64,000 bases of DNA, taken from positions 35,002 through 99,001 of the forward strand of contig MGAN01000018.1 of the NCBI GenBank assembly GCA_001789745.1, read 5' to 3'. The notes under the pieces were generated by a model, which was not told the origin of the DNA, searched no databases, and was given only the letters and a program-made list of their open reading frames with translations. Below are positions 1-64,000 of the stretch, piece after piece. Every line of letters starts with the position of its first letter. Positions within the stretch are counted from its first letter, which is position 1. A program made the translations under genes and the position numbers. The stretch comes from Candidatus Roizmanbacteria bacterium RIFCSPLOWO2_01_FULL_40_13. Its GTDB lineage: Bacteria > Patescibacteriota > Microgenomatia > UBA1406 > GWC2-37-13.

Positions 1-596
1 GTCAGAAGCGACGAGGGTTTTTTGGAATCTCCTATAAGTCCGTCGTCCGAAGCGCCGGCGACATTAAAATATCTTAATATCGCATATTTTATATCATGTA
101 GCTTGCCGTACCACTGGATTATACGCTCTGCCATCAGCTTTGACTCGCCATAGGGATTGCTTGGATTGGTCGGGTGCTTCTCGTCAACCGGCACATATTC
201 GGCCTCGCCGTATACCGCACAGGTTGAGGAGAAAATAAAATTCTTGATGCTATTTTTAACTAACCCATCAAGAAGATTCAATGTACCCAAAACATTGTTT
301 CTGAAGTATTTACCGGGCTTTTTCATCGACTCGTCGACCGAGCAGGTTGCGGCATAATGAATGGTTGCGGTAATATTCTTTTCTTCCTCAAAGATCGGGG
401 AGAGATCAGCTGTCAAGTCCGCTTCATAAAATCGGAGTTTTTCAAATCCGAACTTAGTCTGCAAAAGTTCAAGCGGTTGTTTGTAACCCGTAGCAAAATT
501 ATCAATAACAACCACTTCATATCCTTGCTGCAGAAATAAGTAAGTCGCCACCGAACCGATATACCCTCCCGCGCCCGTGATCAGTATTTTACTCAT
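1..596 (-). CDS. galE: UDP-glucose 4-epimerase, partial (runs off window start)
   Basis: Reverse strand from ATG at 596 reads MSKILITGAGGYIGSVATYLFLQQGYEVVVIDN...FSSTCAVYGE...NPYGESK...AILRYFNVAGA; GxxGxxG and SDR epimerase motifs; not in ORF track because it is open at the edge. Confidence 0.9.
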   Translation of the reverse strand, partial: MSKILITGAGGYIGSVATYLFLQQGYEVVVIDNFATGYKQPLELLQTKFGFEKLRFYEADLTADLSPIFEEEKNITATIHYAATCSVDESMKKPGKYFRNNVLGTLNLLDGLVKNSIKNFIFSSTCAVYGEAEYVPVDEKHPTNPSNPYGESKLMAERIIQWYGKLHDIKYAILRYFNVAGASDDGLIGDSKKPSSLL

Positions 597-607
597 ACTT
601 TTGACTA

Positions 608-1534
608 TTAATTTTTGACTTTTAATTTATCTATCGGGTGCCAATGCAGTCTCCCTTCTGCAATATAAATTCCTCCAAAAACCAAGATCGATCCCAGGAA
701 AAAATATAGATCGGGATACTCGTGTAACAGAGGTGCGGCAATAGCTACAGCTACTATCGGATCAACATAAACAAAGATTCCCACCTCTTGGGCTTTAATT
801 TTGCCCAAACCATAGCTGTATAAATAATAAGCAAGAGCAGAACTGAAAAAAACGCCAAAAATAATTCCCGTCCAGCCGTTAAGACTAAGTTCATTAAATG
901 ACCAGGATTTCAACTCTCCCAGCATGAACGGTAAAAAAGTAACCGCACCTACAAAAAAACTGATCAGGCTTACTTTTAGCGGCCCGATTTTCTCAATTAC
1001 ATTTTTTTGCAGTAACGAGTGCAGCACTGCTCCCAGTGTTGCGATCACGAAAAAAAGGTTCCCCTGCAATTCACCCGGAGAAAAAGTTTGACCATTAAAA
1101 ATTACCGGTGCAAATATGATTAATAAAACCCCAAGCAACGCCACCAACATTCCCGATAAGACTTTGAGTTGGGGTTTTTCCCTAAGAAATATTATGGAAA
1201 GAAAATACAAAAACACAGGACCCGATGAGATAATTACGGCTGAATTTATGCTTTCCCCCCTTTGCAAACCCCAAAAGAAAAAGGTGATATTGACGCTGAT
1301 GCCAAATATCGCTCCCAGAAGCAGCTCCAGCCACTCAACTTTTCTTAAATCAACTTTTAGATTTTTGACAAATAACAAAATAAGCAGTCCGGCGAAATAA
1401 AAACGGATGAAAGCCAGAGTGAAAGGCGGAATATTCTGGAGCGCGAATTTGAATATCGGCGGCGCTGCACCCCAGATTATATTGGCGATGATTAAAGCCA
1501 GTATCGGATTCATATCATTTAATTCAAATCTCAA
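608..1534 (-). CDS. EamA/DMT-family transporter
   Basis: 308 aa, about 10 TM segments, EamA-like pattern. Confidence 0.85.
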   Translation of the reverse strand: MRFELNDMNPILALIIANIIWGAAPPIFKFALQNIPPFTLAFIRFYFAGLLILLFVKNLKVDLRKVEWLELLLGAIFGISVNITFFFWGLQRGESINSAVIISSGPVFLYFLSIIFLREKPQLKVLSGMLVALLGVLLIIFAPVIFNGQTFSPGELQGNLFFVIATLGAVLHSLLQKNVIEKIGPLKVSLISFFVGAVTFLPFMLGELKSWSFNELSLNGWTGIIFGVFFSSALAYYLYSYGLGKIKAQEVGIFVYVDPIVAVAIAAPLLHEYPDLYFFLGSILVFGGIYIAEGRLHWHPIDKLKVKN

Positions 1535-1587
1535 AGTTCAAATATCAAATCCTTGATCAAAATTCAAATATTTATAATTTTTTAACT

Positions 1588-2499
1588 TTAATTTCGCCTT
1601 TGATCTTTGATTTTTGATATTTGATTTAAATATACTATCAATTCTCCGATAATCCCTGTCATGATAATCTGAATACCTATGATGATTAAAAGAATTCCCA
1701 ACCATAATAGCGGACGGGTAGAGAGCATGACGCCAAAAAACAATCTTTCGATGGTGAGAACAAACGAGACCAAAAACCCGGTTAAAAATAAAACAGCGCC
1801 TACTCCGCCAAAAAAATACAAAGGTCGCTCGGCAAATTTGTAGAGAAAAAAAGCAGTCAGGGTATCAAGGATTCCCGCCATCAATTTACCTGCTCCGAAT
1901 TTACTTTTGCCAAACTGCCTGGGATTGTCTTTAACCTCGGTTTCTGTCACCTTAAAACCATTATAATATACATATAAAGGGAAAAAGCGGAAATTATTGC
2001 TATAAAATGGAAAGTCTTTTATTACGCTTCTTTTGAACGCCTTAAATCCGCAGTTTATGTCTTTATAAGGAGAGCGGGCAAAAATCCGCAAAAATTTTTC
2101 CGCTAGACTGGAGTAAAGACTTAAAATAGGGCTGTTTTCGTGCCTTCCGATTCTTACTCCGTTGACAAAGTCATACCCCCCGTTAATTTTGGCTAATAAG
2201 CTTGGCAGGTCTGCCGGGTCATTCTGCAGATCCGCGTCCATAAAAACCAGAATATCTCCCGAAGAATTTTTTATCCCCGTACTTAACGCCTCTCCTTTCC
2301 CCAGTCGTTTTTTGTGTTTTAAGACTTTAAACTTTTCACTTTTAATTTTTAATTTTGACACCCCGGCGTCGCATGATCCATCATCCACCAATATTATCTC
2401 GTATTCTTTTCCGATTTTTTTACACTCAAGGACTAAACGGTCTATAAGTATCGGCAGACTCTCAACCTCATTATAAAAGGGAATTATAATCGATATCAT
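1588..2499 (-). CDS. Family 2 glycosyltransferase (DPM1/ArnC-like) with C-terminal TM pair
   Basis: IIIPFYNEVESLP...ILVDDGS...DADLQNDP motifs. Confidence 0.9.
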   Translation of the reverse strand: MISIIIPFYNEVESLPILIDRLVLECKKIGKEYEIILVDDGSCDAGVSKLKIKSEKFKVLKHKKRLGKGEALSTGIKNSSGDILVFMDADLQNDPADLPSLLAKINGGYDFVNGVRIGRHENSPILSLYSSLAEKFLRIFARSPYKDINCGFKAFKRSVIKDFPFYSNNFRFFPLYVYYNGFKVTETEVKDNPRQFGKSKFGAGKLMAGILDTLTAFFLYKFAERPLYFFGGVGAVLFLTGFLVSFVLTIERLFFGVMLSTRPLLWLGILLIIIGIQIIMTGIIGELIVYLNQISKIKDQRRN

Positions 2500-2520
2500 A
2501 ATGTTTTTGATTTTCGACTT

Positions 2521-4047
2521 TTAACTTTTGACTTTCTTTTTATAGACTTCGAAATTTTCCCGTTTATATATTAACTCAAAATTTTGGTCATTTCGCAGTC
2601 TCTGATAAACCGGAATTAACTCATCTTTTTCCGGATATTCAAATACTTCATTTAACCTTAGTAATACATAATCTGCCAGATAATAGCGGGGCGAAAAAGT
2701 GTAAAAATACCTTCGTGAAGTAAAAAAAGGCGAGAGTTGACCGGTAGTCGAGATTTTTAAGTTTTCATCCTTAAGAGTTCTTTCCCATAAGGCTAGATCG
2801 TTTATTTCCGACTGCTTATAAAATAAAGGGCGGGTATTTTTATTTTTGGCAAAAGGAAGCGGCCCGTATATATAAGCAGAGTATAAAGCGAAGATTAAAA
2901 GATAAGTTAAAACCATGCTTGATTTTCGCTTTTCAGTTTTGCTCTTTGAAATTTGACTTTTTAATTCTATTAGTTTTCTCCCACCGTAAATTGCAGAGAT
3001 GAATACAAAAGGAGTTATCACGGCGGTGTAATGGTATATGATATTTCTCATATTGGGATTTTTTGAGAGTAAATTGACGGCAAATTCCGGTAATGCAAGC
3101 AAAAGTTGAGCAGGGGAGAGTAGTGGTAAAAATCCGACAGGTGCAAGCAGTTTAACTAAATAATCCCACGTTGCCTTGCTGAAGATGATCTTTGCAATAC
3201 TATATGGATTTGTTAGTATTCCTATAATAATCTCTATAGGTGAATCGCCGAATTCCGTGTATCTTGCAACCGCAAAATGCTGACCTCCCCGAAAGATTGG
3301 AATCAAATAAAAAACCGATAAAATAAACCAAACTACGCTCAAAACAATTATGACTGAAGCAAAAACAATATTTTTTTTCTGCTTATTTTTTGCTACAGTG
3401 CTACGTAGCATTGAAGCATATAAATATATGCCGAATATTAAAGTAACTAATCCGACTTGCTCTTTGCTTAACAAACTCAATAGCAAAAAACCCAAACTTA
3501 ACCAATATCTTCGAACCAGCCAAAAATAAAACATAAAAAGTAAAAATACGGTTGCCAGGGTTACCGCATGAAAATCGTAGATATTGCTTAACTGAAGCGG
3601 AGGATACAACAGGTAGGAAAAAGCGAAGCCTAAAGATAAGACATTTGCATATTGTAATTTTTGCAATATATATTGTGAGATTTTAAAGACCGCCAGCGCA
3701 CCCAATCCGAGGATAAACGACTGGATAACTAGAAGCGTCTCCGGACCGCTGTGGATAAAATAGAAAGGAGCTATTAGAGCTAAAAGTAAATCATTATGAA
3801 TTGCCATCCTTTTAATCTGAGCTATCCCTGTGGGATTCGTCAGCTCCAAAAAGCGGCCGTAATCCCCGGTCTGCAGGGCTTTATAAGTGCTATAGACAGT
3901 CTGATGCATAATTCCGAGATCATAATAGGAAGCATAAAGAGTATTTCTCATGCGTAAGACTGTAAAAATAGAAAAATAAACCACATAAACTAAGATCGAT
4001 ACCCAAAGCAAAACATTATGCTTTTTACTCGGCAGAAATTTAAGCAT
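2521..4047 (-). CDS. DUF2079-like integral membrane protein
   Basis: 508 aa multi-TM; YDLGIMHQTVYST pattern typical of DUF2079. Confidence 0.75.
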   Translation of the reverse strand: MLKFLPSKKHNVLLWVSILVYVVYFSIFTVLRMRNTLYASYYDLGIMHQTVYSTYKALQTGDYGRFLELTNPTGIAQIKRMAIHNDLLLALIAPFYFIHSGPETLLVIQSFILGLGALAVFKISQYILQKLQYANVLSLGFAFSYLLYPPLQLSNIYDFHAVTLATVFLLFMFYFWLVRRYWLSLGFLLLSLLSKEQVGLVTLIFGIYLYASMLRSTVAKNKQKKNIVFASVIIVLSVVWFILSVFYLIPIFRGGQHFAVARYTEFGDSPIEIIIGILTNPYSIAKIIFSKATWDYLVKLLAPVGFLPLLSPAQLLLALPEFAVNLLSKNPNMRNIIYHYTAVITPFVFISAIYGGRKLIELKSQISKSKTEKRKSSMVLTYLLIFALYSAYIYGPLPFAKNKNTRPLFYKQSEINDLALWERTLKDENLKISTTGQLSPFFTSRRYFYTFSPRYYLADYVLLRLNEVFEYPEKDELIPVYQRLRNDQNFELIYKRENFEVYKKKVKS

Positions 4048-4104
4048 TATGAAATTAATTCTATCAAATTATGAAATATTATTTAAAATTAAGACACTAC
4101 AATG

Positions 4105-4278
4105 CTATAAACCGCAGATATAAAATTTTCCGGTGGGAGGAGTTTGGGCATTGACCTCAACAGAATTGTAGGGAATTTTTTTCTCTCTAAGCTTAATCAT
4201 ATACATACCTACCGCCAACAACAGCAGTAATATAAAAAAAGCCGATCGACCCTTGATCACTTTTTTGGCTTTAAACAT
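4105..4278 (-). CDS. Small single-TM protein (57 aa), below ORF-track threshold
   Basis: MFKAKKVIKGRSAFFILLLLLAVGMYMIKLREKKIPYNSVEVNAQTPPTGKFYICGL*, manual translation. Confidence 0.5.
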   Translation of the reverse strand: MFKAKKVIKGRSAFFILLLLLAVGMYMIKLREKKIPYNSVEVNAQTPPTGKFYICGL

Positions 4279-4298
4279 AACACTGTTATTATCTTAAA

Positions 4299-5297
4299 TT
4301 ATTTGTTGCCGGAATGATATCTCTCATGTACTTCGCGCAGCCTTGCATTAGTGACGTGGGTATAGACTTGAGTAGTCGCTATATTTTTATGCCCCAGCAT
4401 GTCTTGTACAGAGCGAAGATCTGCTCCTTCACGTAAAAGATCTGTTGCGAAAGAGTGACGCAGAATATGCGGTCCGATTCTGAATAATATCCCGGCTTTT
4501 TTCCGATATTTTTCAATCATTCTTTCAATCGACCTGACCGAAAGTCTTAATTTCACATCGGTCAGGTCGCTGTCTGCTTTCGGTCCGGAATACCTAATGA
4601 ATAACGGCTTAAAAGCATCTCTGCGCATTGAAAGATATTTTTCCAACCATTCTTTGGCTCTCTTTGAAAGGAAGACGACCCTGATCTTGCTTCCCTTACC
4701 CATCACGCTCATCTCACTGGTCTGGAAATTAATTTGCTCTCGATTTAAGGAAACAAGTTCCGATACACGAAGTCCGGTAGAGAAGAGTACTTCCAGTATC
4801 GTCCTATCCCTTACGCCCATCTCATTTTTGGGAGAAACGGCTTCAAACAATGCCTTAAGCTGATCGTCTCGTAAGAATTTGATCTCGCGGTCTTTTTGTT
4901 TGCCCAGTTCGATTTTATCCGGCGATATCACCTTCATGTCCTGTCTGATCAAATATCGGAAAAACGACCGCAATGCAACTAAAAAATAACTCTGTGTCTG
5001 CCTTTTTAACTCCCCTTTGAATTTATTTTTATACTGATGTGATAAATACAATCTAAACTCCCTAATTATATTTTCGTCAATTTTCCCAACCTCAAAAGTC
5101 ATATCCGTAACTTCCGAAGTTGAAGAAGAGCGTAGCGACGGTAGAACCTCGGAGGTTGATTTCCGAGAATTTAAAAGCCACTCCTGAAAAAACTGAAGAT
5201 AATAACCATACATCCTTACGGTCTTAAGTGAAAGGTTTCGATCCAGTTCGCAGTATTCCAAGAATCTAAGTATAGCGTTTTTAATATCCATACACAT
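4299..5297 (-). CDS. Tyrosine recombinase, XerC/XerD-like
   Basis: HxLRHSFATDLL...GHKNIATTQVYTHV catalytic motifs; N-terminal SAM-like domain. Confidence 0.9.
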   Translation of the reverse strand: MCMDIKNAILRFLEYCELDRNLSLKTVRMYGYYLQFFQEWLLNSRKSTSEVLPSLRSSSTSEVTDMTFEVGKIDENIIREFRLYLSHQYKNKFKGELKRQTQSYFLVALRSFFRYLIRQDMKVISPDKIELGKQKDREIKFLRDDQLKALFEAVSPKNEMGVRDRTILEVLFSTGLRVSELVSLNREQINFQTSEMSVMGKGSKIRVVFLSKRAKEWLEKYLSMRRDAFKPLFIRYSGPKADSDLTDVKLRLSVRSIERMIEKYRKKAGILFRIGPHILRHSFATDLLREGADLRSVQDMLGHKNIATTQVYTHVTNARLREVHERYHSGNK

Positions 5298-5390
5298 ATC
5301 TTAAACGACGCTAATCTGAATTGCAATAAAAAGTGTTATAATTTAAAAAGGCAGCACTGGAAGAATGACAGAACTGCAAGACGTGCCGTA

Positions 5391-5473
5391 GCCCCGATGC
5401 TGGAATCGGCAGACAGATACGGCTTAGGACCGTATGCCCAAAAGGCGTGGAGGTTCAAGTCCTCCTCGGGGCA
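5391..5473 (+). tRNA. tRNA-Leu(TAG)
   Basis: GCCCCGA...TCGGGGC acceptor, loop CTTAGGA, long variable arm, TTCAAGT T-loop. Confidence 0.93.
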
Positions 5474-6108
5474 CTTTTAGCAATTAAATAGCCGAAGACA
5501 AATCCCCCTATATGGGCAAAGAAAGCAACTCCGCCCTGATTAAGATCATAGACAACAAGCGATCCTACACCTGAAAATACTTGTATAACAAACCAGTACC
5601 CCAAGAAAAACCATGCCGGGAGTTCAATAATATGCAAAAATCCCAAAAATCCCGGAACCAGAGCTTCTATTTTTGAATGACGAAAAAAGGCAAAGTAGGC
5701 GCCGGTCACACCGGAGATTGCACCAGAGGCTCCAATCATCGGAATGCGGCTATCTACACTAAAAATATATTGAGTAAATACGGCGGCAGTTCCTGCCAAT
5801 AAATAAAAAATTAAATACCAAAAATGCCCCAACTTATCTTCTACATTATCGCCAAAAATGTGCAAAAACCAGAGATTAGATCCTATATGAAATAATCCCC
5901 CATGAAGAAAAATGGAGTAGAGGATAAAGAGGTATGAATCCGGATCGAAAAAATCAAATCTGGCAGGCACAAAACCGTAGCGGAAAATAAATTCTTCAAA
6001 GCTGGGTGCGGAAATTTGAAGCAAAAACACATAAATAGTAATCGCAATTATTAAATAGTTTATTATTGGGGTCGATCTAGATGGCGTGGAATCCTTAATC
6101 GGAAACAT
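5455..6108 (-). CDS. Rhomboid-family intramembrane serine protease
   Basis: GASGAISGVTGAY active-site motif, 6 TM, HIGGF. Confidence 0.9.
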   Translation of the reverse strand: MFPIKDSTPSRSTPIINYLIIAITIYVFLLQISAPSFEEFIFRYGFVPARFDFFDPDSYLFILYSIFLHGGLFHIGSNLWFLHIFGDNVEDKLGHFWYLIFYLLAGTAAVFTQYIFSVDSRIPMIGASGAISGVTGAYFAFFRHSKIEALVPGFLGFLHIIELPAWFFLGYWFVIQVFSGVGSLVVYDLNQGGVAFFAHIGGFVFGYLIAKSAPRRT

Positions 6109-6250
6109 ATTCTATTTTGAGTAAATCAACGTCAAACTTGAAAAACTATTTGAAAAACTGATTAATTATCATTTCACAATAAGCTCACCAAAATCTCAAT
6201 ATAGCCTCAATTAATTCTTGCTTCAATGCTACATAGCACTGTAGCAGATA

Positions 6251-6790
6251 TTAATTTCTGCTTTTTTGCTTTTTTTTATATATCTCGTCGACTGCTGACT
6301 GTATTTTGTCAAATAATTCCTTTTTTGTTTGAGTATTTTTTAAAAGGTTTTCCACTTTTTTCTGCTGTAAAAATGATTTCAAATTGAGATAATCTTCCCA
6401 GATTGCCTCCGGTAATCTGTATTGTCTAAATCGATATCCTGCGATATTTACCTTCTCTTGTCTTTTGGGCAACTTTGAAATAATATCTTTAATTCCGAAT
6501 CCTGCCTCATCCAACCAGACGCTAATTTTTGCAATTGTGGCAAAACTCGTATGCGTCTCATCTGTTATTTCACGGTGCGTTTTTCCATCAAGCAGCATTT
6601 TTGTAATCCTAAGCCGTTTACTGATATTTTTTATCTCACTCGGAGCTAATAAATCCTGCAACAATAATGAGGCTTTACTCGGTTTATTGACTAAAGAAAT
6701 CGCATTAATCAAATCAAAAATCAGGTCTAATTGTTTGTCTTTTGACAACTTATTTGGTCTTTTCTTTTTTTCTTTTAATATCAATGCCAT
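6251..6790 (-). CDS. TrpR/YerC/YecD-family regulator
   Basis: LLAPSEIKNISKRLRITKMLLDGKTHREITDETHTSFATIAKIS; ORF-track N-terminus upstream of M at 6790 is repeat-derived. Confidence 0.8.
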   Translation of the reverse strand: MALILKEKKKRPNKLSKDKQLDLIFDLINAISLVNKPSKASLLLQDLLAPSEIKNISKRLRITKMLLDGKTHREITDETHTSFATIAKISVWLDEAGFGIKDIISKLPKRQEKVNIAGYRFRQYRLPEAIWEDYLNLKSFLQQKKVENLLKNTQTKKELFDKIQSAVDEIYKKKQKSRN

Positions 6791-6954
6791 CAATATTAGT
6801 TTAACATAAAAACATTTTCGTGCGTATTTTTGCTTCAGTGCTACATAGCGCTGTAGCATTAGTTAGCAGAGACTTAAACTTTACGTTTTCGGCCGTGATA
6901 TAATTTCAATACAATTTATTTCAAAATCGGGTTGACGCAACTGGCATTGTCTTT

Positions 6955-7017
6955 GGAGAGGTGGCAGAGCGACCGAATGCGTACGTCCCGAAGGGAGGTC
7001 TTTGGTCCTTGGAGAAC
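6955..7017 (+). pseudogene. tRNA-Ser-like 5' remnant
   Basis: GGAGAGGTGGCAGAGCGACCGAATGCGTACG shares nearly all of the 5' part of the tRNA-Ser at 7282 but lacks matching anticodon stem, T-arm and acceptor 3' strand. Confidence 0.6.
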
Positions 7018-7266
7018 ATGTATTACCTATACATTTTAAAAAGTGACAAATATAAAAAGATTTATATCGGAGTAAGTCAAAATTTAAGCGATAGATTAGT
7101 AAAACATAACAAAGGATGGAGTAAGTCTACCAAGCCATATATTCCCTGGAAAATTGTATACCAAGAAAAATATCTAGATAAAAGGAAAGCTTATAAAGGG
7201 GAATATTATTTAAAAAATCCAAAAGGATTTTTGGAGAAAAAATCAATTATCTCTAGATTTATTTAA
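7018..7266 (+). CDS. Single-domain GIY-YIG endonuclease
   Basis: MYYLYILKSDKYKKIYIGVSQNLSDRLVKHNKG...; GIY-YIG-like (LYIL...IYIG) core. Confidence 0.85.
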   Translation: MYYLYILKSDKYKKIYIGVSQNLSDRLVKHNKGWSKSTKPYIPWKIVYQEKYLDKRKAYKGEYYLKNPKGFLEKKSIISRFI

Positions 7267-7281
7267 TTTAATAATTGGATA

Positions 7282-7374
<93 letters not shown>

Positions 7375-7395
7375 AAAAAATTTTCCAAGCAAAGT

Positions 7396-7502
7396 TATAC
7401 CCATCTTACTTACGATTTGCAGCTTTCTCGGAGCGCGAAAATGCGGATTAGATGGGTATATACCGAGTAACTCGGTTGCAAACCTTAAGTTATCGAAGTA
7501 TA
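7396..7502 (+). mobile_element. Element family B, copy 1 (double-hairpin, about 105 bp)
   Basis: TATACCCATCTTAC...GATGGGTATA then TACCGAGTAACTCGG...CCTTAAGTTATCGAAGTATA; other copies at 42763 and 62808. Confidence 0.8.
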
Positions 7503-7562
7503 GATTGGAATTTTTGATTTAGCGGTACAGCAACTTTTATTTCATTTGATATAATAAATTTG

Positions 7563-8207
7563 ATGAAAAAAATTGTTATTGCTGCTCTTTCGATAATCGC
7601 AGTCTTTGCCTTTTTACTGATTGCCTATAATCTGACCAACACTCCATCCGCTCCTGCCTTTCCTGAAGTCAGTAAAATTAAATCAAGCGACCAGATTAAA
7701 TGGGCTACGGATTCGGCGAATGTACTGGTCGAGTACAGCGATCTCCAGTGTCCTGCCTGTCAGAGTTTCCAACAATTTATCCAAAAAGAAATCGAGTCGA
7801 GCGGGTCAGCAAACCGAGATGTTACCAATAAAATTACCTTTGTCTATCGTCATTTTCCCCTGGTTCAACATCAGCACGCCCAGAATGCGGCTTATGCCGC
7901 AGAAGCGGCAGGCAAACAAGGAAAATTCTTTGAATTTATAGACATTGCTTTTATAAAACAAAAAGACTGGGCCGAATCCAGTAAGGCAATCGAAATATTC
8001 GAATCATATGCCAAAGAACTTGGGCTTGATCTGGAGAAATTCAGAATAGATCGCGATTCCCAGGAAGTCAAGAATAAAGTTCAGGCAGACCTTCTTTCCG
8101 GCGAACAAGCCGGCGTCAATTCGACTCCCACATTTTACTTGAACGGGAAAAAACTTGGCCCCATAAATTCCTTCGATCAACTCCTCGAACCACTTAAAAA
8201 TCTCTGA
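7563..8207 (+). CDS. DsbA-like thioredoxin-fold protein, membrane anchored
   Basis: N-terminal TM; YSDLQCPACQSFQQF (CPAC), STPTFYLNGK. Confidence 0.9.
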   Translation: MKKIVIAALSIIAVFAFLLIAYNLTNTPSAPAFPEVSKIKSSDQIKWATDSANVLVEYSDLQCPACQSFQQFIQKEIESSGSANRDVTNKITFVYRHFPLVQHQHAQNAAYAAEAAGKQGKFFEFIDIAFIKQKDWAESSKAIEIFESYAKELGLDLEKFRIDRDSQEVKNKVQADLLSGEQAGVNSTPTFYLNGKKLGPINSFDQLLEPLKNL

Positions 8208-8226
8208 TATTACAAAGGATTAAGAT

Positions 8227-8285
8227 TGCCACATCAATCCAATTCCAACCTGCCAGGTTCATATTGGAGCATGGTTGCAGGCTAA
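8227..8285 (+). repeat. Hairpin repeat family F, copy 1
   Basis: CCAATTCCAACCTGCCAGGTTCATATTGG...GCAGGCTA; copies near 42068 and 51186. Confidence 0.65.
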
Positions 8286-8318
8286 AATTAACTATTTTTT
8301 TGATAAAATTAGTCGTAA

Positions 8319-8551
8319 TATAGTCAGCGCAATACAAAATGACCGGTTTTGATAAACGTCATGCCGAACTTGTTTCAGCATCTATACCCCCTCTTAGTTG
8401 ATTTTGCAAATTGTCAACTAAAGTCATCATATCAAATCAACTAAGGAGGGGTATATACTGATTGCGGTTTCAATTAACAGAAGTATAAACAACAAGATCC
8501 TGAAATAAATTCAGGATGACAAATATGACATTTCGTATTGCGGTAGCTATA
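8319..8551 (+). mobile_element. MITE-like family C, copy 1, carrying a nested A element
   Basis: TATAGTCAGCGCAATACAAAATG ... CATTTCGTATTGCGGTAGCTATA imperfect TIRs. Confidence 0.75.
8382..8487 (+). mobile_element. Element family A, copy 1
   Basis: CTATACCCCCTCTTAGTTGATTTTGCAAA...ATCAACTAAGGAGGGGTATATACTGATTGCGGTTTCAATTAACAGAAGTATA. Confidence 0.85.
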
Positions 8552-9264
8552 TGTATTTAAATCAAGCGGGAAGAAAAATATATTTTAATATCAAAGGAAA
8601 GGGGAATCCGATAATCTTGGTTCATGGCTGGGGGGGGAGTTCCAAGAGTTTACTGCCATTGGCAGAATTACTGGCAAGAAAATTTAAAGTAGTTTCTCTC
8701 GACCTTCCGGGGTTTGGCAATAGCGACAAACCCAATTCCGACTGGGGAGTAGAGGAGTATGCTCAATTTATCATCGACTTTATCTGTGAGCTAAAATTAA
8801 GACCAGTTTATTATTTTGGTCATTCATTCGGAGGAGCTTTGGGGATTTATCTGGCAGCTAACAAACCACAATATATAAAAAAATTAATCATATCGGGAGG
8901 GTCTTTTAAAAGAGAACTACTCAAAGTAAACCCGGTTGGTATGTTCTTTCGCTGGCTTCCAACCAGTCTTAAACTCATTATTTATAGAATTGCCTATCCG
9001 AATTCCGATATTTATAAAATCCGGGCGCTTGAATCGAATTTTAGAAAAATCGTAAGACAGGATTTAACTCCGCTTCTTTCCTTAATTAATATACCATCTT
9101 TAATTCTTTGGGGTGAAGAAGATAATCAAACACTCGTGAAACTTGCCTTGGAATTAAAGCGAAAATTAAAGCAGTCAAGATTAAAAATATTTCCCGGCAT
9201 CGGCCACAATTTACCCCTTAAATATCCGCAGTTGGTTTTTTCCGAGATAGAAAAATTCCTATGA
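8551..9264 (+). CDS. Alpha/beta hydrolase
   Basis: ILVHGWGGSSKS, GHSFGGALGIYLA, GIGHNLPLKYP. Confidence 0.9.
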   Translation: MYLNQAGRKIYFNIKGKGNPIILVHGWGGSSKSLLPLAELLARKFKVVSLDLPGFGNSDKPNSDWGVEEYAQFIIDFICELKLRPVYYFGHSFGGALGIYLAANKPQYIKKLIISGGSFKRELLKVNPVGMFFRWLPTSLKLIIYRIAYPNSDIYKIRALESNFRKIVRQDLTPLLSLINIPSLILWGEEDNQTLVKLALELKRKLKQSRLKIFPGIGHNLPLKYPQLVFSEIEKFL

Positions 9265-10640
9265 ATTTTATATTGCTTTTTTTTACTCTTATTGTCTATA
9301 CTCTAAAGTCGCTCGACTTTGTCTACCTTTTTCAAACCAAAGAATACCGCTTAGACCGTTTTTTCGTCTTCTTACGGGAAGAAGATTTACTCAAGCTGCT
9401 TTTTGGTCGGAGAATCAGGATGCCAGGCGCAACAATCCGCAACTTACTGATTCTCCAGTTGGTCTTGTTAAATACAATTTTGTTTACTTTATGGTTTAGC
9501 AATACGAGTCTAATTCAACTTCTGATTGGTTTGCTTTTATCTCCCGTTTTTGCCCTTGCAACCATCTTCATTGGAGTTGTTTTAAGCGATGTCCCTGTCC
9601 AAGCTTATCGCAAAAGAATAATCAGTCAGGCTCGGGTAAAAATACAAAAATCAAAAACAATATTTATCGGAATTACCGGTTCTTACGGCAAGACAACGAC
9701 AAAAGAATTTCTTTTCCGGATACTCTCGCAAAAATTCAAAGTAGCTAAAACAGACAAAAACTACAACTCCGATATAGGCGTAGCCATATCTGTTATAAAA
9801 AACCTGCAAAAAGACACGGATTATTTTATCGCCGAGATTGGAGCCTATAGAAAAGGAGAAATTAAAACTGTCTGTGATTTAATTAAACCTAAGTACGGCA
9901 TATTAACCGGTATCGGCAACCAACACTTAAGCTTATTTGGCTCCAAAAAAAATCTGCTGGAAGCTAAGGCCGAACTGCTGGAATCTATTCCTCACGGCAG
10001 TATGGTTTTTATCAACGACGACATCAAAGATAAGCGGTTCTTTAGCAACAAAACCAAAGCCAAGATAGTTTATTATTCTCTCAAAAATCTTCCTTTTGCC
10101 TTCAAGACTAATTTACCTGGGGAACACATTAGGCAAAATCTGTTGCCCTGTATACTTCTTGCGCAGGATCTGGGAGTAGAAAAAAGCGTCATCCTCAAAG
10201 CTATAAAAAATCTCAAACCGGTTGCCAACCGTCTGGTTAAATCAACCGGGGTTAATAACGCTGCAATCCTGGACGACTCCTATAACTCAAACGTCGGGGG
10301 ATTTATGGCTGCGATCGAGACAGCCAACGATATGAATTATCGCCAAAAATTTATTTTGTCGCGGGGATTGATCGAATTGGGAGACGAAAAACAGGCATCT
10401 TATCGAAAAATAATAGACAGATTAAAAAGGTCAAAACTGGCACTGCTGACCACGGATCGATTATTTAAAGATCCTGTCTTTGCAGATAATCAGGTTATTC
10501 TCTTTCCCGATGAAGCCAAACTGCTAAACTATATCAAAGCCAAAGCCGATAAAAATACTTTGTTAATCATCGAAGGACGATTTGAAGCAAAGACATTAAA
10601 AGAATTATTAGCATATTCGAATCATTCGCCTAAAAATTAG
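9261..10640 (+). CDS. murF: Mur ligase family, MurF-like
   Basis: GITGSYGKTTTKEFL, NYNSDIGVA, DDSYNSNVGG; ATGA overlap with upstream gene. Confidence 0.75.
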   Translation: MNFILLFFTLIVYTLKSLDFVYLFQTKEYRLDRFFVFLREEDLLKLLFGRRIRMPGATIRNLLILQLVLLNTILFTLWFSNTSLIQLLIGLLLSPVFALATIFIGVVLSDVPVQAYRKRIISQARVKIQKSKTIFIGITGSYGKTTTKEFLFRILSQKFKVAKTDKNYNSDIGVAISVIKNLQKDTDYFIAEIGAYRKGEIKTVCDLIKPKYGILTGIGNQHLSLFGSKKNLLEAKAELLESIPHGSMVFINDDIKDKRFFSNKTKAKIVYYSLKNLPFAFKTNLPGEHIRQNLLPCILLAQDLGVEKSVILKAIKNLKPVANRLVKSTGVNNAAILDDSYNSNVGGFMAAIETANDMNYRQKFILSRGLIELGDEKQASYRKIIDRLKRSKLALLTTDRLFKDPVFADNQVILFPDEAKLLNYIKAKADKNTLLIIEGRFEAKTLKELLAYSNHSPKN

Positions 10641-10659
10641 CACCATTCGTATCAATAAT

Positions 10660-11991
10660 ATGATATTTACCGATTTCGCCCCTAACGAATCCTGGGACGA
10701 TGCCTTGCTCTCTCTAAGATTATTATTCCAGCCTTGGAGATGGAAAAACGGTAATGAAAAAGAGCTGGTTAAGCAAAAAATTTTAACCTTATTCAATATT
10801 TCACGCCTCAAGTTTAATGTTTCATTATTCCTAACAGGCAGATCAGCATTATATAACTTACTAAAATCATTTAACCTGCCAAAAGGTTCTGAAGTTCTGG
10901 TTCAGGCTTTTACCTGTGAAGCCGTCGTTCTGCCTATCATTCAACTCGGACTTAAACCTGTTTATATTGATATCGAATCCGAAACCTATTCAATTTATTT
11001 CAACAAGCTAACGAGCAAATTAGTCAACCGGCTAACCAAAGTTTTAATATTACAGCACACTTTCGGCCTAACCCCCAAATATCGTAAGGATATTTTAAGG
11101 CTTGCGCAAGAAAAAGGTTTGATCGTCATCGAAGACCTGGCTCACGGATTTAATCCGAGCATCTTCAAACCCTCAGGGTTTGATAAAATTCGTTCTCAAC
11201 AAACCCTGAGGGTTAATAACAAATTCTTCCACTTCTATTTATTTTCTTTCGGTCGATCAAAACTTCTTTCTTCCGTCTTCGGAGGAGCAATAATTTCATC
11301 ACCCGTTAAATCCCCTTCTTATCAAGCAGGGGAAAAGGGTGAGGTTTTAAATGGAACGATGAGACTATGGAAGAATCCCGCTTATCCTTCTTATTTTTTC
11401 ATTTTCCGTTGTCTCCTGTACAAACCTCTAACCATGCTTATCAAATCCACCTACGATATTTATCTAGGCAAAATTCTGCATTATTTTGTAAATAGGTTCG
11501 GAATTTTAATACCCGAAGTCACACAGCAGGAGAAAAAAGGCCAATTCAACTCGCTTTTCAATAAAGCCTATCCTAATGCCCTAAGTATCCTCTTACTCCA
11601 TCAGCTCAACAAATTTGATCGCATTCAAAAACAAAGAAGGAAAATAAGCGGTTTTTACTTTCGTCATTTTGGTAAGCGGGTAAAACGGGCGGGTTCGGAA
11701 TCAAACAACGATTCCGGAGGCTCCCGCTCAGGCGGGGGGTTAATCCGCTTGCCGTTACTGATCAAAAATAGAGATAAAGTGCTTTTAAAAGCCGCAAAGC
11801 AAAATATTTTTCTCGGTAAGTGGTACGATCAGGCAGTTGCTCCCAAAGACCTTGACCTTGATAGAGTAGAGTACAAAGCCGGAAGTTGTCCCGTTGCCGA
11901 AGACATTTGCAAGAAAATAATAAATCTCCCAACCAATATTTCCCAAAATGAAGCCGAAAGAGTAGTAAGAATCTTAAACGACGTTATATGA
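10660..11991 (+). CDS. DegT/DnrJ/EryC1-like aminotransferase-fold protein with repeat-derived insertions
   Basis: GSEVLVQAFTCEAVVLPIIQLGLKPVYIDIE, VIEDLAHG. Confidence 0.75.
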   Translation: MIFTDFAPNESWDDALLSLRLLFQPWRWKNGNEKELVKQKILTLFNISRLKFNVSLFLTGRSALYNLLKSFNLPKGSEVLVQAFTCEAVVLPIIQLGLKPVYIDIESETYSIYFNKLTSKLVNRLTKVLILQHTFGLTPKYRKDILRLAQEKGLIVIEDLAHGFNPSIFKPSGFDKIRSQQTLRVNNKFFHFYLFSFGRSKLLSSVFGGAIISSPVKSPSYQAGEKGEVLNGTMRLWKNPAYPSYFFIFRCLLYKPLTMLIKSTYDIYLGKILHYFVNRFGILIPEVTQQEKKGQFNSLFNKAYPNALSILLLHQLNKFDRIQKQRRKISGFYFRHFGKRVKRAGSESNNDSGGSRSGGGLIRLPLLIKNRDKVLLKAAKQNIFLGKWYDQAVAPKDLDLDRVEYKAGSCPVAEDICKKIINLPTNISQNEAERVVRILNDVI

Positions 11992-12047
11992 TTTAACGAC
12001 CCGTTCGCAATTAAACACTTAATTGCGATTGGCGATTATTTAACACT

Positions 12048-13232
12048 ATGCAGATTAAAACCATCGATCAACCGGAAGTTTGGAATAAATTTTTTAATGA
12101 CAATGAGTCGCCGAGTTTTTTACAGAGTTGGGAGTGGGGAGAATTTGAGAAGAGAAGCGGCTATGAAGTTTTAAGATTGGGAATTTATGATCAAAAAGCA
12201 AATGCAGAGACGCATAGTAATGCGTCTCTACCCACAGCAATTGCGCTGGTAATAAAAATTAAGGCAAAAAGAGGTAACTTCCTTTTTATTCCTCATGGAC
12301 CTGTATTTAAATTGAGAATTGAGTATTCAGAATTCAGAATTATCATAAAAGAAATACTTAAACAGCTTATTGAAATAGCGAAAAAAGAGGACTTTTCTTT
12401 CATTAGAGTTGCTCCTACCTTATTAGATATACCGGAGAATCTTAAAATATTTTCCGGTCTTGGTTTCAGAAAAGCCCCGATCTACATGCATGCCGAAAGG
12501 CTATGGGTTTTACCGCTGGTAGAGACGCATAGCAATGCGTCTCTACAAAAAAACGGTGAAGATCCGTCAAAAATCCGTGAAAATCCCAAATCAGAGATTC
12601 AATTATTGCGGGAAATGCGAAAAACCACGCGTTATCTAATCAGAAAAGCCGAACGTGAAGGAGTAACCATTGAAACAAGAACCGATGACAAAGCTGTCGA
12701 CGACTTTTGGGAAATCTACGAAAAGACGGCAGAGAGAGAAAAATTCGTACCCTTTTCCAAACAATTTATCAAAGATGAGTTTAGTACTTTTCACAACAAT
12801 GAAAATAACAACGCAATTTTTCTTTTTGGGAGCGTCCCAGCAACATCTTTAACCCCCGAGGTTCAAGGTGGCGCTGCTACAATCCAAAATGGAAAAAATA
12901 ATATATATTTGGCGGCAGCCCTGATTATTTTTAGCAAATCCACGGCTTTCTACCACCAGGGCGCCTCAGTTCATAGCAAAATTCCCGTAACTTACGCCCT
13001 GCAGTGGGAAGCCATCAAAGCAGCCAAAAAAAGAAGCTGCCGCTATTACAACTTCTGGGGTACTCTTCAGGCGGGCCGCACTCCCAAAAACTGGGGGGGA
13101 TTGACATTGTTCAAGACCGGCTTCGGGGGAAATCAGGTTGATTATTTACCGACTCAAGATTATATTGTCTCGCCCAAATACTACCTTACTTACCTTTACG
13201 AAAGGTACTTGGGATGGAGAAGAGGAGTATAG
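12048..13232 (+). CDS. FemAB/FemX-like aminoacyltransferase (GNAT fold)
   Basis: SFLQSWEWGEFEKRSGYEV..., FLFIPHGPVF, YYNFWGTL..GGLTLFKTGFGG. Confidence 0.85.
   Translation: MQIKTIDQPEVWNKFFNDNESPSFLQSWEWGEFEKRSGYEVLRLGIYDQKANAETHSNASLPTAIALVIKIKAKRGNFLFIPHGPVFKLRIEYSEFRIIIKEILKQLIEIAKKEDFSFIRVAPTLLDIPENLKIFSGLGFRKAPIYMHAERLWVLPLVETHSNASLQKNGEDPSKIRENPKSEIQLLREMRKTTRYLIRKAEREGVTIETRTDDKAVDDFWEIYEKTAEREKFVPFSKQFIKDEFSTFHNNENNNAIFLFGSVPATSLTPEVQGGAATIQNGKNNIYLAAALIIFSKSTAFYHQGASVHSKIPVTYALQWEAIKAAKKRSCRYYNFWGTLQAGRTPKNWGGLTLFKTGFGGNQVDYLPTQDYIVSPKYYLTYLYERYLGWRRGV
12206..12229. repeat. In-frame palindrome AGAGACGCATAGTAATGCGTCTCT
   Basis: 24-nt near-perfect palindrome coding ETHSNASL in femX-like CDS. 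Confidence 0.95.
12519..12546. repeat. In-frame palindrome GTAGAGACGCATAGCAATGCGTCTCTAC
   Basis: Second copy in the same CDS, same peptide ETHSNASL. Confidence 0.95.
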
Positions 13233-13248
13233 GAGAATTTCTAAGTTC

Positions 13249-13379
13249 TATAGTTAGCGCAAAACAAAATGTCGTATTTGTCATCCTGAACTTGGTTTGG
13301 GATCTGATTGATAAGATCCTGAAATAAATTCAGCATGACACAAAAATACCATCTGTCATTTCGTTTTGCGATCGCTATA
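13249..13379 (+). mobile_element. MITE-like family C, copy 2
   Basis: TATAGTTAGCGCAAAACAAAATG ... CATTTCGTTTTGCGATCGCTATA, about 23-bp TIRs; internal hairpin GTCATCCTGAA/TTCAGCATGAC. Confidence 0.85.
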
Positions 13380-13474
13380 ATTACTAATTTCTAAATTGAA
13401 TCCAAAGTCATTCTGAAGTCTGGAGCTTGACGATGGAGAATTCTGAAACCTAGTAATGATTTAACGACGTCAAA

Positions 13475-14260
13475 TCAATATACCTTGACCAGGCCTTTTT
13501 CCAGCACCTTGGCGAAACTTGCTTTAAGAAAAGCCAAAGAGAAAATCAGATAAACAGAATTAAGGGCGAAACTCATCATCAGCTTGGAATAATCCAGTCT
13601 TCCGCTATAAATTACTTCCCTTAATCCTTCAAAGATATAACTTGTGGGCAAGGCCGATGATACGATTTGCGCCCATTCCGGCAGAAGGGAAACGGGGTAA
13701 TAAATGGCCGAGAAAGGGCCCAGAACCCAGACGAACGACCAGGCTAAGGTTTGTAATTTTGATCCGAATCTCAAGATGATTCCGGCAACGAAAAATCCCA
13801 CGCACCAGCCGGTCAGAAGCAGTGAAATAATAAAGGGTATGACATAAAAGCCTAATTCAAAAACTTTAATCTTATAAAGTAAAAAGGCCATAAATACGGC
13901 AAACGTAAAACTGATGATCGCCTTAATCACTCCGACTATGATAAACGAGACAACCCACTCGGAAAATTTTAAAGGTGATGAAAAAATATTGACTAAATTT
14001 CGATTCCAAAGTTCTTCCAGCAGGTTTACGGTAATTTCGTACTGGCCGCGCCAAATAATTATCCAAAAAATAATACCGGACAGAATGACCAAGATTATCT
14101 GTGACCCCTGCGGCATGAATGACTTGGCATAGACGCTTGTCAAACCCCACATAACCAGATCGAGCGTAGGCCAATAAAAAGTATCACTGATCCTGTCAAA
14201 GCTGTGTTTAAAATAATACATATAACGCAATATCATGCCGTAGATTCTGTGATTTTTCAT
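13475..14260 (-). CDS. ABC-2 type transporter permease
   Basis: 261 aa, 6 TM, translationally coupled to ATPase gene. Confidence 0.85.
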   Translation of the reverse strand: MKNHRIYGMILRYMYYFKHSFDRISDTFYWPTLDLVMWGLTSVYAKSFMPQGSQIILVILSGIIFWIIIWRGQYEITVNLLEELWNRNLVNIFSSPLKFSEWVVSFIIVGVIKAIISFTFAVFMAFLLYKIKVFELGFYVIPFIISLLLTGWCVGFFVAGIILRFGSKLQTLAWSFVWVLGPFSAIYYPVSLLPEWAQIVSSALPTSYIFEGLREVIYSGRLDYSKLMMSFALNSVYLIFSLAFLKASFAKVLEKGLVKVY

Positions 14261-15174
14261 TTTTTAGATTTGACCGCCGCAATTTGTAAAAAATAATCTT
14301 CAAGCGTTGGCTTTTCTATACTGATTTCTTCATAATTTACTCCTTTGTTCATTAATTGTTTCAGGAAATCCGGGATCTTGTTTTCTTTAATGTCAACTAC
14401 GATATTCCTGCCTCTAAGTCTGTATTTCATGTTTTGTTTTCGACAAAATTCGATCGTTCTTTTAAGACCGTCGGCAACATTCAGCTCCACATGCGATATG
14501 TCAATTGTTTTGGCCAGATTTTGCGGGGTGTCATCCGAGATTATTTTACCTTTGTTTATAAAAATGACCCGGTCACAGACTTCTTCCACTTCCGGCATAT
14601 TGTGCGAAGTAAAAACCACAGACAAATTAAATTTATTTCTCTCTGACAACAAAAACTCCCGGATAAACTTGGCAGCTTCGGGATCCAAGGATGCCGTCGG
14701 TTCATCCAGTAATAAAATTTTGGGGAAATTCAACAAAGCCTTTGCCAAATTCACTCTCGTTTTTTCCCCGGCAGACAGCGCGTGAATTTCCAAATTCAGG
14801 ATTTCCTTCAGTCTGAATATCTCAATCATTTTCTGCAGTCTGGCTTTCCTGTCTGCTATATCATATAAGTAGGACATGTATGTCAAATTCTCCCTCACGG
14901 TTAATCTCCAAGGCAGATTTGTATAAGCCGAGGAAAAATTTATTTGCTCCAATATTTCTTCCTTGTGATCGGCGAAGTTTTTATCAAAATATCTGATCAT
15001 GCCCGAAGTCGGGGTTAATACACCCAGCATCATCTGTATGGTCGTGGTTTTTCCGGCTCCGTTTGGTCCCAGTAAACCCAAAATCTCTCCCTCCCGTAAG
15101 TCTAACGAGATACCATCTACGGCAACAAAAGTGCCGAATTTTTTAGTCAGATTCTTAACCTGAAGTACGTCCAT
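14257..15174 (-). CDS. ABC transporter ATPase (ABC-2/DrrA-type)
   Basis: LLGPNGAGKTTT, LSAGEKTRVNLAKALL, ILLLDEPTASLDP. Confidence 0.95.
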   Translation of the reverse strand: MDVLQVKNLTKKFGTFVAVDGISLDLREGEILGLLGPNGAGKTTTIQMMLGVLTPTSGMIRYFDKNFADHKEEILEQINFSSAYTNLPWRLTVRENLTYMSYLYDIADRKARLQKMIEIFRLKEILNLEIHALSAGEKTRVNLAKALLNFPKILLLDEPTASLDPEAAKFIREFLLSERNKFNLSVVFTSHNMPEVEEVCDRVIFINKGKIISDDTPQNLAKTIDISHVELNVADGLKRTIEFCRKQNMKYRLRGRNIVVDIKENKIPDFLKQLMNKGVNYEEISIEKPTLEDYFLQIAAVKSKK

Positions 15175-15238
15175 GAAAATTTATTATAACAGGAATCCAT
15201 ATGACGGTTCTGAACCTTTCCTTAATGACTTGAATAAT

Positions 15239-15343
15239 CTATACCCGTCTTAGTTGATTTTGCAAATTGTTAACTAAAGTTATCTTATCAAATCAACTAA
15301 GGAGGGGTATATACTGATTGCGATTTCAATTAATAGAAGTATA
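15239..15343 (+). mobile_element. Element family A, copy 2
   Basis: CTATACCCGTCTTAGTTGATTTTGC...GAAGTATA. Confidence 0.85.
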
Positions 15344-15415
15344 AGGAATAGAAACAGATTTTAAATTAATCCGTCAATGCATGATGTCTTGAGATTCTTC
15401 GACTAACTACAACAG

Positions 15416-16645
15416 ATGGCAAAAATACAATTATCGAAGCGTTTTTTGCAAATTCCCGAAAGCCCGATCAGGAAATTAGTCCCTCTGGCGGCCTCTGCCA
15501 TCAATAAAGGCGTAAAGGTATTGTATTTCAATATCGGCGACCCGGATATCGAGACGCCCGGCGTCATGCTCAAAGTGCTCCATAAATGGCGGAAAAATCC
15601 CATCGCTTACTCCAGATCTCACGGCGAGCCGGAGCTTCTTGCGGCTCTTAAAAAGTACTACCACCGGTTGGGATTCCCTTTCATCGAGGAAGGACATCTC
15701 TTGGTGACTCTTGGCGGCTCTGAGGCGATCTCGATGGCGACCCTGGCCGTAACCGAATATGGAGACGAAATCCTCACTTTTGAACCTTTTTATACCAACT
15801 ACAATTCCTATGCCGCGGTCAACGGGATAAAAATTATTCCCGTCAAAACCCAGGCCAGGAACGGATTTCATTTACCTCCTGCTAACGTAATCGAAAAAAA
15901 AATCAGCAAAAAAACCAAAGCAATTCTATACTGCAACCCCAATAACCCCACCGGCACCGTCTACTCTCAAAAAGAAGTCGAAATACTGGTGTCTTTGGCC
16001 AAAAAACACGGACTTTTCCTCATCTCCGACGAAGTCTACCGTGAGTTCGTCTTTGACGGCAAGAAACACGTCTCAATTCTACAATTTTTTCAGGAAATCC
16101 CGGATCAGGCTATCTTGGTTGATAGCCTATCCAAACGCTACAGCCTTTGCGGCGCAAGAATCGGACTTATCAGCTCTTTAAATAAAAACCTCATGTCGGG
16201 AGTCATGTGCATCGCTCAAGGCAGACTTTCGGCCGGCCTCATCGATCAAACCATGGCGGCACAACTTACCCAAGTACCCAAATCATACTTCCTTAAAGTC
16301 CACCAAGAATATCAAAAACGACGCGACGTGTTATACCGGGGATTAAAATCAATACCCGGAGTCACCGTACGCAGGCCCGAAGGCGCATTTTATTGTGTAG
16401 CCGGCCTTCCGGTCAAAGACAGCGAAGATTTTTGCAGATTTTTATTAACCGACTTTAATCACCATGGCGAAACAATCATGATCGCGCCGGCTGCCGGCTT
16501 CTATGCCTCGCCGGGACTCGGAATGAATGAAGTTAGAATTGCCTATGTAGTCAACACCTCAAGTATCAAGAAATTGATTGTAATTCTTCGTGCAGCGCTG
16601 CTCGAGTATAAAAAATCCCGAAGTAGAGTAGTAAATAGAGCGTAA
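15416..16645 (+). CDS. Class I/II PLP-dependent aminotransferase (aspartate aminotransferase-like)
   Basis: NPNNPTGTVYS, SDEVYREFVFDG, DSLSKRYSLCGARIG. Confidence 0.92.
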   Translation: MAKIQLSKRFLQIPESPIRKLVPLAASAINKGVKVLYFNIGDPDIETPGVMLKVLHKWRKNPIAYSRSHGEPELLAALKKYYHRLGFPFIEEGHLLVTLGGSEAISMATLAVTEYGDEILTFEPFYTNYNSYAAVNGIKIIPVKTQARNGFHLPPANVIEKKISKKTKAILYCNPNNPTGTVYSQKEVEILVSLAKKHGLFLISDEVYREFVFDGKKHVSILQFFQEIPDQAILVDSLSKRYSLCGARIGLISSLNKNLMSGVMCIAQGRLSAGLIDQTMAAQLTQVPKSYFLKVHQEYQKRRDVLYRGLKSIPGVTVRRPEGAFYCVAGLPVKDSEDFCRFLLTDFNHHGETIMIAPAAGFYASPGLGMNEVRIAYVVNTSSIKKLIVILRAALLEYKKSRSRVVNRA

Positions 16646-17553
16646 TGAAGGCAAAAATACTTAAATCACTCCTCCAAATTTTATCTTATAATATGTAAAA
16701 AATAGGCCGTTATTAACGGAGAATAATAATCAAACAATTAAGCAGTGAATTGGAAAATAAATATTTATTTATTAGAAATTTAGGTTTATTGGAAATTAGA
16801 AATTTTATGATACTCCTCTTCCGTCAGGCAGGCTTTACGTCGTAAAAGATACAATTTACGACGTTTTATGTATTCCTCCCCCTGGTTTGTTTCCCATATA
16901 ATTTAGCTGTCTTGACGGATTTACTGATTATGGAATAATTGATTAGACTCTTAAAAGAGAAGCATGCTTTTATTCCTTGTCAATTATCGCGCAAATAACC
17001 CTTCTCTTGTTTCAAATAATTTTACGGGTATCTTGACTGCTATAAAACACAAGAGAGGGGTTAAAATTGGCAGAATACTGCTATTTTTAAATAGAATTTT
17101 TAGCCTATTACAATACTATAAATTGCCACTTTCGAGGCTAAACAACCAGGTTCTGTGTAATTTCTTTTTCCTCCCCAGGAGATGTGAATGCATTCCGATA
17201 AAGTCGGATTTAGAGCGTTATATTAACCCAAAGTTAAATTATTGAGGCTGATTTTTTGGATTCTTTGCTCGGGTATCTATGTGCCATTTGGAGCATGATA
17301 ACAGCCTAAATCGCTAATTTTTTACTATTTGGAGCGTATCAATAGTCCAATATTTTAATATCATGCCTGAATTAGGATGGGACTCCTGCCAAACTGGGAT
17401 AGTCAACTTAGAGCATAATAGTAGTCTAAATATTTTTTTTAGCCTCAAATATTTGTGGTTATTCACAATTTATAACCCTATAATATTAAAGAGGTTTAAA
17501 TTATTATAGGATATATCCTTCACGTCCGTAAAAGTCAAACCCTCCCCTGTTCT

Positions 17554-18372
17554 CTACCACCTTAATGCGAGCAAAGTGATAAAAACAACTACTATCCATA
17601 CGGATATAAATTCTCGCAAAGTCTCTTTAAATAATCTTTGGTCCAAATAATTATAGACAAAACCCGTCAGGCTATAGTAGGAAGAGGCTAAGAATAAGGC
17701 AAAGATTGTGGATTTAACAGGTACGAAAGAACCGACCAAAGTGATTTCTGCCAACGCCAGAGCGATAAACAAAGCGTGAATTACTGTCTTACGGCCGATC
17801 ACCAGGTCTAACTTGACCGACCAAATCAATTGGAAAGCCAACAATAATACTAATAAAAAAACTATCACGACATTTATAAAAAAGTTGAATCGAAATGAAA
17901 AAAGGGCGTTGCTAAATAAAAATATAACTATGGTTTGCAAGAAAAAGTTGATAGAGAAAGCCGCTCGATATAATTGAAGACTCTTCTCTACCCCGACATT
18001 AAAAATATTTGCCGACAGAAGGACAGCGTAAATTGAAATTAAATAAAAAATAATTAAAGGCAGCCTCGTCAACCATCTGATTGGAAATAGAAAATAAAAC
18101 AGATAAAAAGAGACCGTCAGAATTATCGGCATGATAAACAAAGTCAACCACTCGATCTTTTCAATCCCCTCAAGTATGGAAAAATAAGTAACAAAGTAAC
18201 CAAGCATTATAAAGACGGCAATAAAAATTAAGGCTTTTTCGAAGAGGAAAAAAGTGGAGAGAAAAAGTACAGCGCCCAAAACGAGAGCGCTTGCGACGAA
18301 TCTAACTCTTTTCTCGATCTTGATGACTTTTTTTTCAAAAACTTTTTTTATCTGTATAAAAAAGCTTTTCAT
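17554..18372 (-). CDS. Hypothetical multi-TM protein
   Basis: 272 aa hydrophobic ORF. Confidence 0.7.
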   Translation of the reverse strand: MKSFFIQIKKVFEKKVIKIEKRVRFVASALVLGAVLFLSTFFLFEKALIFIAVFIMLGYFVTYFSILEGIEKIEWLTLFIMPIILTVSFYLFYFLFPIRWLTRLPLIIFYLISIYAVLLSANIFNVGVEKSLQLYRAAFSINFFLQTIVIFLFSNALFSFRFNFFINVVIVFLLVLLLAFQLIWSVKLDLVIGRKTVIHALFIALALAEITLVGSFVPVKSTIFALFLASSYYSLTGFVYNYLDQRLFKETLREFISVWIVVVFITLLALRW

Positions 18373-18375
18373 TAG

Positions 18376-19089
18376 TTAATAATTAGCAAATACTTTTTGT
18401 ACATCATCCAGGTCTTCCAGCGCTTCCAATAACTCCTGTATTTTTCTGCCGGTTGCCTCATCTTCGACTTTGATTAATGAATTTGGTTTATAGACCACTT
18501 CCGTATTTTCCAACTTTAATCTTTTTAAAAACTCGCTGTCCTGTCCCAGAAGCTCAAATGGGAAATATACAGTGTAGTGCTCGTCTGTCTTATCTATGTC
18601 AAATGCTTCTATCTTATCCGCTAAAGCAAAAATTTCTTCTTCGCTAATGTCCTTGACATTGAAAGTCGCAGCTGTACACTTTTTGAATAAATACATCACC
18701 GATCTTTGATTGCCTAACTTTCCGGCAAATTTATCCAGAATTCTTCTGATTTCACTTAAAGCTCTGTTAATATTATCTGTTGTGACTAATATGACTATCG
18801 AGGTGCCGCCTGGACCAAAGGCTTCATAGATTATTTCTTTTAAACTGGATCTGTCAGGCCCGCTGGCTTTTAGGATAGCTCTCTCTATATTTTGTTTGGG
18901 TAAATTATAGGATTTGGCTTTTTCTATGGCCAATCTTAGCTTAACATTTTTTTCAGGATCCGTGATATTTCCGCCTTCAATTACAGAAAAAGTTATCTGA
19001 CGGGCCAACTTGGAGAATATATTGCCCTTGACTTTATCCTTGGCCTGTTTTTCCCTTTTGATTTTTGACCATTTGGAATGACCGGACAT
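18376..19089 (-). CDS. yebC: YebC/PmpR-family regulator
   Basis: MSGHSKWSKIKREKQAKDKVKGNIFSKLARQI...; start corrected to 19089, upstream extension is repeat-derived. Confidence 0.95.
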   Translation of the reverse strand: MSGHSKWSKIKREKQAKDKVKGNIFSKLARQITFSVIEGGNITDPEKNVKLRLAIEKAKSYNLPKQNIERAILKASGPDRSSLKEIIYEAFGPGGTSIVILVTTDNINRALSEIRRILDKFAGKLGNQRSVMYLFKKCTAATFNVKDISEEEIFALADKIEAFDIDKTDEHYTVYFPFELLGQDSEFLKRLKLENTEVVYKPNSLIKVEDEATGRKIQELLEALEDLDDVQKVFANY

Positions 19090-19095
19090 AAATAT

Positions 19096-19214
19096 GTGAT
19101 ACGAATCAACTAATGAATGCGAGCGTTGCGAATATGCTAATTCAGATTGTAAAGTCAGTATTAGTATATTCGTATCATTAGTATAAAGATTCGCAGCATT
19201 CGTATCATATAGTG
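19096..19214. repeat. Family G (NNCGAAT) repeat, both ends present, no cargo
   Basis: GATACGAATCAACTAATGAATGCGAGCG... and ...ATACGAAT/ATTCGTATCAT termini. Confidence 0.7.
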
Positions 19215-19284
19215 CATTTATTATACTTGACATTACCCGTAATTTACATATACTTGAAACCTGATATTATTTAACCATTACACT

Positions 19285-20073
19285 ATGGATCATACCGAAC
19301 AGTTAGAAAATGAGTCTGTAGACGCAGCGGTTAACTTTGACTGGCTTTCGGCAATTGAAGCAAATAAAAAAATATTAAAAATCGATAGCAAAAATCTGTC
19401 TGCTTGTTTACGGCTCGGTTTTGCCTTTACCCAAATTCAGGATTTTATCAAAGCCGTTAAATATTATCGTAAGGCTTTAAGAATTCAACCGAGCAACAAT
19501 ATTGCCAAAGAGAATCTGGAAAGACTTAATGTCCTGCAAAGTAAATCAGCTAAAAACAAAAAAAAACAACCCGTAAATCTGGATCCCGATCTATTTTTAG
19601 AATCACCCGGCAGGACAAAGAGTATATCATTAGTCAATATCGGACAGAAAAATATCCTGGCCAATCTCAATACCGGTCAGGAGGTATTCTTTCGCGTCAA
19701 AGCAAGAAAAATCGAAGTTAGAACCAAAGAAAACGAATATATCGGCAACCTTCCAGATGACCTCTCCAGACGCTTATTGGTATTCCTAAAAGCTAAAAGC
19801 AAGTATAAGGTATATATTAAAGAGGCAAACTTGAGCAAAGTCACAGTATTTATTCACGAAGAAAAAAAAGGCAAAAAAGTGGATCAGTATTTATCTTTTC
19901 CGCAAAATATTCAAGCGCAGATCGGACAAATGATAAATGACGGCGAGGAAGAAGAAGATACGGCAGAGGTGGAAACAGAAGCAGACCTGGAAAAACTGGC
20001 AGAATCCCTGACTTCAGAGGAAAAAGAATATCTTCCCTACAAACCGGAGGAAGAGGATGAAGAGGAAGAATAG
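19285..20073 (+). CDS. TPR-containing protein with acidic C-terminus
   Basis: TPR-like ACLRLGFAFTQIQDFIKAVKYYRKALRIQPSN; EEEDEEEE tail. Confidence 0.75.
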   Translation: MDHTEQLENESVDAAVNFDWLSAIEANKKILKIDSKNLSACLRLGFAFTQIQDFIKAVKYYRKALRIQPSNNIAKENLERLNVLQSKSAKNKKKQPVNLDPDLFLESPGRTKSISLVNIGQKNILANLNTGQEVFFRVKARKIEVRTKENEYIGNLPDDLSRRLLVFLKAKSKYKVYIKEANLSKVTVFIHEEKKGKKVDQYLSFPQNIQAQIGQMINDGEEEEDTAEVETEADLEKLAESLTSEEKEYLPYKPEEEDEEEE

Positions 20074-20228
20074 TGTTTTATTTTTTCCTTAAAAAACATT
20101 ATAGTTCCGCTTACTTTATTAATTTTAAATAGCTGCCTTACTTCTTTGGGAACAGTAAAATCCTTCATCGAACCAAGAGCAAGGATAAATGACAAAACTA
20201 GAATTATGATCAGTATTACGAAAAGCAT
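20037..20228 (-). CDS. Small single-TM protein
   Basis: MLFVILIIILVLSFILALGSMKDFTVPKEVRQLFKINK... Confidence 0.5.
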   Translation of the reverse strand: MLFVILIIILVLSFILALGSMKDFTVPKEVRQLFKINKVSGTIMFFKEKIKHYSSSSSSSSGL

Positions 20229-20251
20229 AGATGAATTCAAAATTATGACTT

Positions 20252-21184
20252 TTATTCGACCTCCCACTTCTCCTCTACTTCTCCCAGTTTTAATATTATA
20301 TCGTATGCTTGGGTTTCTCCGATAGATAACCGGCAACGCAAAAACCGGCTGATTGCCAGCGCAGTTTGACTAAAGTCCCGATCGTCTTCAACTACTTCAC
20401 ATTTTTTGTTTGTCAGGCTTTCTTGGTTCAAGTCTACTACTCTTATCCCTTCGCCTTCCAAAATCTGACTAATAATTTGGGCGGTTAGATAGCTCTTTGT
20501 ATACACTATTTGAACATTTTGTTTTTCTTTTCTATAGGATTCTTGGTAAAAAAGGCCTTGATATGACTTATAAAAATCGCCCGGTAAAAATATTGCTCTA
20601 TTGCCTTGATTATTAATCGGAATTTTGTCTGTTAGCTTAAATTTGCTTTTGGTTTTTCCTAAAAATTGGCTGTAAATATAAAGTCGGTCAAGCAAACCGG
20701 CATTGCTTTTCGCAAAAAAAATTTCGCTAAACCGGGGTAAATAAAATTCGCGTCTGGTTTTTCCAAATTCGACTTGAGTTTGATCCAATCCTGTATCGGG
20801 ATAAAAAAAATAATCTAAAAAACTCGAGGTCATAAAAGAATAGGTTTTTCCCAAAAGGTCAGGGTCCTTTTCCAAACCAGCCAATTTTGCCAGAGCTCCT
20901 AGCCGGTATCTGCCATATCCGCCCGGGACAATAATCTCCAAATCCGGATAAAAAGAAATAAAGTAATTTATATTATCTGATAAACCCAGCGAATAAAAAA
21001 ACATCTGCTGGTTGTGGATAACAAGATTAATTCTATCTTTTTTCTGGAAAAAAGCAGAATTCCTCAATTTAAAAACTAAAAGATAAAAACCGATAACGAG
21101 AAAAAAAATTAATAGCCACCCCTTCAATCTCCTCCTTAACAAGGAGGGGAAATAGGGTGGTTTATTTTTTTGAATTTTTATCAT
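20252..21184 (-). CDS. LytR_C-domain-like membrane-anchored protein
   Basis: N-terminal TM; C-terminal VQIVYTKSYLTAQIISQILEGEGIRVVDLN...YDIILKLG. Confidence 0.55.
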   Translation of the reverse strand: MIKIQKNKPPYFPSLLRRRLKGWLLIFFLVIGFYLLVFKLRNSAFFQKKDRINLVIHNQQMFFYSLGLSDNINYFISFYPDLEIIVPGGYGRYRLGALAKLAGLEKDPDLLGKTYSFMTSSFLDYFFYPDTGLDQTQVEFGKTRREFYLPRFSEIFFAKSNAGLLDRLYIYSQFLGKTKSKFKLTDKIPINNQGNRAIFLPGDFYKSYQGLFYQESYRKEKQNVQIVYTKSYLTAQIISQILEGEGIRVVDLNQESLTNKKCEVVEDDRDFSQTALAISRFLRCRLSIGETQAYDIILKLGEVEEKWEVE

Positions 21185-21229
21185 TTGAATTTTGATATTG
21201 TTTCGAATTTAGGATTTAGAATTTCGAGT

Positions 21230-22954
21230 TTAAATCATTCCGTGTTCTATCTTCAACCGCTTTATCTTTCTGGCAATCTCTTCTCTATCCAAACCCTTCC
21301 AGAGCAATACGCGCCTGATGATAGACAAAGATGCTTCAAATTCCGGCTGAACCACTACCTCCGCACCCAAATCCTTTATCCTGTGGCGATCCTCATCGCG
21401 GTGTACCCGCGACAGGATCACTAGCTTGGAATTTAATTTTTTACCGTTAAAAATTATTGTCTCCTGCGAATAGATATTGGGAACGGCAGAGACAAGTATG
21501 CTTGCCCGGTCACATTCGGCATAATCAAGAACATCTATCTCCGTTGGATCTCCATAGATTATGTTAACTCCTTCTTTTTTGGCCTTTTCAACCACATGCA
21601 GGTTATAATCCAGGGCGATAAAGGGAATGTTAGCCAAAGTCAAAGCCCGGCCTATATAGCTGCCGATTCTACCGTAGCCGCAGATCACCACATGATTTTT
21701 CAGGGCCAAAACATCAATATTCGGAGTTTCACGGTCTAAATTATAAGCGATGAAATTTTCAAGAAAGCTAAGTCTTTTTTTGATAAACTTACGGATTTGC
21801 GCATAGATTTTATCATTGCTTCTGATGACAAAAGGGGTTGCCAACAGAGTCAGTAAAACCACTCCTAAGGCAAAATGAAAGGAATCACTGCGAACCGACC
21901 GGTTCCTTTCGGCCTGTAAAAGAATAATGAAAGCATATTCGCCTATTTGGAATAAATATGCGGCCAAAGCAAAGGCAATGCGCGTATGAAAACGAAAAAA
22001 AAGATAGATTGCCAACAATACGGTTGCCTTAAGCAAAATCACTGCCAAAACAAATCCCAGTATCGGTATTATATGTCCGATAACAAACCCCGGATCAATT
22101 GTCAGACCAAGATAGACGAAAAAAACAACCGCCAGAAGATCACGAAAGGGGCGAATTTGTGAAAAGATATGATGATGCTCAAACGTCTGGCCGAGAAGAA
22201 TACCCGCAATAAAAGCCGCCAATAGAATGGATATGTCAAATAAAGAAAAAAATGAGAGCGTGAGCAATATAAAGACAATTACAAAAAGATTAAATACTTC
22301 CCGAGAGGTCTTTGCAATACGGTTAAAGAGCCAAGGAACAAGTTTATGTCCCACATAATAAACCAAGGTCAAAACCAGCACGGCCTTGAGCGAATTTACC
22401 AGCACGTTCTGTAATAGATTGACAAAACTGCCGGCTTGTCCGAATGATGACAAAATAATAATTACCGGTATAAATGCCAGATCTTGAAAAATCAGAATAC
22501 CTATCGCCAATCCTCCCAACAATGAGCTCTCCTCTCCTCTCTCCTGAATTATTTTAGCAACCACCGCAGTCGAAGATAAGGCAAAAGCAAATCCGAAAAT
22601 AATTGCTTCCAAACTGTTAAACCCAAACAAAAGCGATAAAAGGTATATTAAAATCGCGCTGATCATCAGCTGTATAAATCCGCCCCACAAAACGAATCTG
22701 CCAAAGCGTTTAATGATGGTAAAGTTTGTCTCCAGTCCCAAAGTGAAAACCAGCAATACCAACCCTGCAATCGAAAAATTATTTATGAACTCCTTGGGCA
22801 AAGATTTGCTAAAAAATAAATGCAGTAAAATTCCGCCCAGGATGTAGCCGATGACGGGTGAGATCTTATATTTGGAAGCTAACAATCCGCCGGCTAAAGG
22901 AAAAAGCAAAAAAACCAGCGCTCCCAAAAGCAAATTAAAGGGAATTTCGGACAT
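21230..22954 (-). CDS. KefB-type monovalent cation:proton antiporter with TrkA-N domain
   Basis: 12 TM plus NHVVICGYGRIGSYIGRAL Rossmann domain. Confidence 0.92.
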   Translation of the reverse strand: MSEIPFNLLLGALVFLLFPLAGGLLASKYKISPVIGYILGGILLHLFFSKSLPKEFINNFSIAGLVLLVFTLGLETNFTIIKRFGRFVLWGGFIQLMISAILIYLLSLLFGFNSLEAIIFGFAFALSSTAVVAKIIQERGEESSLLGGLAIGILIFQDLAFIPVIIILSSFGQAGSFVNLLQNVLVNSLKAVLVLTLVYYVGHKLVPWLFNRIAKTSREVFNLFVIVFILLTLSFFSLFDISILLAAFIAGILLGQTFEHHHIFSQIRPFRDLLAVVFFVYLGLTIDPGFVIGHIIPILGFVLAVILLKATVLLAIYLFFRFHTRIAFALAAYLFQIGEYAFIILLQAERNRSVRSDSFHFALGVVLLTLLATPFVIRSNDKIYAQIRKFIKKRLSFLENFIAYNLDRETPNIDVLALKNHVVICGYGRIGSYIGRALTLANIPFIALDYNLHVVEKAKKEGVNIIYGDPTEIDVLDYAECDRASILVSAVPNIYSQETIIFNGKKLNSKLVILSRVHRDEDRHRIKDLGAEVVVQPEFEASLSIIRRVLLWKGLDREEIARKIKRLKIEHGMI

Positions 22955-22965
22955 ACATCAGAGTA

Positions 22966-23046
22966 TATACTTCGTAACTTAAGGTTTGCAAATGAGTTAC
23001 TCAGTATATACCCCGCTAATTTGATTTTTGTTTCGAGGTTCGCGAT
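22966..23046 (-). mobile_element. Element family B, degenerate/truncated copy adjoining A
   Basis: TATACTTCGTAACTTAAGGTTTGCAAATGAGTTACTCAGTATA (reverse complement of the B right half) followed by decayed left half. Confidence 0.65.
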
Positions 23047-23150
23047 TATACTTCTATTAATTGAGATTGCAATCAGTATATACCCCTCTAAGTTGATTTG
23101 ATAAGATATTTTTAGTTGAAAATTTGCAAAATCAACTAAGATGGGTATAG
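23047..23150 (-). mobile_element. Element family A, copy 3 (reverse)
   Basis: TATACTTCTATTAATTGAGATTGCAATCAGTATATACCCCTCTAAGTTGATTT...AAGATGGGTATAG. Confidence 0.85.
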
Positions 23151-23165
23151 ATATTCAAGTTTGTT

Positions 23166-23531
23166 TTATTTACGCAGTATCCGTTCACACTCCACGTCAT
23201 AGCGGGCTTCAGGCAGAATTTTCAGTCGCGTTAACGGAATAAGCAGTCCGCAACGCTCACAATATCCGTATTTCCCCTTTCTCATCTTTTCCAAGGCAAT
23301 ATTTACATCGGTGAGTTTCCTTCGCAGATCTTTAATTTCGGCTTCAATGGTCTCGTGTCCGACCTGTTCGCGTACATCCGTGTCAACCGCGGCATTATCT
23401 ATAGCATGATCCGGATCCGCAAAAGGATCATTCTTTTTTAACTCATCGATTTGCTCATTGAGTTTTTTTGCCTCTTTTACCAAATGCTCCTGAAATTTTT
23501 TTTGTAATTTTTTTGTAAGTCCGCTTGCCAT
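23166..23531 (-). CDS. TraR/DksA zinc-finger-family protein
   Basis: KGKYGYCERCGLLIPLTRLKILPEARYDVECE. Confidence 0.85.
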   Translation of the reverse strand: MASGLTKKLQKKFQEHLVKEAKKLNEQIDELKKNDPFADPDHAIDNAAVDTDVREQVGHETIEAEIKDLRRKLTDVNIALEKMRKGKYGYCERCGLLIPLTRLKILPEARYDVECERILRK

Positions 23532-24306
23532 AAGTCAGTAAATAATCCCTAAAATAATAAAAGAAATAAAGCGATAATGTCAAGAGCAATATGCTGCTGA
23601 CAATAAAATTAAAACTTAACTTCAGCTTATCTTCTGTGTACGGAATTAAGTATAATCGGCTTACCTTAAGCCTGTCAAATATACTATAAATTAAGGCAAA
23701 ATACCAACCAAAGAAATAAAAGACAAAACCGTTGGGTAATTTCTCTTTCCTTACTTCAAAGATAAATCTATAAGACAAATAGGCCCCAAGTAAGAAAAAC
23801 ATCGATTCGTAAAGCGCGGTTAAGTGTCGCAGACCGTCGTAGCCGATGTATTTCACCGACAAAAAAAAATTAGTTTTTGCAGCCACCTCCGATCCGGAGA
23901 AAAAGCTCCCTAATTTTCCAAATACCAAAGAGACAAATAGCGGAGTGATAAAATAATCGGCAATTTGTCTGAATTTAATCTTGTTGAAGCCGCAATAGAA
24001 ATATAGGCTCAAAAATCCGCCGAATATTGCTCCATAAAGCGATAAACCCGGATAGCCGTTGATGAGAATGAATTTGAGCAGATCGAATCCGAATTTATCA
24101 AAATTAAGAATGACAAATACCGCTCGACTCACAAATAACCCGCCGGCCAATGATAAAAATAACCCATCAAATATTTCCTCTTCTTTTTGCGAAGTCAATC
24201 TGATATTTCGCCATAAGATAAATCCCCCCCAAAAGAAAGCCAAAACCAAAAAAACGCCAAAAGTGTAAATCTTGATAAACTTGAGATTAAGTAAAACCGG
24301 CAACAT
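23455..24306 (-). CDS. lgt: Prolipoprotein diacylglyceryl transferase
   Basis: 7 TM; YGAIFGGFLSLYFY, GKLGSFFSGSEVA, HLTALYESMF. Confidence 0.85.
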   Translation of the reverse strand: MLPVLLNLKFIKIYTFGVFLVLAFFWGGFILWRNIRLTSQKEEEIFDGLFLSLAGGLFVSRAVFVILNFDKFGFDLLKFILINGYPGLSLYGAIFGGFLSLYFYCGFNKIKFRQIADYFITPLFVSLVFGKLGSFFSGSEVAAKTNFFLSVKYIGYDGLRHLTALYESMFFLLGAYLSYRFIFEVRKEKLPNGFVFYFFGWYFALIYSIFDRLKVSRLYLIPYTEDKLKLSFNFIVSSILLLTLSLYFFYYFRDYLLTYGKRTYKKITKKISGAFGKRGKKTQ

Positions 24307-24355
24307 GATTGTATGTTATTCTGATAAGCCAGGTACTCATTTTGTACCCGGCACA

Positions 24356-25921
24356 TTATAACTCATAAATCGTAAAATAATCTAATTTTTTCATTTTGAA
24401 AGCTTGTTTTAAACTTAACTTAAGATAATCTTTAATTTCTTTATTATAATCATTATCCACTACAATGTTTCTGAATCCCGCCACTTCTTCAAAAGTTAAA
24501 TTCATAAATTCCTTTCGGTTAAAAATCAGCATATCTTGCTGTGTCATAAACTTAATTTCTTTTGCTTTGTCAGGATTTTGAGCCAAGTAATAGAATGTTG
24601 TCACCGGGTGAATTGCTACTTTATTAAATTGTTTAGACGATATAAATGCTACATTATCGCTGATATTGTTTTTAAATTCTCTGTTTATAATCGCCAATTC
24701 ACCCAATGAAGGAATAAATGACTGATTTTTTACCGCGTTATTATAAAATTCAAAAACACCGAAAAAAATGAGGAAAAGTATTAATAAATACAGTACCGAA
24801 TTAACAACGGAGGTAAATTTTGGTCTAATAATAGAATATAAAAATTTAAAGGGAATACCGGCAAAAATAAAAAAAACTCCTATTCCGTTGACCCAAAATC
24901 TGGGCACATAAAGTTCGAGCAAAACCATCGGTAGAAAAAAAAGGGCAAACCAAATTTGCAGCGGATAATATTTTTTAATATTCAAAAGAGACAAGTAAAA
25001 CCCTCCTAACGCTAAATAAACTATAGGTAAAAGAATTATCGTATCGTTATATGATACAACCATGTCGCTGGTTTCATAAGTCAACTCTTGAAAAAGCTGG
25101 CCGTTAATTGTTAAAAGATTTGCTTCAAGTTTAAGAATGTCCGGTTTAAATGTCTTCATGTCAAACGCGACATTTGCCGATGCGTAGTCTTTCAGTTGTG
25201 GTTCAAGAAGAATATTGTTTATCCATTTGGAAAAGATGATAATGAAAGGTATAAAAAATATTACCAGTAATAAGATTTTTTCTCTGATTTTTAGATCAGT
25301 CTTTAATAGCTGAATTATCAAAAGAAGCATCCCAAGGACAGGAAAAATAAAAGATAATGCATAAGAAAACGTCCCCAAAACAATCCCTAAAGTTGCGGCT
25401 AAGCTAAGAAAAATGTTGCTTTTTTTATTTTTTGTCGAAATCAGCAAAATCATTAAGATAAAAAAATATAAGAACAGATCGGCGTAGGCAGGTTCTAACG
25501 CAATTCTGGTAATTATCAATTTATAAGTGGATAATGAATAAAGAAGCGTAATACAAAAAGAAATTATAGGATTAAAAAAACTCCGCGATAAAAAATAAAA
25601 AGACACTACTGCGAATACGCTAAATAAAGTTAATATTTTCCTTGAAGAATAGAGATCTTTTCCAAAAAGTGTAAATCCAAGCTGATTGATTTTTATTGAA
25701 ACCGGGTAAGATTTCGCCATAGTGGCGTTTAAAGCATATAGTCCTTTTTCCGAAGGTGAAATATCATGCATTGCGAATAAAGAAGTTATTCCCCATGCAA
25801 ATGCATCTCCCTCAAATCCGTTTGGCAGCGCTTCGATTTTATAAAAACGGATTGCCAGTGAAGATATTATTATGATAAATACAAAAATAATTTCTGTTAA
25901 AAATTTTTTGCTTATTTTCAT
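24356..25921 (-). CDS. GT39/ArnT-like membrane glycosyltransferase
   Basis: 521 aa multi-TM. Confidence 0.7.
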   Translation of the reverse strand: MKISKKFLTEIIFVFIIIISSLAIRFYKIEALPNGFEGDAFAWGITSLFAMHDISPSEKGLYALNATMAKSYPVSIKINQLGFTLFGKDLYSSRKILTLFSVFAVVSFYFLSRSFFNPIISFCITLLYSLSTYKLIITRIALEPAYADLFLYFFILMILLISTKNKKSNIFLSLAATLGIVLGTFSYALSFIFPVLGMLLLIIQLLKTDLKIREKILLLVIFFIPFIIIFSKWINNILLEPQLKDYASANVAFDMKTFKPDILKLEANLLTINGQLFQELTYETSDMVVSYNDTIILLPIVYLALGGFYLSLLNIKKYYPLQIWFALFFLPMVLLELYVPRFWVNGIGVFFIFAGIPFKFLYSIIRPKFTSVVNSVLYLLILFLIFFGVFEFYNNAVKNQSFIPSLGELAIINREFKNNISDNVAFISSKQFNKVAIHPVTTFYYLAQNPDKAKEIKFMTQQDMLIFNRKEFMNLTFEEVAGFRNIVVDNDYNKEIKDYLKLSLKQAFKMKKLDYFTIYEL

Positions 25922-25955
25922 ATTGTTAACTTTTATTTAGTATAATTTTTCATCC

Positions 25956-26525
25956 ATGAAAAGACAACCTTTAAAAGTGGGTTTTGATCTGGACGGAGTT
26001 TTACTCTATAATCCCGCACGAATTTTCCGTCCCGTAATTGTTTTTTTTAAACAACTCTTTTTACCTGAAGAAAAAGATAAATTTCATCTACCTAAAACAG
26101 GTCTGGAAAAATTCATTTGGTGGATTCTGCATAAATCAAGCTTTATGCCGGCGCCGGGACTGAAAGATATAGAAAGTCTGGTAGAAAAAAAGCAAATTAA
26201 AGCTTATATAGTATCTGCCCGCTATGAATCATTGAAGTCGGACTTCAATTCCTGGATTAAGAAAATAGGGGTAAATAAGTACTTTTCCGGCATTTACTAC
26301 AATAATAACGACGAACAACCCCATCTTTTCAAAGAAAACATGATTAATAAATTAAAACTGGATATCTTTGTCGAAGACAACTGGGATATAGTCAGTCATC
26401 TGTTCCGTAAGACAAAATCGGAAATTTTTTGGATCTATAATTTGTTCGACAGAAAAATCATCTATAAAAATAAGTTTTCGTCTCTAAAAAAAGCACTACT
26501 TAAAATCAATAGTATGATAAATTAA
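25956..26525 (+). CDS. HAD-superfamily-like protein
   Basis: VGFDLDGVLLYNP, AYIVSARY, DIFVEDNWD. Confidence 0.7.
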   Translation: MKRQPLKVGFDLDGVLLYNPARIFRPVIVFFKQLFLPEEKDKFHLPKTGLEKFIWWILHKSSFMPAPGLKDIESLVEKKQIKAYIVSARYESLKSDFNSWIKKIGVNKYFSGIYYNNNDEQPHLFKENMINKLKLDIFVEDNWDIVSHLFRKTKSEIFWIYNLFDRKIIYKNKFSSLKKALLKINSMIN

Positions 26526-26539
26526 TCGATCATACCACG

Positions 26540-27676
26540 ATGAGAATTATACTTTTTTCAACCTATTTTTATCCTTATACTTCAGGCCTGTCGAACTATC
26601 CCCTAAAATTCTTGACACGTCTAGTTAAAAAACACGAGATAACAGTACTGACTTTTCGTTACCAAAGTGGATTGAAAAAAATAGATCTTTACCAGAAAAT
26701 AAAAATCGTCCGCATGCCCTATCTTTTTAAAATCTCCAAAGGTTTTATCTCACCACAGTCTTTTATTTATTATTTAAAATACTTAAGAAACTCCGACCTT
26801 GTGATTTTAAATTTACCGAACTTCGAAGCGTTTCCCATGGCTTTTTTGGCATGGTTGTATAAAAAAAAAATCCTGTCAATTTTACTTTGTGAAGTACAGT
26901 TGGTTGGTAATATTGTCTCCAAAATTATTAATTTTTTTCTCGATCTATCTGTTTACTTCCAGCTCTTGTTAAGTAAGGAAATTGTAACAATGACCCAAGA
27001 CTACATAGCGGATAAACTCGCCTATAAGTTATTTAAGAAAAAAATCAAGCTTGTTTTGCCACCGGTAGCAAAGTTGTCTATTGATCAATCCAAACTTGAC
27101 GAATTTAGAAAGATCAAAAAGCGGAGTTTTTGGCTTGGATTCGTAGGTAGAATTTCACGCGAAAAAGGTTTAGAACATCTTATAAAAGCAGTTGCAAAAT
27201 TAAGTTCAAAAATTCCAAACCTAAAGTTGGTGTTTGCCGGACCATATGGTAAACAAGTTGTCAGTGAGAACAACTATTATTTAGCCATTAAAAAGCTCCT
27301 CAAAAAACTAAGGGTCGATTATATTTTTTTCGGAAGCCTTTCTAATGAACAGCTAGGAGCTTTTTATAAAATAATCGATGTACTGATTTTACCATCCCTA
27401 AATAAAACCGAGGCTCTCGGTATAGTACAAATAGAAGCCATGCTTGCGGGAACGCCAGTTATTGCGTCCGATCTTCCGGGCGTAAGAGTACCTGTTAAAC
27501 TAACCAAGATGGGAGAGACTTTCGATCCGAGAAATATCAACAAGTTGATAAAGGTAATTGAAAAAGTCATTAAAAACAAGAAAATTTACTCAAGTCCTGT
27601 TCTGGTTGAAAAAACACAAAAAGTCTTCAACGCTCAAAAATCCTATCGCATCTTCGATACGCTTATCGACGTCTAA
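26540..27676 (+). CDS. GT4-family glycosyltransferase
   Basis: FVGRISREKGLEHLIKAV, ALGIVQIEAMLAGTPVIASDLPGV. Confidence 0.92.
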   Translation: MRIILFSTYFYPYTSGLSNYPLKFLTRLVKKHEITVLTFRYQSGLKKIDLYQKIKIVRMPYLFKISKGFISPQSFIYYLKYLRNSDLVILNLPNFEAFPMAFLAWLYKKKILSILLCEVQLVGNIVSKIINFFLDLSVYFQLLLSKEIVTMTQDYIADKLAYKLFKKKIKLVLPPVAKLSIDQSKLDEFRKIKKRSFWLGFVGRISREKGLEHLIKAVAKLSSKIPNLKLVFAGPYGKQVVSENNYYLAIKKLLKKLRVDYIFFGSLSNEQLGAFYKIIDVLILPSLNKTEALGIVQIEAMLAGTPVIASDLPGVRVPVKLTKMGETFDPRNINKLIKVIEKVIKNKKIYSSPVLVEKTQKVFNAQKSYRIFDTLIDV

Positions 27677-27712
27677 CTTTGCAAAATCCGATCATATATA
27701 TATAATCAATAA

Positions 27713-29584
27713 ATGGTCATATTTAATAAAATTATAATTTTATTAATTCTGATTTTTGGCTTGGCGCTTCGGATATACGGTCAGAATTGGGATCAAAATT
27801 TCCATCTCCACCCGGATGAGCGATTTCTGACCATGGTAACGACCGACCTTGCTTGGCCTGATTCATTATCCGAGTATTTGGATGCAGAAACATCTCGTTT
27901 AAACCCCCATAACCGCGGTTATGGTTTTTTTGTTTATGGCACTTTCCCAATTTTTTTAACCAAACTGGTCGGGGAAAGTTTAAGTCGAAACGGATATGGT
28001 AACATTACTTTGGTAGGTAGAACTCTTTCTGCATTCTTTGACCTCGGAACCCTGTTGTTCATTTTTCTAATTGCTCAAGAAACAGAACTCAAAGTCAGAA
28101 ATCATGCTTTTCGGGTGCTTTTTCCGTTGCTTGCTATGCTTTTCTACTCCGTCTCGGTCCTCCCCATACAACTGTCGCATTTTTATTCTGTAGAGACTTT
28201 TCTAACATTTTTTATTAGTTCAAGTTTTTACTTTTTAATTAAATTAACCAAACTAACAAAAGAAGGAATAACCATTACGGCCAAACTGATTCTTTTTTCT
28301 CTATCGCTGGGTGCTTCGTTCGGATTATCTTTGGCTTCCAAAATATCCGCAGCTCTTTTTATCCCAATTGTCGGTCTCGGATTGCTGATTTGGTTTTATA
28401 GAATAAGAAATATTCGCCGATTTCTAACAGCTAGTCTGCTGATTGTCGCTGCCATGTATTTGACGCTGCGCCTCTTTCAGCCTTATTTATTTGCATCATC
28501 CGCTCTGATATCATTTGATCTTAATCAAAAAGTTCTTGACAACTGGAAAGAGCTACAGTCATTTGCTCAACCAGATATGGGGTTTCCTCCCGGTATACAG
28601 TGGATTAACGCTAAACCCTTAATTTTCCCCTTAAAAAACCTGATCGTCTGGGGGCTGGGTTTACCTTTGGGGATAATTGCTTTATCTGCCGTTTGGTATA
28701 CGATATATTGGCTTGTAGGATATTTTCGGTCTGTCCGAAAGGATATAACAAAATTTACCCTAAACAACAATTTGATCGTCATCACCTTAATATGCTTTTG
28801 GATACTGTTTTTATTTATCTTTCAAGGCCTGCAATTTTCCAAAAATATGCGCTATTTTCATCCGATTTATCCTTATTTGGCAATTATTTCGGCTTTTTTC
28901 CTTGTCACCGCATTGGAAAAATCCAGAGCCAGATTCAGTTATATTATTACATTGATAGTTGCGTCGACACTCAGTATACTTATTTACCCTGCTTCATATC
29001 TGGCTATCTACTATCGTCCCCACACCAGAATCTATGCATCCGAGTGGATCTACGCCAATATTCCTACTGGCTCCGAGCTGGGAGTGGAACATTGGGATGA
29101 CGGACTACCCCTTCCATTACCCGGTTTCGCGCAAAATATCTACAGTTGGACTGAATTTCCACTATACGGTCAGGACAATGCCGAAAAATGGAAAGACATG
29201 GACTCCCGGCTGCGCAATGTAGATTATATTATTCTGACAAGTAACAGACTCTACGGATCTATTACAACCGTTCCCGAAAAATTTCCGATTACAAATATTT
29301 ATTATCAGAAATTATTTGAAAATAAACTGGGATTTCGAAAGGTGGCCGAATTTACCTCACGTCCCACGATTCCTATCCCTTTTATAAAAGTCTGTCTGAC
29401 ACCACCCTGGGACCAGTACGGAAAAATTGCTTACCCAACTCAGGAATGCCTGATTAACGGTATCAGTTTTGTGGACGATTACGCAGACGAATCTTTTACC
29501 GTATATGACCATCCTAAGGTCACAATCTTTAAAAAAGTTCAGCATGTGGATTACTTTAATTCCATCTTTAGCAAAAAATTATAA
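27713..29584 (+). CDS. Membrane glycosyltransferase (PMT/GT39-like)
   Basis: 623 aa multi-TM, HLHPDERFL loop. Confidence 0.7.
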   Translation: MVIFNKIIILLILIFGLALRIYGQNWDQNFHLHPDERFLTMVTTDLAWPDSLSEYLDAETSRLNPHNRGYGFFVYGTFPIFLTKLVGESLSRNGYGNITLVGRTLSAFFDLGTLLFIFLIAQETELKVRNHAFRVLFPLLAMLFYSVSVLPIQLSHFYSVETFLTFFISSSFYFLIKLTKLTKEGITITAKLILFSLSLGASFGLSLASKISAALFIPIVGLGLLIWFYRIRNIRRFLTASLLIVAAMYLTLRLFQPYLFASSALISFDLNQKVLDNWKELQSFAQPDMGFPPGIQWINAKPLIFPLKNLIVWGLGLPLGIIALSAVWYTIYWLVGYFRSVRKDITKFTLNNNLIVITLICFWILFLFIFQGLQFSKNMRYFHPIYPYLAIISAFFLVTALEKSRARFSYIITLIVASTLSILIYPASYLAIYYRPHTRIYASEWIYANIPTGSELGVEHWDDGLPLPLPGFAQNIYSWTEFPLYGQDNAEKWKDMDSRLRNVDYIILTSNRLYGSITTVPEKFPITNIYYQKLFENKLGFRKVAEFTSRPTIPIPFIKVCLTPPWDQYGKIAYPTQECLINGISFVDDYADESFTVYDHPKVTIFKKVQHVDYFNSIFSKKL

Positions 29585-29600
29585 TTGCTAGAATTTAATT

Positions 29601-31169
29601 ATGCCTAAAAAGATTAACTTCCATTTAATTCTCTTTTTTGCTTCGCTGGCGATTTTTCTTTTAGTATTACTCTTCAAAATCGAAGATTTTCCGATTTATT
29701 TCTTTATTGATGAGGCTATACAAGCTGTAAAAGCCGAAACTTTGTTACAAAAAGGCTTCCGTAATCGGGACGGTGATCTTTTTCCCTTAATTATGAACCG
29801 GTTTAATTACTGGGATCTGGGTTTGACCGTTTATCTTAACCTGCCTGGTTTATTGCTGTTCGGCAAAAAAATCTGGGTGGTTCGCGGCACCACAGTACTA
29901 TTTTCACTGCTAGGGGGCGTCTTTACTGCCCTGATTCTCAAGAATGTCTTTAAAATCAGAAACTATTGGGTTGGAATCTTGTATTTGGTCTCAATTCCGA
30001 TGTTTTTCCTGCATTCACGAACCGGGTTTGAGATAGTTATCGCAACCTCATTTTATGCGGGATTTATTTATTTTTATCTGCTTTACAGAACCGGTAAACC
30101 CTTTTATTTGTTGTCGGCTTTATTTTTCGCCGCACTCGCTTTCTATAGTGTAAATGCACTTTGGTTGGTAATCATTGTAACTTTGGCAGTTTTCGCCTTG
30201 CTTGACCTACCCTTTCATTTAAAAAATCCTAAAATTGCGATTCTGTCCGCTGTTCTTTGCTTGCTACTCTTTGCGCCTTTTTTACGTTGGCAAATTGCCA
30301 ACTTTGCCAAAACCAAAACCCTATTATCCAAGTATAACAATCCGCTGGCTAAAGACGATTCCTTCAAGTCAGGTTTGATTTTTATGGCCAAAAACTATTC
30401 GCTGATTTTCAACCCCGCCTACCTCTTCTTCTATCATCCCTCCTACCACCCCAGGCATTACCTTAAAGGCTACGGATACTTCCCTGCTTGGTCGATTCCG
30501 GTAATTTTGCTCGGCCTCATCTATCTCCTGAAGAAACTTAAAAACCCTGGAGAAAGAACACTTTTAGTCGCCTTATTTTTATCTCCGTTAGGAGGTGCGT
30601 TGGTCGAACCGGGTCCGTCGCGAATAATGGCACTGGTCATTCCCGCAACCTGTCTTTTCGGTTTGGGGATAAAATCAGGAGAAATTTTAATCGCTAAGTT
30701 AAATTCCCGCTTTAATTTGCAGAAAACCTATTCCCTGATTTTATTTATCTCGCTTTACCTGATCGTCATCTTGATGACGAATGACAGCTTGAAAAACGGC
30801 CCATTTTGGTTTAGGGATTATGGTTTATACGGCATGCAGTATGGAGCTAGGCAAATGCTAACCAACGCCAAATCTTCCTTATCTAATTACCAAAACGTCG
30901 TTGTCTCAACCGGTTTTGCCAACGGCCTGGACGTCTTATTTTTGTTTTTTTTAAACGAAGAGGAACAACGGCGAATTAGACTGATTGGCGTAGATCAGTA
31001 TCTTGAGGCTTTACCAACTTATACCAATACCGTCTTTATTCTTGACGAAAACGAATATCTCAATCTGTTAAGTAAACCGCATTTTTATCGATCGCTAAAA
31101 ATCATCGAAATCTTGCCGACTCCTGACAATCAACCTCATTTTTTCAAATTGGAAATCGGAGATGTATAA
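29601..31169 (+). CDS. Membrane glycosyltransferase (GT39/GT83-like)
   Basis: 522 aa multi-TM, FFIDEAIQAVKAE loop. Confidence 0.7.
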   Translation: MPKKINFHLILFFASLAIFLLVLLFKIEDFPIYFFIDEAIQAVKAETLLQKGFRNRDGDLFPLIMNRFNYWDLGLTVYLNLPGLLLFGKKIWVVRGTTVLFSLLGGVFTALILKNVFKIRNYWVGILYLVSIPMFFLHSRTGFEIVIATSFYAGFIYFYLLYRTGKPFYLLSALFFAALAFYSVNALWLVIIVTLAVFALLDLPFHLKNPKIAILSAVLCLLLFAPFLRWQIANFAKTKTLLSKYNNPLAKDDSFKSGLIFMAKNYSLIFNPAYLFFYHPSYHPRHYLKGYGYFPAWSIPVILLGLIYLLKKLKNPGERTLLVALFLSPLGGALVEPGPSRIMALVIPATCLFGLGIKSGEILIAKLNSRFNLQKTYSLILFISLYLIVILMTNDSLKNGPFWFRDYGLYGMQYGARQMLTNAKSSLSNYQNVVVSTGFANGLDVLFLFFLNEEEQRRIRLIGVDQYLEALPTYTNTVFILDENEYLNLLSKPHFYRSLKIIEILPTPDNQPHFFKLEIGDV

Positions 31170-33288
31170 GAAAAAAGGTCTGATTTTACTCTTCTTGATT
31201 AACGCTTTAATCCTAGGTGCGTATTTCGTCTGTAAGTCATTTGCCTCCAGCGAAATCACCGTCCGGGTTTACAATAACAATTATTCGGTCTATCTCAACA
31301 ACAGGCTTATCGATAAGATTAAAGACCAATCTTTTAATGCAGGAGGCTTAAGCGTATACCCTGAAAATTTCAACATCCCATACGACTCTCCGATCAAACC
31401 CAAGGTCGAAAAAATAGAGATAAAGGATCTAAAAGGCCGCACGCTTTTTTCCGAAAAAAACACATCTTCAACCGGTTATAAGAATTGGGAGAATTTTGCC
31501 GCCAAAATTAAAATAAAGGGAGTTCCCAGCCTCATCCTGACTTTGCATGAACAAAAAAATTCCGACGGTATAGTTTTAGTTTTAAGAGGTTTTTTTGATA
31601 TCGATTACGGGATTAAAAAGATCGTGGACGGAAGAGAAACCATCCTAACCTCGCACACCGATTTTGATTTGGGCATAATACCTGGATTGGCCTTGAACGC
31701 ACTCTTATTCCTTCAATCCTTCCCCTCGGTATTACTTTTAATCGCTTTGAATTTACTTCTGTTGTTCTCTATACCCAAAAAAATTAAGATCGAACTTTCC
31801 TTAAGCGACAAAACTAAAAAAGTTATCTATTTGTTTCTCGTTACCTTGCTGATTGCGACCTCTTTCATGCTCTTACTTTTTATAAACCTGGAACTTCTTG
31901 AAGGAGTCCCTCATGTTCCTGATTCAATAATCTATATGATGCAGGCAAAAATTTTTGCCCGCGGAAAGATTTTTGCTTCTCCGGAAATCTTTAAGAGTTA
32001 TTATCAGTTTTTCGACTCGCTCCGTGGGGGAATGCTTTACTTAAATGAAAAGTGGTTTTCCCAGTATCCTTTCGGGCATCCGTTGATCTTAGCCATCGGA
32101 GTAATTCTCGGTATGCCTTGGCTTATTCCACCGATTGTCTCAACCGCAACACTAATCTTATTGACTTTGTTATTTAACAGTTTCTTCGGGCGTAAAATTA
32201 CTATTCTCTTATTGTTTATTACTTTACTCTCGCCGCTTTTCCAGTCCAACGGGGCAAATTTTATGTCACACGGCAGCGCTTTATTTTTTTCGGTCGGTTT
32301 CGTTTTTTTCTTTTTCCGGACCTTAAAATACAACTCTCCACTTGATCCCTTTTTGTCTTCACTATTTTTTGGCCTGTTTTTCAACACGCGGATTTTGACG
32401 GCTTTTGCGCTATTCGTCCCTTTCTCGCTCTACGCAATTTTAAACCTGAAACAACGTCGGAGACTGATTTTATTTCTTCCGGGTTTAATCATCTTTTTCT
32501 TGCTCTATCTCGGCTATAATTGGGCGTTGACCGGCAACCCTCTAATAAATCCCTACCAACTTTCCGATACTCCTCCATTGGGATTTTCCCCGGAACATAC
32601 TCTGGGAAGCGCCCTATTGGACAGCCTGACCAACTCTTCTATCTTCCTAAGTTTTGTCTTCGGCTGGCCGCAAAAATTAACATTGCTTTGGGTTTTTGTC
32701 GCATTAATCCTTCCCCCGCTTAAAAAAACCGATTTGCTTTTTCTTACTGCGATTATTTCTATCATCTCTGCTTGGCTTCTCTTTGACGGGAGCTATATTA
32801 TGTATGGACCTCGCTATTATTATGAAATTTTACCGTTTGTTTTGTTCTTAACCGGTTCAGGTATCTCAAAATTGATGAAAATCACAATGCGCCAAAACCT
32901 AATTTTTAGCTTAAACGCTATCTTTATCTTGCTCCTTTCCTTCAGGTTGATCAATGGTTGGCTTCTCAACCAACAGAAGCTTTGGGAGATATCCGAAACC
33001 CCCTCAACGGTCTGGGAACTCCGCGGTTTCAACAACGTCAACAGCAAACTCCTTAAACTGGTCAATCTCAAATCGATCCACAATGCACTAATTTTCGTCA
33101 AACCCTGCACACATTGGTGGTGTGACGCCGTCCCGGCATCTTACAACAATCCTGATTTTAACGGGGATATTATCTGGGCTAAAGATTTGGGATTTAAGAA
33201 TAAAGAGCTTTTCAAAGCTTTTCCCAATCGGAAATATTATCTGGCAGATTATGAAACTGTCTCGATCGTATCCTACGATTTAAAATAA
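31162..33288 (+). CDS. Large membrane glycosyltransferase-like protein
   Basis: 708 aa multi-TM, overlaps upstream gene. Confidence 0.65.
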   Translation: MYKKKGLILLFLINALILGAYFVCKSFASSEITVRVYNNNYSVYLNNRLIDKIKDQSFNAGGLSVYPENFNIPYDSPIKPKVEKIEIKDLKGRTLFSEKNTSSTGYKNWENFAAKIKIKGVPSLILTLHEQKNSDGIVLVLRGFFDIDYGIKKIVDGRETILTSHTDFDLGIIPGLALNALLFLQSFPSVLLLIALNLLLLFSIPKKIKIELSLSDKTKKVIYLFLVTLLIATSFMLLLFINLELLEGVPHVPDSIIYMMQAKIFARGKIFASPEIFKSYYQFFDSLRGGMLYLNEKWFSQYPFGHPLILAIGVILGMPWLIPPIVSTATLILLTLLFNSFFGRKITILLLFITLLSPLFQSNGANFMSHGSALFFSVGFVFFFFRTLKYNSPLDPFLSSLFFGLFFNTRILTAFALFVPFSLYAILNLKQRRRLILFLPGLIIFFLLYLGYNWALTGNPLINPYQLSDTPPLGFSPEHTLGSALLDSLTNSSIFLSFVFGWPQKLTLLWVFVALILPPLKKTDLLFLTAIISIISAWLLFDGSYIMYGPRYYYEILPFVLFLTGSGISKLMKITMRQNLIFSLNAIFILLLSFRLINGWLLNQQKLWEISETPSTVWELRGFNNVNSKLLKLVNLKSIHNALIFVKPCTHWWCDAVPASYNNPDFNGDIIWAKDLGFKNKELFKAFPNRKYYLADYETVSIVSYDLK

Positions 33289-35588
33289 ATCTTGCGTATT
33301 TTTTTGTTGATTATAGAAACTAATAGCAAAGCAAACGTACCGATCGCCAGCCATGTTCCTAATCTGAGCGGCTGAGAATCAAATCTAAAGCTGACCTCGT
33401 GCGCACCCCGACTGACAGGTAAAGCATACATGAATAAATTAGCCGGTAACAATTCTGTTCGGACTCCGTCCACGTTGGCCGTCCACCCCGGATAGCGAAA
33501 TTGGCTAAACAGCAAAAAACCGTCTCTATCCGACTCGATATTTAAATACAGATTATCACTTTTGTAATCCGATATTTTGATATCGTATTTTGCCGGTTCA
33601 TAAGTATCGCCGACTCTCTGGATCGGTTTCCCTGTATAATCGATCTCCAGCAAGACTTCTCTTCTGGGATTAAAGTTCTGATCCGTTAAACCAGCCAGTA
33701 GCTGATCTTTGCTTTTGACGACCTTATAATTAGCAACAAAAAATACTCTCGCTAAGGCGGACTTGTTTTCCCAAACATTGGCGCTAACAAACTTCATATC
33801 TGGATTCTGGCCTAAATCGTTCTCAGCCAGCATGTATTTAACATTCATCAGATCGATTATTTTACGATTGGCGAATCCGAATAAGGAAATGGCGTCATGA
33901 TAAGATTTTGTTTCGATTGTGTGGTAACCATAGGTAGTTTCTACTTCATTGATCATATTGATGTTTCTCGGCCATAGGTTGTCTATGCGGTAAATACTCT
34001 TGTCTTGCTTGACTTTTTCCAATATTTTGGGGTTTGCGTAATATTTGCTGGGTGGGCCGGGAGTCGTTTCGATCGGATTGTAGCTGCCCCCGTTTAATAA
34101 AATATCCAGTGCGTAAACCAAGATTAATCCATAAATTAACTTCTCCCTTCTGGTTAGTAAATAGCTAAAAACAAAAACAGAACTCAGCAAAAAAAGAAAC
34201 CTGGATTGGTTGATATTCTTGGCGATAAAATCATATGCTGCTCCGGCTGGAGGTTCACGGGCAGTTAAGGCGAATGTTTTTGCATTTGTCGGTTTCAAGG
34301 CTAAAATGAGCAGTAACAGCAACAGGAAATAGATAACAAAGGGTAAAAGATTTTTTCTGAGTTTTTCTGCAATAAGACCGCCTTGGATACCAATCGTAGC
34401 AATAATCGCCAGAAAGAAATGAAAGAAATTAGTGAGTTTGCTAAGCATCGTCAAGTTATCGGAAAAAGGCATATTTTGATTTAAAAATGACGCCAGCCGG
34501 TTATATCTCCCCAGGAGCAAGAGAACCGACACTGCCAGATTCGTCAAAAAAAAACCTAACAACCGTTTGTTTTTCCATTTAAGTGCGAAAGGCAAAAACA
34601 AAATAGGAATGATTCCGATATAAATAAAGTTTTCCCAATTACCCCAAGGATAATCCGAACCCCAATAGCCAACCTCATGTTTGCCATAAAGGTAGGGAAC
34701 CAACAGAGTTAGATAATATAAGGGATGGATTGAGTTATATAAATTTTTTACGGTGGTTTCGGAAGTTGTCCTGACAATATTTTGCGCCAGCTCTAGAGTC
34801 AATAAAACTTTTGGGGCGGTTATCAATAGGCTGACTAAAATAATACCCAATGACACAAGTAGGAGGCGGATCCTGTCGTGTTTTTTTGCGACCAGTAAAA
34901 AATAAAATATCGCCAGACAAAAGTATAGATAGGCATAAAAAATCATTTGCGGATGTCCGGAAACGATAATTAACGCCAAAATCAACGAACACCCTAAGGC
35001 AAAAATTATCCTTTGCGAGTTGATATAATATAAAAAAAATAAATATACCAATGGCACCCAAGACATCGTCACGATCACCACTGGATGAACAAATCTTCCG
35101 ATGAAGATTCCGCTGCATGAGTAGACCAAAGCACCAAAAAGTGACGGTAATTTTCCCAGTTTTAATCCCAATCTCACCAACAGGTAGAAGGAAATACTGG
35201 CTATGAGGTAATGTGTTAATTCTGCTCCGAAATGGAAAAAATAAGCCGTATCGAGATTTTTTTGAGCGGAGAAAAGAAACTGTAAAATTACATAGAGAGG
35301 ATAAAAAATACTAGTTTCAAGCGCGGCAAATGGTAGCGAACCCGCGAACCAATATTGATTTAGAATCGGCAGCAGCCCTAAGCGAAGGTTTTTGTTTAAG
35401 TAAACCCACCAGGGAAAATATACTTCGCTTATATCTCCGGCAAAATAATAGTAAGGATCGGTAAAAAACTTATGAAACAGCAGGGCTAAAAAAATAATGG
35501 TGATTAAAATCAAAAAAACTATCTCGAATAACAAACTTTTATTTTTGTTAAAATGAGTGACGCTAGAAAAATTTTTATTCTTGATCAT
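33273..35588 (-). CDS. YfhO-like large membrane protein
   Basis: 771 aa; FRYPGWTANVDGVRTELLPANLFMYALPVSRGAHEVSFRF C-terminal signature. Confidence 0.85.
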   Translation of the reverse strand: MIKNKNFSSVTHFNKNKSLLFEIVFLILITIIFLALLFHKFFTDPYYYFAGDISEVYFPWWVYLNKNLRLGLLPILNQYWFAGSLPFAALETSIFYPLYVILQFLFSAQKNLDTAYFFHFGAELTHYLIASISFYLLVRLGLKLGKLPSLFGALVYSCSGIFIGRFVHPVVIVTMSWVPLVYLFFLYYINSQRIIFALGCSLILALIIVSGHPQMIFYAYLYFCLAIFYFLLVAKKHDRIRLLLVSLGIILVSLLITAPKVLLTLELAQNIVRTTSETTVKNLYNSIHPLYYLTLLVPYLYGKHEVGYWGSDYPWGNWENFIYIGIIPILFLPFALKWKNKRLLGFFLTNLAVSVLLLLGRYNRLASFLNQNMPFSDNLTMLSKLTNFFHFFLAIIATIGIQGGLIAEKLRKNLLPFVIYFLLLLLLILALKPTNAKTFALTAREPPAGAAYDFIAKNINQSRFLFLLSSVFVFSYLLTRREKLIYGLILVYALDILLNGGSYNPIETTPGPPSKYYANPKILEKVKQDKSIYRIDNLWPRNINMINEVETTYGYHTIETKSYHDAISLFGFANRKIIDLMNVKYMLAENDLGQNPDMKFVSANVWENKSALARVFFVANYKVVKSKDQLLAGLTDQNFNPRREVLLEIDYTGKPIQRVGDTYEPAKYDIKISDYKSDNLYLNIESDRDGFLLFSQFRYPGWTANVDGVRTELLPANLFMYALPVSRGAHEVSFRFDSQPLRLGTWLAIGTFALLLVSIINKKIRKIYFKS

Positions 35589-35661
35589 AATGATTTAATA
35601 ATGATAATACATCATGACTTAAAAATTAAGCAATCAATTTAACCGCGCTTATCGGCAGCCT

Positions 35662-36381
35662 ATGAAAAAAAACAAAGTCGTGGTGGTAATGCCTGCTTAT
35701 AATGTCGAAAAAACTCTGGAAAAAACTTATCGCGATATTCCTAAAAATTTGGTCGATGACATAATCTTGGTTGACAACAACAGCCGGGATCACACCGTGG
35801 AATTAGCCAAAAAACTTAAGATAAAAGTTTACCGTCATAAAACCAACCGCGGCTACGGCGGAAGTCAAAAAACGCTCTATCGTAAAGCCTTGGATATGGG
35901 CGCCGACATTATAATTATGGTTCACCCCGATTACCAGTATGATCCAAAATTCCTTAAATATCTGCTTCCACCGATCATCGACGGTGCATTCGATATTATG
36001 TTGGCTACCAGGATTCGCACCAGGAAGGATACTTTAAAAAACGGCATGCCGCTTTATAAGTATCTCAGTAACCGATTCCTGACCATAACCGAAAATTTAG
36101 TCTTGGGCCTCAGTTTAAGTGAATATCATACGGGTTTTAGAGCATTTCGAAGAGAAGTTTTGACTAAATTAAAATTCAACCAACTGTCCAACGACTTTGT
36201 TTTCGACCAACAAATTCTCATCGCTGCACATCTGTTAGGATTCACAATCGGAGAAATTTATAATCCTGCCTATTATCGGGAAGATTCTTCTTCGGTAAAT
36301 TTTAGGAATTCGATCAAATACGGATTGGAAACTTTAATCAGCCTGTACCATTATCTCTTCAATAAAAAGAAATATTTTTAG
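35662..36381 (+). CDS. Family 2 glycosyltransferase
   Basis: VVVMPAYNVEKTLEKTY, ILVDNNSRDHT, MVHPDYQYDP. Confidence 0.93.
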   Translation: MKKNKVVVVMPAYNVEKTLEKTYRDIPKNLVDDIILVDNNSRDHTVELAKKLKIKVYRHKTNRGYGGSQKTLYRKALDMGADIIIMVHPDYQYDPKFLKYLLPPIIDGAFDIMLATRIRTRKDTLKNGMPLYKYLSNRFLTITENLVLGLSLSEYHTGFRAFRREVLTKLKFNQLSNDFVFDQQILIAAHLLGFTIGEIYNPAYYREDSSSVNFRNSIKYGLETLISLYHYLFNKKKYF

Positions 36382-36414
36382 TCAACTAATACTGATCTAA
36401 TACTGATCAGTTTG

Positions 36415-36885
36415 TTAACGATGTTTAATCTCCCAGTTATAATTGATTTTTTTGCTTTCGAAAGGGTCCATTCTCACAATATCCTTTGGATCATGCGGAT
36501 GGGTCGCGCAGTTGGCTACTATGGAGGTTTTCACACCGATTCCCTTAAATCCATTCCAGACTCCGGGAGGAATTGTAACCAACTGATAATTGTCTACTCC
36601 GATAAACAATTCCATTAAATTACCCACGGTTGGGGATTTTTTCCGGTCATCAAATAACACCAGTTTAATCATACCTTGAATAACTGCATAGTTTAAGGTC
36701 ATTTTTTTATGAAGATGCCATCCTTTCACGACACCCGGATAGATAAAAGAAAAGTAAATTTCACCAAATTGTATAAATTCTGGATCATCTTTTCTGAACA
36801 TTTGCCAAATCATTCCTCGTTCGTCACAGATTTTTTTTAGTCGCTTGATTTTAACCCCATCGATCATAACAGAATTATACTTCAT
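36415..36885 (-). CDS. dTDP-4-dehydrorhamnose 3,5-epimerase-family cupin
   Basis: GVVKGWHLHKKMTLNYAVIQGMIKLVLFDDR, IPPGVWNGFKG. Confidence 0.8.
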   Translation of the reverse strand: MKYNSVMIDGVKIKRLKKICDERGMIWQMFRKDDPEFIQFGEIYFSFIYPGVVKGWHLHKKMTLNYAVIQGMIKLVLFDDRKKSPTVGNLMELFIGVDNYQLVTIPPGVWNGFKGIGVKTSIVANCATHPHDPKDIVRMDPFESKKINYNWEIKHR

Positions 36886-37807
36886 GTTCTAAGTAATATC
36901 GAAAGGTCTTTGCCAGCCCGGCGTAGATATCGGTTTTAGGCTTCCAACCTAGTTTTTTTTCAGCTTTAGAACTATCACATCGAGCAACCATTATTTCTCC
37001 CTGAGAATAAGGAATCATCCCTAAATTAACCGACTGGCGGTTGGCGCTGAATTTCTGGAGAATTTTGACGATCTGTTTTAACGAATAAGTCTTTGGGTTA
37101 CCAATATTAAATATTTCATAACCCCAGTAATTAGGCGAATCTATAAATTCGATTGCCTTGACATAGGAGTCAACCGTGTCCTCCACATAAGTAAAACTCA
37201 GACGCTGCTCTCCTTTGGTCAAATCCAAATTTCCTTTATGGATGAGGGTCTTGACTATTTTAGGTATAATTTTCTCATTATCTTTTTCACCATAAGGCGA
37301 AAATAATTTTAAAGTTACGGCTTTGATTAGGTTGGCAGCGGCATAGAACTTTAAAATTTCTTCAAAGGCCATTTTTGTCGCTGTGTAATAATTAAACGGT
37401 TGCCTTTGATTATGCTCGTTTATTTTACCCTTGGTTTTTTTGTACTCAAAAAAAGTGCCGGTATTAATAAAACTTTTTACTCCGGATTTCGTTGCTTCCT
37501 GCAAAAGCTTGGCGGGATGATTGATGTTAACTTTGTTCATCTCCTCTACTTCGCTTATTGTGGGGTCGTACTTTAGATACTTGCCAGATAAGTGGATGAT
37601 TAAATCAATCTTTTTTTTATTAAAAAGTTCTCTGTAACTTTTTAATCTGTCTAGGTCAAAAATGACTAACTTTTTTAGTAATTTTTTAATCCGCCAGGTT
37701 TGGGAAGCGCTCCTTTTAAGCAGAATGACTTTATGATTTTCGGCAATAAGTCTGGGAATTAAATGGCTTCCGATAAAACCTGTTCCTCCTGTAACAAGAA
37801 TATTCAT
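36875..37807 (-). CDS. NAD-dependent epimerase/dehydratase
   Basis: MNILVTGGTGFIGSHLIPRL, YYTATKMAFEE. Confidence 0.92.
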   Translation of the reverse strand: MNILVTGGTGFIGSHLIPRLIAENHKVILLKRSASQTWRIKKLLKKLVIFDLDRLKSYRELFNKKKIDLIIHLSGKYLKYDPTISEVEEMNKVNINHPAKLLQEATKSGVKSFINTGTFFEYKKTKGKINEHNQRQPFNYYTATKMAFEEILKFYAAANLIKAVTLKLFSPYGEKDNEKIIPKIVKTLIHKGNLDLTKGEQRLSFTYVEDTVDSYVKAIEFIDSPNYWGYEIFNIGNPKTYSLKQIVKILQKFSANRQSVNLGMIPYSQGEIMVARCDSSKAEKKLGWKPKTDIYAGLAKTFRYYLEHEV

Positions 37808-37939
37808 CTGATGAAGTTAATATTATATACGACTTCGCTTCAATTTATTATAATAACCTTAATCACTAATCGCTATGAGTATATTAAAAAGAAATAAGTT
37901 AGAATGTATAATTCGGATTAGAATAATAACCAATTAAAC

Positions 37940-38671
37940 ATGTTTAAGACGCTCTCGATTGTAATTTCTGTTTATAACGAAGAAAAATACTTAAAAAAAA
38001 TATTGGACAAAGTAATCGCTTCTAATTCATTGGGATTGAAAAAAGACGTGATCGTTATTAATGACGGGTCAACCGACAGAAGCGAAAGAGTCATTAAAGA
38101 ACAGATCGTTAAACTGGCCAAAAAAAATATAAACGTCAATTTTAATCTTCTCAAAAATAAAAAAAACAAGGGTAAAGGCGCTGCCCTAAAACAGGGATTT
38201 ATCAGTTCCAAAGGCGACATAGTCTTGGTACAGGATGCAGACCTCGAATATGATCCAAATGATTATCCGGTTCTGCTCGTTCCCTTTTTGCAGCAGAACG
38301 CGGATGTAGTCTACGGTTCCCGCTTCATCTCTGCCAAACCGCATCGTGTACTCTATTTCTGGCATTATCTGGGAAATATGCTGATTACTACACTTTCCAA
38401 CATGCTTACCAATCTTAATCTGACAGATATTGAAACCGGTTATAAAATCTTTAAGGGTGAGTTGATCCGCAAAATTGCTCCGTCTCTCCAAAGCAAAAGA
38501 TTTGGATTTGAACCGGAAATCACCGCTAGAATTGCCAAAATTAAAAACCTCAAAATCTACGAAGTCGGAATTTCTTATTTTGGCCGAACCTATGAAGAAG
38601 GTAAAAAAATCGGCTGGAAGGACGGAGTCAAAGCTATTTGGGAAATTATTAAATATAATCTCTTTACTTAA
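37940..38671 (+). CDS. Family 2 glycosyltransferase (DPM1-like)
   Basis: SIVISVYNEEKYL, VINDGSTDRS, QDADLEYDP. Confidence 0.93.
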   Translation: MFKTLSIVISVYNEEKYLKKILDKVIASNSLGLKKDVIVINDGSTDRSERVIKEQIVKLAKKNINVNFNLLKNKKNKGKGAALKQGFISSKGDIVLVQDADLEYDPNDYPVLLVPFLQQNADVVYGSRFISAKPHRVLYFWHYLGNMLITTLSNMLTNLNLTDIETGYKIFKGELIRKIAPSLQSKRFGFEPEITARIAKIKNLKIYEVGISYFGRTYEEGKKIGWKDGVKAIWEIIKYNLFT

Positions 38672-38712
38672 CAACCCCCATCGCAAGCGAAGGAAGGTCA
38701 GACATTCCGATG

Positions 38713-39678
38713 CTAAGCAATCTCATTCATACTAAGATCGCTTCGTCGCTTTGCTCCTCGCGACGCCATAGATAGATAAGAAGTAATAAAATTTAATCCT
38801 TTAAAAAAACCGCCAAGTACTTGGCGGCTGTTTTGGTTAAAATCTTTATTGAAAGCTTGGGCTTTGCTTCCGTTTGCCGTCTTCCAAAGGATTCTTAGGA
38901 AATCCTTAGTAGTGATTATGCCGATCGGATGCTTCTCGTCATCCACGATAATCACGCTCCCAATCTTTTTATCCAAAATTAACTCCAGGGCTTTTGAGGT
39001 GAGATCGTTGGGTTTAAGGGTCAAAATATAAGTTTTGGCGAATTTTTTAACCTTGAGATGGAGAAAACTTACGTGATTGCCCTCCCGCTCTCCTCGATGA
39101 GCAGAGCTTCGCGGACTGACCAGATAGGAAATAAGATCATAATAGCTCAATACTCCCTTTAATTTTAGATCTTTATTCAGAATCACAAGTTTTGAAACTT
39201 TGGTTTTTCTGAAGGTTTCGATTGCGGTTTTGATCGTATCATCCTCATATATTGTGATCAGGCCCTTATTCTTCATTTTAAGTACGTCACTTACGGGAAC
39301 AGTAAACAAAGAAGATCCTAGATAGAACTTTAGCAGATGTCTGGCAGAGATGATGCCTAAAAATTCGTCGTTTTTATTAAAAACCGGCAGATAATGGATT
39401 TTTGACTCGATAAATAATCCCGCTACCTTGCCGACTGAATAATCAATTCGAATCTTAGGCGTATGGTACAGGCAGTGTCTGACTTTTGAGTTGCCGGGGT
39501 AAGATGACTTGATTAAACAGTAATAGGGATTGATTACGCCCAAAAAATTATTTTTATCATCAAATACAAAAACTGCGTCATGGGAGGTACGCATTTTGGA
39601 GATCGCCCGGGAGAGCACCTCGTCAGGTGAAGTTCTGATTATACGGTCTGTCTTGACGATATCTTTTAATTGGATCAT
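38713..39678 (-). CDS. Multi-CBS-domain protein
   Basis: Four CBS-like repeats (e.g. IGSVIIVDDEKHPIGIITTKDFLR). Confidence 0.85.
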   Translation of the reverse strand: MIQLKDIVKTDRIIRTSPDEVLSRAISKMRTSHDAVFVFDDKNNFLGVINPYYCLIKSSYPGNSKVRHCLYHTPKIRIDYSVGKVAGLFIESKIHYLPVFNKNDEFLGIISARHLLKFYLGSSLFTVPVSDVLKMKNKGLITIYEDDTIKTAIETFRKTKVSKLVILNKDLKLKGVLSYYDLISYLVSPRSSAHRGEREGNHVSFLHLKVKKFAKTYILTLKPNDLTSKALELILDKKIGSVIIVDDEKHPIGIITTKDFLRILWKTANGSKAQAFNKDFNQNSRQVLGGFFKGLNFITSYLSMASRGAKRRSDLSMNEIA

Positions 39679-39805
39679 TGATACTAGCTAAATTAAAGCC
39701 CTTTACCTGAATCTTAACTTATCAAAATATATATTGTCAAGTGTAAATTAACCACTCCAAAGCTTTGTAACGCTAATCACAAAATTTGCGGCGCCTTTAA
39801 ATTTG

Positions 39806-40016
39806 TGCCGCAGGAGGGAGTCGAAACCTCATGAGGTTGCCCTCAGAGGTTTTTGAGCGGACGTAAAACGTCCACTATAGCCTACGCGCTTGCCCCGTGT
39901 GGGCGAGGAGGGAGTCGAACCCTCACGGTATTTACATACCACAAGTTTTTGAGACTTGCCTGTATACCAGTTTCAGCACTCGCCCTTTCGGGGCCTACCG
40001 GTTCCGCCACCGCGGC
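39806..40016 (-). pseudogene. Split tRNA-Leu-like gene enclosing an intact tRNA-Leu
   Basis: 5' GCCGCGGTGGCGGAACCGGTAGG (40016 downward) and 3' ...CTCAAAAACCTC-TGAGGGCAACCTCA-T-GAGGTTTCGACTCCCTC-CTGCGGC-A; outer acceptor strands GCCGCGG/CTGCGGC pair over 7 positions. Confidence 0.6.
39900..39985 (-). tRNA. tRNA-Leu(CAA)
   Basis: GGGCGAG...CTCGCCC-A; anticodon arm CAAGT-CTCAAAA-ACTTG; GAGGGTTCGACTCCCTC T-arm. Confidence 0.92.
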
Positions 40017-40045
40017 CTAAATTATTTTTATTATACTATTTTGGT

Positions 40046-41305
40046 TTAATACAAAACTCTAAATCTGATTGTGTCGGGTATTTTTCTTAATTCCTGCAAA
40101 ACTTTTTGGTCATATTTTTTATTCACATCGGTGATCGCATATCCGATTTTAGCATTTGTTTTCAAATATTGGGATAAGATATTTAATTTATACTTAGCCA
40201 TGACGCCATTCAGATTTGCCAAAATACCCGGCACATTCTTATGCAGATGCAGCAATCTATGATGTTTTTTTTTCTTACTAAATCTAATATTGGGTATATT
40301 CGGGCTCCCTTGTGTGTCGCCTGAATTAATATAAGAGATAATTTTTTTGCTAATTTCTTTATCACTGCCTTGAAATACGGCTATACCACGCAGGGTTAAA
40401 AAATCAAGGTAAAATTTTTTGTCTGAATCGGCCAGGATTCCAACCGTATTAAGCCTAGGCATTTTTATTAATCGTTGTCTGGTTCTGGTTGAGAGATTAT
40501 TTACCACTGCTATTTGAGTCTGATGTGCCGTCTTTTCTCCAATCAAAGCGTAACCTTCACGGGTAAATAATTTCTCAATATTGGCTTTGTTTGTCACCGG
40601 TAAATGTGCTTTTATTCTGTTTTTGGGATATGAGAGCGAACTCGGGATTCTATTCACGAATAAAAATTCATCAAAATTCGGAGCTTCATGATCGGCATTT
40701 TTTACCACAGCTTCCCGCCTGATATTCTCAGTGAAAGCAACGAAATGTTTGGCTGCACCCATTGCTTTGATCTGATAATCTGTGAATCCGTCGCCAACTA
40801 CTATCACTTCGCCCCGAAGGCCTAATTTTATAACTGTTTTTACTTTCCCGTCCTTTTTAGATAAAGGGTTATTTTTATCCAACCCGGTTATTTTTCCAAA
40901 TTTGTCAAGCCGAAAGCTGTTGGCGAAGACATTGTCCGGGTTAAGAGAAAATGGCTTGACTATAGGCAGGATAAACTCCTTGAAACCCCCGGATATAATA
41001 TAGATATTTTCTTTATATTGCCGGAAAAATTGACGGTTTCTTTTTATCGATGGTGATATTTTTCCTCGGAGAATTTCTACTACTTTATAAATATGAAGCT
41101 TATTGCCGTGGAGCAGTTTTAACCTTGTTGCGAGACTTCGATCAAAAGAAATCCTCCCTTCCATACCGAGATTGGTAATTTTTTTGATTTGATTAATTAT
41201 CTTTTTCCTGTTTGGATTATTAGCGAGCGCAACTGAGGCCAATTCCTCCAATCCTTCACTTTGTACAAAAGTTGAATCAAAATCGATGATAAAGTATTTT
41301 ATCAT
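40046..41305 (-). CDS. HAD phosphoserine phosphatase-like domain fused to SerA-derived C-terminus (ACT)
   Basis: N-term FIIDFDSTFVQSEGLEELA, VVGDGFTDYQ; C-term HHRLLHLHKNVPGILANLNGVMAKYKLNILSQYLKTNAKIGYAITDV...IPDTIRFRVLY matches SerA ACT pattern. Confidence 0.85.
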   Translation of the reverse strand: MIKYFIIDFDSTFVQSEGLEELASVALANNPNRKKIINQIKKITNLGMEGRISFDRSLATRLKLLHGNKLHIYKVVEILRGKISPSIKRNRQFFRQYKENIYIISGGFKEFILPIVKPFSLNPDNVFANSFRLDKFGKITGLDKNNPLSKKDGKVKTVIKLGLRGEVIVVGDGFTDYQIKAMGAAKHFVAFTENIRREAVVKNADHEAPNFDEFLFVNRIPSSLSYPKNRIKAHLPVTNKANIEKLFTREGYALIGEKTAHQTQIAVVNNLSTRTRQRLIKMPRLNTVGILADSDKKFYLDFLTLRGIAVFQGSDKEISKKIISYINSGDTQGSPNIPNIRFSKKKKHHRLLHLHKNVPGILANLNGVMAKYKLNILSQYLKTNAKIGYAITDVNKKYDQKVLQELRKIPDTIRFRVLY

Positions 41306-41445
41306 ATTAAAAAACCTCCCTTGCGGGAGGAATGCTTGATTGGTAATCGGTTTATTTTTTGCTTATCAGGAGGTCCTCCCCCAAGTAATAATTTCCGGAA
41401 GAACTCTGGGGAGAGTAATTATTCAAAACGTCTATTCTATTATTC
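41305..41445 (-). promoter_or_regulatory. Putative Ser-leader transcription attenuator
   Basis: Leader ORF plus mutually exclusive pairings CTCCCC/GGGGGAG, GGGAGG/CCTCCC and terminator CCTCCCGCAAGGGAGG-TTTTTT immediately before the structural ATG. Confidence 0.7.
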
Positions 41446-41448
41446 ATG
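41353..41448 (-). CDS. Putative leader peptide (31 aa) with Ser-rich stretch
   Basis: MNNRIDVLNNYSPQSSSGNYYLGEDLLISKK*; codons TCT CCC CAG AGT TCT TCC. Confidence 0.6.
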
Positions 41449-41485
41449 TTGATATAATGGTATCAAAGAAACTATTTTTGTCAAT

Positions 41486-42070
41486 ATGTTGATAATTTAT
41501 TTTTTAATTTTTCTTTTTGTAATTGGAATTATACTCCTTTTTACTTCAAAAAAATTATCTCCGATACCCTACTTCCCGACTAACAAGACTGATCTTCCGC
41601 TTATCCTCAAAGCGCTGAATTTAAAACAAAATCAGGTCGTAATAGATTTGGGGGCGGGTGACGGGATAGTCATTTTCAAAGCTGCAGAATCAACCTATGC
41701 TCAAAAATTAAACACCCGGTTTATCGCTGTTGAAATCAATCCTTTTTTAATTCTGGTTCTCCATCTGCGTCGCCTCCTCCACCCCAATAAAAAAAATATA
41801 AAAATTGTTAGGGATGATATATTTACTATGACTTTTGAACTTTTGGCTTCTGACTTTTCACTTTTGACTTTTTATCTGTACGTCTCCCCCTGGCATCTTG
41901 AAAAGGTCATTGAAAATTGCCTGCCTGCCGGCAAGACTGGTAAATTGAACTTGTTTGCCCAAGCAAGAATTGAAAATTTTTCCGTTGTCTCCTACATGTA
42001 CCCGATAAAAAGTTTAAAAAAGAAGGAAACGCGAGCGCAGGGGAAAAACACGATTTTTGTTTACTCTTAG
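41486..42070 (+). CDS. Class I SAM-dependent methyltransferase-like protein
   Basis: VVIDLGAGDGIVIFKA motif I; N-terminal TM. Confidence 0.8.
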   Translation: MLIIYFLIFLFVIGIILLFTSKKLSPIPYFPTNKTDLPLILKALNLKQNQVVIDLGAGDGIVIFKAAESTYAQKLNTRFIAVEINPFLILVLHLRRLLHPNKKNIKIVRDDIFTMTFELLASDFSLLTFYLYVSPWHLEKVIENCLPAGKTGKLNLFAQARIENFSVVSYMYPIKSLKKKETRAQGKNTIFVYS

Positions 42071-42131
42071 CCTGTCAAGCCAACCCAATATTAACCTGGC
42101 AGGTTCATTTTGGGATATGGCAGTAGGCTAA
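42068..42131 (+). repeat. Hairpin repeat family F, copy 2
   Basis: TAGCCTGTCAAGCCAACCCAATATTAACCTGGCAGGTTCATTTTGGGATATGGCAGTAGGCTA. Confidence 0.75.
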
Positions 42132-42754
42132 ATCGACAGGATTTTTAATATTTTCGCAGGGTTACCCGCAAGGAAGTCGGGGTTGTTTTTCTGTAGGATA
42201 TACTTCGTATTGAATCCCCAAGTAACGGAGATTACTTTAATTCCATTCTCTTTGCAGGCATCGATGTCTCTGACTTCATCACCAATATAAATAGTTTTGT
42301 CTTTATTTAATTTTTGATTATTTATTAGATTTTTGATTGCCTTGGCTTTACCAAGCAGACTCGGTTCCGATATAATAAAGTCAAAAGAATCAATTCTATA
42401 TTTTTTTAAGAATTTAACTACATTTTCTACCGAATTAGAGGTTAAGACGCCTAACTTGTATTTTTTACTTTTAAGCTTTTTTATCAGTTCTTTAATCCCG
42501 GGAAATATTTTGATAGAAGTGATTGAAGAATTAAGCTCTTTGCGGATTTTAACAGCTAAAGCTGGAAGTTTTATAGCCGTTATGCCGAACCACTTGATAA
42601 TTTCCAGAGTAGATTTTCCTCTTAAGAATTCTGCATCTGGCGAAGTTATTTTATTTAGTCCAAAATCTGATGCGTATTTATTATAAAGTTGCAGGATCCT
42701 GGGAAGCGTATCGGCTATGGTTCCGTCAAAGTCGAAAATGACAGTTTTTATCAT
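42128..42754 (-). CDS. HAD hydrolase (phosphoglycolate phosphatase-like)
   Basis: IFDFDGTIADTLP, LTSNSVENV, YIGDEVRDIDA. Confidence 0.9.
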   Translation of the reverse strand: MIKTVIFDFDGTIADTLPRILQLYNKYASDFGLNKITSPDAEFLRGKSTLEIIKWFGITAIKLPALAVKIRKELNSSITSIKIFPGIKELIKKLKSKKYKLGVLTSNSVENVVKFLKKYRIDSFDFIISEPSLLGKAKAIKNLINNQKLNKDKTIYIGDEVRDIDACKENGIKVISVTWGFNTKYILQKNNPDFLAGNPAKILKILSI

Positions 42755-42762
42755 TTAAATTG

Positions 42763-42865
42763 TATACTCATCTTACTCCGATTTGCAGCTCGTCAGAGCG
42801 AAAAAGCGGATTAGATAAGTATATACTGAGTAACTCGGTTGCAAACCTTAAGTTATCGAAGTATA
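42763..42865 (+). mobile_element. Element family B, copy 2
   Basis: TATACTCATCTTACTCCGATTTGCAGC...TACTGAGTAACTCGGTTGCAAACCTTAAGTTATCGAAGTATA. Confidence 0.85.
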
Positions 42866-42890
42866 AATTTGTACAATTATAATAGATTTT

Positions 42891-43454
42891 ATGACTCGTC
42901 TTAATTTAATCGCCGTCGACTTGTCCATCACTCAATTATTGAATAAAATATTACCGCATTCTATTTTGGTTGATCACTTTTTTTCCTTTCTTTCCCTGCG
43001 AGGAGCTTCTATATTAGTCTGGATTATTGTAATTGCGATTATTTTAATTCTTGAGGAGCGAAAATACCCCGGAATTCAAAAGCAGGATATTAAATTTATC
43101 TTCGTCTTTCTTTTGGCTTTTACAGTAAGCTATATTACTTCCGATGCTATTTTAAAAAATGTGTTCCAGCGGCCTCGACCTGCTTCAACCAATTTCAACC
43201 AATTTCAACCAATTTCAGCCAACTGCCCAAAAGACAATTCATTTCCTTCGACCCACGCTACCACCGCCTTTGCCGCGGCCACAGTACTGACATATTTTGA
43301 TAAAAAAAGACGCTGGTTTTATTATCTGGTTGCAATATTGATTTCACTTTCACGTATTTACTTAGGTTGTCATTTCTTTTTTGATGTCTTAACAGGAGGA
43401 ATAATCGGTTGGATCATAAGTAAACTGATCATTTCTCAACTCCGTAGAATTTGA
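42891..43454 (+). CDS. PAP2-family phosphatase
   Basis: KNVFQRPRP, FPSTHATTAFA, SRIYLGCHFFFDVLTG. Confidence 0.9.
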   Translation: MTRLNLIAVDLSITQLLNKILPHSILVDHFFSFLSLRGASILVWIIVIAIILILEERKYPGIQKQDIKFIFVFLLAFTVSYITSDAILKNVFQRPRPASTNFNQFQPISANCPKDNSFPSTHATTAFAAATVLTYFDKKRRWFYYLVAILISLSRIYLGCHFFFDVLTGGIIGWIISKLIISQLRRI

Positions 43455-43541
43455 CGCGGCCTGCCCGCCGACCAACGCTCCTCAATGCGGCGAGCGGATA
43501 GCGAAGATTTTAGCATTGAGGTAAGTGGTGGCGAGTCAAAT

Positions 43542-44876
43542 TTACTTTTCCACACCGTAGAATTTGACGCGGTCTCCCCTAAACATCAGGTCCAGCTCTC
43601 CGATCGGACCGTTGCGGTGTTTGGCAATGTACAATTTTATTAGACGTTTACTCTGATCCAGAAGATCCTCGCTTTCTTCTTCATGATAGATAAACATAAC
43701 TACGTCGGCATCCTGCTCGATTGCTCCCGACTCCCTAAGATCCGCCAGTTGGGGTTTTTTAGACCCTCTTAGTTCGACTGCTCGTGAAAGTTGAGAGATA
43801 GCCAAAACCGGGATCTTGAGTTCGCGCGCCAGATTCTTTAATCCTTGGGAAATAAAAGATACTTCCTGTACACGGTTATCAAATCTTCGTCCCGAATCAG
43901 CCAGCTGCAGATAGTCAACAATAATTAATTGTATTTTTTTCTCAACCATTAACTTTCTGGCTTTGGTCCTCATCTCGAGGATCGACGCTCCCGGAGTATC
44001 GTCGATAAATATTGGGGCTTCTGATAGCTCCCCCATTGCTTCCGTCAGCCTTTTATAGTCATCATCGGATAATCTGCCGGTCTTAAGTCTCCAGGCATCG
44101 ATATCAGCTTGTCCAACCAGCAGCCTGTCAACCAATTCTTCTTTACTCATCTCAAGAGAAAAAAAGCCAACCGGAATTTTTTGGGTTGTTGAAACATGAA
44201 GCGCGATATTTAAAGCCAGAGTCGTTTTACCTATCCCCGGTCTTGCTGCCAGAATAAGCAGATTTGAATCTTGCATGCCGGCCAGCTTGTTGTCAAGATC
44301 TCTAAAACCTGTCGGAACTCCCCGCAGATGCGTTCCAAGTTTCATAAATTTTTCTAATCGTTCAAAACTTTCCGCCAAAATATTTTTTAGTTCAATAAAA
44401 TCCTGATGAAGATGCGACTGTGAAAGGGCAAATATCTCCACTTCAGCTTGATCCAGAAGTTTTTTGGTGTCGCCTTTCTCGTCAAAAGCCCTCTCAATTA
44501 TGCGCGAGGAAAGATCTATAAGCTTTCTTTTGACAAAGTGGCCGACTACGATTCTGCCATAATACTCGATATAAGCCGAGGTCGGGACTGTGTTTATAAG
44601 ATCCGCAATAAAACTTTTTCCGCCGACTTTTTTCAAAATTCCTTCTGATTTCAGTTGATCCGATAGCGTCACGATATCAATAGGTTTTTGCTTTTCAAAC
44701 AACGACAGCATGGAAGAAAAGACCGCTTGATGCTCGGACTGATAGAAGTGTTCGGGCTTTAAAAACTCCGCAACTAAGTTGATGCTTGAGGCATCGATTA
44801 ATATACCGCCAAGCACGGACTTTTCCGCTTCGTTGTCGTGAGGAGGAACTTTGAGAGAATCCGGAGTATTAGGCAT
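43542..44876 (-). CDS. dnaB: Replicative DNA helicase
   Basis: PHDNEAEKSVLGG; LILAARPGIGKTTLALNIA; IIVDYLQLAD. Confidence 0.96.
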   Translation of the reverse strand: MPNTPDSLKVPPHDNEAEKSVLGGILIDASSINLVAEFLKPEHFYQSEHQAVFSSMLSLFEKQKPIDIVTLSDQLKSEGILKKVGGKSFIADLINTVPTSAYIEYYGRIVVGHFVKRKLIDLSSRIIERAFDEKGDTKKLLDQAEVEIFALSQSHLHQDFIELKNILAESFERLEKFMKLGTHLRGVPTGFRDLDNKLAGMQDSNLLILAARPGIGKTTLALNIALHVSTTQKIPVGFFSLEMSKEELVDRLLVGQADIDAWRLKTGRLSDDDYKRLTEAMGELSEAPIFIDDTPGASILEMRTKARKLMVEKKIQLIIVDYLQLADSGRRFDNRVQEVSFISQGLKNLARELKIPVLAISQLSRAVELRGSKKPQLADLRESGAIEQDADVVMFIYHEEESEDLLDQSKRLIKLYIAKHRNGPIGELDLMFRGDRVKFYGVEK

Positions 44877-44946
44877 AAATCAATGAAACCTGAAACTTGA
44901 AACATGAAATAAATTTAAAAAAGTTTTATGTTTTAGGTTTTATACT

Positions 44947-45600
44947 TTATGCGGTTGTCTCCATCACCACCACCTTCATTTCCTCCCCAAGCTCTTCTTT
45001 TTTCACCGTCAATTTAGAGACTGGCGGAATCTGCTCCGCTCCCATTTTTTTAAGAAAGGCGTCAACGGGTGTAAGTTTTGCAAATATTTGCTGATTAAGT
45101 TTTGCTTGGTTGTAATGCATAGGAATGACAATTGATGGCTCGATCTTTTTAACAAGCTCTGCTGCTTCGCCTGCGTCGATTGTATAAAATCCTCCGACAG
45201 GCAGCAGCAAAATATCAACCTCCCCCAATTTATCGGTAAAGGCATCATCCCAAACCATTCCAAGATCGCCGCAATGCAGTAAAGAAATTCCGTCGCCTTC
45301 AATTTTATAAGCAGTATTTTCACCACGCTCTGCTCCTTTTTGCTTGTCATGATATGTGGCAAATCCCGTAACTCTTAATTTATTTTTTTCGTATTCTCCC
45401 GGAAGTTGAATAATCAAGGGGTCTCCGGAAACTCCCTGGACATAGTTGTGATCCTGATGGTGATGGGATACGGTAACAATATCCGCCTCGGTTTTGGGAA
45501 ACTTCATCCCCAGCATTTTTGGATCAAAGGGATCGGTGACTAATTTAGCGTCTTTGGATCTGAGATAAAATGAAGCGTGACCAAGATATTTGATGTCCAT
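44947..45600 (-). CDS. Metal-dependent hydrolase (UPF0173/MBL-fold-like)
   Basis: IKYLGHASFYL, VTVSHHHQDHN. Confidence 0.88.
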   Translation of the reverse strand: MDIKYLGHASFYLRSKDAKLVTDPFDPKMLGMKFPKTEADIVTVSHHHQDHNYVQGVSGDPLIIQLPGEYEKNKLRVTGFATYHDKQKGAERGENTAYKIEGDGISLLHCGDLGMVWDDAFTDKLGEVDILLLPVGGFYTIDAGEAAELVKKIEPSIVIPMHYNQAKLNQQIFAKLTPVDAFLKKMGAEQIPPVSKLTVKKEELGEEMKVVVMETTA

Positions 45601-45761
45601 ATCTAAATAAAATCCTAAATTCTAAATCCGAAACTCTAAACAATTTTTAAATTCTTATTCTCAAAGTTCAAAACGAATACAGGATAACAAAGTTGCAGTG
45701 AAAATTCAATTAAGAATTGATAAAATTAGACTTGCGCCTTGAAATTAAAGTATTTTTTACT

Positions 45762-45835
45762 GGTGGTCGTAGCTCAACTGGCAGAGCGTCGCCCTGTGGA
45801 GGCGAATGTTGCGGGTTCAAATCCCGTCGATCACC
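45762..45835 (+). tRNA. tRNA-His(GTG)
   Basis: G-1 present; GTGGTCG/CGATCAC acceptor; anticodon arm TCGCC-CTGTGGA-GGCGA. Confidence 0.93.
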
Positions 45836-46002
45836 CATTGCGAAGGCGAACTCTCTTTTATTTAACCATTCATCTCCAGACTGTGGTCAGGAGCCTTCTG
45901 GTACCGGGGTAAATTTTGCTAATTGCTTGTCAGTTTTTTCTGCTTCCTTCCAGTTCATGGCAAAAAAAATTGCTAAAGTCGACAGAGGTCCGTCTAAATC
46001 AA

Positions 46003-46030
46003 AAGGTCGCCGCTTCGCGGCGACCTCAAA
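46003..46030 (-). terminator. Hairpin terminator candidate downstream of micropeptide
   Basis: AGGTCGCCGCGAAGCGGCGACCT followed by TTTGATTT on minus strand. Confidence 0.55.
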
Positions 46031-46050
46031 GGCTAATCTAGAAACAACAC

Positions 46051-46104
46051 CTATCTCTTCTTTTTTCCAGACTTACTCTTTTTAGCTTTTCTCTTTTTTG
46101 CCAT
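46051..46104 (-). CDS. 17-aa Lys/Arg-rich micropeptide
   Basis: MAKKRKAKKSKSGKKKR*; strong upstream SD GGAGGTGA; downstream GGTCGCCGC/GCGGCGACC hairpin. Confidence 0.55.
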   Translation of the reverse strand: MAKKRKAKKSKSGKKKR

Positions 46105-46278
46105 AAGAACGTCACCTCCAATGATATAACTTACAACAATTCTAATATCTAAATTTGACAATAAATAATTTAGTTTTGTTTGTCAAGTACTACATAAATT
46201 AGCGCTTAAAACCGCTCCATTTAAATTAATTGCAATTATAATTTCTAAAAAAATCAGCTATAATTATTCCGATTCAGC

Positions 46279-47448
46279 ATGAAAAAAATAAAAGTAATTC
46301 TGGTTGATGTCATATCTCCACATAAACACACCTCGGATGGGCTAAAAGATCTGAGTGAACTTCAGGCTTTGGTTAAGACGTATGGCGGAATCGATGTGAT
46401 ACGTGTTATCCAGCATAAAACCGCTCCCGATAAAGCTACTTTTATCGGATCCGGCAAGGTTGAAGAACTTTTACAAATTGTCGCAAACCCTCAAGATTCC
46501 CGGAGCCCAGAGGGTTCCGTCAGACACGTTATTATCAACTCAATTGTTCAACCTGCTCAACTTTTTGAACTCACAAAAAAACTCTGGTCTGTTAACTCCA
46601 ACGTCCAGGTCTGGGACAGAATTGATCTTATTCTAAATATCTTTGAAAAACACGCTAAATCAGCTGAATCTAAACTCCAGATTGAAATAGCCCGCATGAG
46701 GCATATGCGGTTTAGAATTTACGGGCTTGGGGGAACTATATTATCCCGTCAAGCAGGAGGAATCGGAACAAGGGGAATCGGGGAAACCAATATCGAGAGG
46801 ATGCGTCGTCACTTCAAAAAACAAATTAGACGCAAAAAGGATCAGCTTGAAAAACTGGTCAAACAACGACAACTTCAACTTCAACGAAGGCACGAATACG
46901 GAATCAAAACCATCTCCATCATCGGTTATACCAATGCAGGCAAAACTTCGCTGTTTAATTTATTAACCGGAAAACAAGGACAAGTCAGGGATGCACTTTT
47001 TGTAACTTTGGATAGCGCAACAGGAATACTAACAAACCCTCAGGGTTTGCGAAAAAGCGAGCCTGCAAACCCTGAGGGTTATACAATTTTGGTTTCTGAC
47101 ACGATTGGTTTCATTCACAATCTTCCTCCCTCTCTGATTGATTCCTTCAGGTCAACCCTGATGGAGTCAATACATGCCGATCTGATAGTCCATGTGGTCG
47201 ATATTGCCGATGAAAAAATGGAGCAAAAAATCAAAACCGTTGAAGAAATTCTGGCGGATCTTGGTATTTCCGGCAAAAAACAGTCAATAGTGTTCAACAA
47301 AATTGATAAACTCGGGGGGGAATATTATAAGACAAGTTCCAGCCTCAAAAAACAGTATTCGTTTTACAATCCGCAGTTTATTTCTGTTAATAATCTGCAG
47401 GGAATCGAAGAACTTAAGCTCAATTTAAAACGTATGCTTAAAAACTGA
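46279..47448 (+). CDS. hflX: GTPase HflX, with repeat-derived insertions
   Basis: GGIGTRGIGETNIERMRRHFKKQI, IIGYTNAGKTSLFNLLTG, DTIGFIHNLP. Confidence 0.95.
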   Translation: MKKIKVILVDVISPHKHTSDGLKDLSELQALVKTYGGIDVIRVIQHKTAPDKATFIGSGKVEELLQIVANPQDSRSPEGSVRHVIINSIVQPAQLFELTKKLWSVNSNVQVWDRIDLILNIFEKHAKSAESKLQIEIARMRHMRFRIYGLGGTILSRQAGGIGTRGIGETNIERMRRHFKKQIRRKKDQLEKLVKQRQLQLQRRHEYGIKTISIIGYTNAGKTSLFNLLTGKQGQVRDALFVTLDSATGILTNPQGLRKSEPANPEGYTILVSDTIGFIHNLPPSLIDSFRSTLMESIHADLIVHVVDIADEKMEQKIKTVEEILADLGISGKKQSIVFNKIDKLGGEYYKTSSSLKKQYSFYNPQFISVNNLQGIEELKLNLKRMLKN

Positions 47449-47519
47449 GCCCGAAGCGAGAATCGAACTCGCGACTAGCCCTTACCAAGGGCTCGTTTTG
47501 CCACTAGAACTATTCGGGC
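47448..47519 (-). tRNA. tRNA-Thr(GGT)
   Basis: GCCCGAA/TTCGGGC acceptor; anticodon arm AGCCC-TTGGTAA-GGGCT; GAGTTCGATTCTC T-arm. Confidence 0.92.
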
Positions 47520-47614
47520 ACCCTCATAAAACATGAATCCTGAAACATGAAACAGCGTCTGACGCGGTGAAACAAAATCGTCTTATATTTTATCAATGTT
47601 TTATGTTTTATGCT

Positions 47615-48283
47615 TTAAGTTTTTATTTTGGATATTACCCAATAGCTGACTATCGCCGCCGACACTATCACATTTAAAGATTTATTAATTCCAAACATGG
47701 GAATCTCTACTATCTGATCCGCCAATTTCAGTGTTTCTTCCTTTATGCCATAACTTTCATTGCCGAAAATAAGGACAAGCGGCAAAGAATAGTTTACCTT
47801 AGTATAAGGTACTGATTTATCACTCTGCTCTACGGCTATAATATTCAAATTATTACTCAATTGTTTCACTACTTCATTGCTTGTCTCTCCTGTTTCCCCT
47901 CCTTGATAAGGAGGGGATAGCGGGGTGGTTGAATTTTGGTTTTTTGAATTTTGAAATTGCTTGGAATTTCGAGTTTCGGCTTTCAAGTTTAAATCCGCAA
48001 TGGTGTCAGCTGCGGATTTGCGGTATTCCCAAGGAACAACTTTGTAAGTCCCAATTGACGCTTTCTTAATTCGGGCGTTGGGGGGAATTTCGGAATCGCC
48101 GCAAAGATATATCTTCTCTATAGCCAGTGCGTCAGCCAGCCTGAAAAGACCACCGATGTTATAGGTATCGTAAATGTTCTCAAGAACAAAATAGATCGGA
48201 TTTCGCTTCACTTGTTTCATCGAGCCTTGTGCGCGCTCCTCCTCTAATTTCCTTAATTGATCGGCATTGAGTTTCATAAGCAT
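47615..48283 (-). CDS. TrmH/SpoU-family RNA methyltransferase with repeat-derived insertion
   Basis: YFVLENIYDTYNIGGLFRLADAL, LVLIFGNESYGI, EIPMFGINKSLNVIVSAAI. Confidence 0.88.
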   Translation of the reverse strand: MLMKLNADQLRKLEEERAQGSMKQVKRNPIYFVLENIYDTYNIGGLFRLADALAIEKIYLCGDSEIPPNARIKKASIGTYKVVPWEYRKSAADTIADLNLKAETRNSKQFQNSKNQNSTTPLSPPYQGGETGETSNEVVKQLSNNLNIIAVEQSDKSVPYTKVNYSLPLVLIFGNESYGIKEETLKLADQIVEIPMFGINKSLNVIVSAAIVSYWVISKIKT

Positions 48284-48289
48284 ATTATA

Positions 48290-48343
48290 TGATACGAATG
48301 ATGCGAATTTTATGCGAATCTTCGAATATGCTAATATCAGCTT
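48290..48343. repeat. Family G repeat, left of GxxExxY gene
   Basis: ATGATACGAATGATGCGAATTTTATGCGAATCTTCGAATATGCTAATATCAG. Confidence 0.8.
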
Positions 48344-48730
48344 ATGGGTAAAATTATTTATCCCGATCTTTCTTATAATCTCAATGGAATCTTTTTTAAA
48401 GTACATAACTATCTAGGAAGATATCGGAATGAACAAGAATATTCAGATGCTATTGAAGAAGATTTACAAAAAGCTCAAATCAAATATGAAAGGGAAAAAA
48501 CCTTGCCAGCATCCTTTCAAGGAGAAAAAGAAGGTAGGAATAAAATAGATTTTATAATTGAAGATTCAATTATCTTAGAAATAAAAGCAAAAAGATTTCT
48601 CACAAGAGAAGATTACTATCAGATAAAAAGATATCTCACCGCTTTAAATATAAAATTAGGTATTCTTGTTAATTTTAGAGATTTAAGAGTAAATCCCAAA
48701 CGTATATTAAATTCTTCAGGTCATATTTAA
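48344..48730 (+). CDS. GxxExxY protein (PD-(D/E)XK_3-like)
   Basis: LNGIFFKVHNYLGRYRNEQEYSDAIEEDL, KIDFIIEDSIILEIKA. Confidence 0.85.
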   Translation: MGKIIYPDLSYNLNGIFFKVHNYLGRYRNEQEYSDAIEEDLQKAQIKYEREKTLPASFQGEKEGRNKIDFIIEDSIILEIKAKRFLTREDYYQIKRYLTALNIKLGILVNFRDLRVNPKRILNSSGHI

Positions 48731-48782
48731 CATTCGTATATTTGTAGATTAGCATTCATTTGTAGATTCGTATCATATTATT
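48730..48782. repeat. Family G repeat, inverted, right of GxxExxY gene
   Basis: ATTCGTATATTTGTAGATTAGCATTCATTTGTAGATTCGTATCAT. Confidence 0.8.
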
Positions 48783-48793
48783 GTATCCCATAG

Positions 48794-48822
48794 TTGACAT
48801 TAGCTTAATCCTGTAGTATAAT
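48794..48822 (+). promoter_or_regulatory. Consensus sigma70-type promoter
   Basis: TTGACA-17 nt-TATAAT, 10 nt upstream of ATG 48833. Confidence 0.85.
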
Positions 48823-48832
48823 ACGGAGCTAT

Positions 48833-49489
48833 ATGAAAGGTTTGACAACTACCCTTCTTTTAACTATAAGCTTTTTACTCCTAGTGAGTCCTGTGTCCGG
48901 ACAATACGGACAGTACGGTCCTTACCAGGGACCTGAACCAGGTCTTTCCATCATGATCGATAAGATGGTTGGAAAACCTGTCGAAACCAAAGGCGGATCG
49001 AGCGACTCGGACTTTGTCGACAACCTTTCGCCGTCGGATGATCGCTTTTCCCCGGATGACGAAGTACTCTTTAAGCTTAAAGTGAAAAACACCTCTGAAG
49101 CAAAGCTTAAAGATGTGACCGTCAAGGACTTTCTGCCCGACTTTGTCGAACCGGTCGGCGGCCCCGGAACTTTTAGCGACGAATCAAGAGAAATCACAAT
49201 CGATGCCGGTGATCTGGAAGTCGACGAGGAAAAAGTCTTTATCATCAAAGTAAAAGTGTTAAATCAAGACCGGCTGCCCGAAGATCAAGGACTGATGTGT
49301 GTAGTCAACAAATCTGAAGCCTTCAACGACAGCGCCGCCGATGAAGATACGGCTCAATTTTGCATCGAGAAGGAAGTCCTGGGTATAACCGAAGTCCCGT
49401 CAGCCGGACCGGAATTAGGCTTAGCATTATTAATAGCCCAATTCTCTGCTCTGGGAACGGGTCTTTTCTTAAAGAAAAAATTTAGTTGA
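48833..49489 (+). CDS. Secreted DUF11-like surface protein with C-terminal TM anchor
   Basis: Signal peptide; VKNTSEAKLKDVTVKDFLPDFVEPVGG; C-term EVPSAGPELGLALLIAQFSALGTGLFLKKKFS. Confidence 0.75.
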   Translation: MKGLTTTLLLTISFLLLVSPVSGQYGQYGPYQGPEPGLSIMIDKMVGKPVETKGGSSDSDFVDNLSPSDDRFSPDDEVLFKLKVKNTSEAKLKDVTVKDFLPDFVEPVGGPGTFSDESREITIDAGDLEVDEEKVFIIKVKVLNQDRLPEDQGLMCVVNKSEAFNDSAADEDTAQFCIEKEVLGITEVPSAGPELGLALLIAQFSALGTGLFLKKKFS

Positions 49490-49621
49490 ATAACCTTCCC
49501 CGATAAAATATAAAATCTTCTTTTATTGAATGTTTCACAATTTTGATATAGCCTTTTATTTTCGGTCAATGTTAGTTAATTGCGAATAAAGTTTTATAGT
49601 GCTATAGGATGCTAACTATAG

Positions 49622-49650
49622 TTGACAAATGACCTTTGATATGATATACT
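49622..49650 (+). promoter_or_regulatory. Near-consensus promoter
   Basis: TTGACA-17 nt-TATACT. Confidence 0.75.
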
Positions 49651-49666
49651 ATCGGTCATATGTTAA

Positions 49667-49790
49667 GGGGACGGACATGTTTTGACACCACTATCGCTCG
49701 TATGAAGCCTGCAGATTCCGAGTAATCGGATATGGAGGCTTATTTTATTGGCCAAGCACTTTAATAATCAGGGATTAAGAGTTTGAAGCT
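49667..49790 (+). ncRNA. Possible tmRNA 5' domain or fragment (extent uncertain)
   Basis: GGGGACGGACATGTTTTGACA resembles tmRNA 5' end; AAGCCT...TCCGA-GTAA-TCGGA...AGGCTT hairpin; no matching CGTCCCC-type 3' end found. Confidence 0.3.
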
Positions 49791-49834
49791 CCCACGATCT
49801 AACGATCGGGGATTTCCGCGAAGGCGGATTAAAG

Positions 49835-49939
49835 TTACTTAAAGAAAGCAATATAGGCAAGAATTGCAAGTATCATTGTCAGAGAAAATGCAATTGCTAC
49901 ATTTGCATTAACATCTATTAAGTCTAATTTTTTTTTCAT
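49835..49939 (-). CDS. 34-aa single-TM peptide
   Basis: MKKKLDLIDVNANVAIAFSLTMILAILAYIAFFK*; ATGA overlap with upstream ORF. Confidence 0.5.
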   Translation of the reverse strand: MKKKLDLIDVNANVAIAFSLTMILAILAYIAFFK

Positions 49940-50136
49940 ATCAATTTTCTTAAATAAATTGCAGTAACTAAACAAAATATAGCAAGAATTAAATCGAAAA
50001 TCAAGGTCGTTAACTTAACTATTCCCCTTTTTAATGTGTAATTTGGTGCAATAAATGCAGCTCCTACCCATCCGGCTGCCAAATTTACAAATAAATCGGC
50101 TACACCATCGATTAAGAATGGATCAATTGCTTTCAT
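49936..50136 (-). CDS. 66-aa small membrane protein
   Basis: MKAIDPFLIDGVADLFVNLAAGWVGAAFIAPNYTLKRGIVKLTTLIFDLILAIFCLVTAIYLRKLI. Confidence 0.55.
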   Translation of the reverse strand: MKAIDPFLIDGVADLFVNLAAGWVGAAFIAPNYTLKRGIVKLTTLIFDLILAIFCLVTAIYLRKLI

Positions 50137-50262
50137 TTAATTTAACTTAACAGAATTGATTTCCAAGAACAAGACTATAACTATATTGATATCTATCGAT
50201 GTTGATATGGTAATTATTTTTAATTCCAGAGAGTGAATGAGAATGTTTTTCTCTTTCTCTCC

Positions 50263-50729
50263 TTGGGGTTAAAATCCCAAGCATCCGCCTGAAACGGCGG
50301 ATAAATGTTTCGTCCCGGGCGGGGACTAGCTTTCCGCCTCTGGGCGGAATATTTAGTTCCCGCCTTTTTATCCCGCGGAGCTTAATGCGAAGTGGGAATA
50401 CTCCTTCGATTTTTCGAGGGAAAACAATCTGGACGGGAAGCCGGATGAAGTTTTTTTGCAAAAAGCTTGCAAAAAAAACTAAGTCTGATCTGAATAGACG
50501 AAGACACTTGACTCTAAAAAAGAGTCAATAATCGTCATGTAGTAGATCGAAGATCACTACATGACCCTGAAGTGAACTTCGTTCTACTTCAGGGCACTTT
50601 AACAAAAAGGGTAAGGAATCCGTTTTTATTCAGCTCAGCTGGATTAATTACGGATATTTTATTAACACCGCAAATTTTAATTATTTTCGGCTTGCCACAC
50701 CAATCGTACTCTAACCTACGAGGTTAGAG
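50263..50729. repeat. Serial hairpin array
   Basis: At least eight consecutive inverted repeats (listed in findings). Confidence 0.85.
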
Positions 50730-50816
50730 TCAGAGTATGGAAATGGGCTAAAAGCGGAAAATAGGGGAACAAAAGGAAAGACCGGAAATTCGTTGACAAA
50801 TAAGAAGACGAGGATT

Positions 50817-51116
50817 ATGATTAGAATCATGATTACTGATGCAGATATCAAAAAAATGAAGAAAGTCTTTGCGACCAAAGATGATCTTAAAGGTCTAGGT
50901 AACGAAATAAAAAGCGTTAAAAAAGACCTAACAAGCAAAATAGACGAACTCGATGAAAAAATAGACAAGATATATGTAAGACTTGCAGAAGATATCGGCA
51001 ATGTCATGATTGAAATCAAAGGAAAAAATGGCGAGATTCGAACACATCGAATTCAAATCGGAGAACACGAAAATCGTCTGCAAAAAGTAGAACACAAAGT
51101 CTTTCCTCGAGGGTGA
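50817..51116 (+). CDS. Predicted coiled-coil protein
   Basis: MIRIMITDADIKKMKKVFATKDDLKGLGNEIKSVKKDLTSKIDELDEKIDKIY heptads. Confidence 0.65.
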   Translation: MIRIMITDADIKKMKKVFATKDDLKGLGNEIKSVKKDLTSKIDELDEKIDKIYVRLAEDIGNVMIEIKGKNGEIRTHRIQIGEHENRLQKVEHKVFPRG

Positions 51117-51185
51117 TGCCACTTCGTCCGACTTAATCGGACTTCGTTAGGCACAGGTTTACTTACTCTGGCTAAACCTAGATAT

Positions 51186-51249
51186 TTAGCTTATTGCAAC
51201 AATCCAATATTAACCTGACAGGTTCATATTGGGGCGTGGCATGGCTATA
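51186..51249 (+). repeat. Hairpin repeat family F, copy 3
   Basis: CCAATATTAACCTGACAGGTTCATATTGG. Confidence 0.7.
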
Positions 51250-51257
51250 TTTAGGGT

Positions 51258-51411
51258 TCTTTCTGTCGAAAAGGATATACATTGTCATGCTGAACTCGTT
51301 TCAGCATCTATTTTACTGACTTTAGACTAAAAAACTAAAGATCAGATCCTGAAATAAATTCAGGATGACACAAAAACATACGACATTTGTTTAACCGAAG
51401 TAGGACAGAAA
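51258..51411 (+). mobile_element. Family C-like MITE, copy 3
   Basis: TTTCTGTCG...TGTCATGCTGAACTCGTTTCAGCATCT...AGATCCTGAAATAAATTCAGGATGACA...GACAGAAA. Confidence 0.65.
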
Positions 51412-51413
51412 GA

Positions 51414-51589
51414 TGCTTCCACTTTAGAGATGCAAGAACAATAACCAAATAAACAAATCCGACAAATACTACAAATAAATGAACTAATGATTTAATGAAT
51501 TAAATAATTGAATCATTTTCACATTTATTTGTTTATTTGAGCAATTTGTAGTATTTGCTTATTTTTTCTTCGTCTTTAGAGTGGAAGCA
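51414..51589. mobile_element. MITE-like family E with about 19-bp TIR
   Basis: TGCTTCCACTTTAGAGATG / CGTCTTTAGAGTGGAAGCA plus inner inverted repeats. Confidence 0.65.
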
Positions 51590-51651
51590 AATGTCAGAAT
51601 GATCTGACTATTAACCCTCCATGTTCAAAAACTGCCAAGGAGGCAGTTAAA

Positions 51652-52134
51652 ATGAACAGAAAACTTATTTTCATGATCGTGATGATGATCACGATCGCCA
51701 GCGTCCTGCTGGCCGCGTGCAGTCCGGCAGCGGATTGCATCACCACCGACGGAGGAACGCAAATCTGCGTCTCTGTCAACACGGTCGATAAGACCGCGAC
51801 GCCCGGGGCCACCCCCGAGCCCACCTCCACCCCCGAGTCCGGAGTAATCACCTGCACAGATGGCATGGAGATGCTCCAGATTCAGCCTGGGCAGACGGTC
51901 ACCGTCAAGAGTGGTTGCCGCGTAAGTGGCGACATTGTCGTGAATGGGGAAACCCTTTACGACGATAACGGTGACTCCGGCCTCCTCGTTGATTTTCAAC
52001 AGGAAGCCAGGGTCTTTGCCCAGTGGGGGGCTAGCGTGAATGCGGATTCAGTCGATACCTGGGTTCAGAACATGAAGAACTCCGGTTGCACTGGAACGTG
52101 CTCGACGGTCTCCGTCATCACCTGGCCGCGGTAG
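51652..52134 (+). CDS. GC-rich lipoprotein
   Basis: SD AAGGAGG; lipobox LLAAC; Thr/Pro linker TATPGATPEPTSTPES. Confidence 0.75.
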   Translation: MNRKLIFMIVMMITIASVLLAACSPAADCITTDGGTQICVSVNTVDKTATPGATPEPTSTPESGVITCTDGMEMLQIQPGQTVTVKSGCRVSGDIVVNGETLYDDNGDSGLLVDFQQEARVFAQWGASVNADSVDTWVQNMKNSGCTGTCSTVSVITWPR

Positions 52135-52496
52135 CGGTACCATCCCGGAGGGGAAGCTTCGCGCTTGCGCGGACTTCCCCTCTCGGGGAAAAGCAGAAGT
52201 GGTTTTAACACTTTCATAAGCTGATCTTTTTTTAGATCTCCTTAACATGAATTTGTTGCTACCCCTTACCCTTTTTTTCCTAAACCCATAAATAAGATAC
52301 GAATCTACGAATTGATTCGAATCTACGAATATGCGAATAAAATTGTGGGTTGAGGAAAGTTTTGCACTTTGAAAATTGGGTCGTAACGGTTTCTAACAAA
52401 ATTAAGATTGACCCGCCTGAGCTTACCGTTCGCCTTTTCAGTTCTATTCGAACACGGCTCACGGAGCGCTCTTAGTCGGGTCTCAGAAAATCAATA

Positions 52497-52525
52497 TTGA
52501 CAAGGGGGGAAAGATTAAGTATCAT
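52497..52525 (+). promoter_or_regulatory. Promoter for small RNA
   Basis: TTGACA-17 nt-TATCAT. Confidence 0.7.
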
Positions 52526-52530
52526 TAGGG

Positions 52531-52612
52531 TGATCGGGATATCTGCCAATCTCGCGGTGAAAGCCCGCAGTTAAGCAGATCTCGGCCATCAAGGCACCCG
52601 ATCATTTTTTTT
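52531..52612 (+). ncRNA. Candidate structured small RNA, about 80 nt, with integral terminator
   Basis: Closing stem TGATCGGG/CCCGATCA then T8; internal ATCTGC/GCAGAT and GCC-ATCAA-GGC hairpin; promoter correctly spaced. Confidence 0.65.
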
Positions 52613-52966
52613 GGGAAAAACTAGATTAATTGTTTCTTTATAAGTAATATTTTTAGTAGGTTTTATTTCTCTCATCCCTATTTTATTAGCTAAATCGTCT
52701 GCAGGAGAATGTTTTCCAATCGATTCAAAAGTTATTAGAACATGATAATTTATTCCTAATCGGTTTAAAAATATTGCTATATGTTTTTTAATGAATTTAT
52801 CATGTCCAAAATATTCTCGGTCAACTATAACTTTTTGTTTTATATCAAACTCAGCAATAAGAAATGCAACGCAAGCAGAAAATACCAAATATGTAAAAGT
52901 CCTGTACCTTTTAACTTCTCGGAAATAAATTTGCAATTCTCTTTTTATTTTTTTAGACAGTATCAC
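52589..52966 (-). CDS. Hypothetical protein
   Basis: 125 aa ORF; CVAFLIAEFDIKQKVIVDREYFGHDK. Confidence 0.55.
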   Translation of the reverse strand: MILSKKIKRELQIYFREVKRYRTFTYLVFSACVAFLIAEFDIKQKVIVDREYFGHDKFIKKHIAIFLNRLGINYHVLITFESIGKHSPADDLANKIGMREIKPTKNITYKETINLVFPKKNDRVP

Positions 52967-53110
52967 TCCTCCTCTTACATCATTAGATAATGCAATTATT
53001 GAATTTATATATTTGTTTGTTCTATTTTGCCTGATTGATCGATTTCAATACGCATTATCAAAGTTTAGCAGAATTATTTCCCGCCTGGTCAATCTTGGTT
53101 TTCTAAAAAA

Positions 53111-53160
53111 AAGATACGAATCTACGAATGAATGCGAATGTTGCGAATTTGCTAATTCAG
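53111..53160 (+). repeat. Family G repeat
   Basis: AAGATACGAATCTACGAATGAATGCGAATGTTGCGAATTTGCTAATTCAG. Confidence 0.75.
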
Positions 53161-53201
53161 ATATTATCAGTTTTATCAAATAGAAAGGAGTTGAATATTT
53201 T

Positions 53202-53420
53202 ATGAAAAACGGACTAATGAGTACAACTATATTATGGGTCGTATTAACTGCTGCGGCTTTGTTTTTTGCCGTAACAAGAGCAGACAAATACCTTAAGATC
53301 AAAGCTATTGATGATTGTGCCAGCATTTCAAGATATGAAGTACAGGAAAAGCCGGGAGTCAAGGTGTCAATGCCTATTGAAGACGCGTACAAAAACTGTG
53401 TAAAAGAAAAAGGATATTAA
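53202..53420 (+). CDS. Small membrane-anchored hypothetical protein (72 aa)
   Basis: SD AGAAAGGAG; N-terminal TM. Confidence 0.7.
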   Translation: MKNGLMSTTILWVVLTAAALFFAVTRADKYLKIKAIDDCASISRYEVQEKPGVKVSMPIEDAYKNCVKEKGY

Positions 53421-53427
53421 AAAAATA

Positions 53428-53591
53428 AACGGGGCTCGTCTCGGTTTCCCTTCCACAAGTGCTCTGAATTGTTTTGTTTAACTTAAACAGGTTTTCTTAG
53501 AATAGAAAACCTTTGTAATAGCTCTAAACTTAGTTATATAAATTTCATGCGCGCTTGTGGAAGCCTTTCCACCTCGACACCCGTTTTTTTT
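53428..53591. terminator. Long bidirectional terminator-like structure
   Basis: AACGGGG...CTTCCACAAG / CTTGTGGAAG...CCCGTTTTTTTT with inner AGGTTTTC/GAAAACCT hairpin; T/A runs on both sides. Confidence 0.65.
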
Positions 53592-55316
53592 CTATAAAAT
53601 TCTTTTCACCAACCAGATTTCTTGATTGTTGGGTAAAGTATATTTTTTAAGGATTTGGGCTTTGTCATCTTGTAGCCGTTGTTTTAAAGCGTCTCTCATC
53701 TGCTCGAACGCCTCTTTATCGGTCTGGTAGAATACGCCGACTTCTCCCGGCGTGGTCAAAAAATATTCGTAATCATTCAGGTAGGAGTCAAGCTCTTCTC
53801 TACTCTCAAACCTCGTTCTTCCCCCGGCTCTTTCCGTATAGATATTGTGTATACGGTAGATACGTTCATAAATCCCCAGATTATTGTCATTAAATCCCTC
53901 AAAGTTGGGAATCAAAACAATATTTATATCCTTACCTCTGGATATTTCTTTTAGGTCTTTGATTATTTGCTCCTGCGGCCAGATATGAGGATCATAAGTC
54001 AAGACAGGGTAATTTTTCAGGTTAAATATGGCAATATCCGAAACAAAAGGAACAACTACAAAGTACACGCTGCCTTTTTTTATCGGATACTCAAAAGACA
54101 AAATAACATACATGGCGAGATTAAAAACTGCTATGAAAATGAAAGCCGCCGTCGCCAATTTCTTATATCTTTCAAAAAAGAAGAAGAAGCCTCGAGCAAA
54201 AACAAGAGCTACAAAAGGCAGGATCGGGAAAAGAAAACGCATGTCTTTGTTGGGGAAGACGGTGAAGAAAATGTAGTAGAAGATGATGTTGGTAATGAGA
54301 AACCATTTATAATTATGTTTATCGATCGCTGGTGTCATTCTGGGGAACGAAGTGTCTCCAGAATCGTTGTTAGATTCTGGACGCGCTCCTTCGTCGCTTG
54401 CCAGAATGACAGAATGGGTGGAAGAATTTTTATTTTTTATAAAAAAATAAAGTGAAACTATGAAAAAAACAAAAATTGGAAAAGTGATCTCGTAATTTAT
54501 GAAAAGCTTGAGGTGATGAGTCCAGGTAATGGGATTAAGAAGGTAGATCGGATCGACCAGTGGCTCTCCCGGTACAGCCAGACCATAGTAAAGCTTTATT
54601 TTTTCGATACTCGGGATTACATAAAGTACGCTAGGAATGATAAAAATCAAAGAACCAATCAATATATTCCAAATTCTGCCGTACTTCTTATTTTTAACAA
54701 TATTTACAAGTCCCCAAAAATATGGCAATAAAAGGTAAAGCACACCCTGAAACTTGGTCAAAACCGAAAACATCGTTGCCACAAACGAAAGTATTGTATA
54801 TTTCCTGTTTTCAAAATAATTACTCTTAATAAAAAAATAAAAAGCCAGCAAAGTAAAAAAAGTCATCGGAATATCAAGCAATAACCAGCGGGAATTGTCG
54901 TAAACCACCTGAAAGAATGAAAATAAAAAGACCGCAAAAAGCGCTATCCATTTATTTTTATAAAGAGTTTTTCCCAAAAGATAGACCAGATAGATTGTTC
55001 CCAGGAAAAAAAGCGTGGCCATGAATTGGGCTAACTTTATGTGAGGAGAAAGCATGAATAGTATAATTGCCGTCATTATTCTGACAAGAGGACCATAATA
55101 GTCGACAAAAGCGTCTAGAAATTGTCTGACATCAAGTCTACCGGTAAACAGATTCTGGAAAAAATGTAGGTAGTCAAGCGACCTCATGGTGTTGTAGGCT
55201 TCATCCCAGGCAGGAGGTGAGTTATTTAGCTTGATCCAGATAATGTTGCCGACGAGGTGAAAAAAAAGCAGAAGAAAAAGCAGATCTTGAGGTTGAATTT
55301 TTAGTCTTTTTAACAT
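53592..55316 (-). CDS. GT39-like membrane glycosyltransferase with repeat-derived insertion
   Basis: 574 aa multi-TM; PPAWDEAYNTMRSLDYL loop. Confidence 0.75.
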   Translation of the reverse strand: MLKRLKIQPQDLLFLLLFFHLVGNIIWIKLNNSPPAWDEAYNTMRSLDYLHFFQNLFTGRLDVRQFLDAFVDYYGPLVRIMTAIILFMLSPHIKLAQFMATLFFLGTIYLVYLLGKTLYKNKWIALFAVFLFSFFQVVYDNSRWLLLDIPMTFFTLLAFYFFIKSNYFENRKYTILSFVATMFSVLTKFQGVLYLLLPYFWGLVNIVKNKKYGRIWNILIGSLIFIIPSVLYVIPSIEKIKLYYGLAVPGEPLVDPIYLLNPITWTHHLKLFINYEITFPIFVFFIVSLYFFIKNKNSSTHSVILASDEGARPESNNDSGDTSFPRMTPAIDKHNYKWFLITNIIFYYIFFTVFPNKDMRFLFPILPFVALVFARGFFFFFERYKKLATAAFIFIAVFNLAMYVILSFEYPIKKGSVYFVVVPFVSDIAIFNLKNYPVLTYDPHIWPQEQIIKDLKEISRGKDINIVLIPNFEGFNDNNLGIYERIYRIHNIYTERAGGRTRFESREELDSYLNDYEYFLTTPGEVGVFYQTDKEAFEQMRDALKQRLQDDKAQILKKYTLPNNQEIWLVKRIL

Positions 55317-55346
55317 AGCTAAAATTTATTATACTAACTTTAACCC

Positions 55347-58142
55347 ATGCTTTTGCCGCATATAAAAAAACATTTTGGCTTTTACGCTCTGGTTTTTATC
55401 GTATTTATTCTTGCGATTATTAACTATCAGCCAGGAACCTTTCTTACAGGCTGGGACACACTTCACCCCGAATTCGACTTCGGGCTCAATTTCAAAAGAT
55501 TGTTTTTTGGAGTCTGGAGGAGCGATCAGGGTCTTGGAGCAGTTGCCGGGCACTCACATATGTCCGATCTGCCGAGGGTAATAATTCTCTGGATCCTGCA
55601 TTTTGTTTTGCCTGTGTCATTTTTACGTTACACTTACGTGTTTTTATGTTTACTATTCGGACCTTTGGGAATTTATTTTCTTATTCATTACCTTCTAAAA
55701 AAAGTTGATAACGATCCCGCCAAAGGCGGGATGACAAATAAAAATGAACCTATCGCATTTCTCGGCGGGCTTTTTTACCTTTTTAATCTCGGTACCGTAC
55801 AGCAATTCATCGTCGCCTTCGAGATGTTTACCACTCAATATGCCGTACTTCCATGGATCGTCCTTTTCTCCCTAAAATATCTGCAAAATCCCAACCGGAA
55901 AAACTTGCTTTACTTTGCTATTGCTACCCTGTTTTCGACTCCCCAGGCTTATGCGGCACACCTCTGGTATGCTTTTTTTGCCGTATATATCTGCTTTTTA
56001 TTTTTGCATGCATTTTTTCAAAGACGCATAATCAACGATACTGGAGTCGTCGCGAATGCTCCTTCCCAGAATGACTCTAAGTTCAATAGTAATACCCAGA
56101 TTAAAAAATTAAAAAACATTATTTTATTAGTTTTTGTCACGCTTTTAATCAACTCCTATTGGCTGCTGCCGAATTTGTATTTTGTCAAAACTTCAAGCCA
56201 TGTTCCGGTTGAGGCAAAACAAACACGACTATTTTCGCAAGAATACGGATTGAGAAACCGCGAGCACGGATACCTTAAGGACGTAGCCTTAATCAAGGGA
56301 TTTTACTTCAACTGGTCGATCTTCAATTTCGATAAGGAAAAACCCGAGTATCTGATGAGTGAGTGGAGAAAGCATTTCAGCAATCCCCTGGTTACATACA
56401 TCGGCTATGGTCTGTTTACAACCGTGGTTTTGGCGTTTTTGGCAAGCGCATTACACCGACAAAAACTTTTTTTGGTTTTTTCACCTTTCCTGCTCATCCC
56501 CATGATCTTTTTATTGAATAATACTTACCCCTTTAGCCTTCTATTCGACTTTTTAATCCAGTTTAGTATATTTGATCAAGCTTTCCGCTTCGTCTTTACC
56601 AAATTTTCCATTTTTCTCTCCTTTGCCTATACGATCTATTTTTCTTATTTCATCTTCCTGCTTTTTAACCGCTGGTCAGGCAGAACGGCGGTTGCAGCCA
56701 TTACTTTTATTTCTTTCCTGTTTTTATTTATTTATGCCACACCGGCTTTTAAGGGTAATCTTATCTCCTCAAAAATAAAAATTAAAATTCCCGGTGAGTA
56801 CTTCCGATTCTGGGATTTCATGAAAAATCAGACCGACGGCGCTGTGCTTTCCTTACCCCTTCATACTTTTTCGGGCTGGCAGTACTATGATTGGAAATAC
56901 CAAGGGTCGGGTTTTATCTGGTTTGGGCTTAAGCAGGCTATACTTGACCGCGATTTTGACCGCTGGAGCATCCAGAATGAACAGGCATATCGAGAATTTC
57001 ATCATGCGCTTTACACCAGAAACCCTGATTTCTTTTTAACCAACTTAAAAAAGTTTAATGTTCAATATATCCTTTGGGATAGGAATAATATCACAACCAG
57101 TCTTAAAAACCGCCCGCAAAAAGTCTATGATCGGGAAAGCGGCTTGTTGTTGTCTCAACTCGAATCACAATTGCAGATCTCAAGGCTTGCGCAATTTGCT
57201 AATTTGACGGTGTATAAGGTAAATACGGTTGCATCGGATAAATTGCTGACTCTTAATCTACCTCTAGTTAATCCGCAATATCGCTGGTCGGATTTTGACT
57301 TCGCTTATCAAAAGCTTGGCCCTTATTTTACCTCTTTGGATCAAACAGATTCTGCCCGATCAGGTTATGTCTTCCCCTATCGGGACATATATACGCCAGA
57401 CGATAAACTCAAACAAGATATTTTTAACAAATTCAGTTATTTACAAGAAAATCAATTTTTGCTTAATTTTTCTGCAGAGGAAATTTACGAAAGTAATAAA
57501 AGTGTTGACGGCGTGACACTAACTGAATCAGCCGGTGAGAAAATACTTAATTTTAATGCAAAAAATACGATAAACGGAGTGGGACTGGATTTCTATTCCC
57601 TGTCACATGACAAAGCTTATCTTCTGGTAATTAACGCAAGACATATTCAGGGTCTGCCTCTTAGAATCTGCCTAAAAAATCTGTATTCGACTCTTTGCGA
57701 TATATATGATGAGATCTATAAAAATAGGGATTTCGGCGATAATTACTTTTTTATTCCGCCTTCTGAGGTTGGAATCGGCTATGAATTAACCATAGATAAT
57801 CTGTCTTACGGTGATATCGAATCGGTCAACGATCTAAAATTCATATCAATTATCCCGGTATCAAGCAAATTAATGGGGTCGTATGAAAAAATCGACGCCG
57901 CATCCGAATATATCACGACACTGAAACAAGCCTATAATCCCGGTTGGATTGCTATTTTGGATGGTAAAATTTTAGAGCATGTCCTGGTTAACAACTGGGC
58001 TAACGGATGGAGGTTGTCAGATGAAGTAAACAGTGATACCGGCTTCGTTTTTATCTTCTGGCCGCAGTATTTACAATACTTCGGGTTTGCACTACTTATT
58101 GGTAGTTTTGTTTGGATATTAAAAAGAAAGAACCAATTTTAA
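55347..58142 (+). CDS. Large (931 aa) multi-TM glycosyltransferase-like protein
   Basis: Multi-TM N-terminal half, soluble C-terminal domain, last TM. Confidence 0.65.
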   Translation: MLLPHIKKHFGFYALVFIVFILAIINYQPGTFLTGWDTLHPEFDFGLNFKRLFFGVWRSDQGLGAVAGHSHMSDLPRVIILWILHFVLPVSFLRYTYVFLCLLFGPLGIYFLIHYLLKKVDNDPAKGGMTNKNEPIAFLGGLFYLFNLGTVQQFIVAFEMFTTQYAVLPWIVLFSLKYLQNPNRKNLLYFAIATLFSTPQAYAAHLWYAFFAVYICFLFLHAFFQRRIINDTGVVANAPSQNDSKFNSNTQIKKLKNIILLVFVTLLINSYWLLPNLYFVKTSSHVPVEAKQTRLFSQEYGLRNREHGYLKDVALIKGFYFNWSIFNFDKEKPEYLMSEWRKHFSNPLVTYIGYGLFTTVVLAFLASALHRQKLFLVFSPFLLIPMIFLLNNTYPFSLLFDFLIQFSIFDQAFRFVFTKFSIFLSFAYTIYFSYFIFLLFNRWSGRTAVAAITFISFLFLFIYATPAFKGNLISSKIKIKIPGEYFRFWDFMKNQTDGAVLSLPLHTFSGWQYYDWKYQGSGFIWFGLKQAILDRDFDRWSIQNEQAYREFHHALYTRNPDFFLTNLKKFNVQYILWDRNNITTSLKNRPQKVYDRESGLLLSQLESQLQISRLAQFANLTVYKVNTVASDKLLTLNLPLVNPQYRWSDFDFAYQKLGPYFTSLDQTDSARSGYVFPYRDIYTPDDKLKQDIFNKFSYLQENQFLLNFSAEEIYESNKSVDGVTLTESAGEKILNFNAKNTINGVGLDFYSLSHDKAYLLVINARHIQGLPLRICLKNLYSTLCDIYDEIYKNRDFGDNYFFIPPSEVGIGYELTIDNLSYGDIESVNDLKFISIIPVSSKLMGSYEKIDAASEYITTLKQAYNPGWIAILDGKILEHVLVNNWANGWRLSDEVNSDTGFVFIFWPQYLQYFGFALLIGSFVWILKRKNQF

Positions 58143-58203
58143 TCACCTATATTTATTATTTCTCCAAGAGAATTAGACTTCCACTCATTAATATTTAATA
58201 CGA

Positions 58204-58512
58204 TTATTCTACCTGTATAAATTTTGCATTCTTGCAATAGTTTTTTAAAGGAAGAAAGTAAAAGTTCGAACTCCACTGTGGAATTCGTAACCATACAACA
58301 GAATAAATCTCTGTTCTTAGAGATTTAGAGAAATCTGAGTCATTGGTGATAAGAATTCGTAATTCTTTTTTTGACAGAGCTGAAATTTCTGAATCTGAAG
58401 ATTTAGGAACTATTGTCTTTACATTATACTTTTCTTTCTTTAGAAAAGCTGTAAGTTCTGTTCTTACATTTTCATCAATGAGAAATTTGAGGGTAGGTGT
58501 TGACGATGACAT
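58204..58512 (-). CDS. DUF5615-like PIN-fold toxin
   Basis: LKFLIDENVRTELTAFLKKEKYNVKTIV...ILITNDSDF. Confidence 0.75.
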   Translation of the reverse strand: MSSSTPTLKFLIDENVRTELTAFLKKEKYNVKTIVPKSSDSEISALSKKELRILITNDSDFSKSLRTEIYSVVWLRIPQWSSNFYFLPLKNYCKNAKFIQVE

Positions 58513-58732
58513 AGTTCTCTTGAGTAAGAGTACTCGCGTACTCTAATGCGGCTTTAACATGAGAAGTGTTAAGGCTCGGAAATGCTTTATGAATACTTTT
58601 TTCGTTTTCCCCCTGTGCAAGCATCTGAAGGATTTGCCATACCATAATGCGTGTGCCTTTAAAGGTCGGTTTACCGTGACAGATCTCAGGATCGGCAACA
58701 ATGTATTTATTTATCTCAATTCGCTTATTCAT
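58475..58732 (-). CDS. DUF433-family antitoxin
   Basis: YIVADPEICHGKPTFKGTRIMVWQILQMLAQGENEKSI. Confidence 0.88.
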   Translation of the reverse strand: MNKRIEINKYIVADPEICHGKPTFKGTRIMVWQILQMLAQGENEKSIHKAFPSLNTSHVKAALEYASTLTQENYVIVNTYPQISH

Positions 58733-58755
58733 AAAAACAATTATACATTTTTTTT

Positions 58756-58965
58756 CTAGCTGGTCAATTTCAATTCAGTTAAGTTCAAAAGAACAATCAA
58801 TTTCTTAATTTCTTTTTTCTTCAAAACAACCCCTGTCCATTTTCTCCTTCCATCTAACCTCGTATTAATCTCAAATGAACCGTCGTCAAAATTATTTACC
58901 TGCAATTGCTGTCCATAGCTACAACTGCATTTGAAAAATAATTTTTCGATCTTTTTATTTTTCAT
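58756..58965 (-). CDS. Hypothetical protein (69 aa)
   Basis: MKNKKIEKLFFKCSCSYGQQLQVNNFDDGSFEINTRLDGRRKWTGVVLKKKEIKKLIVLLN; start corrected, upstream ORF extension is repeat. Confidence 0.5.
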   Translation of the reverse strand: MKNKKIEKLFFKCSCSYGQQLQVNNFDDGSFEINTRLDGRRKWTGVVLKKKEIKKLIVLLNLTELKLTS

Positions 58966-58980
58966 TTTGATATAAGTAAT

Positions 58981-59121
58981 TATAGTCGGCGCAAAACGAA
59001 ATATCATTTCGACCTGATCTGGGATCCAGAAAATTAGCTTGGATTCACGCCTTCCCTTCAATATAGTTTAGGGTAAACGCGGGAATGACAAAAACGGCCT
59101 CCTGCTTTGCAGTAGCCATAT
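58981..59121 (+). mobile_element. MITE-like family C, copy 4
   Basis: TATAGTCGGCGCAAAACGAAAT ... TGCTTTGCAGTAGCCATA. Confidence 0.65.
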
Positions 59122-59138
59122 TACCAAAATATTATATC

Positions 59139-59239
59139 TACCCGTCTTAGTTGATTTTGCAAATTTTCAACTAAAAATATCTTATTAAATCAACTTAGAG
59201 GGGTATATACTGATTGCAATCTCAATCAATAGAAGTATA
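59139..59239 (+). mobile_element. Element family A, copy 4
   Basis: CTACCCGTCTTAGTTGATTTTGC...GAGGGGTATATACTGATTGCAATCTCAATCAATAGAAGTATA. Confidence 0.85.
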
Positions 59240-59276
59240 ACAACATCTTTATTTCTTCATTGTTATAATGAATTTT

Positions 59277-61472
59277 ATGTCTCAATTATCCTTCTTACAA
59301 ATCCGCAATCCCAAAGAAGACGAGACGCCGATTGAGGCGGCGACCCAGATCTTCGCGTCGCTTCTTTCTTATCCTTATGTCCCCACCTGGAAAAGACTTT
59401 TTGTCCCAGTCAAGCGCTATGCTTTTGAAATTTTTCTTTTGGATCAAACCATTTATTTTTATGTCTCAACTCCCCGGGAAAACGAAACCTTAATTCAAAG
59501 CCTGATCACTTCCTCTTTCCCCCAATCCAAGGTGACCAAGACTACCGATCCTATGAGCCTCGTCTTTAAGTCAAAAAATGTCTCAGCCGGTGAAGCTGTG
59601 CTTAACTCCTTCCACTATCTGCCGATCAAGACCTACTTCGATTTCAAGGACGTGGATCCCTTATCCTCCCTCGTTGGTTTCTTCTCCAAACAAAACCCTG
59701 TCCTTAGGATGGCGGTGCAAATCGTTGTAACTCCGGCAAGCTTTCCCTGGCAGGACCAGACCGTGACCGCAGCCAAACAGCAGATCTATGACGAGCACGC
59801 CGCCCGCTACACCAGAAGCCCGCAACAGCTTTTGATGCTTAAGAAGGCTTCATTTCAGGGCGGGAAAGCGGTAATCAGATTAGTGGTCGGGTCAAATATT
59901 ATAGAGTCGCATAGCCATGCGTCTCTACTTCCTTATCTGCAAAATCTGGCAGGCACCTTCGGCAGCTTTTCCCTGGGTGACGGCAACCAGTTTGTTTTTC
60001 GCAGGCCTTTGATCTTTAAGGATCATCTCTTAAAAAGAATCAAGGAAAGAAAGACTTATTTTTTTGAGCGTAAATACCAGATCTTAAATGCCCAGGAGCT
60101 GGCTACTCTTTGGCACCCGACAGGCTATCTGTTATCCGGTATCAAAAATATCGCCTGGGGTAAGACCCTGAAAGGCGAACCGCCGGAGAATCTGCCTGTG
60201 ACAAATGTAGAGACGCATAGCAATGCGTCTCTACAAAATTTCAAACGGGGCGTCAATTTTTTTGCCAAAGCCGAATTCAAAAACAAGCAGACGATCTTCG
60301 GCATCAAGACGCCGGACCGCCGAAAGCACGTCTATATCATCGGCAAGACCGGCTCGGGCAAATCCACCCTGATTGCCAATATGGCGATAGACGATATCAG
60401 AAAAGACCGGGGGATAGGAATTATCGACCCGCACGGCGATCTCTCCAACATCATCCTCGATTATATTCCCAAAAGAAGGCTTAACGACGTCGTCTATCTT
60501 GAACCATTCGATACGGAAAGACCTTTCTCGCTTAACGTCCTGGAGGTCAGGAATAAACAGCAAAAAGATTTGATCGCATCCGGAATCGTTTCCATCTTTA
60601 ATAAAATTTACAAGGAAAGCTGGGGTCCGAGGCTAGAATATATTTTAAGAAATGTAATTTTGACGCTTTTGGAAAGCCCCGGATCTACCCTTGTCGACAT
60701 TCTTCCTTTGCTTTCCCACAAAGAATACCGCCGCAAAATCGTCGGCAAACTGCAGGATCCGGTACTTAAAGGCTTCTGGGAAAAGGAGTTCGAAAGAATG
60801 CCCGACCGGCTGCGTGCCGAGGCAATCTCACCGATCCAGAACAAGGTCGGCCAGTTCGTCACCTCCAGAATGATCAGAAACATCCTGGGCAAATCCAAAT
60901 CCTCGATCGACCTGGAGTCGATTATGAACGACGGCAAAATCCTCATCCTGAACCTGTCGCAGGGTAAACTGGGAGAAGACAGTGCCGCACTGCTGGGCGC
61001 TATGATCATCACCCAAATCCAACTTGCGGCCATGAACAGGTCATTTGTCAAAGAAGAAGAACGCAGGGACTTCTTTCTTTATGTTGACGAATTCCAGAAC
61101 TTTGCCACTACTTCCTTCATTAAAATCCTCTCGGAAGCCCGTAAATACCGGCTGGCGCTGACTCTGGCCAACCAGTATATCGAGCAATTGGAGCTTGACG
61201 TGCAAAAAGCCATCTTTGGCAATGTGGGAACCTTAATCTCATTCGTAGTCGGCGCCAGGGACGCTCACCTTCTGACTTTTGAGTTTGCGGAAATCTACAA
61301 CGAAAACGATCTTGTGTCTTTGGGTAAGTATGAAACAGTGCTCAAACTCTCCATCGACGGAATGACTTCGGCACCTTTTCCCGCCACTACCCTACCCCTG
61401 CCTGAGTTAAAGAATGAAAACAAGGAGAAAATTATCCGGCTGTCGAAGGAAAGATATGGAAGAAAAGCATAA
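59277..61472 (+). CDS. VirD4/TraG-like (type IV coupling protein/DUF87-type) ATPase
   Basis: YIIGKTGSGKSTLIANMAIDDIRKDRGIGIIDPHGDL; FLYVDEFQNFAT. Confidence 0.85.
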   Translation: MSQLSFLQIRNPKEDETPIEAATQIFASLLSYPYVPTWKRLFVPVKRYAFEIFLLDQTIYFYVSTPRENETLIQSLITSSFPQSKVTKTTDPMSLVFKSKNVSAGEAVLNSFHYLPIKTYFDFKDVDPLSSLVGFFSKQNPVLRMAVQIVVTPASFPWQDQTVTAAKQQIYDEHAARYTRSPQQLLMLKKASFQGGKAVIRLVVGSNIIESHSHASLLPYLQNLAGTFGSFSLGDGNQFVFRRPLIFKDHLLKRIKERKTYFFERKYQILNAQELATLWHPTGYLLSGIKNIAWGKTLKGEPPENLPVTNVETHSNASLQNFKRGVNFFAKAEFKNKQTIFGIKTPDRRKHVYIIGKTGSGKSTLIANMAIDDIRKDRGIGIIDPHGDLSNIILDYIPKRRLNDVVYLEPFDTERPFSLNVLEVRNKQQKDLIASGIVSIFNKIYKESWGPRLEYILRNVILTLLESPGSTLVDILPLLSHKEYRRKIVGKLQDPVLKGFWEKEFERMPDRLRAEAISPIQNKVGQFVTSRMIRNILGKSKSSIDLESIMNDGKILILNLSQGKLGEDSAALLGAMIITQIQLAAMNRSFVKEEERRDFFLYVDEFQNFATTSFIKILSEARKYRLALTLANQYIEQLELDVQKAIFGNVGTLISFVVGARDAHLLTFEFAEIYNENDLVSLGKYETVLKLSIDGMTSAPFPATTLPLPELKNENKEKIIRLSKERYGRKA
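59901..59928. repeat. In-frame palindrome (GAGTCGCATAGCCATGCGTCTC, diverged)
   Basis: Codes ESHSHASL in the VirD4-like CDS. Confidence 0.9.
60207..60234. repeat. In-frame palindrome GTAGAGACGCATAGCAATGCGTCTCTAC
   Basis: Identical to 12519..12546; codes ETHSNASL. Confidence 0.95.
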
Positions 61473-61631
61473 GATGAAACATGAATCGTAAAACATAAAA
61501 CTTTTAATAAAAATGCGTAAGGGCTAATTACTTTTCGATTTAGGCGATCCTCTTGTAAAGAAAATTTACAGAATCACTCTAGATTTTCCTCAAAATACCA
61601 ATTTTCGATCGGAGAATAACTGAAAAGAGCT

Positions 61632-61751
61632 AGAAGCTATTTCAATACTCGTCACTCTTGCTTGTCCAGAGTCTCTAAACCTCTTTTAGATTCTGGACGC
61701 GCCTTCGGCTTGCCAGAATGACGTAAATAGCCAGGTTTTGAAATAGGCTCT
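61632..61751. mobile_element. MITE-like element J
   Basis: AGAAGCTATTTCAA ... TTGAAATAGGCTCT TIR; internal GATTCTGG...CCAGAATGAC palindrome. Confidence 0.65.
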
Positions 61752-61859
61752 AGTCTATCTATAATTTTAAACATCGTTGAAGCAGGAGCAAGAATATCAT
61801 TAAAAGAAAAAAGGCATTTGTTAAGTATAGCCTTTGCTTCCTTAAAAGAAACAAAATAT

Positions 61860-61964
61860 CTATACCCGTCTTAGTTGATTTTGCAAAATGTCAACTAAAG
61901 TTATCTTATCAGATCAACTAAGGAGGGATACATACTGATTGCGATTTCAATTAATAGAAGTATA
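61860..61964 (+). mobile_element. Element family A, copy 5, inserted in four-helix-bundle gene
   Basis: Removing CTATACCCG...GAAGTATA rejoins ...AAA TAT | CTT AAT TTT GCA... in frame. Confidence 0.85.
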
Positions 61965-62097
61965 CTTAATTTTGCAAAAGAATTTGATTTAATAACTAAC
62001 AATAATCTCAACGAAATAATGATTGGCGTAAATGAATTAGCTAAAACTCTTTACGGCTTACTTTATAAGAGAGAATAAATGTTTTATGTTACAAGCT

Positions 62098-62535
62098 TTA
62101 TGTTTTATTTGACTCTCCGAAGACTTTGTTCCAATCCCGCGCGAAGAGGTCCTTGAGCTTTTTGAGTTTATCGGCGGTGGTTTTACTTTCGCTTTTGGCT
62201 TTATCTACTGACTCACTTACCATACTCATATATTTCTCCCGGTCAAATTCTTCCCATTTTTCCTGCATATCTTCAAGACGCTCCATAACCTCTTTCTTGA
62301 CTTTCGTATAAGTTTTCTTGCCTTCTTCGCTGATTTCGCCCCAGACTTCCTTTACTTTCTTATCCAACTCCATCTCCTCAATATTTTTTTTAAGATGTTT
62401 AATCTTCTTTATTACCTCTTCACGATTTTCCTTACCCGATTTTGGAGACAAGAACAATGCAGTTATTCCTCCTATGATTGTGCCAAATAAAACGCCTAAA
62501 CCGAAGAAACGAGTTGGTCTTTTATTATCAGCCAT
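62098..62535 (-). CDS. YtxH-domain protein
   Basis: RPTRFFGLGVLFGTIIGGITALFLSPKSGKENREEV; start corrected to 62535. Confidence 0.85.
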   Translation of the reverse strand: MADNKRPTRFFGLGVLFGTIIGGITALFLSPKSGKENREEVIKKIKHLKKNIEEMELDKKVKEVWGEISEEGKKTYTKVKKEVMERLEDMQEKWEEFDREKYMSMVSESVDKAKSESKTTADKLKKLKDLFARDWNKVFGESNKT

Positions 62536-62740
62536 AATAATAATATAACAGGATTTTTTAACTATGCAAGAGGTAATTAATACTGAATAAATACTATATC
62601 TACATCTACCGTCAATGAGTTTGCAAACTTTTTTTCGTATTTCACTTCGGAGGAGTGCGTCCGCACACCGTCCGGAGTGCTTTCGCTTTCGCAATTTTAA
62701 CTAAGATGGGTATACCAATACCACCCCTTTTCTCCCCTCT

Positions 62741-62945
62741 TATACCCGTCTTAGTTGATTTTGCAAATTTTCAACTAAAAATATCTTATTAAATCAACTT
62801 AGAGGGGTATACTTCGATAACTTAAGGTTTGCAACTGAGTTACTCAGTATATACCCATCTAATCCGCTTTTTCGCTCCGAGAGAGCTGCAAATCGGAGTA
62901 AGATGGGTATATATACTGATTGCGATTTCAATTAATAGAAGTATA
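62741..62945 (+). mobile_element. Composite: element A split by inverted element B
   Basis: A hairpin 1 (62741-62810), B reverse (62808-62911), A hairpin 2 (to 62945). Confidence 0.85.
62808..62911 (-). mobile_element. Element family B, copy nested inside A
   Basis: TATACTTCGATAACTTAAGG...GGAGTAAGATGGGTATA. Confidence 0.85.
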
Positions 62946-63199
62946 AGTTAAAGAGAAGTTCGATAGAAATATTAAAATTCTGTCATTCCGGACTTGATCC
63001 GGAATCCAGAATTCTTAGCCTGGATTCCCGCTTTTTACGGGAATGACAAATGTTGTAGATTTCTATGTGGTTTCTTTATGGAAAAAGGAAACAGTTATTC
63101 TTCTCCCCTCCTTGACAAGAAGGGGGAGGCGAATTAAATCATTTAATTATTAATACATTTATTTGCTTATTCGTGAGCATTTGTAGTATTGGTAGTATT

Positions 63200-63946
63200 T
63201 TATCTGATATATTTCTGGTAGCTCTTATTCTTGTCAAAAGGGAGAAAAGGATGAATAATAAAGGCCAAACCCCTGCGAACAACCTCTTCTACGGCAAAAC
63301 TGTCAGACTCCCAGCTCATGACCGTCCAGTCCAGTTTTTGAGCCGACCTCCAGGATACGGGGAAACCGATTTTTTTATAAGCAACCAGATATGATAAAAA
63401 GGCTATAAATTTAACCAGCATCAGCGTCAGCCTGCCTCTAAGTGAGTGTGTCTTGATCGAGTTAAAATTTCTAATTTGGGCAACGCTCTCTTCGTCTGCG
63501 ATTTCCTCAACTATCTCTGCAATAGGCGAAAACGCATGAGTGTGCTGGTGACTGTCAAGCATGTCAACCTGCAGATTTCTTTTTTTGAGAAGATTCAGTT
63601 GCGACTGAATCTCGGATTTGATATCCAACCTATCAACCTTACCCAAAAACAGCTTAACCAGGAAGACCGGTAAGGGAAAGAATTTGCCTTCTCTGTCAAC
63701 TAAAGACTTGATATTGAGGAAGTGCGAACTGGGTTTACCTTCGATCAAATTGATGTGAAGCCCGATTTTCACTTCTTTTTTTTTAACCAAAGTGCTTACC
63801 AGCTGTCTCAGGCGGGCTTGGCTTACCATGGTTGCAATAACCGACAAGCCAAAAAGTCTGTCGCGCCTGACCAGCTTCAGAATTTCCTTATCTGCCCTCG
63901 GATTATAACCAAAATCGTCACTGTAAAGTTTCATAATTTTCAACAA
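63200..63946 (-). CDS. ChbG/HpnK (YdjC)-family deacetylase
   Basis: KLYSDDFGYNPRADKEIL, GLHINLIEGKP, DSHQHTHAF. Confidence 0.9.
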   Translation of the reverse strand: MLKIMKLYSDDFGYNPRADKEILKLVRRDRLFGLSVIATMVSQARLRQLVSTLVKKKEVKIGLHINLIEGKPSSHFLNIKSLVDREGKFFPLPVFLVKLFLGKVDRLDIKSEIQSQLNLLKKRNLQVDMLDSHQHTHAFSPIAEIVEEIADEESVAQIRNFNSIKTHSLRGRLTLMLVKFIAFLSYLVAYKKIGFPVSWRSAQKLDWTVMSWESDSFAVEEVVRRGLAFIIHPFLPFDKNKSYQKYIR

Positions 63947-64000
63947 ATTCTAAATACTAAACCCTAAATCCTAAACAAATTCAAATTTCTTAAATTCAAA

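Follow-up and report, generated by a model that had tools for sequence, protein, structure and literature searches.

A conserved leader peptide and candidate serine attenuator ahead of serB and one-carbon genes in Microgenomates

The leader and its pairing segments at the SerB-type locus

The window analysed is a 64,000-nucleotide stretch of a Candidatus Roizmanbacteria contig. The candidate regulated gene encodes a SerB-type HAD phosphatase fused to a remnant of SerA (PGDH) and an ACT domain, so that the phosphoserine-phosphatase-like gene described in the first-pass annotation is borne out. The protein has no PGDH NAD-binding domain; compared with the 628-residue SerB-SerA fusions of relatives, about 190 residues over this domain are missing, and the C-terminal SerA-type ACT domain is retained. 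The 425-residue protein at locus L061 has an identical architecture. The product of 40046–41305 could have arisen from such a bifunctional enzyme and be a phosphatase under regulation by serine. The features of the locus, all on the minus strand, are as follows.

40046–41305, minus: candidate regulated gene, SerB-type HAD phosphatase with SerA remnant and ACT domain
41309–41320, minus: arm 4, GGGAGG with T6 tract, intrinsic terminator
41325–41330, minus: arm 3, CCTCCC, forms the antiterminator with arm 2 or the terminator with arm 4
41352–41447, minus: leader ORF MNNRIDVLNNYSPQSSSGNYYLGEDLLISKK, 31 codons and stop (ATG at 41447, stop ending at 41352)
41373–41384, minus: arm 2, TTGGGGGAGGAC, starting at nt 64 of the leader
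41397–41405, minus: Ser codons 15–17 (AGT TCT TCC), with Ser12 the proposed regulatory codons
41405–41416, minus: arm 1, ACTCTCCCCAGA, on codons 11–15
41409–41447, minus: core codons 1–13, MNNRIDVLNNYSP, conserved in relatives
41457–41462, minus: -10-like hexamer TACCAT, 9 nt 5′ of the leader ATG
41479–41484, minus: -35-like hexamer TTGACA, promoter-like site

Further along the same strand, 39800–39900 holds a second tRNA 3′ half-like stretch (ctcaaaaacctctgagggcaacctcatgaggtttcgactccctcctgcggcac) right after tRNA-Leu(CAA).

The 31-codon ORF is present as annotated, with its ATG at 41447 rather than 41448, and it carries TCT CCC CAG AGT TCT TCC (Ser in four of six codons). All four pairing segments are found where they had been described; the arm 1 segment located within the leader ORF is CTCTCCCC. 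The terminator lies directly ahead of the serB-type gene, as had been claimed: the hairpin CCTCCC-GCAA-GGGAGG-T6 ends at 41309 and the structural ATG is at 41305. The promoter-like site has the spacing TTGACA-16-TACCAT. TTGACA is also found upstream of 15 of the 23 terminator-type leaders described below, and the -10 element of the relatives most often ends 5–10 nt ahead of the leader ATG. The leader transcript would thus have a very short 5′ UTR or none at all.

Folded as a single sequence, the window leader is not special when compared with shuffles (z = 0.24), and we discarded such folding as uninformative; the case therefore had to rest on comparison. The 2:3 pairing of the window has -16.9 kcal/mol, where shuffles give -9.7 ± 2.4 (p about 0.01); this pairing and, above all, its conservation in relatives are above chance. 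The unremarkable fold is what would be expected of a short ORF that happens to precede a constitutive terminator or a non-regulatory hairpin. This explanation is contradicted by every comparative result given below (pairing, pN/pS, geometry and covariation), and we give it almost no credence. Rfam scans gave no match at gathering scores and only chance-level matches at E values up to 10. A serine T-box was rejected since these scans contained no T-box match, and the serC RNA element (RF00517) since its covariance model did not match.

A family of leaders with a conserved peptide core

A protein search of relatives recovered the leader again ahead of serB genes, with a shared peptide start and different DNA; the peptides begin MNPRVNVLNNYSPQSCSS and MNPRVKILNNYSPQSSS, and one short leader, L062, reads MNPRVNVLNNYSPHTT up to its stop codon. 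Pattern searches yielded 36 distinct leaders, all from Microgenomates, namely Ca. Roizmanbacteria and its relatives. The search of the order covered 83 genomes, among them 72 genomes of the family, and allowed up to two mismatches; under the same conditions the reversed pattern gave 0 matches, as it did in a second control. Most named records belong to Candidatus Roizmanbacteria; the labels Woesebacteria, WWE3 and UTCPR1 occur on single records. No leader was found in about 350 genomes of the phylum outside the class, where one extra match (L110) was rejected because the core is not encoded. Spurious matches lay inside long ORFs, contained in-frame stops or did not encode the core; these were L027, L034, L037, L038 and L049, from the first loose pattern, and L102, L108, L110, L221 and L222. 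Further members can readily be searched for with the shared core peptide as a tag. Near one leader-bearing locus, L101:299–580 on the minus strand matches a Group I intron in Rfam (58 bits).

The core MNxRxxxxNN[YF]SP is common to all 36 leaders, with SP lost in one (L091); the family consensus of codons 1–13 is MN[PSD]R[VT][ND]xxNN[YF]SP. N2, R4, N9, N10 and Y/F11 were built into the search pattern, which by itself accounts for part of their invariance. When Ser12-Pro13 was left unconstrained, SP still came up in 27 of 28 true leaders. Tyr11 is replaced by Phe in eight leaders. For the 35 leaders other than L091, which was left out for want of SP, pN/pS is 0.04 over codons 9–13 and 0.27 over codons 2–13, whereas the other two reading frames of the same DNA give 1.01 and 1.20. 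Synonymous sites in the core are close to saturated and the amino acids are nonetheless retained, so selection on the core acts at the level of the peptide. Conservation at the RNA level instead was rejected, as third codon positions vary freely. This peptide-level selection across relatives indicates that the leader ORF is translated.

Two leader classes and the alternative pairings

An intrinsic terminator stands between leader and gene in 23 of the 36 leaders and is absent from the other 13. Among the leaders with a terminator, Ser accounts for 66 of the 138 residues at codons 14–19 (7 of 37 in the other class), and at least two Ser are found there in 22/23 leaders, as against 2/13 of the terminator-free ones. 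The exception is L050, a terminator-type leader of folC with no Ser after Ser12. The run is found in terminator-class leaders of serB, of thymidylate synthase (2/2) and of folC (1/2), and in the one Vut_1 leader of this class. It uses TCN and AGY codons alike, so a pyrimidine-rich RNA segment alone would not explain it. The relatives thus do show the conserved Ser codons that alignment had been proposed to reveal. The first-pass annotation had also taken Ser-poor homologues as evidence against attenuation. Such leaders make up part of the family, namely most of the 13 without a terminator; the terminator class points the opposite way.

Within the 23 terminator leaders, 2:3 pairing exceeds dinucleotide shuffles with a median p of 0.01 (Fisher p 3e-20), and arm 2 favours the arm 3 of its own leader over those swapped in from other leaders (permutation p 5e-5). 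The 1:2 pairing is weaker (median p 0.16, Fisher 6e-5). As the leaders share ancestry, these pooled p-values overstate independence and are indicative only. When the leaders are aligned on the terminator loop, column -4 of arm 3 is T in 13 leaders, where the partners are A/A, and C in the other 10, where they are G/G; column -3 changes from C to G with matching partners in L055 and L057, and column -5 is T with A/A partners in three leaders. Arms 2 and 4 both track arm 3, so both alternative helices are maintained; these are the compensatory changes that the attenuator reading had called for. Of the mutually exclusive pairings originally proposed, 2:3 is thus upheld by shuffles and swaps, and 2:3 and 3:4 together by covariation; 1:2 has at most moderate support.

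The geometry is fixed. Arm 2 starts 57–64 nt from the leader ATG in 23/23 leaders (mean 60.4 ± 1.8 nt). Its standard deviation of 1.8 lies below the 15.8 obtained from shuffles and below that of the stop codon (10.9), which ranges from nt 57 to nt 96 while the start of arm 2 stays in place. A ribosome paused at codons 12–16 would cover arm 1 and leave arm 2 free, given the size of its footprint.

GGGAGG of arm 4 lies 9 nt ahead of the gene ATG, a Shine-Dalgarno distance. The 3:4 hairpin could on this ground do nothing more than hide the ribosome-binding site of serB, to be freed by the position of the leader ribosome, and at L104 an AGGAGG lies in what resembles a hairpin, with no terminator called there. 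Several relatives carry a GGCGGGG-type arm 4, which is a poor Shine-Dalgarno sequence, and keep the T tract; purely translational control is accordingly improbable in our judgement.

The 13 terminator-free leaders keep the core. Eleven have no Ser pair, and most end 1–5 codons past SP; many of their spacers are C/T-rich and G-poor, a trait of Rho-type leaders. The Ser codons are therefore not the whole story, and in this class the peptide itself may matter. The main alternative to serine attenuation is that NN[YF]SP arrests the ribosome as a nascent chain, with stalling at or just after Pro13 prompted by a candidate small molecule that could be folate, serine or some other metabolite of one-carbon pathways, much as the ribosome on TnaC stalls in response to tryptophan. 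The terminator class would then have acquired its Ser run later, and stalling in the short class would block Rho or act directly on translation. This would account for a core conserved far past what regulatory codons require and kept where terminator and Ser pair are both absent, for the distance of arm 2 from the core, which is fixed whatever the position of the stop, and for the C/T-rich spacers. It leaves the Ser codons that accompany the terminator in 22/23 leaders without a need if the ligand is other than serine. We regard arrest as a possible but doubtful explanation of the element; it could also coexist with serine attenuation.

Downstream genes, proposed regulation and known systems

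The leader precedes serB or serB-serA in 23 cases (for L079, L085 and L101 the SerB call comes solely from a motif and low Pfam scores), thymidylate synthase in 4, Vut_1 in 4 and folC in 3. The three latter genes follow L050, L053, L056, L058, L063, L066, L076, L086, L088, L099 and L109; at least one thymidylate synthase (L053) has a PterinBD-DUF4346 domain. The remaining two leaders are L091, with a decayed core and ahead of a NUDIX gene, and L104. At L104:1500–1650 the leader reads MNSRVDVYNNFSPQKSLS up to its stop, and the arms apparently sequester the AGGAGG ribosome-binding site with no terminator formed. The gene order leader-folC-glyA is found in G001 and G005. In G024 the leader, serB, folC and thyA form a single same-strand run, and in G011, G020 and G091 thyA is divergent from leader-serB. 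Serine hydroxymethyltransferase is encoded in 69 of the 72 family genomes. The simplest common thread of the target genes would be serine as the one-carbon donor for dTMP, and the gene set appears to mark a serine/folate/one-carbon regulon. This goes beyond the first-pass reading: the leader is not confined to serine biosynthesis, since it heads folC-glyA, thymidylate synthase and Vut_1 genes as well.

Vut_1 adjoins folC in most of G016, G035, G061 and G084–G088 (loci L113–L120 and L126), and 7 of the 20 Vut_1 genomes, several of them incomplete assemblies, have no match to tRNA-guanine transglycosylase (TGT). Both points suggest that the substrate of Vut_1 is related to folate rather than to queuosine. 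Queuosine sensing, raised by the N, D, Y and H codons of the core and by the Vut_1 target, was set aside because the other targets are folate and serine genes, Phe11 is present in eight leaders and several Vut_1 genomes are without a TGT match.

Ser enrichment, 2:3 pairing and covariation in the terminator leaders support the Trp/His-type logic that the first-pass annotation had applied to serine. The element is probably a ribosome-mediated transcription attenuator with serine as its signal. Transcription would start at the leader ATG or just ahead of it. We infer the ribosome stall, the serine signal and the direction of regulation. When serine, and hence charged tRNA-Ser, is short, the ribosome would slow at Ser12 or Ser15–17 and occupy arm 1. 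Arm 2, starting near nt 60, would then pair with arm 3, the terminator would be blocked and serB transcribed; in this antiterminated state GGGAGG of arm 4 would be free to serve as the ribosome-binding site of serB. With plentiful serine the ribosome would pass through arm 2, which would be masked or re-paired with arm 1. Arm 2 being unavailable, the 3:4 terminator would form and transcription would end just ahead of the serB ATG. The end of arm 2 in the window is 18 nt ahead of the leader stop codon, so a ribosome at the stop may leave arm 2 uncovered, and termination in the window would then rely on 1:2 pairing or on timing.

In the related genomes the same leader would control serB or serBA, folC-glyA, thymidylate synthase and the Vut_1 transporter; with a common leader on these genes, serine supply would set one-carbon and thymidylate capacity. 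If this is true, Microgenomates, for all the reduction of their genomes, have a regulon coordinated through RNA in which the synthesis of folate and dTMP is tied to the supply of serine. A broader proposal, which we put forward tentatively, is that MNxRxxxxNN[YF]SP represents a kind of regulatory nascent peptide not described before, by which Microgenomates sense their one-carbon status (serine or a folate) on the ribosome. Such a peptide would govern the serine/folate/thymidylate regulon in two ways: by intrinsic termination where a Ser run is present, and by a second mode that needs no terminator.

The leader resembles the trp, his, leu, thr, ilv and pheA attenuators in its short ORF, where codons for the amino acid product are clustered, in its mutually exclusive antiterminator and terminator, and in a terminator placed directly ahead of the structural gene. 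It differs from them in the use of serine, in the conserved N-terminal core peptide, in being leaderless or nearly so and in additionally heading folate and thymidylate genes. With TnaC-type arrest leaders it shares a conserved short peptide, a near-terminal Pro and, in the short class, a possible link to Rho; unlike these, most members combine an intrinsic terminator with a run of Ser codons. We know of no sequence relation to TnaC. We found no leader-peptide attenuation described for Patescibacteria, for serine or for thymidylate synthase and folate genes in the open-access literature. The list of attenuated operons in the introduction of PMC1183508 comprises trp, his, leu, thr, ilv and pheA, and serine is absent from that list.

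The 13-member class resembles the Mycobacterium cys leaders in the parts of PMC1262725 drawn on here: a conserved leader, no intrinsic terminator and a pyrimidine-rich spacer, the poly-pyrimidine tracts having led those authors to suggest Rho. The mycobacterial leaders differ in that their Cys codons lie near the stop and that they are actinobacterial, and those parts of the paper describe no terminator-bearing sister class with the same peptide. The serC RNA element RF00517 (PMC1273637) likewise stands ahead of serine biosynthesis genes and has a GNRA-loop hairpin by the start codon, but it is alphaproteobacterial, has two stems and has no leader peptide. In B. subtilis, UCN-codon sensing in sinR (PMC3862929) also reads serine limitation as slow translation of Ser codons, although it acts inside a coding gene and uses no attenuator RNA.

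Follow-up and report, generated by a model that had tools for sequence, protein, structure and literature searches.

A SerB-SerA fusion that lacks its NAD-binding domain and lies behind a probable serine-codon attenuator: a candidate serine-responsive phosphatase

The window analysed here, a stretch of DNA of 64,000 nucleotides, carries an open reading frame (ORF) that a first-pass annotation had described as a SerB-like phosphatase fused to a SerA remnant without its NAD-binding domain, adding that it could be a serine-sensing phosphatase. This raises the question whether the frame is debris of a lost dehydrogenase or a phosphatase that still uses the regulatory domain of its former partner. 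Profile searches with the ORF bore out the proposed layout at both ends. Residues 1-215 matched the SerB/HAD-IB model TIGR00338 (E 4e-23) with 82.1 bits, which misses the equivalog cut-off of 144 bits, and TIGR01488 with 55.3 bits (cut-off 45). The protein has the fold and the motifs DxDST, S, K and GDGxxD of HAD-IB phosphatases, and a Foldseek search matched this region to solved phosphoserine phosphatases (3kd3, 6hyy). At the other end, residues 316-419 aligned with positions 307-410 of the SerA model NF008759 (E 1e-33), and the ACT domain was recovered by PF22629 with 46.2 bits (cut-off 27). The ACT fold together with its H-x-N and N serine-contacting residues places it among the SerA-type ACT domains, and we predict that it binds serine. 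Neither PF00389 nor PF02826 gave any match in the ORF, and elsewhere in the 1.04-Mb window genome (a metagenome-assembled genome, MAG, of 89% completeness) no NAD domain scored above the curated cut-off, the sole PF02826 trace being a sub-threshold fragment of 50 residues. The protein shares with E. coli SerA the C-terminal tail, the serine site of the ACT domain and, as an eroded remnant, the fold of the substrate-binding domain; judging from the missing NAD-binding domain with its catalytic residues, it is no dehydrogenase. The coordinates of all features are collected in Table 1.

Table 1 Features of the truncated serB-serA locus, in window coordinates
Feature	Position	Strand	Basis
Truncated SerB-SerA fusion gene, 419 aa	40046..41305	(-)	ORF and profile matches; G005 orthologue of same architecture
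SerB-like HAD-IB phosphatase domain, residues 1-222	40640..41305	(-)	Profile matches; 71% identical to G005
SerA substrate-binding domain remnant (N-terminal half), residues 223-312, fast-evolving	40370..40639	(-)	Alignment, HMM, AlphaFold and structure matches
Excision junction and returning helix of substrate-binding domain, residues 313-330	40316..40369	(-)	Alignment; PF02826 searches
SerA-type ACT domain, residues 349-419	40049..40261	(-)	PF22629 match, residue alignment
Leader peptide ORF MNNRIDVLNNYSPQSSSGNYYLGEDLLISKK, Ser-codon cluster at codons 12-17	41352..41447	(-)	Start at 41447
Attenuator strand 2; alternative partners are strand 3 or, at the Ser codons, strand 1	41373..41383	(-)	Strand-pairing analysis
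Terminator hairpin CCTCCC-GCAA-GGGAGG plus T6 (strands 3 and 4), directly next to the start codon of serB	41309..41330	(-)	
tRNA-Leu(caa), right edge of the serC/DUF475-like slot (compare G002/G003)	39899..39985	(-)	Locus comparison

The closest relative is a protein of 425 aa encoded on contig JACQRR010000135 of a MAG from a second Candidatus Roizmanbacteria species (G005; completeness 79%), which has the same architecture and is 60% identical over its full length. The alignment places an equal number of residues across the junction in both proteins. We rejected an assembly artefact because frame and junction are common to these two independent genomes. All other relatives with both ends in one frame are full-length SerB-SerA fusions of ~630 aa, found as expected in the same genus (G002, G003 and G004), in other genera of the family and class, and also in Polaribacter, Muricauda and a MAG contig labelled Burkholderiales. 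For the latter (L003), the CPR-like appearance of the fusion makes a binning error possible. The fusions have the same order of SerB, SerA substrate-binding half and ACT domain and are 43-61% identical to the window protein over the common parts; the window gene differs by the missing NAD-binding domain, the lack of an adjacent serC and an eroded substrate-binding half. In the alignment, the gap opens directly behind 'GIAVF' in the substrate-binding half, closes at the helix that precedes 'INSGDT' and comprises the NAD domain and its flanks, so that junction residues 313-330 of the window protein occupy the site of the PF02826 domain. The excision is as clean as had been proposed. In phosphoglycerate dehydrogenases, the NAD domain sits inserted within the substrate-binding domain, and hence excising it restores an unbroken parent domain. 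Among 83 genomes of the order and 374 drawn from the class, we found no truncated case beyond G005, so two such genes are known.

The identity of the middle region required more care. An HMM of the SerA substrate-binding half matched it in the window protein with an E of 0.26, compared to 0.51 for the best of 200 shuffles; with the middle of the G005 protein the same HMM gave 2e-12, and the match is significant in G005 only. The alignment also shows that the RSR motif of the substrate-binding domain has been lost in the remnant. The proposal that the middle derives from the SerA substrate-binding half therefore holds through the G005 intermediate, the colinearity with the full-length fusions and the AlphaFold model, whereas the window sequence alone gives no proof of it. 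AlphaFold, run on residues 227-419 with a six-sequence alignment, returned a model with a pLDDT of 84.5 and a pTM of 0.82, whose 35 best PDB matches were all phosphoglycerate dehydrogenases (E. coli, Brucella and Ser33 type). Ser33 (8q2i_A) superposes with a TM-score of 0.87 (query), skipping the NAD domain. As the input alignment contains SerA homologues, this model is not fully independent evidence; it relates the middle region to the substrate-binding domain, and the contrary outcome did not appear. The full-length model (pLDDT 76, pTM 0.58) is good for the phosphatase only.

Comparison of the two truncated proteins revealed that their parts evolve very differently. The pair is 71% identical in SerB (56-71% in full-length pairs from the same genus) and 67% in the SerA tail and ACT domain (62-71%), and only 29% in the substrate-binding remnant (53-62%). 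The corresponding dN values are 0.23, 0.21 and 0.86, with synonymous sites saturated. High identity of SerB and ACT next to a low one in the remnant, at saturated synonymous sites, indicates that selection maintains the phosphatase and the ACT domain and not the old dehydrogenase. The label 'remnant' thus fits the decaying substrate-binding part and not the ACT part, which is conserved as strongly as the phosphatase. With the dehydrogenase gone, the substrate-binding part appears to have been released and the ACT domain kept, and this pattern is our main evidence that the ACT domain probably serves the phosphatase. The low dN/dS is compatible both with serine sensing and with a structural role.

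Within SerB, residues D8, D10, E17, R61, S105, K154, D172 and D176 are invariant; we take their catalytic roles from phosphoserine phosphatases generally. E17 and R61, which presumably contact serine as in known phosphoserine phosphatases, are invariant also in the full-length fusions that adjoin serC. In the ACT domain, H355, N357, N375, L381 and T383 align with H344, N346, N364, L370 and T372 of E. coli SerA. The triple alanine mutant of H344, N346 and N364 is feedback-resistant, and L370 and T372 mutants lose serine sensitivity as well (PMC10521649).

Positions 41306-41447 (minus strand), directly upstream of the gene, hold an element that had escaped the first-pass annotation: a leader peptide with Ser codons followed by an antiterminator and a terminator. 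The peptide motif MN.R....NN[YF]SP has a single occurrence in the 64-kb window and none in 100 shuffles, and it precedes serB or serB-serA at ~20 CPR loci of two families. The 13 leaders with a terminator have 3-7 Ser codons each, clustered at codons 12-18. Strand 2 always lies ~60 nt into the leader and pairs with the 5' arm of the terminator. This arrangement of 1:2, 2:3 and 3:4 pairings follows the usual scheme of ribosome-mediated attenuation, in which the Ser codons would be the sensor. Across the 13 loci, strands of the same species paired better than swapped ones for 2:3 and 3:4 (0 of 5000 permutations each) and for 1:2 (P 0.003); the control pairings 1:3 and 1:4 gained nothing from the species' own strands. 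We conclude from this covariation that the region is probably a ribosome-mediated serine attenuator. A search against Rfam returned tRNA only and no match for the leader, which speaks against a riboswitch or other Rfam RNA. Like the his, trp, leu and thr leaders, the element combines a codon-rich leader peptide with an exclusive antiterminator and terminator beside the first gene; it differs in its Ser codons, its place before serB(A) in CPR bacteria, the lack of an Rfam family, and a peptide core conserved beyond the Ser codons. The attenuator is intact upstream of both truncated genes, and free-standing SerB genes in G012, G016 and G018 also have this leader in front of them. In these three genomes no convincing serC relative was detected, and they hold other 2-hydroxyacid dehydrogenases of unassigned specificity. 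A TATAAT-like box lies 6-10 nt before the leader ATG at four further loci (L013, L015, L017 and L022) and near 41447 in the window; at such a short distance, the leader mRNA may be leaderless. The leader motif was also seen before distant SerB-like genes of 27-28% identity (L033:1259-1296 in G020 and L034:1257-1294 in G033).

To place the gene in its locus, we compared it with G002 and G003, naming neighbours for which no family search was made by sequence recognition. There, dnaB is followed by PAP2, by genes for a PfkB-type kinase, adenosylhomocysteinase and a HAD-IA phosphatase, and by a methyltransferase gene on the opposite strand; then come serB-serA, serC, a DUF475-like gene, tRNA-Leu(caa), a gene with a CBS domain and one for a glycosyltransferase. 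In the window, the series is dnaB, PAP2, HAD-IA, methyltransferase, truncated serB-serA, tRNA-Leu(caa), CBS and glycosyltransferase. Judging from these common neighbours, the window gene is orthologous to serB-serA of G002 and G003, and by the same comparison serC and the DUF475-like gene are deduced to be lost from the slot beside it. A serC homologue adjoins the fusion in G002, G003, G004 and G071 and was absent from the window genome (G000), G001 and G005; the SerA NAD domain is likewise absent from the window genome and G005. With serC lost from the locus, the phosphorylated route from 3-phosphoglycerate appears to be gone. SHMT was found in all, so that serine can be made from glycine. 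In G001, of the same genus, the slot holds only a scar in which MKKYFIIDFDPTF (the first 13 serB codons) runs directly into the 31 final codons of the ACT tail; it lies at L035:1466-1593, between the methyltransferase and purB. At window positions 42755-42890, the kinase and adenosylhomocysteinase that lie between PAP2 and HAD-IA in G001-G003 are missing.

The two truncated genes could go back to one excision or to two. In a gene tree of SerB and ACT, G000 groups with G005 (99%), and next with G002 and G003 (97%). The species tree, built from 22 alignment blocks with 5082 columns (mostly ribosomal proteins and RpoB/RpoC, with a few blocks that are probably spurious antisense frames), joins G000 with G002 and G003, and G005 with G001 and G004, all at 100%. 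A gene tree constrained to place the truncated genes as in the species tree was rejected (AU p 0.021). Moreover, the two remnants share 7 derived residues, with 1.8 expected (P 0.0002). Two independent excisions of the NAD domain are disfavoured by all three results, and one excision with later lateral exchange between the sister lineages would be the simplest reading. A species tree from SHMT and SufS was conflicting and was dropped, with SHMT falling into two divergent groups. Identity within the genus is 57-59% between these groups (L090-L096) and 81-90% for the closest pairs inside them, which suggests that a foreign copy has replaced the original one.

How might such a protein work? The reading we favour, with moderate confidence, is a serine-responsive phosphoserine phosphatase that would act in salvage, de novo synthesis having been lost. 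Its ancestor was a bifunctional SerB-SerA fusion with the activities for both the first and the final step of serine synthesis. Once the NAD-binding domain had been excised, the substrate-binding domain formed an uninterrupted spacer by which SerB stayed attached to a presumably serine-binding ACT domain; serC was lost from the same locus. What remains would most likely hydrolyse scavenged O-phosphoserine to serine. The ACT domains would mediate oligomers, and L-serine bound between them would turn the phosphatase down. When charged Ser-tRNA is scarce, the ribosome would stall in the leader, strands 2 and 3 would pair, no terminator would form and the phosphatase would be made. Serine would thus act twice, on transcription through Ser-tRNA charging and on the protein through the ACT domain. 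As the gene still lies behind a Ser-codon on/off switch, its appearance is that of a functional gene for a phosphatase under serine control, not of a dead one. The initial idea of serine sensing is now better supported by residue conservation, selection on the ACT domain and the upstream Ser-codon attenuator, and we predict such sensing. The missed TIGR00338 cut-off, the deletion of the G001 gene and the incomplete window genome count against the favoured reading; its weakest link is the phosphoserine source, as none was identified in the window genome.

ACT domains mediate the subunit contacts of SerA, and many relatives carry SerB without an ACT domain, so sensing is not indispensable. Both points suit an ACT domain that is a dimerisation scaffold only, with the SerA tail holding the phosphatase together and serine having no regulatory effect, and the domain may have been kept for oligomerisation only. 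We nevertheless consider this unlikely, because the ligand-binding positions H355, N357 and N375 are conserved, as are L381 and T383, whose E. coli counterparts on mutation remove serine inhibition (PMC10521649), and because the gene sits behind a Ser-codon leader. That leader, together with E17 and R61 being invariant with the fusions beside serC, also argues against a repurposed enzyme that hydrolyses another phosphomonoester (e.g. phosphothreonine or histidinol phosphate) while its ACT domain senses another amino acid. Such a change would fit a genome without a detectable phosphoserine route and has a precedent in annotated phosphoserine phosphatases of other bacteria that were reassigned as histidinol-phosphate phosphatases (PMC5764234); we judge it rather improbable here.

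Finally, the gene could be decaying, caught at a passing stage of reductive evolution on its way to full loss, as the deletion in G001, the loss of serC and the eroding substrate-binding part might suggest. Intact frames of 419 and 425 codons in two species, SerB and ACT domains that stayed 71% and 67% identical while synonymous sites became saturated, and the preserved attenuator make this very improbable. Serine-responsive salvage thus remains our preferred reading. Joined into one claim, its elements can be put forward only tentatively: loss of an inserted catalytic domain may have left a selectively maintained allosteric phosphoserine phosphatase run by the ACT domain of its lost partner, which sister lineages exchanged as a functional unit and which stands under a previously undescribed CPR serine-codon attenuator for serine salvage.

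A related principle is known from mycobacterial SerB2, in which two N-terminal ACT domains precede the phosphoserine phosphatase, and L-serine shifts the oligomer and inhibits the enzyme (PMC10564941). Both proteins join ACT to a HAD-IB phosphoserine phosphatase, and serine control of the window protein is probable. The single, C-terminal, SerA-type ACT domain of the latter was apparently gained by domain loss from a fusion and is an independent architecture; as the N-terminal tandem is lacking, SerB2 serves as an analogy only. Among the papers we searched, none directly describes SerB-SerA fusions or a Ser attenuator from CPR bacteria.

If our reading holds, the locus is a natural case of allostery outliving its enzyme, in which the last enzyme of the pathway keeps the regulatory domain of the lost first one. 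With full-length, truncated and deleted alleles in one genus, this transition is directly testable. The gene is also a warning for automated annotation, where its C-terminal match would call serA present. The attenuator would be one of the few views of how bacteria with very small genomes regulate their genes; it also hints that the orphan SerB proteins of CPR bacteria serve serine supply. Two further variants of the fusion were observed. In G390 (L081), a SerB-SerA frame of 558 aa has no ACT match, the opposite truncation, and the neighbouring serC is broken by a stop; in G011 (L024), a stop codon between SerB and SerA apparently splits the fusion.
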